DNA from: Bdellovibrio bacteriovorus W
GTDB taxonomy: Bacteria > Bdellovibrionota > Bdellovibrionia > Bdellovibrionales > Bdellovibrionaceae
NCBI GenBank assembly: GCA_000525675.1
Contig: CP002190.1
Coordinates: forward strand, 1,736,001-1,800,000
Length of the DNA stretch: 64,000 bases
Direction of reading: 5' to 3'
Position numbers and translations under genes: made by a program. Positions 1 to 64,000 of the stretch are shown here, piece after piece. The notes under the pieces are model-generated. The model was not told where the DNA came from. It was given only the letters and a program-made list of their open reading frames with translations, and did no database searches. Numbering within the stretch: the stretch's first letter is position 1; each line of letters opens with the position of its first letter.

Positions 1-210
1 TTCTTTGAATACCTCCTACAAGTTCCGGCCAATCGCTTGGGAAGCCAGCACTTCACCCTTCCGCAGTTAAAGATCATTCAGGAAGTCATCACTATGATCG
101 TCTTTGCGGGATTTTCTTTGGTTTATATGAAGCAACCCCTCAAACTTGATTATCTCTGGGCAGGTCTTTGCCTTGTGGGGGCTGTTTATTTTATTTTTAG
201 GACGCCATAA
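1..210 (+). CDS. DMT-superfamily membrane protein (DUF486-like), 3' end only
   Basis: The reading frame is open from the first base to a TAA at 208-210, giving the last 69 residues of a protein whose start lies outside the window. The visible part has two hydrophobic segments (around ITMIVFAGFSLVYM and the last 20 residues, WAGLCLVGAVYFIF) separated by a short loop, with conserved-looking PANRLG and FTLPQLKIIQE stretches before them. This matches the C-terminal half of the small four-helix DUF486/DMT proteins, which sit in the inner membrane and have no firmly assigned substrate. The family call is by motif memory only. Confidence 0.7.
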   Translation, partial: FFEYLLQVPANRLGSQHFTLPQLKIIQEVITMIVFAGFSLVYMKQPLKLDYLWAGLCLVGAVYFIFRTP

Positions 211-284
211 GCAATACATCGGGGGTCTAGGGCCTCCTGATTTTTATCTATCTATTTAAACCCAAGCTAAGTTAGAATATAGGT

Positions 285-1934
285 ATGGAATTCATTTTCA
301 TCCTTGAAGATGACGTTCGTATTCAAAAAGAGCTTTGGGACTCTCTAAGGTCGATCAATCCTCAATTATGCCTACGCTTCTTCCATAATCTTGAAGAGTT
401 TCATGTTTGGCTGAAACAAGCCCTTCACGAAGGCCCTTTGTCTTTAGCAAACGCGGGCCATCGCTTCTTAGAAGATACATCCAGCGAAGTCCCCCCTGCT
501 GAAAAAGATCAGCTACGCCTAATTATCGCAAATAATAATTTTCTCGGAACAAAGAACATGTCTCTTTTAAAAAGAGCGCGAGACTTTTTTATTCGCAAAA
601 AACTTTGCTCTACTGAAAATCCAACATCGCTGGTTCTCACTGCGTTTGACAGTCCTGACTTCGACATCAAACTCGCTGAAGAACGAATTATCAATAATGT
701 GATCTTCAAACCTTTTGATAAATTAATTCTGAAACAACATTTAAGCTTTGCTTTGTCAGGGCGTCACCCCCTTGCGACTGCCGACGTGGCCTCGTTTCAG
801 ATGCACTCGACTCTTGAGATGTTAAAAGAGGTCTGCTTACACTCTCTTTCTGAAATCGGTTTTAGCTCTTGCAACAACCACCCAATCTCTGCAGGAGCTA
901 TCAGTAAGTATTACAGCGAGTACTTCGAATCCAATCGCAAAAAAAGTCTATACGCTGTTTGCACAGGAAGCGAGAAACTTGCTGAAGATAACTATCTCTG
1001 CCACTTTCAGTTCTACGGAGCAGACAATCAGCAAATTCAAAGCCTTCGTCGATTGATCCTTCAAGATAAAGCTCATCAAGAAGAAAAAGTTAAAAGGCCC
1101 TCACCGTCACCCAAGAAAATCCTCATTCTTGAAGAGAACTCTCACAGCATTGCAGAGATTGAAAGTGCTCTACAAATTTACTTTGAAAATATCGAACTGC
1201 ACTCCTATGAAAGCTTTCCGCAGCTTCTAGCGGATCTTGCTGATAAAGACACTGTTCAAAAGAAATCTCTTCCAAACGAGTTTGACTATGTCTTTGTGAG
1301 CTACCAACAATTTGAAACCGAGCCCCTCGCAAAAAAAGATCAACTTTGCCAAGCCCTGAGCGAGCGGAAGCAAAAACATGCCCCCTCTACAGATAACACT
1401 TCTTCGCTTAAAGATTGCCGCTTTTTTGTCATTAGCCGTAGATCCCTAGAGCAAGATCAGATCCGCGACATGGCGAAATGGGCGCAAGAGGTCTTCTTTT
1501 ATCCTTTAGAAAAATCTTATATTGCGAAAAAACTTTCTCAACTCACTAAGCTTTCTATAAAACGCGAACTTGATATTAAGTCGTTGACGGTGAAAAGTGC
1601 TGATCCCGATCAAGCTCTGATCGCATCAAACTCTTTGAAATCTTTAAAGGTTGCGAACCCCGTAGAGATCACACAAATCTCTGAGGCGGGCCTCATTCTA
1701 AAGTACTATCGAGCCATGGGTATTGGTGGCTTTAGAGAATTCATACTATGGCGCCCGAATGAATTAGAAAACCCAGAGATTATCGGCACCGTGAATTTTA
1801 CTGAAAAAGACCGTGGTTCAGAGGCTTATCTCAATCATTTTGTCTTCTTTGGAATGACTGATTTTTACCTGAAACATCTTCGCCTATGGCTACGAGACGC
1901 TTATATACGCTCTAAAGCTGAGGGCGCTTCTTAA
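285..1934 (+). CDS. Duplicated pseudo-receiver / PilZ-like regulatory protein
   Basis: 549-residue cytoplasmic protein without signal peptide. It appears to be one module repeated twice. Residues ~1-155 and ~279-430 look like response-regulator receiver folds: each starts with a beta strand followed by acidic residues (FIFILEDD; KILILEEN), and the first ends with a Lys-Pro pair (VIFKPF). Residues ~165-262 and ~445-545 look PilZ-like and end in related strands (HFQFYG; HFVFFG) plus a helix. Neither receiver shows a phospho-acceptor Asp at the end of strand 3: the first has IIANNN, the second FVSYQQ. They are therefore likely phosphorylation-independent. A c-di-GMP or protein-interaction role is possible, but no clear RxxxR PilZ motif is visible. 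It stands alone between a DMT gene and a His-rich exported protein. Confidence 0.6.
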   Translation: MEFIFILEDDVRIQKELWDSLRSINPQLCLRFFHNLEEFHVWLKQALHEGPLSLANAGHRFLEDTSSEVPPAEKDQLRLIIANNNFLGTKNMSLLKRARDFFIRKKLCSTENPTSLVLTAFDSPDFDIKLAEERIINNVIFKPFDKLILKQHLSFALSGRHPLATADVASFQMHSTLEMLKEVCLHSLSEIGFSSCNNHPISAGAISKYYSEYFESNRKKSLYAVCTGSEKLAEDNYLCHFQFYGADNQQIQSLRRLILQDKAHQEEKVKRPSPSPKKILILEENSHSIAEIESALQIYFENIELHSYESFPQLLADLADKDTVQKKSLPNEFDYVFVSYQQFETEPLAKKDQLCQALSERKQKHAPSTDNTSSLKDCRFFVISRRSLEQDQIRDMAKWAQEVFFYPLEKSYIAKKLSQLTKLSIKRELDIKSLTVKSADPDQALIASNSLKSLKVANPVEITQISEAGLILKYYRAMGIGGFREFILWRPNELENPEIIGTVNFTEKDRGSEAYLNHFVFFGMTDFYLKHLRLWLRDAYIRSKAEGAS

Positions 1935-2000
1935 AATTATTAATTTTTTTGTCACAATCTCTGAATCTCCTTCCTATAGCCTTATAGAAAGGAAGACATC

Positions 2001-2426
2001 ATGAAGACGATTCTTACATCCCTCATTCTTGGACTCTCTCAATTTGCCTTTGCTCACGGAGAAGAGGCACCTGGGCCTCACGGTGGACATATTCGCATGC
2101 CCGGAGCTTTTCACACCGAGCTCAACCTTGATAAGAAAAACGAAGCCCATATCTATCTATTAGATATGAATTTTCAAAATCCTACGCAGACAAATTCTAA
2201 AGTAGAGATGGAGTATCGTTCAGGGAAATCAAAAACCGCTTTCAAATGCGGCACCATGGGAAAAGATCACTTCCACTGCAAACCCGAAAAGGCACTTAAA
2301 GGAAAAGGTGAACTTGTAATCACGGCAACTCGAGAGGGCGCTCCAGGAAATGAAGCGATCTATCCCTTCCCTTTACCGAAGTGGCCCGAAGGAACAAAGC
2401 CTGCTGAAAGCCATCATCATCACTAA
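2001..2426 (+). CDS. His-rich periplasmic protein, probable metal handling
   Basis: 141 residues. A clear Sec signal peptide (basic start, hydrophobic core, FAFA cleavage region ~residue 18) is followed by a mature N terminus containing HGEEAPGPHGGHIRM. The protein ends in a run of four His after a Glu-Ser. Two Cys lie mid-protein (FKCGTM, FHCKPE). The PGPHGG motif resembles the N-terminal segments of heavy-metal efflux adaptors of the CusB group, so a periplasmic copper or other soft-metal binding role is inferred. A good ribosome site (AGGAAG) lies 8 bases before the ATG. It is related in style, though not clearly in sequence, to the His-rich proteins at 42.8-45.2 kb. Confidence 0.6.
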   Translation: MKTILTSLILGLSQFAFAHGEEAPGPHGGHIRMPGAFHTELNLDKKNEAHIYLLDMNFQNPTQTNSKVEMEYRSGKSKTAFKCGTMGKDHFHCKPEKALKGKGELVITATREGAPGNEAIYPFPLPKWPEGTKPAESHHHH

Positions 2427-2462
2427 AGAGCGAACAAAAGATCCGCCCTCTGTATTTTAGAA

Positions 2463-3032
2463 CTAATTAACAGGGCGGACTTTCATCGTCGCCTTTAAGA
2501 TGGATTCATATTCCACCTTAAACTTTTGCATCAAATCTTCTGCAACCACTTCTGGCTTCAGTTTCAGATCACCAAGACAAAGAGTTTTCACAGGAGTGCC
2601 TTCATTCGTAATATTCATCGCAAAATGAATCATCACTGACACTGGAGAGCGTGTCGCAATGCTGATACTCAACTTGCGATCGCCTAAATACAAATCGTCT
2701 CCATCACGTACAAGAGTCGCCTTCTTCTGTAACTCAGACGATGCCTCTTGAAGATAGTCACGAACGATTGATGCAAACAATCTCTGTAAGCTCACTGCTG
2801 AAAATAAATCACGGTCAAAAACTTCGATAATAAAATGAAGCATCTCATCGCCGGCAATCTCTGCATTTGCTAAAAGATCTTCACCATCCACCATATGCTC
2901 CGGAGAGATATTGCATTGCCCTCTCCACGACACTATTGATGGTCCTAAAATATTATGATTCAAATAAGCAAATAGACTTGAAAGTTGAGTCCCGTCATAG
3001 GGAAAACTTTTAGGAATAAAAAGACTTTGCAT
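2463..3032 (-). CDS. DUF366-family protein
   Basis: 189 residues, cytoplasmic. Segments such as WRGQCNISPEHMVDGED and AGDEMLHFIIE match my memory of the DUF366 family, small proteins of unknown biochemical role found in archaea and scattered bacteria. It begins three bases after the queC stop codon, with an AAAGG ribosome site inside the queC end, so it is co-translated with queC. That position suggests a link to 7-deazaguanine/queuosine metabolism or another tRNA-related job, but this is guilt by association. No catalytic motif is obvious. Confidence 0.6.
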   Translation of the reverse strand: MQSLFIPKSFPYDGTQLSSLFAYLNHNILGPSIVSWRGQCNISPEHMVDGEDLLANAEIAGDEMLHFIIEVFDRDLFSAVSLQRLFASIVRDYLQEASSELQKKATLVRDGDDLYLGDRKLSISIATRSPVSVMIHFAMNITNEGTPVKTLCLGDLKLKPEVVAEDLMQKFKVEYESILKATMKVRPVN

Positions 3033-3035
3033 AGA

Positions 3036-3719
3036 CTAACCTTTAAAAAGATTGGAAACATCAACTCGAGCTGCTGCAAAGGCACGACGCGCTCTTTGAC
3101 AAGACTCACACTCACCGCACCACTTATCTCCGGATAAGTAACATGGCCAAGTTAACTCCCAAGGAATATCTAAACCTTGCCCCAAAAGAACGAGCTCCGG
3201 CTTATTCATGTGAATCGTATAGCACCCAACATTTACTTTATTGGATGTCGAAAGCTCTAAAGCTTTGCTTGATCGCTCTAGAAATTCTCGAGAGTTATCA
3301 GCAAAGGTCTCAGCTTCTTCCCGATTGAAACCTGGAACAACTGTCCCTGCACCAAGAGCTTCAGCATAACCGGCAGCAATGTTTAGAAAAATACCATTGC
3401 GATTCGGAACCCACACCGAACTTTTAGGCTGGCCTTTATTTTCAAGTTCCACTTCGCTCCCCGTAGGAATGTTTATAGAATCTTGAGTTAGTGATGAATT
3501 GAAATCCTTAAACCAAGGAAGAGAAACTACTTTGTGGGGAACATTAAGATGCTTGGCAATCTTTGCCGACTGTTCGATTTCTTTTTTTGCGGCCTTCTGG
3601 CCATAATCAAAAGTTAAAGCTAAAACTACTTTGTGACCATGCTTAATAGTCTCAAAAATATTCACTGTCGAATCAAGTCCCGCTGAAAGCAGAACTACCA
3701 CTTTTTTCTTTGCTTCCAT
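3036..3719 (-). CDS. queC: 7-cyano-7-deazaguanine synthase QueC
   Basis: 227 residues, the usual length. QueC converts 7-carboxy-7-deazaguanine to preQ0 using ATP and ammonia, in the queuosine pathway. The N-terminal PP-loop (LLSAGLDST, residues ~11-19) is the ATP pyrophosphatase motif. The C terminus carries the four-Cys zinc site (CYLSGDKWCGECESC, ~193-207). The VWVPNRNGIFLN stretch is also typical. It lies 6 bases after recJ in the queA-tgt-sec operon, so early (queC) and late (tgt, queA) queuosine steps are in one transcript. queD, queE and queF are not in the window. Confidence 0.95.
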   Translation of the reverse strand: MEAKKKVVVLLSAGLDSTVNIFETIKHGHKVVLALTFDYGQKAAKKEIEQSAKIAKHLNVPHKVVSLPWFKDFNSSLTQDSINIPTGSEVELENKGQPKSSVWVPNRNGIFLNIAAGYAEALGAGTVVPGFNREEAETFADNSREFLERSSKALELSTSNKVNVGCYTIHMNKPELVLLGQGLDIPWELTWPCYLSGDKWCGECESCQRARRAFAAARVDVSNLFKG

Positions 3720-3725
3720 TTCTTC

Positions 3726-5462
3726 TTACCTTGGGTGTACTTGCAAATCTTTTACAAGAATTTGAACTGTTTTCTGCCCGCCGAAGTAATTCCACTGCAG
3801 CTCACCTAAGACATTAAACAACCCCGGCGCACTTTGCAAACACTCCACCTGCTGAGGTGTAGGAGTAAATAGCAAAGCCTCCATAGCACTCCCCTCCGTT
3901 TGATCAGAAACACGCAGCCTCAAATGACCACCCTTAAGCTCGCGAACGGATAGGATCTGAATCTGAGAAAAATGAATCACAGGGATCGTGAACCCTGCCC
4001 CAAAAGGACCTACAAAGTCGTACCATTTCATCAGTTGGATACCGACATCTGACAACCTTGCATCCACGTCGTAGAAAATTTCGAGCGGCTTTGGTTTTTC
4101 TTTAAGATCATTGAAGTGACCCGCAAGTTTTTCTAGGAAAATAGGAACACGACTCTCGGCAATTTCAAAACCTGCCGCCGCCGAGTGCCCTCCGAAGCGA
4201 CTGAGAATTTCGGAAGCCTCACCCATAGCTGTCACCAGACAAGCTTCAAGTCCCCCAGGGAGTCTTGCGCTTCCTACAATCATTCCGTCGCTTCCCACCG
4301 AGCCCACAAAAGCAGGCTTATTATAGACCTGACTTAATTTTGTGGCGATCAAACCGACAATTCCGCGGTGAAAATTTTGAGAAGCTACAAAAACAAATTC
4401 TTCATGAGGCCAGTCTTTTAACAAATCCATCGCCTCAGTCTCTGCAGAGGACTGAAGTTGAACGCGTGTGGAATTGTTCTTCATCACTTCTCGCACTAAA
4501 GAGCGCGCTTTAGCAGCATCTTCCAAAAGGAAAATATCCACAGGTAAAACGCCCGATTCCATTCTAGAGAGTGCATTTAATTTGGGAGCAAAACGAATCG
4601 CCACGTCCTGACTGGTCAGTGGACGATTCACAAGATCTAACTCTTCAAGTAAAGCTCGAAGTCCGGCCTTATCGGTGTTTTCAAGCTTCACCAAGCCATG
4701 CTTTACCAAAACACGATTATCATCTACGAGAGGAACCATGTCCGTTAAGGTACCTATAGTAAAATAATCAAGTACCTCTTTAAGATCCCAATCGTTTTTT
4801 GGCAAATCTGGGTGATCATGAAAGTAACGCTTTAAACCTCTTAAAAGATAAAAGGCCACTCCGGCGCCACATAAGTATCCCAAGCCTGAAGGACAATCCC
4901 CTTGATTCGGATTAACAATCACATAGGCTTCAGGAACAGAGTCCGCTGGCAAGTGATGATCCGTTAGAATAACATCGACTCCAAGTTCTTGAGCACGATT
5001 AACAGCGGCATGGGCCGTAATCCCTACATCCACCGTGATGATCACGCTCACGCCTTGGCGGTGCAGGTCTTCTACCGCTGCGACGTGAAACCCATAACCT
5101 TCAGAAAGACGCTTCGGCTGATAATGTAAAACTTCGGGAAAACCCAAAGCCAAAAGGCCTTGCTTCAACAGAGCCAAGCCCGAAGTGCCATCCAGATCGA
5201 AATCCGCATAGATACAAATTTTTTCTTTATTGAGATAGGCCCGTCCTAGGCGCTCAAGGGCCTTTTCCATCCCTTTAAGCTCTAAAGGATCTTTCAAGCT
5301 AGAGAGCTTCGGAAAGAGGAGACTTTCTACAGCGTCAGTTTCAAAGAAACCTCTTGCGGCTAAAATCTTACCAATAAGAGAAGGCCACTGCCCCGATACA
5401 CTTTTCGGAGCAATGGCCTCATTTAATATCTCACGAGCTTTCCAAAGACGACTCATCGTCAT
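3726..5462 (-). CDS. recJ: Single-stranded-DNA-specific exonuclease RecJ
   Basis: 578 residues, typical RecJ length. It degrades single-stranded DNA 5'->3' in recombination and repair. The DHH phosphoesterase motifs are visible: DFDLDGTSG (motif I), DVGITA and ITDHHLP (DHH motif III). The DHHA1 part carries RFGGHSAAAGFE, the GGH signature. The C-terminal OB-like region follows. The start codon shares one base with the secF stop (TAATG), so translation is probably coupled to secF. Its presence in a queuosine/Sec operon is seen in several lineages and has no functional explanation from sequence. Confidence 0.95.
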   Translation of the reverse strand: MTMSRLWKAREILNEAIAPKSVSGQWPSLIGKILAARGFFETDAVESLLFPKLSSLKDPLELKGMEKALERLGRAYLNKEKICIYADFDLDGTSGLALLKQGLLALGFPEVLHYQPKRLSEGYGFHVAAVEDLHRQGVSVIITVDVGITAHAAVNRAQELGVDVILTDHHLPADSVPEAYVIVNPNQGDCPSGLGYLCGAGVAFYLLRGLKRYFHDHPDLPKNDWDLKEVLDYFTIGTLTDMVPLVDDNRVLVKHGLVKLENTDKAGLRALLEELDLVNRPLTSQDVAIRFAPKLNALSRMESGVLPVDIFLLEDAAKARSLVREVMKNNSTRVQLQSSAETEAMDLLKDWPHEEFVFVASQNFHRGIVGLIATKLSQVYNKPAFVGSVGSDGMIVGSARLPGGLEACLVTAMGEASEILSRFGGHSAAAGFEIAESRVPIFLEKLAGHFNDLKEKPKPLEIFYDVDARLSDVGIQLMKWYDFVGPFGAGFTIPVIHFSQIQILSVRELKGGHLRLRVSDQTEGSAMEALLFTPTPQQVECLQSAPGLFNVLGELQWNYFGGQKTVQILVKDLQVHPR

Positions 5463-6397
5463 TAAGCTTTCGCTTTGCGGTGTAAACCTAGCTTATCAAA
5501 AAGCAATACAGTTGGCGCAGCTACATAAATTGAAGAGTATGTTCCGAAGAAAATACCAACACAGATTGCAAATGCGATATCAGAAACTGCTCCGTCTGCA
5601 AAAATATACAGACAAAGTGCAGAAACAAATGTCGTCGCAGAAGTGATAATTGTTCTGCTCAACATATCGTTCAAAGACTTATTAATAAGGAAAGAGTACC
5701 CTTTGCCTGAGTACTGATTTTCAGTCTCACGAATTCTATCAAACACAACAATGGTATCATTCAGCGAGTAACCCACCAGAGTCATGATTGCTGCGATAAT
5801 AGAAACGTTTACTTCTTTTCCAACTAGAACAAAAACTGCCAAAGTCACAACAGCATCGTGGAATAAACACACCACGGCACCCGGAGCAAACTTATAGTCA
5901 AAACGAAGAGCTACGTAGATCAAAATAGCTAGTAAGCTATAGAACAACGCAAGCAATCCATTACGCTTCAACTCCGCACCTACTTGAGGTCCTACTGTGT
6001 CTACGCGGCGGATGTCTGGGCCATAATCTGCGAAAGTAGTTTCAGCAACACCGCTAATTTTAGCGATATCTTCATTTAGAAACTCATTCGTTTGTTTATC
6101 GTTAACACCCTGACGACCTTGAAAACGAATGATGAACTCATCACCTTCACCGAAAGACTGAACTCCGACATCACCGATTTTCAAATCATCAACAGCCTTG
6201 CGCAAATCTTCAATAGCTACCGGCTTTTCAAAGCGAACCTGAACTTCAGTTCCACCTTTAAAGTCGATCCCATAGTTAATTCCTGCGACTGCAAGATAGA
6301 TCAAAGAAGCAACTGTAATTACGATAGAGAAGATTCCAAAGAATGGAGCCTTCCCAACAAAATCAAAACGTCCGTATGATTCATTTACTTTATTCAC
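5462..6397 (-). CDS. secF: Protein translocase subunit SecF
   Basis: 311 residues with the six-helix RND-like SecF topology. The N-terminal helix is followed by GINYGIDFKGGTEVQVRF, the canonical SecF first periplasmic motif. The later SLNDTIVVFDRIRE segment is the SecF signature in transmembrane helix 4-5, and FADGAVSDIAFA comes after it. SecF works with SecD to use the proton gradient for late steps of Sec export. Ten bases separate it from secD. Confident from motifs and neighbours. Confidence 0.97.
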   Translation of the reverse strand: MNKVNESYGRFDFVGKAPFFGIFSIVITVASLIYLAVAGINYGIDFKGGTEVQVRFEKPVAIEDLRKAVDDLKIGDVGVQSFGEGDEFIIRFQGRQGVNDKQTNEFLNEDIAKISGVAETTFADYGPDIRRVDTVGPQVGAELKRNGLLALFYSLLAILIYVALRFDYKFAPGAVVCLFHDAVVTLAVFVLVGKEVNVSIIAAIMTLVGYSLNDTIVVFDRIRETENQYSGKGYSFLINKSLNDMLSRTIITSATTFVSALCLYIFADGAVSDIAFAICVGIFFGTYSSIYVAAPTVLLFDKLGLHRKAKA

Positions 6398-6407
6398 GGC
6401 TCACCTA

Positions 6408-8102
6408 CTAGACTGAAATCTTTTTAATGTTAAATTTGTGAACCAATAAATCCACAATAACTTTGGCCAAGAACACGTTTGCAAACATAGACGTAACAAT
6501 ACCAATAAGTAGAGTTACTGCAAAACCTCTCACTGGACCTGTACCGAAGTACATCAAGATCACAGCGATCACAGCCGTTGTTAAGTTAGAGTCGATAATG
6601 GCAGACATCGCACGGTGATAACCTTCGCGAATAGCCATAACCATTCCATGTCCCGCTTTCAGCTCTTCCTTGATCCTCTCGTTGATCAGCACGTTCGCGT
6701 CGACCGCAAATCCCACTGTCAAAGCGATCCCTGCAATACCCGGCAAAGTCAAAGTGGCACCGAACGTGATTAACAAGGCAAACATCGTCAATACGTTCAC
6801 GGCAAGAGCTACCGTAGCCACGACTCCCATGCCTTTATAATACACAAGCATGAAAAGAATGATTAGAGCCGCACCAATGTAAGAAGCTAGTTTCGCTTTG
6901 TCGATAGCATCGGCGCCCAATGTTGGACCAACACGGCGCTCTTCAAGCTGCTCTAGAGAAGCTGGCAATGCACCCGCACGAAGTGCCGTAGAGATCATTT
7001 TTGCTTCTTCCATCATTTGGTTACGATCACGACCGCCACCCAAAGAAATTGTAGCTTGTCCACCAGCGATACGATCACGGATGTTCGGAGCTGATTTTAC
7101 GACTTTATCTAGAACAATCGCCATCTGACGACCAACGTTGTTTCCAGTAAGGTCAGCAAACTTCGCAGCACCCGCTGTGTTAAAATGAAGAGAAACTTGA
7201 GGTGCACCATATTGGTCGTAACCAACGAAAGCGTCGTCCAAAGCTCCACCACCAAGATCCGTATCAGTTCTTAATAGATAAGGAACAGAGCCAGCTTCAA
7301 GATTCACAGCGTTTGAAGATTTCTCAAAGTAAAGAACCGTTTTCTCAGGAAGCTTCCCTTTAAGGTCTTCGTTCAAACGAGTTACATAGTCAGAGTACTT
7401 CATGTTTTCGAAAGAGTATCCGCCAGCTTTCTCTGCTTCAGAAACCAAAGCTTGCAACTGTGGACCTGACATTTCAGTAGAAACCACCATGAAATCTAGA
7501 CGAGCTGTCGTATTGATCAAAGATTTTGCTCTTTCAGCATCAGCCATTCCTGGCAACTGGATCAAAATACGGTTTGCACCTTGTTGAGAAATAGAAGGCT
7601 CAGAAACCCCGAACTCATCGATACGATTACGAATTGTTTCAATCGCCTGTTGAATCACGCGATTTTTGTAATCATTTAAATAAGCATCAAAGTAGCGCAA
7701 CTGAATAGAGTCAGCAGTAGAGTCCATTTCCTGAAGAACTGTTGAATATTTATCTTTTAAATACTTTTCAACTCCAGCTTTTTGACCGGATTCAGAAACT
7801 TTAATAACAAGCTCACCCTGCTCTGGTTTTTCACTCACGACATCAGCAAAGGCAATGCCTTCTTTTTTCATGTCTGCTTTCATTGATTCGATGATACGAA
7901 GAGTGCTCTCTTTCACAACACCATCAACGTCAACACCCATAACTAAGTGAAGACCACCTTGGATATCAAGACCGTAGTTCAGCTTTTGCTTTACCGGCCA
8001 CCAAGAATTTTCACTGATATGAACAAACGTTGGGAGTACCCAAACAATAGAAACCGCCACTCCAAGGGCGGCAAGGATCGATCTCCAGCGTAAGCCTTCC
8101 AT
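6408..8102 (-). CDS. secD: Protein translocase subunit SecD
   Basis: 564 residues. The first helix is followed by LNYGLDIQGGLHLVMGV, the SecD P1-domain entry motif. The IRNRIDEFGVSEPSIS and RILIQLPG stretches form the large periplasmic domain. The C-terminal half holds GFAVDANVLINERIKEEL, the essential transmembrane-4 signature. The ATG overlaps the yajC stop by one base (TAATG). SecD and SecF form an inner-membrane complex that drives release of exported proteins on the periplasmic side, relevant to the many secreted proteins in this window. Confidence 0.97.
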   Translation of the reverse strand: MEGLRWRSILAALGVAVSIVWVLPTFVHISENSWWPVKQKLNYGLDIQGGLHLVMGVDVDGVVKESTLRIIESMKADMKKEGIAFADVVSEKPEQGELVIKVSESGQKAGVEKYLKDKYSTVLQEMDSTADSIQLRYFDAYLNDYKNRVIQQAIETIRNRIDEFGVSEPSISQQGANRILIQLPGMADAERAKSLINTTARLDFMVVSTEMSGPQLQALVSEAEKAGGYSFENMKYSDYVTRLNEDLKGKLPEKTVLYFEKSSNAVNLEAGSVPYLLRTDTDLGGGALDDAFVGYDQYGAPQVSLHFNTAGAAKFADLTGNNVGRQMAIVLDKVVKSAPNIRDRIAGGQATISLGGGRDRNQMMEEAKMISTALRAGALPASLEQLEERRVGPTLGADAIDKAKLASYIGAALIILFMLVYYKGMGVVATVALAVNVLTMFALLITFGATLTLPGIAGIALTVGFAVDANVLINERIKEELKAGHGMVMAIREGYHRAMSAIIDSNLTTAVIAVILMYFGTGPVRGFAVTLLIGIVTSMFANVFLAKVIVDLLVHKFNIKKISV

Positions 8103-8440
8103 TATTTCTTTTCCTCTTGAATAGCCGCTTTTTGCGAAGTTGCGATTTGGCTGCGAAGCATTTTTACTTTCACGCCTTCAGAGATTTCAAGAGTCACAAA
8201 TTGATCTGTGATTCCATCGACTTTCCCTAAAATACCAGAAGATGTAATCACTTCGTCGCCACGCTTAACTTCAGAAAGAAATTTTTGATGATCCTTCTGA
8301 CGTTTCGATTGAGGGCGAATAATGAGGAAGTAAAAGATTACAAAGATAAAGATGAATGGCACAAACATCTCAAACATACCTGGTTGAGCACCTGGAGCGG
8401 TCTGAGCATGAGCTGTAGATACAAGAAGTCCGTTAAACAT
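8102..8440 (-). CDS. yajC: Sec translocon accessory protein YajC
   Basis: 112 residues with a single transmembrane segment (FIFIFVIFYFLIIRPQ, ~30-45) directly followed by the YajC signature QSKRQKDHQKF. A GDEVITSSGILGKV motif comes next. YajC associates with SecDF in the inner membrane. The N terminus before the helix (STAHAQTAPGAQ) is longer than in E. coli but normal for delta-group relatives. It lies between tgt and secD in the conserved order tgt-yajC-secD-secF. Confidence 0.95.
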   Translation of the reverse strand: MFNGLLVSTAHAQTAPGAQPGMFEMFVPFIFIFVIFYFLIIRPQSKRQKDHQKFLSEVKRGDEVITSSGILGKVDGITDQFVTLEISEGVKVKMLRSQIATSQKAAIQEEKK

Positions 8441-8509
8441 GATTCCTCCAATTAATAACTGCCGTTAAAATTCAGCATTATTCCTTGGAAGAATCAATAT
8501 TTAAGTCTC

Positions 8510-10650
<2,141 letters not shown>

Positions 10651-10691
10651 GCCCTGACTCTTAACACAAAAAGACCGGCAATCACAAAATG

Positions 10692-10720
10692 AAAAAGGAG
10701 GCTTTTTTAAGCCTCCTTTT
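10692..10720 (-). terminator. Intrinsic terminator after the small beta-barrel gene
   Basis: Perfect 12-bp inverted repeat (AAAAGGAGGCTT and its complement) with a 4-base loop. On the minus strand it ends in a T run. It lies 27 bases after the stop of the gene at 10747-11331 and just before queA. Confidence 0.85.
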
Positions 10721-10746
10721 ATGTCGAGCGCAATTCTTTCAATTAA

Positions 10747-11331
10747 CTATAATGTTAATGGAAGACTGACGCTAATAAGGCCCAGTTTCGATTTGAGCTT
10801 GTTATCAAGCTCTCCCGTGAAAGGCCCTTCGACAGATGATTTTCCATACTCCAAGTCCATATACTCGATATTCAAGCTGACTTTTAAAATATGGAAACCC
10901 ACCCCCACCATTGGTCCCTTAGCCTCCGTGAATTTTACATCCACGTTATTGCTTGAGTCTGGATCGAGCTCACCACCAAAGATGTACCCGGCCCAGATTC
11001 TCAAACCAAATTTTGGCATTTGGCCACCAATGACAGCTCCATAAAGTGTCGAGGTCGCATCGGCACTATAGTCATTCGCGGATTGTTCAAACTTGGGTTT
11101 TGAGTAATAACCATTCAGCCCAGCAAAGAATGCATCCGAAATATGCATACCGAGTTTCAAATTTACCCCCAACCCCTGCTGGTTCCCCGTCGAATTGTCT
11201 AATGGAGCAGGCCATCTCACTTCGTTATCGGACCGCTCCCAAGTAATCCCTGGTTCCACGTAAAATCCGGCGGCATGAGACGTTCCCACAAAACCAAATA
11301 GTCCAATGGCGAACGCTAATATTGCTTTCAT
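10747..11331 (-). CDS. Small outer-membrane beta-barrel protein
   Basis: 194 residues. A Sec signal peptide ending GTSHA (~21) precedes a mature protein rich in alternating hydrophobic/polar strands (for example FGLRIWAGYIFGGEL, MVGVGFHILKVSLNIEYMD). It ends SVSLPLTL, close to the aromatic or hydrophobic C-terminal strand recognised by the Bam machinery. The size suggests an 8-stranded barrel of the OmpX/OmpW type. I cannot name the family. It is followed by its own terminator. Confidence 0.65.
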   Translation of the reverse strand: MKAILAFAIGLFGFVGTSHAAGFYVEPGITWERSDNEVRWPAPLDNSTGNQQGLGVNLKLGMHISDAFFAGLNGYYSKPKFEQSANDYSADATSTLYGAVIGGQMPKFGLRIWAGYIFGGELDPDSSNNVDVKFTEAKGPMVGVGFHILKVSLNIEYMDLEYGKSSVEGPFTGELDNKLKSKLGLISVSLPLTL

Positions 11332-11363
11332 TTCCTACCCCCTGTGCCTGATGGCTTCTTTTG

Positions 11364-19424: not shown

Positions 19425-20303
19425 ATGAAATCAGTTCTAGGAAAGATTTTATCTTTAGCCATTGCCACGACAACACTTGTCCCTCTGCAAGGATTTGCTC
19501 AGCAGCCATATCCAAGCTCGTGGGAATACGAAACAAGTCTTAGCTATTCCAATCAAGAAATGGACTGGATCAAGTTCGGTCTTATGAGCTCGGTGATTGT
19601 CTTTACTTCTGAGCGTGAAATGCTCCAGTTTGTTCAAAAAAACGATGGCCAAGTGACTGATAGAGCCGCCAACGCGGGTGAGTATTTTGGCTCTCGTAAA
19701 ATGGTTCCAGTGATGGGGGCTGCTTACGTCTTAGGGATGGTTATGAATGAAGCTGGTATGTCGCGCATGGCAGTTCTGAGCTTTAAAGCAGGCATCATCA
19801 ATACTCTCATTAATGACTCTTTAAAACAAACCTTCCGCCGAGCTCTACCAAGAGAAACAGACGATCCTTTCAGAGAAACTCGCTCTGATGGAGCTCCCTC
19901 GATGGGAATGCCGTCAGGGCATACTTCGTTTGCCTTTTCAGTCGCCACTGTCATCGCGGAGGTCGCAAGGGAAGAATATGACTCGACGGCGATCCCCGTT
20001 CTTGCCTATGGTGCTGCGGCTCTCACGGCATGGTCTCGCGTATACCAGAACCAACACTGGGCCTCTGACGTTCTTATTGGTGCTATCGTTGGTCACTTTT
20101 CCGCAAAACTTGCGATGTCCTCAGAACGAGAAGAATCTGGCAATTTGCGTGTAAGAATTTATCCCTACTATGGACCAAATCGCTCTGTCGGTGTGATGAT
20201 GTCTATCTCCGAGAAAACTCCGAAAGGAGTTGTCTGCAGACCTGAGGAGCAAGGTAGTTCGCATTGTATTGAAAAAGTTTTTGATAAGTACTTTAAGAAA
20301 TAG
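19425..20303 (+). CDS. Exported PAP2-family (phosphatidic acid phosphatase type) protein
   Basis: 292 residues with signal peptide (VPLQGFAQQ, ~26). The three PAP2 motifs are present: KQTFRRALPR (motif 1 with a Lys...Arg-Pro-like pattern), MPSGHTSFAF (motif 2, catalytic His) and SRVYQNQHWASDVLIG (motif 3, nucleophile His plus Asp). Likely a membrane-associated periplasmic lipid phosphatase, for example acting on undecaprenyl or phosphatidyl phosphates. The last ~26 residues (from KGVVCRPEEQ) form a tail that is found again as an isolated fragment at 34919-34990. Weak ribosome site. Confidence 0.88.
   Translation: MKSVLGKILSLAIATTTLVPLQGFAQQPYPSSWEYETSLSYSNQEMDWIKFGLMSSVIVFTSEREMLQFVQKNDGQVTDRAANAGEYFGSRKMVPVMGAAYVLGMVMNEAGMSRMAVLSFKAGIINTLINDSLKQTFRRALPRETDDPFRETRSDGAPSMGMPSGHTSFAFSVATVIAEVAREEYDSTAIPVLAYGAAALTAWSRVYQNQHWASDVLIGAIVGHFSAKLAMSSEREESGNLRVRIYPYYGPNRSVGVMMSISEKTPKGVVCRPEEQGSSHCIEKVFDKYFKK
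20223..20294 (+). repeat. 72-base segment duplicated at 34919-34990
   Basis: Codons 267-290 of the PAP2 gene. The other copy, inverted at 34.9 kb, differs at 8 of 72 bases; 7 of these are synonymous in the PAP2 frame and one changes Cys to Arg. Confidence 0.85.
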
Positions 20304-20483
20304 TAAGTCGAGACAGGTCCGTTGATTTAAAGAACAAACAAGGGACCTTTCATTTACACCTAAAAAGGGAAGCACCATTCCCTCTCTCTTGCGCGCGACC
20401 GGCGGCAATTATTTGAATAAGAGTATAAATATTTTTTATTTCGACCTCTCGAAATAAGCATACCACAACTATGCTTAACGATC

Positions 20484-21161
20484 CTATGCGGCAGTTTGCT
20501 TGCTCGTGAGAAAACTTAATAGGTCACATTCATGAATCTCGCCTGTATCGGAACATATCATTGATATAATTCTATCTACCCGAAATGTACGAGGTTCTTT
20601 TCTTAGATGGCAATAGGCCACGATCATTGGATTATCATCGAGCAACAGCCGTTTAATAGTCACCGTTCGTTTTGTTCTATTTCCCTCAATATCAGAGTAT
20701 TCCATAATGTAATTCCCCTGAATGGCACGGCTATTTTCAGGCAACTCTTCTTCGGTGCCATGGTCGAAAAGTTCTTCGACAAAGCTTAAAAGACCGTTAT
20801 ACGAATCATCGTGGATGTCGTAACCACGATCGCCAACTTTTTCTAACCATGTTTCGACGAAATCATTTACCTGATCGTAGGTTTGCGTTTTTGCTTTGCG
20901 AACAATATCCCGAAGAAACTTCGTTGCTTCTTCTTCAGAAAGCGGTTTTTTAATTGAATTGCTCTCGCTAAATTTTAACTGAAAAGCACGTTTATTTGTT
21001 GGAGGTGATTCTTTAATCTCGTCTGTTGAGGTGGATGTTTCGGGCAAATCTTTTTTATAGTCGCTTATGGATTTATCATACGTGTCAAAATGACTGTTGA
21101 TATTCTTCATCAAAATGAAAATCAAAAATCCGCCAACGAGTGCTAAAATTATGTCTATCAT
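20484..21161 (-). CDS. Membrane-anchored protein with WYL-like C-terminal domain
   Basis: 225 residues. One N-terminal transmembrane helix (IILALVGGFLIFILM), an acidic/Ser-Thr linker, a helical region (~60-140), then ~145-225 resembling a WYL-type beta domain: NYIMEYSDIEGNRTKRTVTI, a LLLDDNPMIVAYCHLRKEPR segment and RTFRVDRI, the typical WYL ending. WYL domains usually bind ligands in HTH regulators of defence and stress systems; there is no HTH here, and the domain would face the cytoplasm from the membrane. It lies next to a decayed integrase, so it may be cargo of a former mobile element. Confidence 0.55.
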   Translation of the reverse strand: MIDIILALVGGFLIFILMKNINSHFDTYDKSISDYKKDLPETSTSTDEIKESPPTNKRAFQLKFSESNSIKKPLSEEEATKFLRDIVRKAKTQTYDQVNDFVETWLEKVGDRGYDIHDDSYNGLLSFVEELFDHGTEEELPENSRAIQGNYIMEYSDIEGNRTKRTVTIKRLLLDDNPMIVAYCHLRKEPRTFRVDRIISMICSDTGEIHECDLLSFLTSKQTAA

Positions 21162-21201
21162 TCACTTATAATCGGAAGACTGTTTTGTAAACTTTAGAAG
21201 T

Positions 21202-21893
21202 TTAATAAACAACATCGAGAATATAAACAATAAAATAAGACCAGAGCTGCATCATCTGAGTTTTCTTAGGCAGATGCGTTGTTCGATTGTGAGCGCGGCC
21301 ATTAGTGTCACGAACGATATGCGCTAATTGTTGTTCCAGAATATCTACTCGCCACTCAAGAACTTCATCAGCAATAGTTCTAAAACTAGCACGAACCCCG
21401 TGCGGCGAGTGAAGATCCACAAAGTTCTCAATACCAGAAATATCTTGATGAGCTCCATAGTATCCGATCAAAGATAGAGCTTTACGAAGAGAAGCATCAG
21501 AATAGGTTTGAAGTTTGAGGCTTCCAAAAATGAATGCCCCTGTAGTGATTGATTTTAGTTGCTGCAAGATCTCAAACACCTGCGAAGACAAAGGCACAAT
21601 TAGCGATTTCGATATAACTCCGCATAGTGCGTGAAAGACAATTGCGACTTGCCTTGGATATCTGAACCCAAAGCCAGCTCACGCGTTTCTTCGGCCCACT
21701 CTCTCGCAGCTTTTAAGCTCATCGTTGGATATTCGTCTCCATAAAAATGAACTACCTTTGTGCCCTTGCGGATGGAGAGTTGCCACTTCTTTTTCGTTTT
21801 ACTCACGCAAAGGAACAAACCATTGCCATCGGCGTACAGCTTAATTTTATCTGCATATCTGATGTTTCTAAGTTTAAGTTCAGTGAGTTTCAT
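21202..21893 (-). pseudogene. P4-type tyrosine integrase, internally deleted
   Basis: Two adjacent frames. 21893-21600 encodes the DUF4102 arm-binding domain (LTELKLRNIRYADKIKLYAD, GDEYPTMSLKAAREWAEETR). 21597-21202 encodes the C-terminal catalytic part (VPLSSQVFEILQQL, HGVRASFRTIADEVLEW with the HxxR, and EQQLAHIVRDTNGRAHNRT). The middle ~180 residues, including the core-binding domain and first catalytic Arg, are absent and a TAA lies at the junction. The final Tyr position shows THLPKK rather than the usual tyrosine context. It sits beyond the 3' end of tRNA-Leu, the standard location for this integrase class, so this is an integrative-element scar. Confidence 0.85.
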
Positions 21894-21962
21894 AATGCGG
21901 TAGTTAGCCGAGTCTAATAACAGAGTCTAATAACATTTTTCTTGGGCTTGATTGGCACTATA

Positions 21963-22032
21963 TGGGACTAATTGGGAAGACTTACGGCGTCTAAGTGACG
22001 GATACTATTCGCATTTGGGACTGCTTGGGACT
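21963..22032. repeat. Short TGGGACT direct repeats between integrase and tRNA
   Basis: TGGGACT occurs at 21963-21969, 22016-22022 and 22026-22032, with a related TTGGGA at ~21972. Repeats at this place are typical of integrase arm-binding sites, but no binding data exist. Confidence 0.4.
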
Positions 22033-22041
22033 AAAAAAGAC

Positions 22042-22067
22042 AAAAAAAAAACCGACTCTTGGTCGGT
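22042..22067 (-). terminator. Terminator of tRNA-Leu
   Basis: ACCGAC/GTCGGT stem with a 5-base loop (22051-22067), followed on the minus strand by nine T residues. It begins ~35 bases after the tRNA 3' end. Confidence 0.9.
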
Positions 22068-22101
22068 TAATGGTCTCGAATATGTTCGATTTGATGCTAA
22101 T

Positions 22102-22188
22102 TGGTGCCCGGGACTGGACTTGAACCAGCACGCCCTTTCGAGCGCTACCACCTCAAGGTAGTGCGTCTGCCAATTTCGCCACCCGGGC
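22102..22188 (-). tRNA. tRNA-Leu(GAG)
   Basis: 87 bases including an encoded CCA. Acceptor stem GCCCGGG/CCCGGGC, discriminator A, anticodon stem CTACC/GGTAG with loop TTGAGGT, anticodon GAG at 22154-22152 (minus strand), a long variable arm as expected for leucine and TTCAAGT in the T loop. Its 3' end is the probable att site for the deleted integrase. Confidence 0.97.
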
Positions 22189-22421
22189 ACTGGAAGTAAG
22201 CTAAATCAATCCTTCGGTCGGGTCAATATTTAGCCCTATAAAATTAAACTAAATAATAGATTTGCTCCCTTTCGCAGCATTTTTTAACCCAACCATGGGG
22301 CTTTGTGTTCTAACCTATAGAAGGAGCAAGGATGCCCCCTCTACAGAGAGCTTAAAAGGACTAGGATGGTGTTTTTAAGAGCTCTTTAAGGCCAAGGATG
22401 GCCGAAACAAGGAGAAAGATC
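22189..22421. other. Intergenic, no gene
   Basis: Upstream of tRNA-Leu on the minus strand and of a small ORF on the plus strand. I see a short GGCC-AAGGAT-GGCC hairpin at ~22390-22403 before the small ORF and nothing else. Confidence 0.3.
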
Positions 22422-22532
22422 ATGGCAGATCTACAAGTTGTTGGACTATTTTGTTTGTTCTATTCAGGTGTTGTCACCTACGCGCTGTGGCTCACTGTGG
22501 CGCGATCTCCCCATAACCAGACTCGTGACTGA
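22422..22532 (+). CDS. 36-residue small membrane protein
   Basis: ATG at 22422 has a good AAGGAG ribosome site 7 bases upstream. The product (MADLQVVGLFCLFYSGVV then TYALWLTVARSP...) has one hydrophobic segment and a charged tail. It ends 22 bases before the convergent TonB-receptor gene's stop. Too short to identify; coding is judged from the ribosome site and helix. Confidence 0.45.
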   Translation: MADLQVVGLFCLFYSGVVTYALWLTVARSPHNQTRD

Positions 22533-22553
22533 AGAAATCCCTGAATATCGCTA

Positions 22554-24758
22554 TCAGAACCGATAGGTGAAGTCAGCAAACCAGGTTCTTCCAGGAGATC
22601 GCGATGACGTATAGTATTCTAAATTCATCAGATTATTAACAGCCAGCGAGATTGTCGCTTGAGATGTTAAAGCATGTCGCACTTTAGCATCCACTACCGT
22701 ATGCGCATCATAGGACCCTTGGACTCCATCGACACGATCGGTATTCAAGTCATTGCTAAAGCGCTTACTCATATATTTTACGCCTAAATATGCGCCCCAG
22801 TCTTTCAGTTTAAAATCTAAACCAGAATTAAGCATATGCTCTGGAACCCATGGAAACTTCTTTCCCACAGATAAAGGCACCGCACTGTTCTCCACAATTT
22901 CGGTCGAAGTATATGTATAGTTAAAGTTGGCACTCACCCAAGGAGACAAGGTGTATTCAGTCTCAAATTCAATTCCTTTGCTTTGCCCCTTACCTGCATT
23001 CAGCTTTTCTCGAACAGTTCCGCTTGTGGTGCTATAAATCATATCTACGATATAGTTCTCAAAATAAGTTAACTTTAAAACCGAATCTTTGCTCAGCCCC
23101 TGGGTTACGCCGACTTCCCAAGAAAAAGAACTTTCAGGCTTCAGATTTGGGTTCCCCTTATAAGTCGTTCCACTGGATGTTGTCCAAGTTCTGTAAAGAT
23201 CATAAATAGAGGGCGCCCTGAATGCCTGTCCTCCAGATAATCTTAAAGCTGTCTTTGAAGCTGGAGTGTAAACTATAGAAACTTTAGGACTGAGCATGTT
23301 CTTACTTCTTGCCCCATGACTGCCTTCGACAGAGTTAAACCCTTGCGTCGTCTCCCACCAATCACTTCTAAGTCCGGTAAAGAGAACTACATTCTTAGAT
23401 ATCAAAAACTCATCCTGAGCAAATAAGGCATAGCTACGGTCCGCACCTCTAGATTCGTATCCTAAAGCTTCGCGGCTTTCTTCATTTCGCCAGTTTGACA
23501 ATGAATACTCACTTGTATCAGAGATGCTTTCGCGTACAGCGGCACCGAAGGTTAGCAAATGATTGTTCACCTCAGAAGTAGTCAACTGCAGATCCAAGCT
23601 TTTTACTGAATTAGGGGTGGTGGACAGCTTACCTTTCTCTGGAGGTAAATCATTTGGCGTCCTACCATCTGGCGTGACACTCCAATTTTTCGCTTGATCG
23701 AAGTACGATGCACCCAGCTTCAAGCTCATCTTGTTCATTTTTACTTCATATTCAGAACTATAAATGAGTTGTTCAAAATAAACCGAATTTCCTAAGTAAG
23801 AAAACGGTTGTGCACCTGTTGAAGAATATATCCACTTTGGCGCACCACTAGAGTCCGCAAGAAAAGTTCGCGGATTGTCATAGTCATAACCACCCGTTGA
23901 GCGCAGAACGCTAAATCTCAACTTACTTTGTGCCGTTAGTAAATATTCTGTCTTCAAGTGCAAACTATCTTGTTTAGCTCTATTTCTTCCTTTATCGCCA
24001 ATAATATAAACTTGACCACCAGTCACCGATCGCGATGTCTTATATCCACTCAATCCAGCCAAAGGAGCTAATTGACTTGTTATCATCGCATCGCTGCGAT
24101 AACCATCTGTTGCCTGATAGTCTCCGCTGAAATAAACCTTAAGTTTATCATTTAAAAAAACATCTCCATAGGAGGCTCGCAGACGTCGAAAGTTATCTGG
24201 CGCCACCGAATCGACACTACCTCCCCCACCGACACTTAATGAAACCTCTCTTGTTTCAGGCATTTTAGTGATGAGATGAATCACTCCACCCATGGCACTG
24301 CCTCCATAGAGACTTGACGATGGACCTTTGACGACTTCAATTCTTTCTAAACTCTCAGTTGAAATAGCATTCAAGAAAACTGTATTTGCATAAGGACTAT
24401 TTAAAACAACTCCGTCCATCATCACCATAGTCCGCCCCTGCCCCGGCATACCTCGCAACATGATAGACGAATTATAGTCCATAATTCCTTTACCACGATT
24501 GACTATAACCCCAGCTGAAGTATCTAAAGCATCATCAACGGAAAGAACATTTCTCTTTTCCATATCCTTGTTTGTTATAACCTCAACACTGCCCGGCGAC
24601 TGCTCCACAGGCATCGAACTCTTTGTTGGGGTGACAATAATTTTATCTAAAGAAAGATAAGACTCTGGAACAATCTTTAGGCTAGACTGAGCGAACAATA
24701 GGCTTGAATAAAAGTACACTGATGCGAAACATACAGAAATTCTAAAAAAGATTCTCAT
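22554..24758 (-). CDS. TonB-dependent outer-membrane receptor (BtuB/CirA-like)
   Basis: 734 residues, typical length. Signal peptide ends LLFAQS (~24). A TonB box-like LDKIIVTPTKS follows, then the plug domain (VEVITNKDMEKRNVLSVDDA, RGMPGQGRTMVMMDGV, RIEVVKGPSSSLYGGSAMGG) and a 22-strand barrel ending in ...RTWFADFTYRF with terminal Phe. Receptors of this group import cobalamin, siderophores or similar at TonB expense. It is the last gene of the minus-strand surface operon starting at 31423 that also encodes a transcobalamin-like protein, so cobalamin or a related corrinoid is the leading substrate guess. No cobalamin riboswitch is obvious upstream. Confidence 0.92.
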   Translation of the reverse strand: MRIFFRISVCFASVYFYSSLLFAQSSLKIVPESYLSLDKIIVTPTKSSMPVEQSPGSVEVITNKDMEKRNVLSVDDALDTSAGVIVNRGKGIMDYNSSIMLRGMPGQGRTMVMMDGVVLNSPYANTVFLNAISTESLERIEVVKGPSSSLYGGSAMGGVIHLITKMPETREVSLSVGGGGSVDSVAPDNFRRLRASYGDVFLNDKLKVYFSGDYQATDGYRSDAMITSQLAPLAGLSGYKTSRSVTGGQVYIIGDKGRNRAKQDSLHLKTEYLLTAQSKLRFSVLRSTGGYDYDNPRTFLADSSGAPKWIYSSTGAQPFSYLGNSVYFEQLIYSSEYEVKMNKMSLKLGASYFDQAKNWSVTPDGRTPNDLPPEKGKLSTTPNSVKSLDLQLTTSEVNNHLLTFGAAVRESISDTSEYSLSNWRNEESREALGYESRGADRSYALFAQDEFLISKNVVLFTGLRSDWWETTQGFNSVEGSHGARSKNMLSPKVSIVYTPASKTALRLSGGQAFRAPSIYDLYRTWTTSSGTTYKGNPNLKPESSFSWEVGVTQGLSKDSVLKLTYFENYIVDMIYSTTSGTVREKLNAGKGQSKGIEFETEYTLSPWVSANFNYTYTSTEIVENSAVPLSVGKKFPWVPEHMLNSGLDFKLKDWGAYLGVKYMSKRFSNDLNTDRVDGVQGSYDAHTVVDAKVRHALTSQATISLAVNNLMNLEYYTSSRSPGRTWFADFTYRF

Positions 24759-24874
24759 ACCGAAAAGCCCTCTACAATAGGTATTGACCTCTGTCTGAAG
24801 GTTTACTGAGCCGATTGAATTTTGTCTATTACTATCTAATTAGCGAGACTATAAGACTGAAGCTGAGTCATTCT

Positions 24875-25285
24875 CTATTGTTGACTCACCTTTTTATAAA
24901 AATATTCGAGTTGAGTGGACTTGAAAAAAGTTGCATCAATTTTGAATATATTCCGCATCGATGAATATTCCAAAAACACCAATGATTCATCGCTCCCCTT
25001 GGCCTCAATTATAATTTCAAAGTCTACGCCATCCACCTCTTCAGCAGATATACGAGTTTCAAAAACAGCGGTACATAGAATCTGTTGATCATACTTGGAA
25101 ACTATTTTCGTTTTAGTCTGATAGAATTTTAAATCTTGCAGGTCCCGCGGGCACCAATTCCACGTCTCACCAGTTTTTCGATTTATATATTTCAAATACG
25201 GAATCACAGGAGTTTGTAAAATAACAAAAACAAGAGTAACACCTAGAGCGCATAAGGTGAAGGAGATCAAGGTCCTACGGGACAT
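24875..25285 (-). CDS. Small membrane-anchored protein with MSRRTL start
   Basis: 136 residues from ATG 25285, chosen because AAGAAAGGG lies before it and the helix begins here. N-terminal MSRRTL followed by a hydrophobic anchor (FTLCALGVTLVFVILQ), then a ~110-residue extracytoplasmic domain with two Cys (NWCPRD; ILCTAV) and no family I recognise. Its start overlaps the end of the preceding lipoprotein gene by 11 bases, indicating translational coupling. The Ig-repeat protein heading the operon begins with the same MSRRTL plus helix. Confidence 0.65.
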   Translation of the reverse strand: MSRRTLISFTLCALGVTLVFVILQTPVIPYLKYINRKTGETWNWCPRDLQDLKFYQTKTKIVSKYDQQILCTAVFETRISAEEVDGVDFEIIIEAKGSDESLVFLEYSSMRNIFKIDATFFKSTQLEYFYKKVSQQ

Positions 25286-25562
25286 AGTACCCTTTCTTAG
25301 TTCTAAGCCCCAGAAGAATAGATGTATGTGTTGCATAGACGGTGGCGTTGTTCTCGGTTTTCAACACGGAATCGCAAACTAAGCCGCCAGCCGAACCTTC
25401 TACTTGAAGCAAGCTCTCTTCAGTATACATTCTTGAGAATGGTGTTGTTGCTAAGGAAAAAGTATTTAAGGAGTTCTGATCTTTGGGCTCATAAATTTGA
25501 ACATCTAACATGCATCCAGACAAAACAATGAGGGCACTGAAATATAGAAATAGCTTTTTCAT
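25275..25562 (-). CDS. Small lipoprotein
   Basis: 95 residues. Lipobox VLSGC at ~13-17 after MKKLFLYFSALI. Acidic at +2 is absent (M), so outer-membrane sorting is likely by E. coli rules. The mature part has one further Cys (LVCDSV). Family unknown. It lies 12 bases after the fibre gene and overlaps the next gene, so it belongs to the surface operon and may be an assembly or secretion partner. Confidence 0.65.
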   Translation of the reverse strand: MKKLFLYFSALIVLSGCMLDVQIYEPKDQNSLNTFSLATTPFSRMYTEESLLQVEGSAGGLVCDSVLKTENNATVYATHTSILLGLRTKKGYYVP

Positions 25563-25574
25563 AGCGCCCTTTCT

Positions 25575-27470
25575 CTATTGAAAACCCGTTATCCAGCTTC
25601 CATAAACCGTTCCACCAGCTCGTAGAAAAGTAATTATCGTCGCTGTGTCCGATTGAGAAATAGGTCCCGATGGTCTAAAAAGAAAATCCTCGAAAGCCAA
25701 AGTATCGGGTACCGCTTGAGAAAACAGACAGGTGCCCGAGTTCGCCCCTTTTACGATCAACGTATAGGACCCACCTTCAAACATATTTTCAAAAGTAAAA
25801 TTACCACAGCTTGCTGCTGTATATTGCACGTTTCCATTGTTCCAGTTTATATGAGTCGCATTTCCCGCATTGTGAACCTTGGATAGTATCTGTCCACTCA
25901 CTTCAACTTGCGCAGTCGTACTAGAAGAATCCGACGCGATGACTCTTCCCGAGGTTTTAATATCGCCCGTTGTTTCTAAAGAAGTACTCCCCCCAATTAC
26001 ACCGGATGTAATTGCATTCCCTGAAACTTTGCCCGGAGTAGCGATTGTAGAAAGCTTGCTATCTACGATAGCGGCGGTATTGCTAATGTCACTATTCACA
26101 ATTGTTCCATCCAAGATATGACCTGATGAGACTGAATTCAATGCCAGCGTCGGATTCGGGTAGGTGCCAGCCAAACTTCCTCCGGCACTTCCAGTTGGCT
26201 CTGCCCCGTCGACATCTAAACGAATTCCTCCGGCTGAATCCGTTACTGTAACATTCGTACCTCCAATAATATTCGCCAACTGATAACCCGATCCATTTCC
26301 TACAAGGATTTGTCCATTCGTAGGAATCTGACTGACTCCAGTTCCACCTTGAGAAACCCCCAAGACACCTGCAGTGATTTGATTGGTATTTATAGCAATT
26401 GATCGACAAGCATAAACGTCGTTTACTGAATCAAAGTATGTAACCTGATGAATATTACATGATGGAAGTGATACAGGAACCCAGCTACTAGAACTGCCTT
26501 TCCAAGTTAACACTGCCCCCTGCGTTGGTGCAGCATTACTGACAGAATATCCCTGCAACTTTGCGACTTGCGGATTTACTATTGTTCCAGACAAATCGCC
26601 GCTTAGAGAGGTATCACTTTGGAATGCGTTGACAATACGAGTGTCGTTTCCTGCGGCGACAGTATTCTCAGTGGTGCCCACGTTGAGAGTCAACGATACT
26701 GCTCCACTGAGCATGCTAGATCCCATATAAGAGTTTGTGCTTGTAACACTCGTAACCATGGCTTCAGCATTACCCGGAGTAAAAGCTTCCCAGCCGGTTC
26801 CACTCCACCTAATAGACTCGCCCGAGCCCAGCGTTGGAGGAATACTCCCTCCTCCCAAAGTTCCTGACTTCGCATAAACGCTAGAATTCCCATTTATTAA
26901 ATCTAAGAACTCCGCATACTGAGCATTGTTCAAAGGGCTGGTTGCAACATTAGAAGTGACTCTTAAAATATTATCAGCTGAGTATCCACCAACCCGTACC
27001 GATTCAACAGCATAAGGCATAAATGATAAGGTTTGTGCTTTTAACGTTTGAACTCCGGCACCGGCATTAAACGAAATGACGAGCTTGCGCGTATCAAATT
27101 TCTGAGGCATGAAGCTATTCCCATTTTCACAATTGGGAAAAGGCCCAAGAGCACTGCTAGTTGATTTATTAGACAGTACATCAAATAATGAATGCCCACC
27201 ATCCACTGCTGCTGAAGCCCTTACTCCGTCTCCAATATTCAGAGAGAATATCCCATCAGACCCCTCCATATTTAACGTATGGGTCTCTTGATAGATGATA
27301 CAATTATTAGAATCAGGACTGCGAACCTGCACTGTGAATTGAACATTTTGATGAACTAGCGGCTGACCGTCGGCCTGCACAACGCGACCTTGATAAGTCA
27401 TAACTGCGGCTTGTGCGCCCATCAAATATACAAACGTTCCAAAAGTAATCAGAATCTTTAAGAAAGACAT
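25575..27470 (-). CDS. Secreted fibre-like surface protein (predator-type trimeric fibre)
   Basis: 631 residues. Signal peptide ends MGAQAA (~22). Residues ~25-135 (MTYQGRVVQADGQPL, then VQFTVQVRSP, GIFSLNIGDG) form the N-terminal domain common on Bdellovibrio fibre/tail-fibre-like proteins. The middle is repetitive and Gly/Ser/Thr/Asn-rich with fibre signatures (SGDLSGTIVNPQV, GVSQGGTGVSQIP, GGSLAGTYPNPTLAL). The last ~110 residues (from SKVHNAGNATHINW) look like a compact tip domain. This resembles the mosaic adhesive trimer fibres reported for B. bacteriovorus host recognition, so prey binding is a reasonable inference. Trimerisation cannot be proven here. Confidence 0.7.
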   Translation of the reverse strand: MSFLKILITFGTFVYLMGAQAAVMTYQGRVVQADGQPLVHQNVQFTVQVRSPDSNNCIIYQETHTLNMEGSDGIFSLNIGDGVRASAAVDGGHSLFDVLSNKSTSSALGPFPNCENGNSFMPQKFDTRKLVISFNAGAGVQTLKAQTLSFMPYAVESVRVGGYSADNILRVTSNVATSPLNNAQYAEFLDLINGNSSVYAKSGTLGGGSIPPTLGSGESIRWSGTGWEAFTPGNAEAMVTSVTSTNSYMGSSMLSGAVSLTLNVGTTENTVAAGNDTRIVNAFQSDTSLSGDLSGTIVNPQVAKLQGYSVSNAAPTQGAVLTWKGSSSSWVPVSLPSCNIHQVTYFDSVNDVYACRSIAINTNQITAGVLGVSQGGTGVSQIPTNGQILVGNGSGYQLANIIGGTNVTVTDSAGGIRLDVDGAEPTGSAGGSLAGTYPNPTLALNSVSSGHILDGTIVNSDISNTAAIVDSKLSTIATPGKVSGNAITSGVIGGSTSLETTGDIKTSGRVIASDSSSTTAQVEVSGQILSKVHNAGNATHINWNNGNVQYTAASCGNFTFENMFEGGSYTLIVKGANSGTCLFSQAVPDTLAFEDFLFRPSGPISQSDTATIITFLRAGGTVYGSWITGFQ

Positions 27471-27568
27471 GTCTCTCTATCGGCCTAGAAAACCAGATCA
27501 TTGAGCTCAATTATATGAAGATGCCTCATGCTTGATACCGTTTTGAGGATTTAAGTCTCAAATTGAAG

Positions 27569-29167
27569 CTATCCTCGTCTACGCCGTCCTATAATAACAA
27601 ACAACGCCACTCCGCAAAGAATTGCCGCTAGAGCTATTGCTAAACTTTTTTGACTCCAAATAAATACCTCTGAACGAATAAATCCTGCCTTCTCCGCCAC
27701 CACTACAAAACTCTCTGTGAGACTTATTGGAACGCGAATCTCGCCTTTATGATCGGTAAATCCAATTGATTTTCCATTAATGAAAACTTCTGCATCAGCA
27801 ACTGACTTGCCCTCTATTCGATCTTTCACAAGTAAATTTCTAAACGAAGTTTTAAGCACCTGCAGCGCCGGCTGATCAAACTCTCCGGAGTAATACAAAA
27901 CTTCATCACCATCTTTTAGCGATAGATCTGAAACACATATTTCCGCATTTTTATTATTAATTTTGTAGTTCCAATTGCGCCCCATTGCCCCGTTTATATC
28001 GGTCAAAATAGTTCCATAGAGGTTGCGAATACTATAGCTAATGCCAGCCTTCTTTAGGGCCGCCATCACCGCAAGCAATGCTGTGGGTCTATCTTCGTAA
28101 ATGGGTTTTTCATCAAACGGATTGATATAGCTCTGAGGGACGACTTTTAACTCTTCAACCAGTGTAAATCCGTCCGGCCCCTCAATTCGCACTTTCACAA
28201 AAGGAGTTGACGTCGAGGCAACCAAGTCCTTCTTTCCCTCCCGCTTTTTCATCATAACGGGAACATTCGCGACCTCTGCATAACTTCGTCCCGCCAAAAA
28301 GGAAAGTCCATACACTGCAGAAGAGCAAGGATTATGCGCAACTCCCGCAGTTAGCAAAAACCCCCCATTATCACGTCTATAACCATTAATCTTTTGTAAG
28401 TGCCCAGACTTCTCGAAGTAGGGAAACTTCTTCGAGGATATATTTTCTAAATGAAGACGAGAAAGATATAGCAGATTCATCTGTGGGAGGTTTGTCTTCT
28501 TAGATGCTGCAAATGGATTTTCAATTTCCGTTTGAGAAAGAAACTCATAGGCTTTCCCTAACGCATGCTGCGGCCAATCTTGGGGCGGAATACTCATCAC
28601 CACCATTGCCGTTGAGTCTATATCAGAATTTAAGATCGGATTCGCGCCATAAGCCCAGCCTCCGTCTTTTTTCTGCTGTCGCAAAAGATAATCAATCAGC
28701 GCCTTTTTATCGATTCTGTCATCAAATTTTGCAGATAATAAAAGCCAATTGGCTTCAAAGTTTTTTCCATTTTCTTGAAAATCTTTTGATCTTATATACT
28801 TATTAATTTCTTCAACTTTTAAACCGTTCTTTTCTGTTGCGCCTATAATATAAGTACTAAAAACATAGAAGCCAAAATACTTCTTCACACTTTCAGGATC
28901 GTTATCCCTAACCCACTTTAGATAATCCACTGGTGATTTTCCATTCACGGTCCAATAGGCTGGATCTTCGCCATTCAGTCTCACTGCTAACAAAGCCTTG
29001 GCTGTGACAGATAGATTTGGTCGCTCGTAACTATTCCCCCACCCCCCTTCGATAGTTTGACACATTTTGAGATAGTCTTTAGTCATCTCTATATCTGTCG
29101 CGGCCGAAGATACATTCAATTTTAAAATTAAAATACCAACGATAAATAATCTCTTAGTTATCTTCAT
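27569..29167 (-). CDS. Transcobalamin/intrinsic-factor-like membrane-anchored protein
   Basis: 532 residues. Signal peptide ends VSSAA (~23). Residues ~25-310 carry three prenyltransferase/squalene-cyclase-type repeats (EGGWGNSYERPNLSVTAKAL, KKDGGWAYGANP and RRDNGGFLLTAGVAHNPCSS), predicting an alpha/alpha toroid. Residues ~318-430 look like DUF4430, the transcobalamin C-terminal-like domain (NWNYKINNKNAE, LKDGDEVLYYSGEF). A PEGA-like beta unit (SVADAEVFINGKSIGF) follows, then a C-terminal helix and RRRRG. Toroid plus this C-terminal domain is the layout of animal intrinsic factor and transcobalamin and of some bacterial cobalamin binders. With a TonB receptor in the same operon, corrinoid capture is the best hypothesis; other ligands remain possible. 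Confidence 0.65.
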   Translation of the reverse strand: MKITKRLFIVGILILKLNVSSAATDIEMTKDYLKMCQTIEGGWGNSYERPNLSVTAKALLAVRLNGEDPAYWTVNGKSPVDYLKWVRDNDPESVKKYFGFYVFSTYIIGATEKNGLKVEEINKYIRSKDFQENGKNFEANWLLLSAKFDDRIDKKALIDYLLRQQKKDGGWAYGANPILNSDIDSTAMVVMSIPPQDWPQHALGKAYEFLSQTEIENPFAASKKTNLPQMNLLYLSRLHLENISSKKFPYFEKSGHLQKINGYRRDNGGFLLTAGVAHNPCSSAVYGLSFLAGRSYAEVANVPVMMKKREGKKDLVASTSTPFVKVRIEGPDGFTLVEELKVVPQSYINPFDEKPIYEDRPTALLAVMAALKKAGISYSIRNLYGTILTDINGAMGRNWNYKINNKNAEICVSDLSLKDGDEVLYYSGEFDQPALQVLKTSFRNLLVKDRIEGKSVADAEVFINGKSIGFTDHKGEIRVPISLTESFVVVAEKAGFIRSEVFIWSQKSLAIALAAILCGVALFVIIGRRRRG

Positions 29168-29176
29168 TCGACCTCG

Positions 29177-31423
29177 CTAACTACACGTACAATTGCAAGT
29201 TGTTACACTACCCGTTTTCCCATGTACTGTGGAGCAAGATGTTAATGTACCAGCTCCGCTCGAACATATACTTGCGAAAGGACACGACACCCCTGTACTA
29301 ACATAGCCATTGATACGAGAATTTCCAGGGCACATTGCCGTTGAGTTATTACTGGCGTTACACCTTTTCCAAGTGTAAGTACCAGGTGTACTTTGATTCC
29401 CAGCAACGTCTAGTGAAATTACAGAAAATGTATTACTCCCCACCACTGCTGAAACAGCAACGCCTGAGGTACATCCAGCGAATGCACCTGCATTCACTTT
29501 ACATTGAAAACCTGCCAAACCAGATAATGAATCCGAACCCGTAAAAGAAAAATTTGGCGAAGCCAACGAGCTATGAGCACTTGGATATGAAGTAATTGCT
29601 ACCGAAGGCGCTCCCGTATCATACAACCTCACCAAATTCGCAGCCGCTGTATTACCATTTCCTGCTGCATCTATAGCAACCCCTGCTCCCACTGAAACTG
29701 TCACATTTCCCTGTGCTGAAGGCGTTACAAGAAACGTGTAGGTTGATGAGCTCACAGCATTGAATGTGCCAGCAGTGCCATTGGCGACTTGAATATCCCC
29801 CAACGAAAAACCTGTCACTGCCTCTGAAAACTCCGCAGTCACGGTAAAGTTAGCAGCGCGAAATGCACTACCAATGGGCGTCGATAAGGATAAACTTGGC
29901 GAGATACTATCAAAAACTCGAGTCAAATTAGAAGCAATGACATTTCCGTTCCCCGCCAAATCAAAAGCGACCCCCGCAGGAACACCGACAACAACATTTC
30001 CTTGCGCTAATGGTGTGATCGTAAAAGTATAGACCTCACCACTACCTGCAAAGTTAGACAGAGTTCCATTTGAAAGTGCGACTCCTGCAGCGTTGAATCC
30101 AGATACTGGTTCCGAAAAAACAACCGTTACAACAAAGCCCCCTGAGTTAAAATGGCTTGCTATAGGGCTTGAAAGGATAACAGTTGGAGGAGTGTTATCA
30201 AAAGTCCTTTGCAACTCATTCGCCGCAGTATTCGAATTTCCTGCTGCATCTTCAGCAACTGCAGGCGGGACATTAACTTTGACAACTCCTTGTCCTGATG
30301 GAGTTACAATAAAACTATAGCTAAACCCATTTCCTGAAAAACCAGTGACTGTGCCATTTGTAATAACCAGATCTGAGGAGTCAAAACCAAATACATCTTC
30401 TGAAAACGTCGCGACGACAGTAAAGCTTGGTGAACTAAACGGATCTCCAGTCGAAGTACTCAGAGTCAAGCTCGGCGGAACAGTATCATAGATACGATTT
30501 AGACTTGAAGTGATGTTCCCATTGCCTGCTCTGTCAAATGCAACATGATCGGGCACTTTGACTTCAACACTTCCCTGCCCATGAGGAGTAATCGTAAAAG
30601 AGAAATTTGTTCCGTCACCTGAAAACCCACTTATGGAACCATTCGTTACGACAACATCGGATTCTGAAAAATCTGTTACCACCTCAGAAAACTGCGCCAA
30701 AACCAAAAAATCTGCACTATTAAATGAGTTCTTTACTGCCGAACTTAAAGAAAGGCTCGGCCGAACGCTGTCAAAAGTTCTAGATAAGACAGGCGACTGC
30801 TTATTTCCATTACCTGCCAAGTCAGTGATAACGTCCGCAGGAATTGCAACTGTCACAAGCCCTTGAGCAGCCGGAGTCACGAGAACCTTATACCTCGTAG
30901 GCCCACCACTTAAGGCTGAAGCAGTTCCATTCGTGACAACTATATCTTCTATTGAAAATCCAATGATTGCTTCTGAAAAATCAACAAGAACTTCGAAATT
31001 ACTCGCACTAAAGTAATCCGCCACTTCCGAGCTCAAAGCAACTTCTGGGGCGTCAGTATCAATCAAAATCGAAGCCGATAAAACCTTGCTAAATAAATTG
31101 AACTCATTCTTAGCGACAACGCTTAATACCAGCTCTCCACTTGCCCACGGAACAATAAAAGGGGATTCGCAGTCTATATAAGCGCCACCATTCACACTGC
31201 ACTGAATAGAAGAAATGGGCGCACCATTATCCCTTGAAACAGAAAACTCAAATATATGAGTCATAGAGTTCGTCGGACTTTGCGGCAAACTTACCCACTC
31301 TACTTTTGGAGCGGGACCAGAAATCATATATTTCCAAAATGCACCAAGGTTATAATATGCCGCTACAATTCCAGCTGGTAGGAATAACGATACGCAGACT
31401 ATAAGCAATGTCCTTCGGGACAT
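29177..31423 (-). CDS. Ig-like repeat surface protein heading the operon
   Basis: 748 residues from ATG 31423, which has AGGAGG 6 bases upstream (an in-frame start eight codons earlier lacks this). N-terminal MSRRTL and a hydrophobic anchor are followed by a short Ig-like segment and five ~95-residue repeats with the pattern FSExVxGF, VTNGT, VTPxxQG, AGNGN and a closing (R)xYD/FD. These are bacterial Ig-like domains often called Big_12-like. A sixth, different Ig-like unit and a Cys-rich tail (CPGNSR, CSSGAG, CNCTCS) end the protein. Likely an extended cell-surface or periplasmic stalk. Next gene follows after 9 bases. Confidence 0.75.
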   Translation of the reverse strand: MSRRTLLIVCVSLFLPAGIVAAYYNLGAFWKYMISGPAPKVEWVSLPQSPTNSMTHIFEFSVSRDNGAPISSIQCSVNGGAYIDCESPFIVPWASGELVLSVVAKNEFNLFSKVLSASILIDTDAPEVALSSEVADYFSASNFEVLVDFSEAIIGFSIEDIVVTNGTASALSGGPTRYKVLVTPAAQGLVTVAIPADVITDLAGNGNKQSPVLSRTFDSVRPSLSLSSAVKNSFNSADFLVLAQFSEVVTDFSESDVVVTNGSISGFSGDGTNFSFTITPHGQGSVEVKVPDHVAFDRAGNGNITSSLNRIYDTVPPSLTLSTSTGDPFSSPSFTVVATFSEDVFGFDSSDLVITNGTVTGFSGNGFSYSFIVTPSGQGVVKVNVPPAVAEDAAGNSNTAANELQRTFDNTPPTVILSSPIASHFNSGGFVVTVVFSEPVSGFNAAGVALSNGTLSNFAGSGEVYTFTITPLAQGNVVVGVPAGVAFDLAGNGNVIASNLTRVFDSISPSLSLSTPIGSAFRAANFTVTAEFSEAVTGFSLGDIQVANGTAGTFNAVSSSTYTFLVTPSAQGNVTVSVGAGVAIDAAGNGNTAAANLVRLYDTGAPSVAITSYPSAHSSLASPNFSFTGSDSLSGLAGFQCKVNAGAFAGCTSGVAVSAVVGSNTFSVISLDVAGNQSTPGTYTWKRCNASNNSTAMCPGNSRINGYVSTGVSCPFASICSSGAGTLTSCSTVHGKTGSVTTCNCTCS

Positions 31424-31687
31424 TTCTCCTCCTCGAAAAACGTACAAGCAGTTTCAGTCGCTTATTTTTAAGGATACATAGATAGACTTTAAGAGTCTAG
31501 AGACGAGAGACCTTAGTCTTTCCAGGAAAATGTAAGAGTCGCACACATTAGGCTAAATATAAACTTTATTCAGAATATATCGTCGCCATCGCGCACTTAT
31601 TCATATTGAGTATTATCAATTCAGTTGGGTACTCATTTTGAAAATATTTTTTAAACAGAAAACGGACTATTTCGAGATATTTAATTT
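31424..31687. other. 5' region of the surface operon
   Basis: No gene seen. AT-rich stretches before the AGGAGG of the operon's first gene. A GATAAT with degenerate neighbours (minus strand, ~31600-31620) only loosely resembles a Fur box. No cobalamin-riboswitch B12-box was recognised. Confidence 0.3.
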
Positions 31688-32785
31688 CTATTGATTGGCT
31701 AAAACATACTGACTTACTTCATTATAAGAGCCTTTAAAAATAACCCTCGGATTTCGCCTCATCAATGACTTCGCATAAAGTGGGTCATAGTAATACAGCA
31801 ATAGTTTTCGAATCCACACTCTATTGATATCTAGGGCTTGGTATAAATTAAATTCTTCCCGCGAATGCTCTAGATCATTCAATAATTCTTGCGATCTCAA
31901 TCCACCTAATTTTTTTGCAATTTTCTCGATAGACTTAGTAAACTCTTGAAATCTTAATTTTCCTAATTCTGGATCACCCTGCCCAATGGCGCTATTCAGT
32001 ATATAATCTATAAAAATATTTTCCACGCGACTTTCAAGTGGCTCATCCACATATAAAACCGGAGCCATACGCATCGCCAAGAACAGCTCTTCCGGCACTG
32101 CACACTGGCCAATCATGCGACTTTCATCTTCGATTAAAACTCTCTGATTTAGATGACCTTGATTCAATATCTTCAACGCCTGCACCGCGAGATCGTTTTC
32201 AAAATTAATCTGGGTCGACTGACTGCTCCCCATGGCACCAAAGGCAGAGCCTCGATGGTGAGCCGCTTTTTCTAAATCAATCACTGGATTGCTCTCAGAG
32301 AGCCTTTCTAATAAATGAGTTTTCGCACTCCCCGTCGGCCCTGATAATACCAAAAACTGAAAGCCTTGAACCTTCGTCTCTAAAGTCTCGCGCAAGAAGC
32401 TGCGCGCCTCTTTATAACCACCATCAATGATAGGCCGATGAATGCCATTTTCTTTAAGCCAGCGCTGAGAGATTTGCGATCTCAATCCCCCGCGAAAGCA
32501 ATACAACACAGTCTCAGGATTTGCTTGAACGAACTTCTTCCATCGCTCGATACGCTCGTCGCGCACCGAGCCCGAGACAAGCTCATGGCCGAGAGCAATG
32601 GCCTTTTCTTTACCGTCATTTTTATAGGTCGTCCCTACCGCTGCGCGCTCATCATCCTTCATCAATGGCAAATTCACAGCATTCGGCAATGAGCCCACCG
32701 CGAACTCCACAGGGGCTCTCACGTCGATGAGCGGCGTGTGTTTTAGAAATAAATCAGCAAGTTGCTGAGGACTAATTCGCTCCAA
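31688..32785 (-). CDS. mnmH: tRNA 2-selenouridine synthase MnmH (SelU)
   Basis: 365 residues. N-terminal rhodanese domain (PLIDVRAPVEFAVGSLPNAV; catalytic Cys in LYCFRGGLRSQ) and a C-terminal P-loop domain (LSGPTGSAKTHLL, Walker A). MnmH replaces sulfur by selenium at the wobble uridine of some tRNAs, using selenophosphate. The family's GTTYKNDGKEKAIALGHELV stretch is clear. It overlaps selD by 14 bases, so donor and user of selenophosphate are coupled. Confidence 0.95.
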   Translation of the reverse strand: MERISPQQLADLFLKHTPLIDVRAPVEFAVGSLPNAVNLPLMKDDERAAVGTTYKNDGKEKAIALGHELVSGSVRDERIERWKKFVQANPETVLYCFRGGLRSQISQRWLKENGIHRPIIDGGYKEARSFLRETLETKVQGFQFLVLSGPTGSAKTHLLERLSESNPVIDLEKAAHHRGSAFGAMGSSQSTQINFENDLAVQALKILNQGHLNQRVLIEDESRMIGQCAVPEELFLAMRMAPVLYVDEPLESRVENIFIDYILNSAIGQGDPELGKLRFQEFTKSIEKIAKKLGGLRSQELLNDLEHSREEFNLYQALDINRVWIRKLLLYYYDPLYAKSLMRRNPRVIFKGSYNEVSQYVLANQ

Positions 32786-33839
32786 TACTCACCCAGTGAT
32801 TTTTCTGAGAAGACACTTTGCCGACCACAGACGCTTTCTTAAAGTTTTTTTGCAGAGCTTGTACAATCTCTGATGCTTTTTCTGCTTTCACCGTCAAAAG
32901 CAATCCTCCACTTGTTTGTGGATCATAAAACAATAAACGCTCTAGCTCGGAGATCTCCAAAAACTCAATAGCCTCTTCCGTGTATTGAGCATTGCTACGA
33001 TGAGCTTTTGTGAGGAAGCCTTTTTCTAAATAGTTCATCACACCGTCAAACTTCGGCACTTGCTTCCAATTAAATTCCAAATTCACTTGGCTTGCTTTTG
33101 CCATCTGCATACTGTGTCCCGCTAAGCCAAATCCAGTGATATCGGTGGCGGCATGAATATGCTCTGCCTGCTCTGGGGTTAAGAAGTCTAAAACATTATT
33201 CAAAGTCGCCATACTGGTCAGAGCTTCAGAAATTGCTGCTTCGTCAGCCTCACGTCTTTTAAGAGCCGCCGTCATCGTGCCAGTTCCTAAAGGTTTTGTG
33301 AGAATAAGAACATCCCCTACTTGCGCTTGATCATTGGACCAAATTTTTTCCGGATGAACAAAACCCGTCACAGAAAGACCGAATTTTAAAGTATCATCAT
33401 CTATAGAATGCCCACCCACAAAAGTAGCTTGAGCTTCAGCAATCACATCACTAGCCCCTTGCATGACCTCAATGATCACTTCGTTTGGCAGGGTCGCAAT
33501 TGGAAATGCCAATATACCCATGGCCGTCTTTGGTTTTCCACCCATGGCATAGACGTCACTTAAAGCGTTAGCGGCAGCAATACGACCGAAAAGTTTTGGC
33601 GTGTCGACAATGGGAGTGAAAAAATCAAGAGTTTGCACCATGGCCACTTCGTCAGTGACTTTGTAAATCGCAGCATCATCAAAAAGACCACCATCTACCA
33701 ACAAAGCATCGTGCCGAGGCGGAAATTGAACTTGCGAGAGAATCTTTCGCAGTTCTGAGGCAGCAACCTTGGCGGCACAACCACCTTTTTGAACAGTTTG
33801 GGTCAGGGCTATTGAGGAAGATGATGTTTCATTATTCAT
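32772..33839 (-). CDS. selD: Selenide, water dikinase SelD
   Basis: 355 residues. Makes selenophosphate from selenide and ATP. The active-site loop is KGGCAAKV with Cys rather than selenocysteine. FVGGHSIDDDTLKFGLSV and DITGFGLAGHSMQM are strong SelD signatures, as is DPQTSGGLLLTV. Because it is coupled to mnmH and no selA/selB or selenocysteine signal is visible here, its visible use is tRNA selenation. First gene of the two-gene unit. Confidence 0.96.
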   Translation of the reverse strand: MNNETSSSSIALTQTVQKGGCAAKVAASELRKILSQVQFPPRHDALLVDGGLFDDAAIYKVTDEVAMVQTLDFFTPIVDTPKLFGRIAAANALSDVYAMGGKPKTAMGILAFPIATLPNEVIIEVMQGASDVIAEAQATFVGGHSIDDDTLKFGLSVTGFVHPEKIWSNDQAQVGDVLILTKPLGTGTMTAALKRREADEAAISEALTSMATLNNVLDFLTPEQAEHIHAATDITGFGLAGHSMQMAKASQVNLEFNWKQVPKFDGVMNYLEKGFLTKAHRSNAQYTEEAIEFLEISELERLLFYDPQTSGGLLLTVKAEKASEIVQALQKNFKKASVVGKVSSQKNHWVSIGAN

Positions 33840-33974
33840 TCCCCGATCCTAAAACTAGGAGTTTTTCATCGCAAGAAAAACCGCCTTTTAGCTTAAATTT
33901 TAATAGAATTAGGAATTTAGCAGGTAAAAAAGGTTTCAAATTTTTGAAGGATACAGCTTAAGCATTTGGGAAGT

Positions 33975-34004
33975 AAAAAAACCGCTGATTTTTTTAGTCA
34001 GCGG
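33975..34004 (-). terminator. Terminator of the small exported gene at 34061-34435
   Basis: CCGCTGA/TCAGCGG stem (33982-33988 and 33998-34004) followed on the minus strand by seven T residues. The rest of 33840-34060 shows no gene. Confidence 0.85.
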
Positions 34005-34060
34005 GTTTCGATAATTATTTTGGCTAGTTCACAAGGGTTTATCTACAACCTTGCCCCGTT

Positions 34061-34435
34061 TTAATAAGGCATCTGGTCCAAGATGCGGCAGGCATATTTT
34101 GAAAGCACGCCTCCCTGAACCTTTTCAACAGCCACAGCGCTAGGCCCTTTATAAGATGGGCCTCCGACACTGCCTCTAAAAAAATAAGTTGAGTGCGCTG
34201 CTATGGCGGCTGAGCCTTCTTCGTAAGTTGTATCTGGTTGCAACGGACGTCGCACAATCGCCCGAATACGGAAATGACCTTTGTATTCAGCTTCGATCTG
34301 CTGAATACATTTTTGGACTTCAGGATCAGTTATCATTTGGGCAATAATGACTGTTTCATCAGATAGTGAAATATCCGCCGAATAAGCATATTGGGAAGAC
34401 ATGAACAGCAAAGCCAAGATAAGTATTTTCGTCAT
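34061..34435 (-). CDS. Small exported protein of unknown function
   Basis: 124 residues with signal peptide ending QYAYSA (~20). Two Cys (VQKCIQQ and KYACRI) may form a disulfide. A basic central strand (HFRIRAIVRRP) and a Gly/Ser-rich loop are visible. No family recognised. A single-gene unit with its own terminator; the region upstream contains gene debris, so it may lie on a rearrangement-prone spot. Confidence 0.55.
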   Translation of the reverse strand: MTKILILALLFMSSQYAYSADISLSDETVIIAQMITDPEVQKCIQQIEAEYKGHFRIRAIVRRPLQPDTTYEEGSAAIAAHSTYFFRGSVGGPSYKGPSAVAVEKVQGGVLSKYACRILDQMPY

Positions 34436-34567
34436 AATATTCTCTTTCTTAAAACTACGGATTTCAATTACCTTACCGCTACTTTACATTGGAACTTCCC
34501 GGTTGCGCCATGCTCCATCGCGAATTTTGGTGCTTCTAAAATGCCCACATTCACTTTCTGCTTTCTT

Positions 34568-34610
34568 AAAATTGTCAGCGGGCCTTAATTTAGGGCCCGC
34601 TGACAATTTT
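34568..34610. repeat. 17-bp perfect palindromic hairpin
   Basis: AAAATTGTCAGCGGGCC (34568-34584) and its exact complement (34594-34610) around a 9-base loop. It could be a bidirectional terminator or a REP/MITE-like unit. It cuts the 3' end of the HTH fragment at 34604-34741. Confidence 0.75.
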
Positions 34611-34741
34611 TGGAATGTTGCCTCCGTCATTTTGCGCTTTCCAGAAATCAATGCCGACAAAGTCGCATGATTGACTCCGAGATATTGAGCAAAAGACCTC
34701 AACGAATAGGACGGATTTTTCGCCATTCTTCGAATGAGTTC
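34604..34741 (-). pseudogene. TIGR02147-type HTH fragment
   Basis: 46 codons in frame (ELIRRMAKNPSYSLRSFAQYL, then LGVNHATLSALISGKRKMTEATFQKL) match the DNA-binding N-terminal segment of the TIGR02147 family. Full proteins are ~250-300 residues. The frame is stopped by TAA just upstream and runs into the palindrome downstream, so both ends are lost. Treated as a remnant. Confidence 0.65.
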
Positions 34742-34918
34742 TTACTGAAGGAAGGTTCTAAATTCTTGCCTAGAGAATTTATAAACGAGCTTAGTGATAA
34801 CAGCGAGATATTTTGCACCAAAGTGGTGCAAACAAATGCACCATAGAAATAGTACTAATGTGTATAGTTGTTCGACACAGGTACCTGAGGTCGAATAGCA
34901 ATCTAATGGCACCAATAC

Positions 34919-34990
34919 GAAATACTTATCGAAAACTTTTTCAATACAATGAGAGCTGCCTTGCTCCTCGGGTCTGCGGACAACTCCTTT
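34919..34990 (-). pseudogene. Isolated duplicate of the PAP2 C-terminal tail
   Basis: 24 codons match residues 267-290 of the PAP2 protein at 19425-20303. Of 8 base differences 7 are synonymous. Sequence similarity stops abruptly on both sides. It is probably the relic of a former paralogous gene that was under protein-level selection until recently. Confidence 0.75.
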
Positions 34991-35084
34991 CAATGACTGT
35001 AGAATTCAGAATACTCTATTGAATGAGCCCGGCACAGCAAAGTCACTACTGCCAATCCCTAGTCTGAGCTAAATCTGATGCACT

Positions 35085-35960
35085 CTAGGGTTTAAGAAAT
35101 CTGCGCACTTCCTCACAATTGTACTTCACGTCGCCAGCAGGCAACGCAGGAACAACTCTGTCAGAAGCCACCATTCTTCCTTTTGAAGCCAGATAAGCTC
35201 TGTAGGCTTGGCGCTGTGACTCAGTGACGGCATTTCTAGAGAGTATTGAAAGCGCCATGGTTTCCGCCTTTAAGGCATCGTTATACTCTGAGTTCAGGCA
35301 ATTATAAATGCCGACCAATTGAGGCTCAAAATTCAAACTTTCAGGTGCATTGCTTGCCAATATAGAGGTAAGAATTTTTTCATAGGCATTAATTCCTAAA
35401 GTTAAAACTTCTTCGTCGATCAAGCGAATATTATCTTTCGAAGCCTGCTGTTTCTTTAACAGATTAGATTCCATTCGAAGCTCATCATCCATCGCATCAC
35501 AACCGATTTTTGCCACACTGAAATTCTTAGAGTTCGGGTGACAACTAAAACGCGACTCTCCTTCTATGCAGTAAGGATCTTGCCTGAGCTCTATACAACT
35601 ATTTTTACTTTCGGCTTTCCAATACTGTTTATCTAAATGCACCCCGAAATAAAATGCAAAAGCACTCACAACAATCCCGGGCCAGAATTTAATCCATCTT
35701 AAAGATAGAACAGAAAATAAAGCATAGGCTAAGAATCCGCCTACCATCCAAAAAGCGTAGGCCCTTTCGGAATTCAAAGACGACAGAAAGAAAAGTCCAA
35801 CGAAGAACGCCAAAGGGAGGGACATGATCAGAAAAACAAAGTTTAAATAAATTATTTTTTTTGATAACGGCTGTTTACTCTTTTTAAAAAAGTAAATAAC
35901 AGCGACGGCAAGCCCTAGAAGAAAAAATAATTTCACAAAAACTCCAATATCCCTAGACAA
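35085..35960 (-). CDS. Four-helix membrane protein with extracytoplasmic Cys-rich/helical domain
   Basis: 291 residues. About four transmembrane segments in the first ~115 residues (LFFLLGLAVAVIYFF; FVFLIMSLPLAFFVGLFFL; AFWMVGGFLAYALFSVL; WPGIVVSAFAFYFGV), then ~175 residues with Cys-containing stretches (NSCIELRQDPYCIEG, FSCHPNS, IGCDAMD) and helices. Two further Cys near the end (NCLNSE, YNCEEV). The domain is probably periplasmic and disulfide-bonded. No family recognised. Faces a divergent ybdK-like gene across ~190 bases. Confidence 0.6.
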   Translation of the reverse strand: MSRDIGVFVKLFFLLGLAVAVIYFFKKSKQPLSKKIIYLNFVFLIMSLPLAFFVGLFFLSSLNSERAYAFWMVGGFLAYALFSVLSLRWIKFWPGIVVSAFAFYFGVHLDKQYWKAESKNSCIELRQDPYCIEGESRFSCHPNSKNFSVAKIGCDAMDDELRMESNLLKKQQASKDNIRLIDEEVLTLGINAYEKILTSILASNAPESLNFEPQLVGIYNCLNSEYNDALKAETMALSILSRNAVTESQRQAYRAYLASKGRMVASDRVVPALPAGDVKYNCEEVRRFLKP

Positions 35961-36150
35961 AATTTCTCAGGAAAACTCTCTTTGAAGCTTAAAAAGTGCT
36001 TCAAATACAAACGTCTCTTTTTTTGAAATTTCTATCTGAAATAGCCCTATATTCCAGCTCACATTCATTTTACTAGCCTAGATATGCACTCGGTCAACTT
36101 TTAGTGCTTTAAAAATTGCACTTCAGAGCCTTTATCTCTATTGTGGTTTT

Positions 36151-37281
36151 ATGAACACAATACCAGAAATTCCCTTTGGGAAATCAGACTCTTTGTCTCT
36201 GGGTGTGGAAGTCGAACTACAAATTATCGATCCTGAGACACGCAATTTGCACCCAATTTCTCAGGAGATATTGCAAGAGTGGTCTTTACCTGGCCCTCGC
36301 CTCAAGCCTGAAATCTTTCAAAGTATGCTTGAAATCGACACACCCATTTGTCATTCGGTCCAGCAAGTTGAAGAAGAGCTTCTGACCACCAGCCGCGAGC
36401 TTTACCGTATTTGTAAAAAACACGGAGCCCGCCTTGCAACTAATGGGACTCATCCATTTGCACGCTGGCAAAATAGAATGTTTTATCCTGACGAGCGCTA
36501 TCGCACACTCGTTCAGAGAAATCAGCACATCGCACGTCGATTGATGATCTACGGGCTTCATGTTCATTTAGGGATGCCTAATGGAGATCACTGCATTCGC
36601 ATGTTGAATGAGTTTCTCTATTACCTTCCCCACATGCTCGCTCTCTCCGCCAGTTCTCCTTATTGGGCTGGTGAAGACACTGGTCTTTCCTCTTCTCGTA
36701 TCACGATCTTTGAGGCCCATCCTGCTGGCGGCCAGCCGTGTAAGATCGCAACTTGGAAAGACTTTGAGCGCATTGTACACAACTTAGAAAAAAGTAAATC
36801 CATCACCAACGTCAAAGACATCTGGTGGGATCTAAGACCTAGTCCAAACTTTGGAACTCTTGAGATTCGCATTTGTGATGGCGTTCCCAATATCAGTCGC
36901 ACCACACGCTTAGTAGCTTTCATTCATCTTCTTGCAAGAAAAATTGAAAGAGATCTTAAACAGAACGGACCAAAAGAACTTCCAGAAGACTGGATGATTC
37001 GCGAAAACAAATGGCGCGCTTCTCGCTACGGTCTAGATGCGCAAGTTCTACTGAACAACAATGCCGACACTCGCTGTGTTCGTGAAGATATTCTTAGCCT
37101 CATCTCTGAAATGCAGGATGATTGCGAAGCTCTTGGCTACACACAATACATTCGTGACCTTGTCGAGCTTGATATGAAAAACCCAAGCGCTGAGGGGCAA
37201 AGAGCCGCTTTCGAGAAAAACCAATCTCTTGAAGATGTTGTGGACTACCTCTGCGATACCTTCGAAGAAGACGTAAAGTAA
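36151..37281 (+). CDS. ybdK: YbdK-type carboxylate-amine ligase (GCS2 family)
   Basis: 376 residues, the usual ~370. LSLGVEVELQIIDPETRNL is the GCS2 N-terminal signature. HVHLGMPNGD and WWDLRPSPNFGTLEIRICD are further family marks. YbdK proteins have weak glutamate-cysteine ligase activity in vitro and an unclear natural substrate. The neighbour downstream is an exported gamma-glutamyl-hydrolase-like protein, so the pair may make and cleave gamma-glutamyl compounds. Cytoplasmic, no signal peptide. Confidence 0.9.
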   Translation: MNTIPEIPFGKSDSLSLGVEVELQIIDPETRNLHPISQEILQEWSLPGPRLKPEIFQSMLEIDTPICHSVQQVEEELLTTSRELYRICKKHGARLATNGTHPFARWQNRMFYPDERYRTLVQRNQHIARRLMIYGLHVHLGMPNGDHCIRMLNEFLYYLPHMLALSASSPYWAGEDTGLSSSRITIFEAHPAGGQPCKIATWKDFERIVHNLEKSKSITNVKDIWWDLRPSPNFGTLEIRICDGVPNISRTTRLVAFIHLLARKIERDLKQNGPKELPEDWMIRENKWRASRYGLDAQVLLNNNADTRCVREDILSLISEMQDDCEALGYTQYIRDLVELDMKNPSAEGQRAAFEKNQSLEDVVDYLCDTFEEDVK

Positions 37282-37289
37282 TACCTTTT

Positions 37290-37320
37290 AACAGGAGGAT
37301 CGCTCTTACCTCCTCCTGTT
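37290..37320 (+). terminator. Hairpin after ybdK-like gene
   Basis: 10-bp perfect stem (AACAGGAGGA and complement) with 11-base loop, 9 bases after the stop. The T tract is poor, so termination may be partial. Confidence 0.5.
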
Positions 37321-37468
37321 GCTTCCCATTCACTCCGTGACAATCTATTAGTCACCTCTGTGCGCAGTTTGCCTCTTTCTCACTTTGAGACATCTCCCAG
37401 CTCTCTATCTCTAAACTAAAGCGATGCTAGCCACGTGAGACGGCATCAAGCTTGAATATTAACGAAGT

Positions 37469-38476
37469 ATGAAAAACTTCAAGTTGGTCATCCCGTTGAT
37501 ATTTTCTTTTTTCGGATTCTTTGCGCAAGCAGAAGAGATTCGCCTTTATGAATGGGTTCCGGGCAACTCAATGGCAAATCTTATTCTCCCAGTGCGCAGT
37601 ACAGAGACCCCACAGCAAGCTGCTGAAAGATACCTTCGGGAACTCAATAAGAATCCCGAGTTAATGGAGCTTTTTGAAGGGCGCCTGCCTCACTTGCCTA
37701 CTGATAATATCCGCCCTCTTCAAGATAACCAGCGCGAAGCGCGCGCCCTTTTAATAGCTAATCTTCCCAAAGACTACACGAAGAGTTCTGAGCGCGTGCA
37801 GAGCTTTATAAAAATCTTCGCACAGGCTCGCCACGAGAGCTTCATACTTCCCATCAATGCGAATCTAGGACTCAGCCACACAGAAACTCGGTCGATGCTC
37901 GATCAAATTTCAGCGAAGTTCCCACTCCTAGTCGCTATGGGCGGAGATGACGTGGAACCAAGGCTTTATGGCAAAGAAAATTTCCATGCTCGCAATACGA
38001 TTCCCGCAAGAGACCAATTCGAGATTCAACTTATCAAACATTATGTTGCGGCCGAAAAAGGATTTCTTTTAGGAGTCTGTAGAGGCTCGCAAATTTCGGC
38101 CGTCGCTTTAGGATATCAACTTATTCAAGATATCCCGTTTCATAAAGGCGAACACGTCAAACACGGAAATGACTGGCACCCTATTGACGTCCTTCAAACG
38201 AAGAATAATCTTTTAGGGCAACTCACTCGAAATGGTTCATTACAGGTAAACTCTCTTCACCACCAATCTGTGATCTACAAAGAAGGCGGACCCTTAGAGA
38301 TTGCGGCGCGAAGTGCCGATGGAACTGTCGAGGCCACAGAACTTAAAAACGGCAGAGGTCTCTTACTCCAGTTTCATCCTGAACTTATGTACAATGAACT
38401 CGGTCGAAACATCCTCTGGAAAACTTTGGAGCAGAAGAACAAAGTGATGCCTTTGCGTTGTTCTAAAGTTTTTTAA
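37469..38476 (+). CDS. Exported class-I glutamine amidotransferase-like (PuuD-type) hydrolase
   Basis: 335 residues. Signal peptide ends FGFFAQAEE (~21). From ~110 onward it resembles gamma-glutamyl-GABA hydrolases/peptidase C26: LLVAMGGDDVEPRLYG, the nucleophile loop GVCRGSQISAV (Cys), VNSLHHQSV, and LLLQFHPELMY supplying His and Glu. All three catalytic residues are present. Normal PuuD is cytoplasmic and ~250 residues; this one is exported and carries an extra N-terminal ~85 residues. Likely cleaves gamma-glutamyl bonds outside the cytoplasm. Confidence 0.82.
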   Translation: MKNFKLVIPLIFSFFGFFAQAEEIRLYEWVPGNSMANLILPVRSTETPQQAAERYLRELNKNPELMELFEGRLPHLPTDNIRPLQDNQREARALLIANLPKDYTKSSERVQSFIKIFAQARHESFILPINANLGLSHTETRSMLDQISAKFPLLVAMGGDDVEPRLYGKENFHARNTIPARDQFEIQLIKHYVAAEKGFLLGVCRGSQISAVALGYQLIQDIPFHKGEHVKHGNDWHPIDVLQTKNNLLGQLTRNGSLQVNSLHHQSVIYKEGGPLEIAARSADGTVEATELKNGRGLLLQFHPELMYNELGRNILWKTLEQKNKVMPLRCSKVF

Positions 38477-38525
38477 AATCAAAACACCTTCGACAGCGAA
38501 AATATTTTCTCAATTGAACAAATAA

Positions 38526-38557
38526 AAAAAGGGGTCCTCTTTCGAGAACCCCTTTTT
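38526..38557. terminator. Bidirectional terminator between convergent genes
   Basis: AAAAAGGGGT / ACCCCTTTTT stem with an inner CCTC/GAGA pair; A and T runs flank it. It serves the plus-strand hydrolase and the minus-strand protease. Confidence 0.9.
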
Positions 38558-38579
38558 CAATTCAATTTTATTTCATTTA

Positions 38580-40232
38580 TTAGAACGGAAGTTCTAATTG
38601 TTTAGCATCAAGAGCCGCCTTAACAGCTTCTTCTGCGTTCACAAGACCAGCACCCAACTCATTGTTATTGTTAGGACCGTTTAGGCGAGTCGCAGTTCTT
38701 GTAAGGATAGCTTTAACTTCTGCACCAGTAAGGTGTTTGTTCGCTGCTTTCATAAGAGCAACTACACCAGATACGTGAGGAGTTGCCATTGAAGTACCAT
38801 CAAACGCTGAGTAATCAGTAGCTTTCGTTTGAAGAGTCATAGCTACTTCTTTGTTCTGAGCAATCAACTCAAGAGCTTTCATACCAACAGTTTGTTCAAT
38901 CATGAACACGCCTACTGGAAGAGTTGAACCATCATCAGTCAAAGCACCTTGGATAAGACCTGGAGCATTGTTGTAGATAACTACACCAGCTGCGCCTGCG
39001 TTGATCGCATTTTTTACTTTTTCAGAGAAGTTGATTTCACCACGTTGGATAAGAGCAAAGAAACCTTTTACATCAACGTTTTTGAAATCTTCAACTTTAC
39101 CAAGACCCGCTGGAACAAGAACGTTTGTCTCAGCTTTAAGAAGCTCTTTACCACCTACGAAAGAGTTTGCATTTACAGCAAGATCTTCACCGTTAGCATG
39201 GAAAGTAGCTGTTGCTTCACGACCAGTGCCTTGTGGAACTGAAGAAACAACCGCAACACCTGGAGCAACAATCGCTAATTCTTTACCGTATTGAGAGAAC
39301 TCAGCTTTGTTAAGATCGATATCGATAGCACCAACTGCGATAGCACCTGGGTAAGCTGCTGGGTAAGAAACACGGTTTGTACCGTCGTTACCAGAAGCCG
39401 CAACTACAGTTACGCCCGCTCTGTCAGCTTTAGCAACAGCATCACGCTGAGCTGCTGAAGGCCATGCGCCACCTAAAGACATAGAGATAACGTCAACTTT
39501 TTCTTCTACACCCCAGTTGATACCTTGGATGATTCCGATGCTTGAACAACCATCGTTAGAACAAACACGACCGGCAAGGATTTTTGCTTTAGGCGCAACA
39601 CCTACGAAACCATCTTCACCCATAGTCGCTGCAACTGTGCCAGCTACGTGAGTTCCGTGACCGTTTTCGTCTTTATAATCAGAAGCTGGAGAACCTGCAT
39701 TGAAGTTCATACCTTTTTCAAAGTTATCTTTAAGTGCTGGATGGTTCTCGTCGATACCAGTATCTAATACTAGAACACGAGCGCCTTCACCTTGGTTGAA
39801 TACAGACCAAGCTTGTGGAGCTTTTACCGCATGAATACCCCATGGAGTACCTTTGCCAGTTTTTTCAGAAGATTGAACTGCAGCTGACAACGCACCTTTT
39901 ACTGGGCGAGGAACTGCGTAGAAAATTTCTTTTTCTACGTAAGCAACAGCCGGGCTGCTTTGAAGTTTAGCGATGTCTTCGTCAGACTTAACATCAACTA
40001 CGATAGTTTTAAGATTCTTTAAACTGTCTTCAACCTTACCGTTTACTGCATTCAGACCATTTTTAAGGCCGCCTGCTTTAAAACCGTTCAGCGAATAAGA
40101 TCCCTTTAATTTATACGCTTGGTGTACGGCTTGGAAAGATTGCTCATCTTTCATGATTACGATAACGCGCTCAGCTTGAGCTGTACCGACAAATAACAAC
40201 GCTAATAACAGAGCAAAAACGTTGGATTTCAT
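38580..40232 (-). CDS. Secreted subtilisin-like (S8) serine protease with PA domain
   Basis: 550 residues. Signal peptide ends FVGTAQA (~20). Residues ~21-110 are an I9-type propeptide inhibitor. The catalytic triad is present: Asp in VLDTGIDENHPAL, His in ENGHGTHVAGT, Ser in DGTSMATPHVSGVVAL. Between His and Ser a PA domain is inserted (~345-465; AGAAGVVIYNNAPG). Probably autoprocessed and secreted to digest proteins, consistent with predatory feeding on peptides (compare the POT transporter). The ribosome site is a weak purine stretch; single-gene unit. Confidence 0.95.
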   Translation of the reverse strand: MKSNVFALLLALLFVGTAQAERVIVIMKDEQSFQAVHQAYKLKGSYSLNGFKAGGLKNGLNAVNGKVEDSLKNLKTIVVDVKSDEDIAKLQSSPAVAYVEKEIFYAVPRPVKGALSAAVQSSEKTGKGTPWGIHAVKAPQAWSVFNQGEGARVLVLDTGIDENHPALKDNFEKGMNFNAGSPASDYKDENGHGTHVAGTVAATMGEDGFVGVAPKAKILAGRVCSNDGCSSIGIIQGINWGVEEKVDVISMSLGGAWPSAAQRDAVAKADRAGVTVVAASGNDGTNRVSYPAAYPGAIAVGAIDIDLNKAEFSQYGKELAIVAPGVAVVSSVPQGTGREATATFHANGEDLAVNANSFVGGKELLKAETNVLVPAGLGKVEDFKNVDVKGFFALIQRGEINFSEKVKNAINAGAAGVVIYNNAPGLIQGALTDDGSTLPVGVFMIEQTVGMKALELIAQNKEVAMTLQTKATDYSAFDGTSMATPHVSGVVALMKAANKHLTGAEVKAILTRTATRLNGPNNNNELGAGLVNAEEAVKAALDAKQLELPF

Positions 40233-40598
40233 AAATTCCCCCCAATTCCATGGACGCTGAAATAGCTTCCTCGCACAACACTAGATTTTAGTCTGATTTT
40301 TTTAGCAAGTACTCTTTTGGAACCACCCCTATTTTTTTTTCATGCCTAAAAAGTGAAATTATCTGTCATGGCACCACCAGTTCCAAAGTGGAACTTCAAC
40401 TGCAAAATATGCCCAAATGAGCCCTATTTATAAATAAAACTTATAGGAGCTATTATTTTAAAGAAAATGACTGCTCAAAATTACATCACTGAAATTGAAG
40501 AGCTGCGTCATGTAATGTTGTCATTTGTGGCTGTAATGGAGGCTTCACTTTTTATATGACAAGGAAATAGAGAGGCTTCAGGGGCACTGTTTTCCAAC
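40233..40598. other. Intergenic, no supported gene
   Basis: Upstream region of the protease gene. A 30-codon frame at 40467-40559 has no convincing ribosome site. A TTCCAAAGTGGAA-type inverted repeat (CCAGTTCCAAAGTGGAACTT, ~40378-40397) could be an operator. Confidence 0.3.
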
Positions 40599-40626
40599 AA
40601 AAAAGGCCCTCTATTTAAAGGGCCTT
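40599..40626 (-). terminator. Terminator of the PF10136 gene
   Basis: AAGGCCCT/AGGGCCTT stem with an 8-base loop, followed on the minus strand by TTTTTT. It starts 9 bases past the stop at 40635. Confidence 0.88.
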
Positions 40627-40634
40627 CTTGTGTT

Positions 40635-42713
40635 TTAAGGATCTGTTTTTTTATTGCTGACTGAAGTTCCCACCGGCAAGAAGAAACTCAGCGGATTAGA
40701 GAAGAAGCGCACTTTGAGAGCCTTGCGAATCGCTCTTCTTTGCGGAGGCTTGATCCCACGGGCTTTAACCGCCACCATCAAGGCCATTCCGAAACTGACG
40801 CCCACATTCAGAGCACCGATAAAGAAGATACCTATCACTGCTCTCCAGAACTCCCAAGTTTGGATAAACTCAACTCCCAAGACAGGAAGCGCCCCACCGA
40901 TAGTCCCTGAGGAAAGCGTAACGTGGCGAACATCCAATGGAATTCCCACAAACTTCATAATCTCCGGCACCATACCGAGCATCACACCTAAAGAAATATT
41001 CCCTAAGAGTCCCGACATATTCTTCTCTAAGAATACAGCGATTTTACGAGCTCCACGTTTACCAAAAGCCGCTCGGAGCGCAGGGCTGCGCGAAAGAGTT
41101 TTACGAAGAGAGTTCAAAGCAAACCAGTTGTCTCCCCAGCCTGCCGCTAAACTAGAAAGCCATAAAAGGATTCCGGTAAATCCTGCATAAAATATCGCAG
41201 GGCCTAAGATGTCCACCGACTTAAATGCATACTGCGCTTTTTCAATCGACATCAAATTGTCTTTGAAGACGAGATAAAAAAGAGTGTCGATCAAAATAAC
41301 GACCGGAACAACAAATGTGACGTTCCCCAAAATCGACGCCACCTGTGAACGAATCAAGTGAACGACCTCAGTAATAAGATCATCCATTCCCTTTTCGCTA
41401 TCCACGTACTGCATCTTCGCCGCAAGAGCTGGAGCTGTCATCGCCGGCTGCTTTGTTCCTAAGGTGAATCCTAAAAGATGAATCGCCACAAACGAAAGCG
41501 CGTAGTTAAAAGAGGCTGCCACCCCTTCCATAAAGCCAGACAGACCAATGGAAAGAATTCCAATTTTAACATAGACCGTAATAGCCGTTAGAGCCCCACC
41601 ACCGCCGGCCTTGCGGAACATTTCAAGATACTGTTCCTTCGTGCGCGTGATATAGTGCTCACCCGTCTCTGCCGCTCGCTCCACCACTTTGCGAGCTAAA
41701 AGAGAAATGTTCTGAGAGAAAAGAGATTTGATACTGCGAAGCTCTAAGTTTTCTTCTACTAGCTTTGCCAGGAAACTCGTAACTTTTTTAGAGTCTACTT
41801 TTTCAGTGATCAGAATCTCAATAAGACTATCTACGCGTTGAAGATATACTTTTAGGCGCATCATCTGGAAGACCAAGTTAATGCTCACACCGTACTCATC
41901 TAAGTGCTTATGCACCAATCCCAGCTCACGGCGACACTCATAGACCAACATTCTCAAACGAGATGCCGCAGCGGTTTGATCCACTTCAGGGTCGTGATAG
42001 GCTTCAATAAAGTTCTCTAAACCTTTTACCAAACCGAAGAAAGCAGAGTCCCTAAAGTTTGGCATATTGAGACGGTGGCGAATCGCCGGAGACAAGCCGA
42101 TCGCGCGAATTTGAATAACGAGGTAGACAAGTGCATCTTCAAGATCAGATTTCAGTCGATTCCACTCATGCTCTTCCTCAGAGACTTCGTAATGGAAAAG
42201 TGCCACGACACGATCAAAGGTCGTATTGTCGATCGACGCCAACCATTTGCAGTCATCTGGCTCTGGAAAAAGAGCCCAAAATAGATAACCTAATTCGCTA
42301 TCCAGCGGAGGAGGTGGCAAAATCTTGAGCATTAAGCGATCTACTAATTCTGACCACAATCCCAACTCACGTGGCAAGCCGGTCTCTGTATAAAGCTCAA
42401 GACCGCTGACTTCAGATACAACTGTGCGCAGAATCTTAGCGACTTCTTTTTTCCACTCTGGATTGCGATCCAAAACCATCAGTAAAAAGCGCAAACGCGC
42501 TACTGGTAATCGCCCAGTCTCTTTTTCGATGTGAGAATCCACGGCGCCTTCGTAGCGAATCCACTGAAGTACTCGGACCAACCACTGAAGCTTGTCTTCT
42601 AAATAGCGCTGTTCTTTTGCGGAGCCCAAAAGCACGTCCAAGTCACTGTGGACACGGCGACGCTGCGTATATGCGATGATGCGATTTCTAAATGCCTTTA
42701 ATTTTGTGAGCAT
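40635..42713 (-). CDS. PF10136 ('site-specific recombinase' Gcr-like) membrane protein
   Basis: 692 residues. The N-terminal ~370 residues are helical and soluble; the C-terminal half has about six to seven membrane segments. The family marks are WGDNWFALNSLRKTLS, NMSGLLGNISLGVMLGMVP and PLDVRHVTLSSGTIGGAL. The family name comes from an old Neisseria gene (gcr); the membrane topology and absence of any recombinase catalytic motif make a recombinase function doubtful. True role unknown. Single-gene unit with its own terminator. Confidence 0.8.
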   Translation of the reverse strand: MLTKLKAFRNRIIAYTQRRRVHSDLDVLLGSAKEQRYLEDKLQWLVRVLQWIRYEGAVDSHIEKETGRLPVARLRFLLMVLDRNPEWKKEVAKILRTVVSEVSGLELYTETGLPRELGLWSELVDRLMLKILPPPPLDSELGYLFWALFPEPDDCKWLASIDNTTFDRVVALFHYEVSEEEHEWNRLKSDLEDALVYLVIQIRAIGLSPAIRHRLNMPNFRDSAFFGLVKGLENFIEAYHDPEVDQTAAASRLRMLVYECRRELGLVHKHLDEYGVSINLVFQMMRLKVYLQRVDSLIEILITEKVDSKKVTSFLAKLVEENLELRSIKSLFSQNISLLARKVVERAAETGEHYITRTKEQYLEMFRKAGGGGALTAITVYVKIGILSIGLSGFMEGVAASFNYALSFVAIHLLGFTLGTKQPAMTAPALAAKMQYVDSEKGMDDLITEVVHLIRSQVASILGNVTFVVPVVILIDTLFYLVFKDNLMSIEKAQYAFKSVDILGPAIFYAGFTGILLWLSSLAAGWGDNWFALNSLRKTLSRSPALRAAFGKRGARKIAVFLEKNMSGLLGNISLGVMLGMVPEIMKFVGIPLDVRHVTLSSGTIGGALPVLGVEFIQTWEFWRAVIGIFFIGALNVGVSFGMALMVAVKARGIKPPQRRAIRKALKVRFFSNPLSFFLPVGTSVSNKKTDP

Positions 42714-42842
42714 ATGAAAAGTTTACAGAAATCTACAGAAATGGCACCCGTACATTACCAATGACACGAGGCGCATGGTCTCATTTTCTGCAACAATTCG
42801 AGGCGTTTTCAAAGCACATACTTTGGTGCTAGAAGCATCCTT

Positions 42843-43388
42843 ATGAAAGCTTATTTACTACTTCTCTTCTCTTTGAGTCTAACGACATTAACCTTTGCGG
42901 GCGCTCCCTATTTCAAGGGCGCCGATGTGCTAAAGAACCAAGATGTTACGCTGAGCTTTCCTTCTAAAAAGGACACCACTGTTTTAGTTTTTTTATCGGC
43001 AACTTGCCCTTGCTCAGCAAGCCATGAAGGTGTTCTTGCTGAACTTCAAGAACAGTTTCCTGACATTCCTTTTTATGGAATCCACGCCAATGCAGATGAA
43101 GACACTGAGACCACAAAGAACCACTTTGAATCCGTGAAGCTTCCCTTCCCCGTCCTACAAGATAACAACACAGTTCTTGCCGATAAACTAGGCGCCCTTA
43201 AAACACCCCATGTTTTTGTGCTCGATAAAAATGGCAAAACTATTTATCACGGCGGCGTCACTAATAGTCACGTGGGCCCTAGTGCCGATAAACATTTTCT
43301 TAAAGAAGTCTTAGAAGACATTTCGCAAAACAAACCGCCTCGCCATAAAGAAGGCCGTGCACTAGGTTGCTACATCCAAAGAGGTTAA
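42843..43388 (+). CDS. Exported redoxin (thioredoxin-fold)
   Basis: 181 residues. Signal peptide ends LTFAGA (~20). The AhpC/TSA-like core has the catalytic Cys region ATCPCSASHEGVL, later KTPHVFVLDKNGKTIYHGG with the cis-Pro, and a C-terminal GRALGCYIQRG Cys motif seen in redoxins linked to copper proteins or c-type cytochromes. Likely a periplasmic thiol protein assisting metallation or disulfide handling. It heads a four-gene set with very short gaps (1 base to the next gene). Confidence 0.8.
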   Translation: MKAYLLLLFSLSLTTLTFAGAPYFKGADVLKNQDVTLSFPSKKDTTVLVFLSATCPCSASHEGVLAELQEQFPDIPFYGIHANADEDTETTKNHFESVKLPFPVLQDNNTVLADKLGALKTPHVFVLDKNGKTIYHGGVTNSHVGPSADKHFLKEVLEDISQNKPPRHKEGRALGCYIQRG

Positions 43389-43389
43389 G

Positions 43390-43806
43390 ATGAAAGAACT
43401 GATCTATATCGCCTTCGGCCTGACTCTAGGCTGCGCGAACCCGAAATATATTGATGACACTCTCCATCTCCCTCAAGGGTCGGACTCAGCTCCTTGCGCG
43501 CAAAAAATCGCCAATGTTTGCACAGACATTACTTGGGGCCAAGGCCCCTCTTCGCAAGGAGAAAGTCGTTTTCAAATTCAGTTTGAATCTGAACTTCCAG
43601 AATCAACAACCCTAGAGGTTGTTCTTTGGATGCCGTCGATGAACCACGGCTCTGCACCTGTCACCGTGAAACGCCTCTCAAATTCTATCTTTGAAGCTTC
43701 CAAAGTATATTTCATTATGCCCGGAGACTGGGAAGTACGTATTCTTCTGAAAGATACTTCTGGCAATACACTCGGTCGCCATACCTTAGAGTTCATCTTA
43801 CCATGA
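43390..43806 (+). CDS. YtkA/FixH-like periplasmic (lipo)protein
   Basis: 138 residues. LGC at residues 13-15 of a hydrophobic start suggests a lipoprotein, though Thr at -3 is not standard. A YtkA/FixH-type beta-sandwich follows: LEVVLWMPSMNHGSAPVTV and YFIMPGDWEVRILL. Met and His in MPSMNHG fit copper binding. It overlaps the next gene by 4 bases (ATGA). Paralogous in layout to the protein at 44730-45191. Confidence 0.7.
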   Translation: MKELIYIAFGLTLGCANPKYIDDTLHLPQGSDSAPCAQKIANVCTDITWGQGPSSQGESRFQIQFESELPESTTLEVVLWMPSMNHGSAPVTVKRLSNSIFEASKVYFIMPGDWEVRILLKDTSGNTLGRHTLEFILP

Positions 43807-44720
43807 CTTTAAGTCGTGCCCTTGGTCTTTTACTTTCTCTATTGTTCTCGCAGCAAAGCTTCGCAGCAAGCTGTTGCGGCGGAGGCTTTTCTTTTCCTGC
43901 CTTGATTTTAGGAGACGATAAAGGACAAATCACTTCCAGTATCTCAGCATCTTCCGTGAGCGATGATGTTTTAAACAATGGTCTTTGGATTCATCGTCGA
44001 GATAATAACAATGCACAAACCTTAAAGCTCGAAGGTGCAGCTCTGATTTCAGATCGCTTTCAACTCGGAGCAAGCCTTCCACTTGTTTATAAAACTAATG
44101 ATGTTCACTCATCCGCTTCGGGTATTGGCGATGTCAGTCTCTTCTTAGGCCATGAGAGTTTTCCAGAAAAAACTTTCTCGCGCTATAAGCCAAAAGGTAT
44201 TAGCTTTTTACAACTCCAGCTTCCAACCAGTCCCTCGATTTATGATTCTTCGGCTGAAACTGCCAACGAAAGCCGTGGTCGCGGTTTTTATTCCCTAGGA
44301 GCCGGCATTGCACTCGTTAAAAGTTTTAAAGTTTGGGACTTTAACTATACAGGCGAGCTTCACTACTCTTTGGCGAAGGATATAGACTCACAAACTCTCG
44401 GTGGAAAAACAAAACTCACTCCAGGCTTCGGCACATCTCACGCCATCGGCGCTGGATGGAATAAAGGACCGTACAGAGTGGGCCTTGCTGCTAGTATGCT
44501 CTTCGAGGAAGCCATTAAGGCTTCGGGGCGCAATCACTCTTTGGACTCTCCAGGATCCTCTCAGCAGTCCTTCACTGGAACTCTGTTGGCAAGCTACATG
44601 CCCAATATGGAGTCGGCATGGACCCTGAGCTATGCCGATCAAACACTTTTAGGAAACCCAAGTAATACGAGTTTAACGAAAACCTTAAATATCAGCTACC
44701 AGCAACGCTGGCCGAGATAG
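43803..44720 (+). CDS. Outer-membrane beta-barrel with CCGG N terminus
   Basis: 305 residues. Signal peptide ends QSFAA (~22), and the mature protein starts SCCGGG, a motif I associate with small barrel proteins in metal-related operons. The rest is a succession of amphipathic strands (FQLGASLPLVYKTND, GISFLQLQLPTSPS, NYTGELHYSLAKD, TLNISYQQRWPR). The overall feel is of MetA-pathway/transporter-like barrels. The Cys pair may bind metal at the periplasmic face. Function inferred from neighbours. Confidence 0.65.
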   Translation: MTLSRALGLLLSLLFSQQSFAASCCGGGFSFPALILGDDKGQITSSISASSVSDDVLNNGLWIHRRDNNNAQTLKLEGAALISDRFQLGASLPLVYKTNDVHSSASGIGDVSLFLGHESFPEKTFSRYKPKGISFLQLQLPTSPSIYDSSAETANESRGRGFYSLGAGIALVKSFKVWDFNYTGELHYSLAKDIDSQTLGGKTKLTPGFGTSHAIGAGWNKGPYRVGLAASMLFEEAIKASGRNHSLDSPGSSQQSFTGTLLASYMPNMESAWTLSYADQTLLGNPSNTSLTKTLNISYQQRWPR

Positions 44721-44729
44721 GAGAATTTT

Positions 44730-45191
44730 ATGAAACAACTTTTAGTCATGGCTCTAGCCACTTTGACTTTGTCTTTTGCAAATGCCCACACAATGGATCA
44801 CGGACACGGCCCTGATCATGGGGGACATCATGACAATGAACCTGTGACCTACGATCCAAGCTGCCCGATTCACTTTGCTCAGCAAAATGTTTGTGCTGAT
44901 ATCCACTTTCTTCAAGCTCCAAAGGTAGGAGTTTCTTCTGACTTCCACGTGGTGTTTTATCGATTAAATACCGATGGTTCAAAAACTACGGTCGCTACAG
45001 AAAACGTGATGGTCGATCTATGGATGAATATGGGTTCCCATAGTCATGGAGCTCCGCCCCTGACTCACCATCAACACTCTGAGAGTTCATGGATGCTAAC
45101 AGACGTTTACTTTGTGATGGCAGGTAAGTGGCAGATTCGCGTTCACCTCAATGGCGAACAAGGTATCTTGCCTGTGATGGCTCAGCCTTAA
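44730..45191 (+). CDS. His-rich YtkA/FixH-like periplasmic protein
   Basis: 153 residues. Signal peptide ends FANA (~19), then a metal-binding-looking run HTMDHGHGPDHGGHHD. The remainder is YtkA-like (VMVDLWMNMGSHSHGAPPL, YFVMAGKWQIRVHL) with an extra PPLTHHQHSE loop and two Cys (SCPIHF, NVCADI). AGGAG ribosome site 6 bases upstream. Last gene of the metal-handling set; terminator follows. Confidence 0.72.
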   Translation: MKQLLVMALATLTLSFANAHTMDHGHGPDHGGHHDNEPVTYDPSCPIHFAQQNVCADIHFLQAPKVGVSSDFHVVFYRLNTDGSKTTVATENVMVDLWMNMGSHSHGAPPLTHHQHSESSWMLTDVYFVMAGKWQIRVHLNGEQGILPVMAQP

Positions 45192-45217
45192 GATCTACTC
45201 ATAGAGACAATAAAAAA

Positions 45218-45250
45218 AGCCGACGGATAAAATCGTCGGCTCTTTCATTT
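45218..45250. terminator. Bidirectional terminator after the metal cluster
   Basis: AGCCGACG/CGTCGGCT stem with an 8-base loop (45218-45241), A run before and CTTTCATTTTT after. It also serves the convergent KH gene. Confidence 0.85.
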
Positions 45251-45265
45251 TTAGAATATTTTTAT

Positions 45266-45676
45266 TTATGCATCCACCGAAAAATACGGAATTTCTACGA
45301 TAGCTCTGATACCTTTTCTAGCCATCGTTGCAGTCATAACAGCACGAATTCCCGTGATGTTTTTACCTCGTGCACCAATGATTTGTCCCAAGCATTTTTG
45401 ATCACAGTCCACGTTGTAAACGGTTGTCTTATCCCCAGAGTGAAAAGTTACTTTTACGGACTCTGGAAGATCTACCATCCCACGAATCAAGACCTCAAGC
45501 AGTGCTCTTCCCTCTTCGCGAGCTTGATCCGCATCGACCTCTAACTTTACTGGATCTCTTTTGCGAATCACTTTTACTTCGTTTCCGTCTGTCATCATTG
45601 CCCTCATTTCCACTTCAACATTAGAATCGGAATCCATTCCCATTTTCTTAATCAACTTCGTCATCTTCGAAGTCAT
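45266..45676 (-). CDS. KhpA-like KH-domain RNA-binding protein
   Basis: 136 residues. Residues ~58-136 match KhpA: ALLEVLIRGMVDLPESVKV, then LGQIIGARGKNITGIRAVM, whose G-A-R-G is the KH GxxG loop, and KGIRAIVEI. The preceding ~55 residues (Met/Asp/Glu/Lys-rich) are extra compared with the usual ~75-residue KhpA. KhpA binds structured RNA, with KhpB in other bacteria, affecting cell envelope functions. The start is uncertain because several Met codons lie in the first 28 residues. Confidence 0.75.
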   Translation of the reverse strand: MTSKMTKLIKKMGMDSDSNVEVEMRAMMTDGNEVKVIRKRDPVKLEVDADQAREEGRALLEVLIRGMVDLPESVKVTFHSGDKTTVYNVDCDQKCLGQIIGARGKNITGIRAVMTATMARKGIRAIVEIPYFSVDA

Positions 45677-46034
45677 TCATTAAATTATAAGAGATTTTGT
45701 GTTCCGCGCGAAGCATGCTTGATGGGGGCGCTTCATTCCGAATCATTTTACACGGCTGATCTTACCGTTTGCTAATTCCACTCCGCAACCTTAGGTAGCC
45801 TTACATAAAAAAGAGAGAGAATAGAAAAAAAGTTAGACAAAAAATTAAACTTTTTATTAACTCTTTTTTAACAGACAAACCTCTTTACTGCCTGCCTGTC
45901 TAAACTAGTAAATCAAACATCTTCAAGAAAGGCATCCCTTCCCAGACCACACAGATTTTATTTTTTATTACTGTACTTTTTTTGAAAAAAATCTCGCGAA
46001 GTGGACTATCTCGGAAGTCTCCTCTGGACTAGAA
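45677..46034. other. Intergenic, no gene seen
   Basis: Very AT-rich. AGTTAGACA (45831) and TGTCTAAACT (45897) form a loose inverted pair ~55 bases apart. It presumably holds the promoter of the KH gene. Confidence 0.3.
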
Positions 46035-46070
46035 ACTAAAAAAGCTCTCTCAAAATCATGAGAGAGCTTT
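46035..46070 (-). terminator. Terminator of the metallopeptidase gene
   Basis: AAAGCTCTCTC/GAGAGAGCTTT stem with an 8-base loop, followed on the minus strand by further T residues. About 30 bases after the stop at 46100. Confidence 0.9.
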
Positions 46071-46099
46071 CATAGAATTTGACAGTGTTAAAGTTCTTC

Positions 46100-46873
46100 T
46101 TAAGGTTTTTCTACGTACCAACAAGACGGACGTTCATGATTTAAAATTCCCGCCATCATAGTGTCTAAACGACACTGCGCCGATGGGTAGAATGTTTCCT
46201 CCCGCTCTACTTCGCTAACAACAGTGCGATCAGGGCGATCATAAAACGTCTGACTGCCATCGGCGTATTCAAAATACATACGCTCCACTTCTAGAGCCTG
46301 CATACCTCTGAAGCACAGGTCTAATTCCTCTTTCGCAGAGAATCTCTTCTTACAGAGGTTTTCTGTATATACATCGGGCGCCTTAATAGCTTGCTGAGGA
46401 GGTACTTTTTTAAACATTCTTTTTAAACAGTATCTAGCTGCGAAATAGTCGGACTGCCCCTCTGTGGATGACTGAACCCCATCGGTTTTGTTCTTATAAG
46501 GTATCCCCCCAATCCCATGGCCTAACTCATGGCACAGAGTCATAAGCACTCCATCCACAGTCATCCCCGGCAATCTCGCATAACCTCCGAAGAGGAAGAG
46601 ATACATTTCTTTGTAACCACTCTCATCGGTGTAGCTAGAGTAGGAAGCGTGAGCTACGTCCTGCTCCCACCAAATGTCAGGCATTGCTGGAGTCGGAGGT
46701 CTATTGATGATAATTTTTTGATTTTTAGGCAATAGCTCAGGATTGAACTCAGCTTCAAAAATAGCAGAGACCTGCTTTAACTGATCATGAGTGATTTGCG
46801 CCGACGCCGCTGAGGCCGCGCTAAGAGTTCCAACAAGACTTAGAATAAAAACGACTTTATGAATCATCCCCAT
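46100..46873 (-). CDS. Exported zinc-metallopeptidase-like protein (HELGH)
   Basis: 257 residues. Signal peptide ends SAASAQ (~26). The zinc site LMTLCHELGHGIGG and a downstream EGQSDYFAARYC, which supplies the third ligand-type Glu/Asp, match gluzincin-like peptidases. Several Cys (CHELGH, YCLKRMF, NLCKKR, LCFRGM, AQCRLD, SCWYVE) suggest disulfides. Probably secreted or periplasmic. No exact family name; M48 is not certain. Start could be the second Met. Confidence 0.75.
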   Translation of the reverse strand: MGMIHKVVFILSLVGTLSAASAASAQITHDQLKQVSAIFEAEFNPELLPKNQKIIINRPPTPAMPDIWWEQDVAHASYSSYTDESGYKEMYLFLFGGYARLPGMTVDGVLMTLCHELGHGIGGIPYKNKTDGVQSSTEGQSDYFAARYCLKRMFKKVPPQQAIKAPDVYTENLCKKRFSAKEELDLCFRGMQALEVERMYFEYADGSQTFYDRPDRTVVSEVEREETFYPSAQCRLDTMMAGILNHERPSCWYVEKP

Positions 46874-47066
46874 TACTTACCACACTTTTCCCCTGCTTTG
46901 CCCTCGCCTCAGTGGGCTTGAAATTAAGAAACTATTTTTACTGAAATTGTTTAAACCTTAGACAGTTTCTTAAACTTTACGAGTCCGTGCTTCGCCCCAT
47001 TTAAAGGCTCTAAATCTGCAAGGCCATCAGAAGCTCTTAACAGCTTCTTTGCATTGGATTCATCGC

Positions 47067-48512
47067 ATGAAAATATTCTCGCTTATCAGAAACAATGACG
47101 AACTCGTTCCCGTAGAAGTTGAAATTAGCTTGGTTCCCGGCCTACCACAGATCCAGTACCTAGGCCTTCCTGACCAAGCCATTAAAGAAAGCACCCATCG
47201 AATTAAAAGTGCAATCAGAGCACAAGGTTTCGATTTTCCAAAAGCGCAACAAGTGCTTGTGAATCTTCGCCCCGCTCACTTGAAGAAAAACTCTCGTGGT
47301 CTGGAACTTGCCGTGGCCTTTGGGATCCTTCACGAGAGTCAGCAAATTCATCTTCCTGAAGAAAAAGAAATTTACGTTTATGGCGAACTTTCTTTAAGAG
47401 GAGAAGTCTTTGAACCCGAAGATCTCGCAGAAGACTTTGACTCTTCCGATGTACTCACTCTTTGGACTGGAAGTGGTGGCCAACAAGGCACTCACTTTGA
47501 TCGCTATATCATTGATGAACTTAAAGAGATTCCGACTCCGACCTTTCATAAGGGACGCCCCCGACATTATGAAATTTTACGCCCAAACTTTGGATTGGAT
47601 CTTCATTTTAGCGAAGCACAAGCGAACCTAATTCGCCTGATCTCCGTCGGTGAGCACTCTTGTCTACTTGCTGGCCCTGCGGGCTCAGGAAAATCTACCC
47701 TCGCAAAGACTATTCATAGTTTCTTAAAGGCTCCATCTACAGAAGAGATGCATAAAGTTCTTAAAAACAACCCTACTCAAGAAAGTCCCTTCAAGTGGCG
47801 CCCTCTGATTCAGCCACACCATACCACAACAGCCTTAGGTCTCATTGGTGGCGGAACTCCTCTTTTCAAGGGGGAAGTCAGTCGAGCTCACTTGGGCGTC
47901 TTGGTATTAGATGAATTATTAGAGTTTCATCAAAAAGCACAAGAAGCTTTGCGCGAGCCCATGGAAGAGGACTGCATTCATCTGCGCCGTGGGCGCTACG
48001 TACAAAAGTTTTTAGCTCAAGCACTTTACATTGCTACGACAAATCTCTGCCCCTGCGGTGATTGGACACCGAAAGGAAAAGTTGTCTGTGGAAGATCCAT
48101 TCGCCGGTGCCATTCCTATCTTGAAAAACTCTCTGGCCCCTTAGTAGATCGCTTCCACATTCTGTTTTTTACCGACAAACGCGATACTTCTTCAAAAACT
48201 TCAGGCCAAACTCTTTTAGCGGAAATTCAATCCGTGCACGATTGGAGAGAAACTCTTTCTAAGTCTGACGTCAGGTTTTTAACTCCGGCTGCACGCTGGG
48301 GTTACCAAGACTTACTCACAGATATTCCGAGTTTTTATATGCAGGAGTTATTTCCGAAAGAAATCTCATCCAAGCGCCGCGAACTCGCAACGCTCCGAGT
48401 CGCCCGAAGCCTTGCTGACTTAGAACTGTCGCTCACCATCAGTCCCGCCCACATTGAGAAAGCAATGAAGTTCACATTTCAACCTTTTGATGCGTTGAAG
48501 AGGTTGGGTTAA
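47067..48512 (+). CDS. comM: ComM/YifB-family Mg-chelatase-like AAA ATPase
   Basis: 481 residues from the ATG at 47067; an upstream TTG adds six non-family residues. LVPVEVEISLVPGLPQIQYLGLPDQA is represented by VEISLVPGLP and YLGLPDQAIKES; NLRPAHLKKNSRGLELAVAFG is the N-terminal S5-like domain. Walker A is LLAGPAGSGKSTLAK, Walker B-like LVLDELLEF. A CxxC-type LCPCGDW is in the AAA part. ComM is a hexameric helicase that promotes branch migration during natural transformation. Single gene with weak ribosome site. Confidence 0.9.
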   Translation: MKIFSLIRNNDELVPVEVEISLVPGLPQIQYLGLPDQAIKESTHRIKSAIRAQGFDFPKAQQVLVNLRPAHLKKNSRGLELAVAFGILHESQQIHLPEEKEIYVYGELSLRGEVFEPEDLAEDFDSSDVLTLWTGSGGQQGTHFDRYIIDELKEIPTPTFHKGRPRHYEILRPNFGLDLHFSEAQANLIRLISVGEHSCLLAGPAGSGKSTLAKTIHSFLKAPSTEEMHKVLKNNPTQESPFKWRPLIQPHHTTTALGLIGGGTPLFKGEVSRAHLGVLVLDELLEFHQKAQEALREPMEEDCIHLRRGRYVQKFLAQALYIATTNLCPCGDWTPKGKVVCGRSIRRCHSYLEKLSGPLVDRFHILFFTDKRDTSSKTSGQTLLAEIQSVHDWRETLSKSDVRFLTPAARWGYQDLLTDIPSFYMQELFPKEISSKRRELATLRVARSLADLELSLTISPAHIEKAMKFTFQPFDALKRLG

Positions 48513-48576
48513 CACTAGAAATATTATTGACTTAGAGGGGGGATTTACATTAGTTTCAAGATCTTCCCTTTTAGAT

Positions 48577-48650
48577 GGTGATGTGGCCGAGGGGTTAGGC
48601 TCAGCTCTGCAAAAGCTGCTACAGCGGTTCAAATCCGCTCGTCACCTCCA
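48577..48650 (+). tRNA. tRNA-Cys(GCA)
   Basis: 74 bases including CCA. Acceptor GGTGATG/CGTCACC (one G-T), discriminator U as usual for Cys, D arm GCC/GGC, anticodon stem CAGCT/AGCTG with loop CTGCAAA (anticodon GCA at 48609-48611), T arm AGCGG-TTCAAAT-CCGCT. Confidence 0.96.
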
Positions 48651-48667
48651 ATTTTTCCCTAAAAATT

Positions 48668-49093
48668 TCAATCTTTCTTTGAGTAAAAAGCGATAACTTC
48701 AGCTTCTGTCATATCGTTAGTCTTATTTAAAAACTCATAGCTGGAAGGCTTTGAATCAATATAGATTTGCGATGCAAACTTCATCGAACTAATTAAAGAT
48801 TTATCAACAAGTGAACCTATACTGATGTGATAACCATTATTTGCTTTGGATCGATAGAACAAAGAAGACCCACACTTACTACAAAAACCCCTCTCTGCCC
48901 AAGGACTTGAATCATAGAGAGCTAAACTGTCTCCAGAAAATCGGACATCCTTACCACCATCAAAAGATAAATTCACTCCGCCTGTCCATCGGCGGCACAT
49001 TTCACAGTGACAAGCACCAAACTCTTCTTTTTCTAATCGGGCTATATAAGAAACAGCTCCGCACAAACATTGTCCGTTTACGATTTTTGCCAT
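48668..49093 (-). CDS. GFA/CENP-V-fold zinc protein
   Basis: 141 residues. The zinc-binding pattern of the GFA family is complete: GQCLCGAVSY, GACHCEMCRRWTGG and RGFCSKCGSSLFYR. Family members include glutathione-dependent formaldehyde-activating enzyme, but most are uncharacterised and act on small molecules. Cytoplasmic, single gene immediately after tRNA-Cys in convergent orientation. Confidence 0.9.
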   Translation of the reverse strand: MAKIVNGQCLCGAVSYIARLEKEEFGACHCEMCRRWTGGVNLSFDGGKDVRFSGDSLALYDSSPWAERGFCSKCGSSLFYRSKANNGYHISIGSLVDKSLISSMKFASQIYIDSKPSSYEFLNKTNDMTEAEVIAFYSKKD

Positions 49094-49170
49094 TTGATCT
49101 CACCTTGTTCATCTAAATTTTAAAAGAATTTTTGAATTCAAAGCAATAATGTTCGACGCTACAAAAAGAA

Positions 49171-49205
49171 AAAGCACACAAGTTAATGTTCCTTGTGTGC
49201 TTTTG
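49171..49205. terminator. Terminator of the xer gene
   Basis: 13-bp perfect stem (AAAAGCACACAAG and complement) with a 9-base loop and A/T runs on both sides. It lies 25 bases past the stop at 49230. Confidence 0.9.
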
Positions 49206-49229
49206 TTATTTTCTGAAGTCCAGTTAAGA

Positions 49230-50126
49230 CTACCCTTCTACCTCATGAATCTGAGAGAGAGGATGATGTTCTTCAATGGCCTTTGCCATCGTATTCGTAG
49301 TTACAGATGTGTAGATCTGTGTGGTCTGAATACTTGCGTGTCCTAATAACATTTGAATTGAACGCAAATCTGCACCGCTCTCTAGAAGTGCTGTCGCGCA
49401 ACCATGGCGGAATCTATGCGGGCTGACCGGCTCAGGAAACCCTGCCTTCGTTGACCAAGCAGCTAACCATCTCCACACGTCTACGCGTGATGGTCTTTGA
49501 CCACGATCATTGATAAGGATTGCAGGATTATCTGCCTTTAATAACTGAGGACGGTATTCTTTTAAATACTCCGAGAGCCTTTCTACTAAGACTTCCGTCA
49601 AAGGAACAAGACGCTCTTTATTGCCCTTACCAAGTACCTTTACCCAGCGATCGGTCGCATTGAAATCCACTAGATTTAATGAAATCAATTCAGAAACTCG
49701 GCATCCCAATCCATAAAGGAACAAGAGTGTTAGCTGATTGCGCGCGGTCTTGTGGCTATCAGCCACTGCGCACGCATCATAGAGTTGCTGAAATTCTTGC
49801 GGAGTTAAAACCTTAGGTAGGCCCACCTTCACCTTTGGTGGTCGGAGTTCTCTAAGTTCGGGAGACTTCACTCCACGAGACTCACAGAACTTAAAATAAG
49901 TTCTTAGAGAAGAAATCACGCGGGCTTGAGAGCGTGTCGAAAGATTATTCTTCTTCATGTACTCATAGAAACCAGAAATCCCTTTATTTTTTTTTGTGTA
50001 CTCAATATAGAGTTCTAGATCTCGGCGATAAGCCATCACCGTATTCTGTGAGCGTCCACGAACGTTCTGCAATTCATCAAAGAAGTCGATCCAAAGTGGT
50101 AATTCCATTTCTCTATTAGACAACAT
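49230..50126 (-). CDS. XerC/XerD-type tyrosine recombinase
   Basis: 298 residues, the usual Xer length. N-terminal SAM-like domain (NTVMAYRRDLELYIEYT) and catalytic domain with Arg in YGLGCRVSELISLN, Lys region VLGKGNKERLVPL, HRFRHGCATALLESG (HxxR), LLGHASIQTTQIYTSV (His and nucleophile Tyr). Resolves chromosome dimers at dif with its partner; which of XerC or XerD this is cannot be told here. A second ATG (50108) is a possible start. Confidence 0.92.
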   Translation of the reverse strand: MLSNREMELPLWIDFFDELQNVRGRSQNTVMAYRRDLELYIEYTKKNKGISGFYEYMKKNNLSTRSQARVISSLRTYFKFCESRGVKSPELRELRPPKVKVGLPKVLTPQEFQQLYDACAVADSHKTARNQLTLLFLYGLGCRVSELISLNLVDFNATDRWVKVLGKGNKERLVPLTEVLVERLSEYLKEYRPQLLKADNPAILINDRGQRPSRVDVWRWLAAWSTKAGFPEPVSPHRFRHGCATALLESGADLRSIQMLLGHASIQTTQIYTSVTTNTMAKAIEEHHPLSQIHEVEG

Positions 50127-50151
50127 GGACCATGGTCTATCAAGAAATAAA

Positions 50152-50182
50152 AAAAGGGAGCCCTTGAAACAAGAACTCCCTT
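50152..50182 (-). terminator. Terminator of the lipoprotein gene
   Basis: AAAGGGAG/CTCCCTTT stem with an inner TTG/CAA pairing, followed on the minus strand by a T run (A run at 50148-50154). Confidence 0.88.
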
Positions 50183-50213
50183 TAGCATGTTAATGAGAAG
50201 GACAACCCTTCTG

Positions 50214-50861
50214 TTAGTTAAATATTCCGTAAAAATTTGCTGAGCAATTCACACCGTTCACACGGAGAACTGTTACTTTTGCATAAAGGCGATTGCCATA
50301 GATCATAGCTCCACCCATTCCCATCAATGGATCGTCGATACGTAGCTCAATACCGCCGTTGGTTGTTGCCATAGTCATGATGATATTGCCTTTATCAATT
50401 CCCATCTTACCAAGATTCAAAGATCTCAACTCATAAGTTCCGGGATTCAGAACACAACCACCAACATGATTGTAATTATAGTTCACGCCAATTCCCGTAT
50501 AAGGACCATAGGTCATGTTTCCATAATCGAACTCTGGAGTATTTACGATTAGCTGTCCTTGCGCCAAAATATCTCCAGTATAGCCATAACCAGTTAGACG
50601 AGAGCCCTCTCCGTAGATTTGTAAGTTGCGAAGCTCTATTGAGCGATTGGCACTTTCGGAGTTTACAGTTGTGATAGGCACTGGATTAGGGATACTTCCC
50701 GCACAATTTGAACAGCTTCCTGGGTGAATTGGATAATAAGTGCTGTTTCCACCGCCGCCGCCCGATCCGTTACACGCCATCATAAACATTGCGGCGAGTA
50801 GCACCATTGATCGAGCCATATATTTCGGAAAACTTAAGGTCTTTCTATTAAGTGTTTCCAT
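50214..50861 (-). CDS. Secreted Gly/Tyr/Asn-rich lipoprotein
   Basis: 215 residues from ATG 50861, chosen for AAGGAG 7 bases upstream. Lipoprotein signal with MMAC lipobox, mature N terminus NGSGGGGG. The body is Asn/Tyr/Gly-rich with paired Cys (SCSNCAG; GGCVLN; VNCSANF). No family recognised. It follows the lipoprotein at 50947-51717, possibly as the second gene of a unit. A surface structural or matrix role is a guess. Confidence 0.6.
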   Translation of the reverse strand: METLNRKTLSFPKYMARSMVLLAAMFMMACNGSGGGGGNSTYYPIHPGSCSNCAGSIPNPVPITTVNSESANRSIELRNLQIYGEGSRLTGYGYTGDILAQGQLIVNTPEFDYGNMTYGPYTGIGVNYNYNHVGGCVLNPGTYELRSLNLGKMGIDKGNIIMTMATTNGGIELRIDDPLMGMGGAMIYGNRLYAKVTVLRVNGVNCSANFYGIFN

Positions 50862-50946
50862 GTTTAACTCCTTGCTTCCTTTTAGATTCATTTAGTTTTT
50901 CTTTAAGTTTTAAATCTTTTATTCTTTAGTATGTTTTATTCCGCAA

Positions 50947-51717
50947 TTACTTCATCGCTGCAGATTTTGATAATCCAGAGAATGTACCAAGCTTTCTGAA
51001 ACCATTACCTGGGTACGGAGAGTTCTTGTTAATCACAGCATCCGCGCGGCAGTTATACGGACCTTGGTAAATGTACCAGCATTTTCTGTATGGAGACTGA
51101 GGAGCATAGGACTGAGCGAAGTTCTTATAATAAACTGCACCAGACACTGTACCAGATCCCTGACCGTCACCTTGGTTCACATAGTTATCAAACACTAGAA
51201 CTATGGCACCGTACTGGTCTTGAAAGTAAGCCGAGAAGTAATACTTACCATTGATAATGAACCATCTATTAAACTCAGCCTCCATCAATCCGTTATCATG
51301 AAGCCCTTTAATGCTTTCGTTTTGACCGTGACCCGCATCAAAGCTTCCCTGATATTGGTAGCCAGTGTCTTGGTAAGAGATCTTTACGTTACCTGCATAA
51401 CGACCATTACCTACATTTTCCATATCCACTGTTAGTTGGAAGTTCGTTGGGTTGTTCAATGGATGAAGAGCTACGTATGAGTTGAATTCAGCAATTGATA
51501 CTGGCTTAAACGCAACTGTATTAGATCCTGTATTTACATTTCCACCACTGTTATCAACCCCAGGGCCTTCCGGAGAAACCGGAATGCTGCCATTGTTGTT
51601 CCACTGGTAGTTAGGATTTAATCCAGAGTTCACTTGAAACTGCTCGCTCTTACCGCAACCTACAGATAGAACTGCTAAAGCTGCTGCTAAAACTAGTTTT
51701 GAGTTGAACTTTTTCAT
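50947..51717 (-). CDS. Secreted lipoprotein of unknown function
   Basis: 256 residues. Lipobox VLSVGC at ~17-22. A Gly/Asn/Pro-rich linker (~30-70) precedes a beta-rich domain with many Tyr (KISYQDTGYQYQGSF, YYFSAYFQDQYGAIVLV). Two Cys (RKCWYIYQGPYNCRAD) near the end. The family is not recognised; the style matches the adjacent lipoprotein gene. Good AGAGAGGC ribosome site. Confidence 0.6.
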   Translation of the reverse strand: MKKFNSKLVLAAALAVLSVGCGKSEQFQVNSGLNPNYQWNNNGSIPVSPEGPGVDNSGGNVNTGSNTVAFKPVSIAEFNSYVALHPLNNPTNFQLTVDMENVGNGRYAGNVKISYQDTGYQYQGSFDAGHGQNESIKGLHDNGLMEAEFNRWFIINGKYYFSAYFQDQYGAIVLVFDNYVNQGDGQGSGTVSGAVYYKNFAQSYAPQSPYRKCWYIYQGPYNCRADAVINKNSPYPGNGFRKLGTFSGLSKSAAMK

Positions 51718-52009
51718 ATAAGCCTCTCTTTAAGAAGTCTTGGTTATTTTCGTCGACCTCTTGCCTATACCTATTGCTATGCGTGTGCCAACTTTCAAAA
51801 AGCAGCCTAAGTGCGTGAATTGCAGAGCTTTTTTAGATAAATCTCAGTGTGAAACATCTATACACTTTGTCTATCTTGTGCGTAAGGTGCGCAAAAAGGG
51901 CAGCACTGTCAGATTTTGAGATGTCAAAAAGATCGTCGAAACAAAAAAGATTTAAGAATTTCCTTCGTTTTACCGAAATGGGAAAAAATGACTCAACAAA
52001 GGTTTAATT
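51718..52009. other. Intergenic, no gene seen
   Basis: Contains the promoter region for the lipoprotein unit. A TTTTTGAAAGTTGGC-like stretch and several short purine tracts only. The next item is a possible 25-residue ORF. Confidence 0.25.
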
Positions 52010-52087
52010 ATGACTATTTCAGTAACTAACGTATTTGTTCTTGGTGCTGTCTTCTTATTTGCAGCAAGAATTTTTATGGCGTTCTAA
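52010..52087 (+). CDS. Possible 25-residue membrane peptide
   Basis: ATG at 52010 to TAA at 52087 (MTISVTNVFVLGAVFLFA then ARIFMAF): a single hydrophobic helix. Only a weak AAAGG lies upstream. It abuts the stop of the convergent SpoIID-like gene. Included because small single-helix proteins are real in such gaps, but support is thin. Confidence 0.3.
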   Translation: MTISVTNVFVLGAVFLFAARIFMAF

Positions 52088-53299
52088 TTATCGCACTTCT
52101 GCTAACGGATAATAGTGCTTCAGGATCTGCCTGAAGTTATACCCATTTTTTCCTAAGTGCCGACTTCCCCACTGACAAAGCCCCACTCCATGGCCAAAGC
52201 CTTTTCCTTGAAAATCAAAACCCTCGTCATGGGAATGCATTTCAAACAAAGAGCTTTTTAACTCCTGAAACCCTAAGAGCTGACGAAATTCATTCGCCGA
52301 GAATATCTTCTCTTTTGAATCTAATAAAGCGACCTTCACACTCTGGATTCGCCCTGCCACTGCATCTCGTATCAAACTGATACTGCGAAAGTCTGGCAAC
52401 TTTAGGCGCGATGCCACTTCAACTTTAGAAAGCTTTAAATTCCAATTCGCACTTGGACTTGTTGGACAAGAAGTATCAACGGTAACGCCGGAATTCACGG
52501 AGGAGTTCCAAACAGATTTCGCCGTGGTCGTTCTCCCCCCACAATCTGCATGAAAAAAAGCCTTTAAAACTCTTGGTGAGTTTTTCATATAAAGCTTTAA
52601 GTGCTTGGTCTCTGCCACGGCTTGAACTGCCTTTTGCACCAGAGCGTGAGACTTTTCACCTTCAACAATCGGACGAAACACTTGATCCATGATGCTGCTT
52701 TCAACATGGAAGCTCTTATTCTTTCTTTCTTCAATCACTGCTAAAGCATAGGATCTGGCAGCAACAGCCTGGGCCTTCAGAGTTTCAAGGGGCCAACTTA
52801 GAGGCATCTCACTGGCTAAAACACCTACGATGTAATCATCTAAAGGAACAAGCCCCACTACGTCCATTTTCTGTTTCGCGACTTTTTGAATCAAGATATG
52901 GCGTGGAACGGCCTTACCGTCTAAGCGCATCCCCTCGCCTCGAACCAGAATCTCATCATCCACAATGAGCCTCTCTGGAGCACCGGCAGCTTGAACAGAC
53001 CAAAAACTCTTTCCGTCTTTTCTTAGTAGTTTTATCTTAAGGGATTGTTGGCGAGGGATGGCCACAGCTTCATAGCGTGGTTCTTCGCTTTGATATCTAA
53101 GTACTTGGCCTGTGATGGTAATTTCTTGAAGACTTTTAAAAAGACGTACTCGCACACCTGTTTCTACAGAAGCACTGGCCGCTTGCGTGCTGCAAAAAGC
53201 ATCAGCCATAGAGGCTAAGAAAACTACGATGAAACTCAAAGTTGCAAAAACTAGTTTCACACAAACTCCGTCCTTAGAGGATGCTGAAAAGAAACCCAA
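52088..53299 (-). CDS. SpoIID/LytB-type peptidoglycan protein
   Basis: 403 residues. Signal peptide or anchor (~15-40), an N-terminal beta domain, then the SpoIID domain: GLVPLDDYIVGVLASEMP, LETLKAQAVAARSYALAVI, HADCGGRTTTAKSVW, GVTVDTSCPTSP and FGHGVGLCQWGSRHLG. The Glu in ASEMP is the catalytic position of the SpoIID lytic transglycosylase. It probably trims peptidoglycan glycan strands (own or prey wall). Directly behind the slipin/NfeD unit but separated by a terminator. Confidence 0.9.
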   Translation of the reverse strand: MGFFSASSKDGVCVKLVFATLSFIVVFLASMADAFCSTQAASASVETGVRVRLFKSLQEITITGQVLRYQSEEPRYEAVAIPRQQSLKIKLLRKDGKSFWSVQAAGAPERLIVDDEILVRGEGMRLDGKAVPRHILIQKVAKQKMDVVGLVPLDDYIVGVLASEMPLSWPLETLKAQAVAARSYALAVIEERKNKSFHVESSIMDQVFRPIVEGEKSHALVQKAVQAVAETKHLKLYMKNSPRVLKAFFHADCGGRTTTAKSVWNSSVNSGVTVDTSCPTSPSANWNLKLSKVEVASRLKLPDFRSISLIRDAVAGRIQSVKVALLDSKEKIFSANEFRQLLGFQELKSSLFEMHSHDEGFDFQGKGFGHGVGLCQWGSRHLGKNGYNFRQILKHYYPLAEVR

Positions 53300-53313
53300 G
53301 ATGTTTAAAAATC

Positions 53314-53340
53314 AAAAAGGGGAGCTTCTTGCTCCCCTTT
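53314..53340 (-). terminator. Terminator of the slipin gene
   Basis: AAAGGGGAGC/GCTCCCCTTT stem with a 5-base loop, followed on the minus strand by T residues. It lies 31 bases after the stop at 53372 and just upstream of the SpoIID-like gene. Confidence 0.88.
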
Positions 53341-53371
53341 ATTAAACCGAACTCGACAGAGGTATGTAAGT

Positions 53372-54121
53372 CTAGTTTTTGTTATTCATCTCTAAAAACG
53401 GCTTAACGACATCAAGCGGCATTGGGAAAATAATCGTATTCGACTTGTCCCCTGCAATTTCACTAAGAGTTTGTAGATAAGCTAACTGCAATGCCGATGG
53501 CGACTCAGATAGCGTCAATGACGCCTCTTGAAGTCTTTGCGCTCTTTGCACTTCCCCTTCAGCACTGATCACTTTCGCTCTTCTCTCTCTTTCAGCCTCA
53601 GCTTCACGCGCCATGGCTCTTTGCATTTCTTTCGGAAGATCGATCTGCTTCAACTCAACCATTGTTACCTTCACGCCCCATGCTTCTGTGTGGCGATCTA
53701 GAATCTCTTGAAGAGCCGCGTTGATACGATCTCTATGCATAAGAATATCATCCAACGGGTACTGCCCCATCACCGAGCGCAGAGTTGTTTGCGCCAACTG
53801 GCTTGTTGCAAAGAAGTAGTCTTCAATACGAGTGATAGCCTCTAACGGAGAAACTACTTTCAAGTAAACAACCGCATTCACCTGCATACTGATGTTATCT
53901 TTAGTGATCACATCTTGTGGCTGAACGTCCATAGCCACAGTTCTTGTGTCCATTTTAATCATGCGCTCTACAAAAGGAATTAGAAGAATCAAGCCAGGTC
54001 CACGCACACCTACAGCTTTACCAAGACGAAGAACAACGCCTCTTTCCCAATCATTTAAAATCTTAATCATCGAACTAAGAACGATCGCACCAATGACGAC
54101 CAACGCTATCATAAATTCCAC
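53372..54121 (-). CDS. Slipin/stomatin-like SPFH protein
   Basis: 249 residues. One N-terminal membrane hairpin/helix, then the SPFH domain: LNDWERGVVLRLGKAVGVRGPG, MDTRTVAMDVQPQDVITKDNISM and REAEAERERRAKVISAEGE before the coiled coil. It is 3 bases from the NfeD gene. SPFH/slipin-NfeD pairs form membrane microdomain complexes with protease activity; slipin is the partner cleaved or organised by NfeD. Confidence 0.94.
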   Translation of the reverse strand: MEFMIALVVIGAIVLSSMIKILNDWERGVVLRLGKAVGVRGPGLILLIPFVERMIKMDTRTVAMDVQPQDVITKDNISMQVNAVVYLKVVSPLEAITRIEDYFFATSQLAQTTLRSVMGQYPLDDILMHRDRINAALQEILDRHTEAWGVKVTMVELKQIDLPKEMQRAMAREAEAERERRAKVISAEGEVQRAQRLQEASLTLSESPSALQLAYLQTLSEIAGDKSNTIIFPMPLDVVKPFLEMNNKN

Positions 54122-54124
54122 AAG

Positions 54125-55411
54125 CTACTCCTTTTTTTTGACTTTCAAAGTTAAACCAGTTCTCTCAAGGACATGAACCTTGTCGCCCTCTTGCAGAGGC
54201 GTTTCTGAAGTGAAATTCCAGATCTCTCCAAGAATTTGCACCTGTCCTTTTTTTCCATCATCCTGAATGCTACCCACAACACCTGTATTGGCCTGCAGAT
54301 CACTATCACTGTCCCCGCTTTTAAAACGTAGGCTCTTCAGAGCTAGATATGCCATCCCCAAAACGAAACTACCAAGAACTAATACGACGGATAAAATCAA
54401 CCCCACTGGCAAGCTATAGCCGGTTGCCGCTGTGTCGAAAAGAAAAACGCTGCCTAAGAAAATTCCCACAAGACCTCCGATAGCTAAAATGCCATAACTC
54501 GGAATAAAAATTTCTAAAGCCAAGAAAATCACACCTAGTAAAATCAAACCGAGTCCACCCCAGACAACGGCCATTTTATGAAAGGCGACCAGAGACAATA
54601 ACAATCCCATGGCTCCTAAAACCCCAGGTGCAATAAGCCCCGGGTGACTGAGCTCAAGATATAATAAGCCCAAGCTTCCCATGAAAATCAAATACGCAAA
54701 CTCTGGATCTGCAACAAAGTTTAATACTTTAGCGCGCACGTCTTGAGGAAACTCGTAAAGCTCTCCAACAGAGAAACCTTTTTCTTGGGCCTTCTTTAAA
54801 AACTCTTCTTCAGTTTGCGCTAAAATATCTAGGGCTTTTTCTTTGTGGGCCTCTTCAGAAGAAAGGGCTTTGGCTTCAGTCACGATTTCTTTAGAAAACT
54901 CTAAATTGCGACCACGAAGTTTCGTCATGCCTTCAAGCCAACTCACGGTATCGTTAATCATCTTCTTGCGAAGATCTTCAGGCATTTCTCCACCGCCACC
55001 TAAAACTGGAGTGGCCGCCCCCACATTCGTCGCATTCAGTCCGCCGTTGAGGTGACATGCTTGCAAAATAATAGCCCCAGCACTTCCCGCATGCCCTCCT
55101 TGCGGAGTGATCAAACAATAATAGGGAATTTTTGAAGCTAATATATTTTCAACAATGATTCGCGTGCTCTGTAAACTTCCACCCGGAGTATTAAGTCGCA
55201 ATAAGATCGACCCACAGTTTTTCTCTTCCGCTCTTTTTTGCGCACGCTCAAGATAATCAGAAGTTCCCGCTGAAATCGCCGTATCGACCGTTGCCACCAG
55301 TGTGCAAGACTCACCTTTAACAGTGTCACTTACTTCTTGTGCGTAAGAGATGCTAGAGAAAACAAATGTCAGAACAAATCCAAAAATAAAATTTAATGAA
55401 GAGGTTCTCAT
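54125..55411 (-). CDS. nfeD: NfeD-family membrane protease
   Basis: 428 residues, the long form. Signal peptide (ISYAQE, ~25), then a ClpP/SppA-class serine protease domain with nucleophile in GGHAGSAGAIILQAC and GATPVLGGGGEM-type loop, a coiled segment, four or five membrane helices (~245-370) and a C-terminal NfeD OB domain (LQANTGVVGSIQDDGKKGQV). Paired with the downstream slipin. It overlaps the gene before it (55408-55908) by 4 bases. Confidence 0.92.
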   Translation of the reverse strand: MRTSSLNFIFGFVLTFVFSSISYAQEVSDTVKGESCTLVATVDTAISAGTSDYLERAQKRAEEKNCGSILLRLNTPGGSLQSTRIIVENILASKIPYYCLITPQGGHAGSAGAIILQACHLNGGLNATNVGAATPVLGGGGEMPEDLRKKMINDTVSWLEGMTKLRGRNLEFSKEIVTEAKALSSEEAHKEKALDILAQTEEEFLKKAQEKGFSVGELYEFPQDVRAKVLNFVADPEFAYLIFMGSLGLLYLELSHPGLIAPGVLGAMGLLLSLVAFHKMAVVWGGLGLILLGVIFLALEIFIPSYGILAIGGLVGIFLGSVFLFDTAATGYSLPVGLILSVVLVLGSFVLGMAYLALKSLRFKSGDSDSDLQANTGVVGSIQDDGKKGQVQILGEIWNFTSETPLQEGDKVHVLERTGLTLKVKKKE

Positions 55412-55908
55412 AGACTCAACTCCTTCATTACCTTTTGAAGATCATTCCATACAACTTTTTTAGCCCCCGCATCTTCTATAAGATAAGAAGGACTGTAGGT
55501 TTCTAACCAACGACTAGAACCTTTGATGATAATTTCGCCGATGTCTTTGGGGAATGAACTAAAAACCACGATCATGCGTGCACGACAATGTTTTAAAAAC
55601 TCTGACGGCAATAAAGAGCGATCCTCTAAAGTAACATCTAACTCTAGCACCTGAATATTTTTGAGGCGCATCGCCGCTTTCATTTTTCCGAAAAGATCTT
55701 CGACTTCAGGTAAAAATAAACTTTCTTTAGATTGAGAAAGGATGTTCAGAAATACCAACTCAAAATTGGCATCCTGAGGAAATTCAAACGCGCCTTTTTT
55801 AGATAAAAAATGCGTCCCCGTCACTGCCGGAGCAGCTTCTTTTCCATCGGCTATTAAAACCTCATGGATACCTAAGACTTCTGAGAGATATTTTTGATAA
55901 TCGCGCAT
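55408..55908 (-). CDS. Small protein with UDG-superfamily-like C terminus
   Basis: 166 residues, no signal peptide. First gene of the slipin/NfeD unit, overlapping NfeD by ATGA. The C-terminal stretch (ETYSPSYLIEDAGAKKVVWN, then DLQKVMKEL) strongly recalls the end of family-4/UdgX-type uracil-DNA glycosylases (HPSYLLR, then W-x-DL). The middle strand ARMIVVFSS also fits that fold. Catalytic N-terminal motifs and Fe-S cysteines are absent, so it may be a degraded or repurposed UDG fold. Function unknown. Confidence 0.5.
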   Translation of the reverse strand: MRDYQKYLSEVLGIHEVLIADGKEAAPAVTGTHFLSKKGAFEFPQDANFELVFLNILSQSKESLFLPEVEDLFGKMKAAMRLKNIQVLELDVTLEDRSLLPSEFLKHCRARMIVVFSSFPKDIGEIIIKGSSRWLETYSPSYLIEDAGAKKVVWNDLQKVMKELSL

Positions 55909-55985
55909 GGGGCGATCTTACTTCAGGGCCTGTGAAGAGACTAATAAACTCGGTAGCTAACGCAGCGTCCCCCTTTGAAAGTTTC

Positions 55986-56012
55986 AAAAATAAGCCCACT
56001 GGTTGGGCTTAT
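55986..56012 (-). terminator. Terminator of the MFS gene
   Basis: ATAAGCCCA/TGGGCTTAT stem with a 5-base loop followed on the minus strand by TTTTTGA. About 28 bases after the stop at 56040. Confidence 0.87.
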
Positions 56013-56039
56013 ATATCTCGATCAAAGAAACATGACTGC

Positions 56040-57296
56040 TTAATGGTGATCAAGGGTTTTCACAATTCCCTTATAGAAGCCAAAAAGTCCTAAACAAGTG
56101 CCCGCCGCAACAAGGGCCACAGTGGTCGAACTGACTTTTGCCAAAGCCCCCCAACTCACCGCCCCCAATGCCATACCGGCATAAAAGACTGAAAGAAAAA
56201 CCCCCAGCATGGTGGCTTTCAAACGAGATGCCCCTGCCATTTGCCGCGAGTTCATATTCATTAACGTTGCAAGAACAAGCCACCCTGTTCCTGCTAGAAA
56301 CATCGCAACACAGATAAACAAGTAATTAGGTGCAAATCCTAAAATCAACATCCCGATTCCATACACCAGATAAGATCCAGCCAAGGACTGATCCGATCTG
56401 CCAGGAAGCATAATCTTATTTGAAAGAAAGGCACTGACACAGGCACCGATTCCAAAAAAACCTAAGAGAGATCCAAACTCTAAAGAGCTTAACTCTAACT
56501 CCACACGCCCTCTTGAAGGATAGAGAGCCCACATAGCTGAAGCAAAAAAGGTGACTAAAAAGATTTCCAACCATCGACGCAAATTAGGAAGGGAGAAAAG
56601 CGGAGCCCAGTCTGAATCATCAAACTTTGGAATTGCCTGTGTTTGCAAAGACGCTGGCAAAGGCCAACGATAGAAGAAAACAATAAGACCTAAGAAAGAC
56701 AATGAGTTCACAAAGAAGGCAGCCTCTGGACCAAAACCACTCAACAGTCCCCCACCAATACTCGGCCCCACAACACGAGTAATATTTATTCCCATATAAT
56801 ACACAAGCACGGCTTGTGCCTGCATATTTCCCGGAACGATGTCAGTGAGTACAGATTGAAATGCTGGGTTGGTAAGAGCAAAACCAAGCCCCATCAAAAG
56901 AGCCAGTGATAATAAACTCGGCACCGTGATCTGCTCTTGCCAAACTAAGTAGGCCAACGTACCGGCTGAGCAAAACATTAGAATTTGCGCAAACAAAAGA
57001 AGCTGCCGCTTATACCCTTTATCTGCAAGGTAGCCTCCGGGAATACTGAAAAATAAAATCGGTAAGCTACCAGAAAAAGACAATAGCGAAATGATCAATG
57101 GAGAGGAGTTCAAGTGAGTCATCACCCACCCTGCTGCGACGTCTTGAATCCATGTACCAAGATTAGAAAGAAAGGCACAAACCCAGAAATACAAGAAGAG
57201 CTTACTCTTCAGCGGTGCCCACACACTGACGGGATTATCAAGAACCTGTCGCTGACTTGCAAGGGTTTCGCTAGCAACTTTATCACTCATGACCAC
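56040..57296 (-). CDS. MFS transporter (MFS_3/EntS-like)
   Basis: 418 residues, ~12 transmembrane helices. Starts LFLYFWVCAFLSNLGTWIQD, VAAGWVMTHLNSS and GGYLADKGYKRQL (MFS A-like motif), all of the MFS_3 (enterobactin-exporter-like) group. Substrate unknown; family members export siderophores or drugs. A single-gene unit with terminator. Confidence 0.88.
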   Translation of the reverse strand: MVMSDKVASETLASQRQVLDNPVSVWAPLKSKLFLYFWVCAFLSNLGTWIQDVAAGWVMTHLNSSPLIISLLSFSGSLPILFFSIPGGYLADKGYKRQLLLFAQILMFCSAGTLAYLVWQEQITVPSLLSLALLMGLGFALTNPAFQSVLTDIVPGNMQAQAVLVYYMGINITRVVGPSIGGGLLSGFGPEAAFFVNSLSFLGLIVFFYRWPLPASLQTQAIPKFDDSDWAPLFSLPNLRRWLEIFLVTFFASAMWALYPSRGRVELELSSLEFGSLLGFFGIGACVSAFLSNKIMLPGRSDQSLAGSYLVYGIGMLILGFAPNYLFICVAMFLAGTGWLVLATLMNMNSRQMAGASRLKATMLGVFLSVFYAGMALGAVSWGALAKVSSTTVALVAAGTCLGLFGFYKGIVKTLDHH

Positions 57297-57359
57297 TCCA
57301 AAAGAACGTCATAAAACAAAAACTCCTAATCACTTCACTTTAAAAGATCGAAGCAGAAA

Positions 57360-58445
57360 TTAGGAACTAAAGATTGCAGCTAAAGGATTCATTGTCGGCA
57401 TTTCAGACTTTTCGAGTAAGACCACTTCGCCACCTCTTAAGAGCACGTCACAGGCGATGTCATCCAAAACATCCGCCATTTCCGTCTCTATAACTCGATC
57501 ATAATATATCACGTGACCATTTGCACGGTTGTAATGCCCAGAAACTTCAGAATTCTTTTGCAGCAAGAGTTTCTTCACACGGCCCTTGATGACTGCGGAA
57601 GAAATATCTTCCAAACGATCGGACGCCATTTTCCGAGCAGAACTTTCAATATACTCTTGTGTGTCTTTCTGTTTCACGTCTTTAAGATAGGATCGCATTC
57701 GAGTGTGTGCTTCTGGCAACAGATTTTCCGTGAAGCCTTTTAACAAGTCCCCTTGGGTCTCTACAAATAAAGGATCTGGATGGGTCGCAACTCTTTTAAA
57801 AACCGAATAAACTTCTAGAGGGGAATAGACAATCAAAGGCCTTTCATCAAACTCAGGCTCAGCCTTTAGTTTTGAATCTAAGTCTTTTAAGAAAGCCTTC
57901 AGCGGCGCCCGTGCTTTTTGAATCTCATAGTAGATATTTTCATTAAAGCGTTTCCAATGAACAAAGAATTCACCATCTACGCGATCCAACATAAAACTAT
58001 TCGTCTCTATCCACGAATGTCCCTGACATGAGATGAGTTTTGCAGACTCTGATAAAAGTAAGAGAATATTAAAAACGTGCTCACCTTGAAGTTCTTCTAA
58101 AATCGGTTTTAGATAAAAACTTTGCGAGACCATAAACTTGTCAACGATCGGCATTTGGCAAATGTAAAATGAACCTTGCGTACGGTTTTTAAAAATCGCG
58201 ATCCCCTCGTCCACTGACTTTAAATGGTCAGAGGGTGTAAAACGCAGAAGATCTGTCAAAAGAGCCGTGTTCACAAGAGCATCTTTGCCATAAGAAAGGA
58301 CGCTGGCGACTTTTTCTAAAATTTCAAAATACCTTTCGTCGTAATCTTGAAGAGAGGCTTGCTTAGAAATATAAATCGAAATGCAGGGACCTTCTTGATT
58401 CTTCAATAAGCTTCGTAAATGCTCGTGGCTCATCTTTACAAACAT
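57360..58445 (-). CDS. baeRF-family (bacterial archaeo-eukaryotic release-factor-like) protein
   Basis: 361 residues. MSHEHLRSLLKNQEGPCISIYI, FKNRTQGSFYICQMPIVDKF and the FYLKPILEELQGEHVFNILLL segment match the N-terminal half of baeRF proteins; the C-terminal ~100 residues (ISSAVIKGRVKKLLLQKN, VLLEKSEMPTMNPLAAI) resemble the eL30-like third domain. These are thought to handle stalled ribosomes or peptidyl-tRNA, but most are untested. A lone gene. The nearby ATG at residue 5 is an alternative start. Confidence 0.72.
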   Translation of the reverse strand: MFVKMSHEHLRSLLKNQEGPCISIYISKQASLQDYDERYFEILEKVASVLSYGKDALVNTALLTDLLRFTPSDHLKSVDEGIAIFKNRTQGSFYICQMPIVDKFMVSQSFYLKPILEELQGEHVFNILLLLSESAKLISCQGHSWIETNSFMLDRVDGEFFVHWKRFNENIYYEIQKARAPLKAFLKDLDSKLKAEPEFDERPLIVYSPLEVYSVFKRVATHPDPLFVETQGDLLKGFTENLLPEAHTRMRSYLKDVKQKDTQEYIESSARKMASDRLEDISSAVIKGRVKKLLLQKNSEVSGHYNRANGHVIYYDRVIETEMADVLDDIACDVLLRGGEVVLLEKSEMPTMNPLAAIFSS

Positions 58446-58573
58446 AGCACGGCCCCCCTTCTTCCGCTTTACTCCATGATAGATGTAAACGGAAAAAGAG
58501 ACTTGAAATCTCTTTGTCGAGAGCCTGCCTAATGACAGTTTTCACTCTAGACAAAAGTTCTTGGAAGTATAAA

Positions 58574-60133
58574 CTACTTTCGACGGCGCAATCTTTGCGA
58601 GATCGCCTGTACTTCAGGTATTCTTAAAGCACTTGTCCATACAAAGTAGCTCAATCCATAAATCGAAAGTCCAAGGAGAGCTTGACCAATGATGTGCCAG
58701 TTTTTATGCGGAATTAAATACAAGACACCTTGAGCAATCACAGCACTTATAAGAGCCGCGCCCCAGAGCTTTGACATATATCCCAACCCCACAGAGGAAG
58801 AACCTATTTTTCGCGTCAATGAATGCTTCAAAAAGAAGTACTCGATCCATCCCGCAAGAGCTGCTGAAAGGGTCAACAGAGGCGTTCCCCACTCTGGAGA
58901 AATTTGCACATCTTTTGTAAAATAGAATGCTAAATAAACCCCTAACGCTGTTCCAAAGACGATTCTTAAAATTGCAAACTTCAGTGGAGTGCGCGGATCC
59001 TTTAAAGAGTAAAACGTGGATGAGTAGAGTCGCGAAAGAGTGGTCGCTAAAAGCCCCACTGTGTATCCCATCAATACAAACCAAACATAGCGAGTTTCAG
59101 CAACTTTAAACGCGCCTGTTTGAAAAACTGCTCCGACGATCAATTCACCCAAAAAGACAAATCCAACCACTGAAGGAATGATGAAAAAAGAAATCTGTCG
59201 CAGTCCTTTTTTTAAGCGCGCCTGCAGATAAGCTTTAATTTCTTCTTCACTGCCTTGAGCCTGACTCATCGTTGGCAACTCGGCGGCTGAGACGCTCATA
59301 CCAAAGAGACTCACTGGCAAAAGATAAAGTGTCTGCGCATAGGCGATGGCAGAAACAGCTCCCGTTGGTAATAGACTGGCTAGAATATTATCCACGTAAG
59401 CACTGACCTGCACTACTCCACGAGAGGTCACCACTGGCACAAAGTTCTTTAAAACTGTGGGCACACCTTTGGCGCGAATTGATAAAGAAGGTCGCAACTT
59501 TCTTCCCAGACGCATGGCCGAGGGCAATTGCACAAAGAACTGTAAGAAACTCCCAGCCACCAATCCCCATGCTACGATTTCAGCAAGCTCCCATTGATCT
59601 TCAGAGAACCCGTAGAGTAAAAGACTGGCTATGATTGCAAGGTTCCAAATGACAGGCGCTACATAACTTAGAAAGAATTTTTTATGTGAATTTAAAATTC
59701 CTAAGCACCATGCCGACATCACTAAAAAGCCAGTACCTGGGAAAAGTATTTGCACGATTTTAACAGTCAGCTCTTTTTTCTCGCCATGAAATCCCGGAGC
59801 AATAACATCAATCAACCATGGGCTGAGAAGAACCCCAAATAAAACCAACGCCGAAGTCAGTAAGAATAATAAACTACCAACAACGGAAGCCACCTTTGCG
59901 GCGTCTTCATCGTGTTTTTTTGCAAGCATTTCGGCATAAACTGGGATGAAACTTGCTGACAAAACTCCTTCGCCAAAGAGGTTCTGCAAGAAGTTGGGAA
60001 TTTTTAAGGCTGCTTTAAAAGCATCTCCGGCATCAGAGGTTCCGAAAAAGTAAGCAAACACTCTTTCACGAACAAGCCCTGCAATGCGACTGAGAAAAAT
60101 TCCAACAGCAACTAACAGGGCATGACTTTTCAC
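58574..60133 (-). CDS. murJ: Lipid II flippase MurJ
   Basis: 519 residues, ~14 helices. Start [22 protein letters not shown], then FGTSDAGDAFKAALKIPNFLQNLFGEGVLSASFIPVYAEML, both diagnostic of MurJ (MviN). It flips undecaprenyl-linked peptidoglycan precursor. The ATG overlaps the uvrC stop by 4 bases, so it is translationally coupled to a DNA-repair operon, a less common neighbourhood. Confidence 0.96.
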   Translation of the reverse strand: MKSHALLVAVGIFLSRIAGLVRERVFAYFFGTSDAGDAFKAALKIPNFLQNLFGEGVLSASFIPVYAEMLAKKHDEDAAKVASVVGSLLFLLTSALVLFGVLLSPWLIDVIAPGFHGEKKELTVKIVQILFPGTGFLVMSAWCLGILNSHKKFFLSYVAPVIWNLAIIASLLLYGFSEDQWELAEIVAWGLVAGSFLQFFVQLPSAMRLGRKLRPSLSIRAKGVPTVLKNFVPVVTSRGVVQVSAYVDNILASLLPTGAVSAIAYAQTLYLLPVSLFGMSVSAAELPTMSQAQGSEEEIKAYLQARLKKGLRQISFFIIPSVVGFVFLGELIVGAVFQTGAFKVAETRYVWFVLMGYTVGLLATTLSRLYSSTFYSLKDPRTPLKFAILRIVFGTALGVYLAFYFTKDVQISPEWGTPLLTLSAALAGWIEYFFLKHSLTRKIGSSSVGLGYMSKLWGAALISAVIAQGVLYLIPHKNWHIIGQALLGLSIYGLSYFVWTSALRIPEVQAISQRLRRRK

Positions 60134-62022
60134 TCTTCAACCTCGGACTCTTCTTCTTCAAGATCGTTTAATTGCAAAAGCACACGTTCTGCCAAAACTC
60201 GATTGAAAGTCTTGATCTGCGCGATTTCCTCTGCACTAGCGCCCTTTATTTCATCAATAGAGTTAAATCGAGTCAAAAGAAGTTTTTTTCTTTTCTCTCC
60301 AAGCCCCACGACATAATCCAATTCACTCTCTAAAGATGTATTTTCTCGAAGCTTGCGATGATACGTAATGGCAAAACGATGGGCTTCATCACGAATCCCC
60401 GTCAAAATGTGCAAAGCCTCTGAATTGGACTTAAATGTCACGGGATTAGCTCGCCCTGGAAGGAAGAATCTTTCTTCGGTGGAATGAACCTCTTGAGCCT
60501 GAAAGTCTCTTTCCGTTCGTGCCTTCGCTAGCCCCACTACGGGAATGTCCTGACGACCGATTTCTTCTAAAATCTTAATCGCCTGACTGAGCTGTCCTTT
60601 CCCACCATCGATTACAATCAACTGAGGATCCTCATACTCAAAGTGTTTAAAGCGTCGACTTAGAACCTCGTACATAGAGGCAAAGTCATCAACCCCCTGC
60701 ACTGTCTTTATTTTGTAACGTCGATAGTTATCTTTAGACGGAACCCCTTCTTCAAAGACCACCTGAGACGCCACGGTCTCAGCTCCTTGGAAGGTGGAGA
60801 TATCATAACACTCTATGCGCCGAGGAAACTCTGGCAGATGAAGCTTGGCTTGAATCTCTTCAAGACCACGAATTTTTTCTTCTGATTTTGAAACATACTT
60901 TTCAAAGTGGGCTTGAGCGTTGTCGTTAGCCATGGCTACTAAGTTACGACCACGCTCATCGGTTGCAAATCGCACACTGACTTTGTTTCCCGAACGCTCT
61001 TTTAAAACCTCGGCCATGAGCTTCGACATATCGTTCCCAATATCTAATGCTAAAAGCACCTCATCAGGAATGAAGTTGTCATCATAGTATTGATTTAAAA
61101 AGTCCACGAGCCACTCACGAGGATCTTCTGTAAAGCTATTGGGATCAATATGTGGCAAGAAGTGAGGCCTTGTGCCAATCACTCTCCCTGAACGAATATG
61201 CACGGTCTCGATCAGGCAGCCCCGTTCGTCTCCGTAAAAGCCCACCGCATCTTGATCTTTTTCTGACGTGTCGTTGATGACGGCTTGTTTTTCTAAAATA
61301 GCCTTCACTGCTGAAATTGAATCTCGCAATCTTGCAGCGACTTCAAATTTTTCTTCTTCAGCAGCCCCCATCATTCTTTCAGTGAGTGCTTTAACAACTT
61401 TTTTATTTTGCCCTTTAAGAAACAACCGCGCGCCTTCAAGTTCTTCACGATATTGTTCTTTTGAAATATAGCTCACACAAGGGGCCGTGCATCTACCAAT
61501 TTGATGAGTCATGCAAGGACGTGTACGGGTTTTAAAAACCATATCCGTGCAATCACGAATTTTAAATGTCCTATTTAAAAAGCGGATCGTTCCCTGGACC
61601 GCATAGCCTGAAGTGTAGGGACCAAAATATAAGGCTCCATCTTTTTTCACTTTGCGCGCCAAGTACAGTCGAGGAAAGTCATCCCCCCATGAGAAACGAA
61701 TATAAGGATAGGCCTTATCATCACGCAGGCGGATATTATATTTAGGGCGGTGCTTTTTAATTAAAGAGGCCTCTAACAAAAACGCTTCGACTTCAGTTTT
61801 TGTTAGAATGTATTCAACCTCTAAAATATTTTTGACTAAAAGACGCGTCTTTGGAGAATGATCTTTGCTATCCGTGAAATAACTGCGCACGCGGCTGCGT
61901 AAGTTCTTAGCCTTGCCAATATAGATAATCTTATCCGCATGACCTTTCATCAGATAGACCCCGCTTTGCTGCGGGAATTCTTTCACTCTGTCTCTGAGTT
62001 CCTCAAAACTACTTGAGGCCAT
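60130..62022 (-). CDS. uvrC: Excinuclease ABC subunit UvrC
   Basis: 630 residues, normal length. N-terminal GIY-YIG nuclease ([35 protein letters not shown]), Cys cluster [19 protein letters not shown], UvrB-interaction UVR motif ([14 protein letters not shown]), RNaseH-like EndoV domain ([30 protein letters not shown] with catalytic Asp) and C-terminal HhH ([15 protein letters not shown]). Makes both incisions in nucleotide-excision repair. Overlaps uvrB by 14 bases. Confidence 0.97.
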
Positions 62023-64000
62023 CCTTTAGGACCTCCGCACTTTCTGTCTCCACTTCACCACTGCGAATCGAAAGTTCGGTGATTTGCAGTCGCTTGATTT
62101 CATCGCGAATCTTAGCAGCCTCTTCAAATTCAAGATTGGCAGAGTACTCTTTCATCTTAGCACGTAACTTCTCAATCTCGACCTGAATCTGATCAGGCTT
62201 GTTCGAAAATTTATGATAAGCAGCCTGAGCCTTGTTCTCTCCCGCCAGAATGGTTGCCTGCAGGGTGCCATCAAAGACCTCACCCAAACCTTCTTTAATA
62301 CGCTTACGCACAGTCTGAGGAGTGATTCCATGCTGACGGTTGTACTCTTCTTGAATGGCTCGGCGACGATCTGTTTCTCGCATAGCTTTTGCCATGCTCT
62401 CAGTCACCGTATCTCCATACAAAATCACACGCCCGTTGACGTTTCTCGCAGCTCGTCCAATGGTTTGAATCAAAGATCTCTCTGATCTTAGGAATCCCTC
62501 TTTATCAGCATCCGTTATCCCAACAAGACTTACCTCTGGAATATCTAACCCTTCTCGTAAAAGATTGATCCCCACAAGAACGTCAAAAACTCCTAATCGC
62601 AAGTCTCTTAGAATCTCAGTTCGTTCAACTGTTTTCACCTCGCTATGAAGGTACTTCACCTTCACGCCCAGATTTTCATAATACTCCGTGAGATCTTCGG
62701 CGGAGCGCTTCGTAAGCGTTGTGATTAAAACCCGCTCTTGCTTCTTCACTCGGTCGCGAATTTCCTTTAAAAGATCGTCGACCTGATGGCGCACGGGGCG
62801 CACCTCGACTTGAGGGTCAATCAAACCTGTCGGACGAATGATCTGCTCGACAATCACCCCTTCAGATCTTTCAAGTTCATAATTTCCTGGAGTGGCAGAG
62901 ACATAGACAACCTTATCCACCATTTTTTCAAACTCTTGAAAGTTAAGAGGTCTATTGTCTAGTGCCGAAGGCAGTCTAAATCCATGCTCCACCAATGTTT
63001 GCTTACGAGCTCGGTCGCCACGATACATTCCACCCAGCTGCGGAACGGTCACGTGGGACTCATCAATAAAAGTTACGAACTCTTGAGGAAAGTACTCCAA
63101 TAGCGTTGGAGGTGGCTCGCCGGGACCTCTACCCGTCATATGGCGGGAATAGTTTTCAATCCCCTGACAAAAACCCATCTGCTCCATCATCTCGATGTCA
63201 TAATAAGTTCTTTGTTCAAGTCTTTGCGCCTCAAGGGGTTTCATCTCTTGCTTTAACTGAACCAACTGTTCACGCAATTCATCTTGAATCGTACGAATCG
63301 CTTTTTGCAGGTTGTCTTCACTTGTGACGTGATGGCTTCCTGGATAGATACCAATCTGATCCAGCTCTTCTAAAACTTGGCCCGTCAGAGGGTCCACCCA
63401 AGAAAGTCTTTCGATAAAGTCGCCAAAGAACTCGATGCGAATCGCGCGATCCTCTTCGTAAGGAGGAAAAACTTCCACATTATCACCACGAACGCGCACC
63501 GTCCCCCGCGAAAAATCCACATTGTTACGCTGATACTGAATGCGAATCAACTCACGCAAGAGATGATCGCGCTTCATTGAAGTATTCGACATTACCTGAA
63601 TCATCATGCCTTCATAGGCCTCTGGTGAACCTAGACCGTAGATACAGGAAACCGAGCTCACAATAATCACATCGCGACGATCAAACAAAGATCGCGTCGC
63701 TGAGTGGCGCATCCGATCAATCTGCTCATTGATCGCAGAGTCTTTTTCGATATAGGTATCTGTAGATGGGATGTAAGCCTCTGGCTGGTAGTAATCGTAA
63801 TAGCTCACAAAATATTCTACGGCATTTTGCGGAAAGAGTTCTTTCATCTCTGCGTAGATCTGCGCTGCCAGAGTTTTATTTGGCGCCAAAATCAGAGCGG
63901 GCTGATTTAATTGTGCGATTGTGTGCGCCATTGTGAATGTCTTCCCTGAACCCGTCACTCCGAGGAGAGTTTGATACTTCAAACCGGCTTTGAAGTTTTC
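62009..64000 (-). CDS. uvrB: Excinuclease ABC subunit UvrB, 5' end beyond the window
   Basis: The frame is open to the last base, so the annotated Met at 63982 is not the start; at least six earlier codons are in view and the family's ~20-30 N-terminal residues are missing. Walker A is [12 protein letters not shown]; the beta-hairpin [20 protein letters not shown] is present; helicase motifs [18 protein letters not shown] and QTIGRAARN follow; a UVR domain ([18 protein letters not shown]) ends the protein. Damage recognition and loading partner of UvrA and UvrC. Confidence 0.97.

Follow-up and report, generated by a model that had tools for sequence, protein, structure and literature searches.

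A possibly lineage-specific cluster of a Bdellovibrio-type predator, with a putative prey-adhesion module, corrinoid receptor and stalk–toroid unit

The window analysed here is a stretch of 64,000 nucleotides from the complete 3.0-Mb genome of Bdellovibrio bacteriovorus W (CP002190.1, positions 1,736,001 to 1,800,000). Between positions 22554 and 31423 it holds six genes, all on the minus strand and separated by 9, 98, 12, -11 and 116 bases, an arrangement that the preliminary description had given exactly. The genes, and the domains recognised within them, are as follows:

29177..31423, minus strand: Ig-repeat stalk protein, 748 aa, with an N-terminal membrane segment, five Big_12 domains, an OmpL47-type domain and a Cys-rich C-terminus
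27569..29167, minus strand: toroid + DUF4430 protein, 532 aa, with a signal peptide, an alpha/alpha toroid and a beta-grasp-like domain
27890..28069, minus strand: putative DUF4430 domain of the toroid protein, transcobalamin-like
Within 27569..29167, minus strand: further parts of the toroid protein, a carboxypeptidase-regulatory-like domain and a C-terminal TM segment with RRRRG
25575..27470, minus strand: MAT fibre, 631 aa, of the NS74 type (without the S74 peptidase), N-domain at about 26958-27431
25275..25562, minus strand: small lipoprotein, 95 aa, LPAM_1, lipidated Cys17 predicted, member of a MAT-linked lipoprotein family
24875..25285, minus strand: small membrane-anchored protein, 136 aa, overlapping the lipoprotein gene by 11 bases
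22554..24758, minus strand: TonB-dependent receptor, 734 aa, with TonB plug and barrel, of a corrinoid-associated clade

For two of these genes the list of open reading frames proposes longer products, starting at TTG 31447 for the stalk and at an upstream ATG for the small anchored protein; in both cases the start used here has the better ribosome-binding site. The first 18 bases of these two genes (at 31423 and 25285) are nearly identical and encode MSRRTL..., so one gene start may have been copied from the other. Sites resembling promoters or terminators occur in the cluster no more often than in shuffled sequences, and the six genes may or may not share a single transcript. The boundaries of the sub-units proposed below rest only on the 98- and 116-base gaps.

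Several features surround the cluster. Directly upstream, a rhodanese-domain gene (selU-like) overlaps a selD-like AIR synthase gene (31688-33839). A near-perfect 26-nt palindrome lies within a small HTH-like ORF (34563-34615). On the other side, a tRNA-Leu(gag) gene (22102-22188) is followed by broken integrase-type fragments (21893-21202), one with Arm-DNA-bind_3. A 72-nt inverted repeat, 90% complementary (20222-20293 / 34920-34991), flanks 14.6 kb including the cluster, the left arm being formed by the 3' end of a PAP2 gene.

The fibre has no Pfam match; it matches the MAT N-domain model NF053851 with 118.7 bits (cut-off 60), and a shaft of phage-fibre-like repeats leads to its C-terminal tip. 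Its closest relative, at 52-53% identity, is a MAT of genome G008, and the tip is 67% identical over 165 residues to that of a 587-aa MAT of G008, 57% to that of a G021 MAT and 51% to that of a G023 MAT. The N-domain, the shaft repeats and the shared tip therefore identify the fibre as a short NS74 MAT. MAT fibre genes are present in 24 of 24 genomes of the genus. MATs are prey-binding surface fibres of Bdellovibrio (Caulton 2024, PMC10769870), and by membership of this family the protein would be displayed on the surface as a prey-binding trimer.

Twelve bases from the fibre gene lies that of the small lipoprotein. A profile built from seven lipoproteins (A2) finds members in 24 of 24 genomes of the genus; the window lipoprotein scores 105.6 bits against it, a value to be read with its own inclusion among the seeds. 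The family is marked by a lipobox, a CS[LM][DE]-type start and a repeated GY motif, and the window protein is a divergent member, with a CMLD start and a weak repeat motif. Linkage of the family to MATs was followed up from a chance observation, as was the correlation reported below, and was counted on matches outside the profile. The seeds were left out because some of them came from looking beside MATs, and 43 regions of next-best matches were chosen by lipoprotein score alone. These regions hold 46 lipoprotein-family ORFs. For 36 of them a MAT gene lies no more than 200 bp away, in each case on the same strand and never on the opposite one; one of the 36 linked MATs was recognised by eye. 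Random placement would give near 1%, by my own estimate, which assumes that about 20 MATs, each of 4 kb, occur in 3.7 Mb. Lipoprotein and MAT reading frames overlap in 21 cases, some of them owing to the choice of the longest frame. When the lipoproteins are clustered at 60% identity, 20 of the 23 clusters include an adjacent lipoprotein-MAT pair.

The two partners also diverge together. Distances between MAT N-domains and between lipoproteins are correlated over 30 dereplicated pairs (Mantel r = 0.84, p = 0.0002, which is the floor of 5000 permutations; three of the pairs come from earlier, partly MAT-centred loci). The correlation holds within genomes (r = 0.88, 19 comparisons) and is therefore not accounted for by the species tree; it describes joint travel and divergence rather than binding, since joint inheritance of neighbours yields the same correlation. 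When MATs were selected only by their MAT score, 25 of 26 had no adjoining lipoprotein-family gene, which argues against an obligate adjacent partner. Several genomes instead have one main-class lipoprotein at a conserved locus where no MAT lies, an arrangement that would fit sharing in trans by MATs. A genome-wide contrast (21 genomes with strong scores for both MAT and lipoprotein, three with neither, Fisher p 0.0005) was set aside because its thresholds were chosen by eye and the rank correlation is not significant.

The small anchored protein has homologues in eight other genomes, two of them (G008 and G023) beside a MAT-lipoprotein pair; around the other six no MAT was found within 11-12 kb. 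Two independent searches, one with the lipoprotein in the genus and one with the small protein in the order, led to the same G008 site, directly upstream of a close MAT relative, where only a remnant of the small gene is left beside the pair. G023 has the lipoprotein gene running into the start of the MAT, with the small gene alongside in divergent orientation. All three genes are thus found together, reshuffled, in two other species.

One further pair touches a characterised fibre. A family lipoprotein of genome G004 (at 2350426) overlaps the start of a fibre gene. The last 271 residues of that fibre match PDB 8ol4, and 271 residues is the length of the Bd2439 construct G837-D1107 (PMC10769870). 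Judged from this correspondence, the fibre gene is probably that of Bd2439, the MAT fibre with a known glycan ligand. Lipoproteins and operons are not mentioned in PMC10769870, and the MAT-lipoprotein pairing is recurrent and apparently undescribed. The window lipoprotein is put forward as a candidate surface anchor of MAT fibres. I consider it an even chance that these lipoproteins are cognate outer-membrane anchors or assembly partners of MATs, with one lipoprotein class per N-domain class, some encoded next to their fibre and one shared in trans by the many main-class fibres. If so, they would be the surface element of the predator to which the MAT N-domain should bind and whose identification is awaited (PMC10769870); a family that recurs beside MATs, the Bd2439 gene included, makes this question testable.

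The TonB receptor leads in another direction. In a tree of 78 receptors, which covers no more than the sample obtained with a plug-domain query, it groups (SH-aLRT 99) with four receptors, L223-L226, of Geobacterales and Nitrospirota: Trichlorobacter, a Desulfuromonadaceae MAG and two Nitrospirota. Identity to these is 44-48% over nearly the full length. Their neighbours include CobQ and CobD (L223), CbiM and BtuF/BtuC/BtuD-like genes (L224), CbiM/CbiO-type genes (L225), and a CbiM-like gene and CbiZ (L226), with TonB, DUF2162, ExbB, DUF2149 and CobN-like genes also nearby. The relatives had been ranked by sequence before riboswitches were searched for; a cobalamin riboswitch (RF00174) lies directly upstream of the receptor in L223, L224 and L225, and upstream of another receptor of the same cluster in L226. 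Such riboswitches are not confined to the clade, being present upstream of four among 12 less related receptors. No cobalamin riboswitch was found in the cluster or the genome of the window, and an Rfam scan of the cluster at a permissive threshold gave nothing credible. For a related TonB-CobN cluster of G. lovleyi, the predicted cargo is siderophores, B12 or corrinoid precursors (PMC3403914). Elsewhere in the genome of the window, a purine riboswitch (L303 1028-1125) overlaps the start of a predicted nuclease gene.

Family scores alone would suggest other ligands. The receptor falls below the curated cut-offs for BtuB (equivalog TIGR01779, 170.3 bits against 599.7), haem receptors (TIGR01785, 206.2 bits against 316.85) and siderophore receptors. 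Its best HMM scores come from a siderophore model (208 bits) and a haem model (206 bits), its nearest PDB sequence is CirA, and Bacteroidota CobN-like clusters with TonB receptors serve haem, at least in the portion of that literature consulted. The receptor might then import haem or a ferric siderophore, the toroid protein binding something else. I regard this as unlikely: close relatives under cobalamin riboswitches likewise have this haem model as their top-scoring one, the stretch from the FRAP to the NPNL box of the receptor shows no His, and the genome has a haem-type TonB/ABC locus elsewhere. An AF2 model of the receptor (pLDDT 86) has BtuB as its best fold match (Z 37.8, 20% identity); BtuB fills the top eleven rows, at Z 34.8-37.8, the best row for another protein being at 34.8, and Foldseek ranked Cir first. 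The best inference for the ligand is a corrinoid, which I hold to be fairly probable. The genome encodes two further TonB receptors (L303 6152-7972 and L304 4430-6328), one of them BtuB-sized beside a TonB gene, the other CirA-like beside a haem-type ABC transporter.

The second pointer to corrinoids comes from the toroid protein, which the preliminary description had called intrinsic-factor-like. The toroid domain itself stands, above its cut-off (PF13249, 28.5 bits against 26.2), while DUF4430 is borderline, with 25.3 bits in one search and 20.7 in another for a cut-off of 23.8. No transcobalamin or intrinsic factor is among the PDB sequence matches up to E 10, which does not exclude the fold, and a single-sequence AlphaFold model (pLDDT 34.7) is unusable. 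The protein reads as having a signal peptide and a C-terminal membrane segment ending in RRRRG, suggesting an anchor in the inner membrane with the protein on its periplasmic face; the surface location proposed for the whole set is therefore doubtful for this member. A scan of the genome collection, with patterns that reach close relatives only, returned no relative, and 369 genomes of the phylum contain a single homologue (G020, 26-28% identity), of the same layout, in which DUF4430 was not detected. It lies on a short contig of 9.6 kb, near a lipoprotein-family gene, a PAP2 gene and a cytochrome P460 gene; no TonB receptor or MAT is on this contig, and a P460 relative also adjoins the MAT-lipoprotein pair of G008. 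Bacterial toroid + transcobalamin-like proteins have been predicted to be B12 scavengers (PMC1796856). That the window protein binds a corrinoid is a tentative proposal, somewhat less likely true than false, and the reading of stalk and toroid protein together as a corrinoid-binding part is suggestive only.

A need for corrinoids is plausible in this organism, since its genome holds two credible genes with B12-binding domains, an IcmF-like B12-dependent mutase and a radical SAM protein. A PF02310 match at 1491656 was rejected as a B12 enzyme; it is IMPDH.

I propose that the cluster is lineage-specific and consists of three adjoining units, a reading that could equally turn out right or wrong. 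The fibre, the lipoprotein and the small anchored protein would form a prey-adhesion module, in which the MAT trimer would stand out from the outer membrane while the small lipoprotein, attached to that membrane by its lipid, holds or assembles the conserved N-domain. The receptor would import a corrinoid, either cobalamin or an incomplete one, across the outer membrane. The ligand might then be received by the toroid/DUF4430 protein, a corrinoid-binding protein tethered to the inner membrane on the periplasmic side and accompanied by the stalk. The gene order, the family assignments, the repeated pairing of lipoprotein and MAT with their correlated divergence, and the corrinoid surroundings of the receptor's relatives are observations; the functions, and any cooperation between the units, are inferred.

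The preliminary description had instead seen one dedicated machine of fibre, stalk, toroid protein and receptor, binding prey and harvesting cobalamin. The tight spacing on one strand and the corrinoid pointers of two members would fit such a complex, which is nevertheless very improbable: G008 and G023 have fibre and lipoprotein without toroid or receptor, the toroid homologue of G020 has neither fibre nor receptor on its contig, and the corrinoid receptors of the clade occur without fibre or toroid, no toroid homologue being found in the neighbourhoods of L223-L226. The fibre is of a known prey-adhesin type with partner genes of its own, and Big_12-type relatives of the stalk are common in the genus without linkage. 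A single conserved operon was rejected because the components scatter, and the expected co-occurrence in other Bdellovibrionota failed, the one toroid homologue among the 369 genomes having neither receptor nor MAT on its short contig and no receptor as close as 40% being found in the order. The cobalamin guess is supported for the receptor, and a single dedicated machine is not.

A quite different possibility, which I take seriously while leaning against it, is that chance brought an acquired receptor and an orphan toroid gene together with a MAT-lipoprotein module in a variable locus, and that they do no joint work. The six-gene set was found in no second genome among those searched, the nearest receptors in Geobacterales and Nitrospirota suggest acquisition, and the tRNA-Leu with its integrase fragments and the flanking inverted repeat would suit such a locus. 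Chance alone accounts less readily for two separate corrinoid pointers in one cluster, for a toroid homologue again near a lipoprotein-family member in G020, and for the cytochrome P460 gene common to that locus and the MAT-lipoprotein locus of G008. A corrinoid receptor with a transcobalamin-like neighbour would suggest that predators scavenge B12-type cofactors, a subject that no paper among the titles and abstracts consulted addresses.

Several parts resemble known systems. Like transcobalamin, intrinsic factor and the bacterial toroid + SLBB proteins (PMC1796856), the toroid protein has an N-terminal toroid, here followed by a putative DUF4430-type domain; it differs from them in an extra beta domain and a C-terminal membrane anchor, and from the bacterial proteins also in that no CbiO/CbiQ genes are in the cluster. 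The receptor, as modelled, has its best fold match in E. coli BtuB, although its score is below the equivalog cut-off, and it shares its clade with the corrinoid/CobN-cluster receptors of Geobacteraceae and Nitrospirota (such as that of G. lovleyi pSZ77, PMC3403914), whereas no cobalamin riboswitch, CobN, BtuFCD or CbiMNQO was recognised in the cluster. Like described MATs (PMC10769870), the fibre is of the NS74 form and has a signal peptide and conserved N-domain together with a phage-fibre-like shaft and a variable tip; that description does not mention the two partners encoded beside it here, the small lipoprotein and the small anchored protein. Bacteroides BtuBG pairs likewise place a lipoprotein gene near a TonB receptor, whereas the present one, of 95 aa, is paired with genes for fibres instead of receptors.

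Follow-up and report, generated by a model that had tools for sequence, protein, structure and literature searches.

A putative membrane protein with a toroid and a transcobalamin-like domain in a fibre gene run of Bdellovibrio bacteriovorus W: a possible anchored corrinoid binder

Within a 64,000-nucleotide stretch of the Bdellovibrio bacteriovorus W genome (3.007 Mb), hereafter the window (contig CP002190.1, positions 1,736,001 to 1,800,000), a run of genes on one strand encodes a protein in which an alpha/alpha toroid precedes a DUF4430 domain and a C-terminal hydrophobic helix, together with a mosaic adhesive trimer (MAT) fibre and a TonB-dependent receptor whose closest relative found follows cobalamin riboswitches (Table 1). 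This combination suggests a set of genes with which vitamin B12 is obtained from prey. Our preferred reading, to which we give an even chance, is that the toroid protein binds corrinoids in the periplasm as an anchored partner of a corrinoid TonB receptor and is carried in a predation-fibre cassette. The protein would be exported and anchored through its C-terminal helix in the inner membrane, facing the periplasm; the corrinoid would cross the outer membrane through the TonB receptor and then be taken by the anchored binder, with the toroid and the beta-grasp domain closing on the ligand as in transcobalamin. The presence of a MAT fibre and a lipoprotein in the same run would fit the scavenging of corrinoid from prey. 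The domains are observed directly, as is the presence of the AdoCbl-dependent enzyme IcmF in the genome; the topology, the ligand, the hand-over and any functional link to the fibre we infer.

Table 1. Features of the gene run, in positions of the window
Feature	Position	Strand	Basis or remark
Toroid + DUF4430 putative membrane-anchored protein, whole ORF	27569..29167	-	532 aa, ATG start
Signal-like N-terminus, residues 1-22	29102..29167	-	Hydropathy 1.61 at residue 8
Alpha/alpha toroid, about residues 23-300, QW-like units at 41, 168, 266	28268..29101	-	PF13249 above cut-off; model and fold comparison
DUF4430 (transcobalamin-like beta-grasp), about residues 320-432; Pfam match 367-425	27872..28210	-	Profile matches; low-confidence strand/helix order
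Small beta domain, match at residues 456-493	27689..27802	-	TcaA_3rd_4th, below cut-off; not PEGA
C-terminal hydrophobic helix 509-527 and RRRRG tail	27572..27643	-	Hydropathy (KD 2.9)
Ig-like (Big_12) surface protein, upstream, 9 bp from toroid gene	29177..31447	-	Likely start ATG at 31423
MAT fibre gene, 631 aa	25575..27470	-	NF053851 118.7 bits, cut-off 60
Small lipoprotein of MAT-accompanying family	25275..25562	-	Family comparison
153-aa protein	24875..25336	-	No family match
TonB-dependent receptor, 734 aa	22554..24758	-	48% identical to pGLOV01 receptor

Domains, fold and homologues of the toroid protein

The original prediction had described three QW-like units, an alpha/alpha toroid and a C-terminal helix ending in RRRRG, and all of these were recovered: the units read GGW, DGGW and DNGGF in order, the helix and its tail are present, and PF13249 (squalene-hopene-cyclase-type) scored 28.5 bits against a cut-off of 26.2 in a Pfam scan of the protein, with the fold comparison in agreement. 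The predicted DUF4430 domain was borne out in part, since it scored 25.3 bits in a six-frame genome search, above the cut-off of 23.8, but only 20.7 bits (E 6e-4) in the whole protein, slightly below that cut-off, and 22.9 bits in the C-terminal piece alone. An 87% profile match across 31 columns links the domain to the DUF4430 of a Clostridia protein; it showed no profile similarity (probability 0.4%) to the host genome's own stand-alone DUF4430 protein. The small beta domain between DUF4430 and the C-terminal helix had been taken for an extra PEGA-like unit, a proposal that we abandon, as PEGA gave no match there at E<=1; its best matches, all below cut-off, were to TcaA_3rd_4th (24.6 bits, cut-off 27) and CILP. 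The five Pfam matches of the whole protein at E<=1 do not include Cobalamin_bind, which we take to be the family of animal intrinsic factor and transcobalamin. An enzyme of the terpene-cyclase type was considered and rejected: the DxDD motif, a mark of squalene and terpene cyclases, is found in neither of the two Bdellovibrio homologues, and the scores were 17-19 bits against cut-offs above 300.

A first structure model, built from three sequences, had a mean pLDDT of 42 and was discarded. A second one, covering residues 23-436 and built from four sequences, had a mean pLDDT of 56, with values of about 70-90 over the greater part of the toroid's first 190 residues and below 50 in the DUF4430 part. 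The modelled strand/helix order of the latter, E-E-H-E-E-E, matches that expected of a beta-grasp domain, at a pLDDT too low to infer a cleft. In Foldseek the leading hits were terpene cyclases; intrinsic factor came eighth (E 9.7e-4, 429 columns), and the 50 best hits also included transcobalamin and haptocorrin. VIA-align rendered Z scores of 17.1 for squalene-hopene cyclase, 15.0 for haptocorrin (rmsd 3.8, 248 residues), 14.8 for transcobalamin (rmsd 10.9, 296 residues) and 14.6 for intrinsic factor (rmsd 11.7, 296 residues). The toroid is thus firm, but its fold does not point to B12 carriers in particular, which are equalled or outscored by terpene cyclases and by toroids that act on sugars. 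A search of solved structures with the sequence profile gave nothing below E 0.04. Two cysteines, one close to the first QW unit and the other towards the toroid's end, are kept in both homologues, 245 and 250 residues apart. In rat transcobalamin, Cys21 and Cys268 are 247 apart (PMC11107200), and this closeness in spacing may be taken as a hint only.

The toroid protein is rare: it was found in 2 of 66 genomes of the family and 2 of 143 of the class, its own genome included. The sole other family genome with a homologue (G019) belongs to the same genus and carries the gene on a contig of 9,590 bases. The two proteins are 28% identical overall (BLAST E 3.4e-30), 26.4% in the toroid and 23.9% in DUF4430; a profile scan of the second homologue for DUF4430 gave no match. 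Shuffled copies run through the same aligner reached a mean identity of 23.6% and a maximum of 27.4% (40 shuffles); the 28% identity carries little weight alone, and homology rests on the BLAST E-values. A profile search gave matches in 6 of the 368 genomes of the phylum, among which four matches within the genus cover the C-terminal beta stretch alone, in other lipoproteins, and were dropped. A contig scan rendered eight loci: the second Bdellovibrio homologue, one Clostridia toroid and DUF4430 protein, whose gene shares an operon with those for CbiQ, a double ABC ATPase and an ECF S component, and six with a toroid-like sequence in which, read by eye, DUF4430 was not seen. Neither the viral contigs scanned nor the plasmid records contained a match to the toroid protein.

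It could be that the toroid and beta-grasp pair is a divergent scaffold without a ligand, as the low identity of the homologues, the borderline DUF4430 scores and the very patchy distribution would allow. We regard this as quite improbable: the reading frames are intact in both genomes, and the QW-like units and the cysteine pair have been kept.

Separately, DUF4430 as such matched in 62 of 368 Bdellovibrionota genomes at E<=0.01, in 31 of them above cut-off, and stand-alone DUF4430 proteins, mostly of about 150-185 aa, are commoner than the toroid fusion (e.g. L001:1264-1719 and L040-L068, of about 155 aa). The contig of the second homologue (L005:66-3693) also encodes a radical SAM/SPASM enzyme close to RiPP maturases, a weak match to an HprK-related kinase and a signal-peptidase-like protein, perhaps a peptide-modification cassette.

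The gene run, the MAT fibre and its accompanying lipoprotein

The gene order was observed directly: from 31.4 down to 22.5 kb, the Ig-like protein, the toroid protein, the MAT fibre, the small lipoprotein, the 153-aa protein and the TonB receptor follow one another on one strand; the original prediction mentions neither the fibre nor the lipoprotein nor the receptor. A pattern scan for promoters and terminators, which overall performed at chance level, found no minus-strand terminator-like site between these genes. The fibre gene product has the conserved N-terminal domain of MAT proteins, described in PMC10769870 as trimeric chimeric fibres for prey recognition by Bdellovibrio. The host genome contains seven MAT N-domains, and at six of these seven loci the toroid gene is absent within the stretch read. 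The contig of the second homologue bears neither a MAT gene nor a TonB receptor.

The small lipoprotein belongs to a family with 60 matches in 23 of the 24 genomes of the genus (the window copy and, among others, L032:3996-4325, L033:4378-4635, L034:4112-4393 and members at loci L116-L152). A MAT N-domain was present in 28 of the 37 lipoprotein regions fetched, compared with 0 of 58 control loci (370 ORFs), which were often shorter (about 3 kb) and one of which (L039) overlaps the window. The 37 regions cover 38 of the 60 matches, mostly the best-scoring, so that weaker matches are under-represented; the count does not include the four host-genome copies from which the model was built, nor the one that lies close to the toroid gene in G019, and in 7 of the 37 the lipoprotein frame itself was uncalled. 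Among the nine regions counted as lacking MAT, at least two end at a contig edge near the gene (L116, L123), and another (L133) has a long fibre-like frame not matched by the N-domain model. The lipoprotein, met with alongside MAT fibres in genomes across the genus, is possibly a fibre partner and provides a separate, readily testable lead on how the fibres are placed.

These observations bear on the main alternative, that the toroid protein is an accessory of the MAT cassette which binds a surface ligand of prey or self (glycan or peptide) or places the fibre, its B12-like layout reflecting ancestry alone. The toroid gene shares its run with a MAT gene and lies near a lipoprotein whose family accompanies MAT; the second homologue, in another genome, is also near a lipoprotein of that family, and other toroids retrieved in the fold comparison are sugar-active. 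On the other hand, the toroid gene is missing at most MAT loci of its own genome, the second homologue is on a contig without MAT, where a gene read by eye as PAP2-like stands between it and the lipoprotein, on the other strand, and this explanation leaves the corrinoid-type receptor unaccounted for. We consider it rather unlikely.

Several features of the surroundings were also recorded. A 72-base inverted repeat, 90% complementary (20222-20293 and 34920-34991), flanks a 14.6-kb stretch with the whole cluster, one arm being the end of a phosphatase-like gene and the other a fragment of the same gene. A tRNA-Leu adjoins a 131-aa frame that resembles by eye the end of a tyrosine integrase (21202-21597, 22102-22188) and had no Pfam match; together they are perhaps an island boundary. 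An IS3-like transposase pair lies at 16598-17541 (HTH_21 and rve in the window copy), with an apparent second copy at L138:1055-2301; the frame starts of both copies read alike, and the second frame of the window copy is shorter.

The TonB-dependent receptor and the B12 economy of the host

The relationship of the receptor to that of plasmid pGLOV01 of Trichlorobacter lovleyi SZ is a direct observation, extending over 712 residues. The pGLOV01 receptor was the best relative among 72,556 plasmid records, the other seven records found being below 25% identity, and it scored 655 bits, compared with at most 110 for four other receptors of the host genome and seven of the genus. The receptor is absent from the other 23 genomes of the genus at E<=1e-30, while TonB plugs are present in 23 of the 24. 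The pGLOV01 receptor gene is preceded by two tandem cobalamin riboswitches (Rfam; 107.3 and 65.5 bits), the second of which ends 15 bases before the receptor CDS, and cobT, bzaF, a methyltransferase gene, cobN and TonB/ExbB/ExbD genes are nearby. In PMC3403914 the cluster is predicted to transport siderophores, B12 or corrinoid precursors, and the word riboswitch does not appear in the main text. The two riboswitches (L153:19424-19615 and 19716-19890) may amount to a double-aptamer control.

The best NCBIfam classes of the window receptor were siderophore (207.9 bits) and hemin (206.2 bits), all below cut-off, and against BtuB (TIGR01779) it scored 170.3 bits, short of the equivalog cut-off of 599.7. 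The pGLOV01 receptor also falls below the BtuB model (203.5 bits) and scores best with the hemin and siderophore models; since a riboswitch-linked receptor favours these models too, they do not decide. The relationship to pGLOV01, which is independent of the toroid protein, points to corrinoids as the probable substrate of the window receptor. It could be argued from the sub-cut-off class scores that receptor and toroid protein serve the uptake of a different tetrapyrrole or metal complex, e.g. heme or a siderophore, and Burroughs et al. (PMC1796856) allow for other metabolites in B12-making archaea. We find this improbable, given that the closest receptor relative found follows cobalamin riboswitches and that the heme ABC locus of the host already has its own TonB receptor.

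An AdoCbl-dependent IcmF (1777.6 bits, cut-off 1500) is present in the host genome, and proteins with a B12-binding domain (PF02310) occur in all 24 genomes of the genus. The sole FecCD permease of the host genome (G000:C1:2112295-2113248, L070) is in a heme-type ABC locus whose ATPase passes the heme-transporter cut-off, with a TonB receptor of its own alongside; a BtuB-like receptor of 605 aa, below the model cut-off, lies elsewhere. The window has no cobalamin riboswitch at gathering score; a permissive scan of 22.0-34.2 kb returned a tRNA and a chance miRNA match alone, and one of 24.6-25.4 kb gave matches all far below cut-offs. Under strict filters the 24 genomes of the genus gave no cobalamin riboswitch, and at E<=0.001 one was found in 3 of 66 family genomes. 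As B12-binding-domain proteins are present in 24 of 24 genomes of the genus, the toroid protein in 2 and the receptor in 1, the toroid protein is not generally needed.

The corrinoid reading is weakened by the lack of a cobalamin riboswitch, the patchiness of the toroid gene and a second homologue without a TonB receptor, as well as by the receptor classes, the unspecific fold ranking and the low pLDDT of DUF4430. Independent support for it comes from the riboswitch-linked relative of the receptor and from the Clostridia protein of the ECF operon. A wider proposal, which we put forward as speculative and unlikely, is that predatory bacteria have exchangeable feeding cassettes in which prey recognition (MAT fibre and lipoprotein) is joined to the capture of a prey cofactor in short supply, a transcobalamin-like binder anchored in the predator membrane and a corrinoid TonB receptor being used while the predator is in the prey periplasm. 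If our preferred reading of an anchored corrinoid binder is true, the protein would be a membrane-anchored equivalent, in a Gram-negative bacterium, of intrinsic factor and transcobalamin, there would be a testable B12 route in a Bdellovibrio whose genome has an AdoCbl enzyme yet its sole FecCD in a heme locus, and prey-recognition fibres would be tied to nutrient capture.

Comparison with known systems

The intrinsic-factor layout and the membrane anchor of the original prediction both hold, but that layout had already been described in bacteria. Burroughs et al. (2007; PMC1796856) reported bacterial fusions of a toroid with a transcobalamin-like SLBB domain, in operons with CbiO/CbiQ, and predicted B12 scavenging. 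Theirs are exported and have an N-terminal toroid followed by a transcobalamin-like beta-grasp, as is probable for the window protein; they come mainly from Gram-positives and some archaea, often with CbiO/CbiQ and a Gram-positive anchor. The window protein differs in belonging to a Gram-negative predator and in having a C-terminal membrane helix and an extra beta domain, and its locus differs in having a MAT fibre and a TonB receptor and in lacking CbiO/CbiQ genes between 22.5 and 31.4 kb. The animal carriers intrinsic factor, transcobalamin and haptocorrin share with it the order and approximate size of the two domains and the toroid fold (Z 14.6-15.0), and have one cysteine pair of similar spacing, whereas they are soluble and only 8-13% identical to it in structural alignments.

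As in the Bdellovibrio MAT loci of PMC10769870, the window has a MAT N-domain gene in a gene run; the main text of that paper does not contain the terms lipoprotein, operon or accessory, and its passages on the loci describe no toroid partner. In pSZ77/pGLOV01 of Trichlorobacter (Geobacter) lovleyi (PMC3403914) the receptor is accompanied by cobN, TonB/ExbB/ExbD and riboswitches, none of which adjoin the window receptor. Judged from titles and the beginnings of abstracts, the papers found on DUF4430 and on Bdellovibrio with vitamin B12 and TonB-dependent transport do not treat this setting, apart from general background on B12 binders. Given the description by Burroughs et al. and the Clostridia CbiQ/ECF operon, the domain layout is therefore already known; what is new here is that the layout occurs in a predator, with an anchor and an extra domain, and beside a MAT gene and a corrinoid-type receptor.
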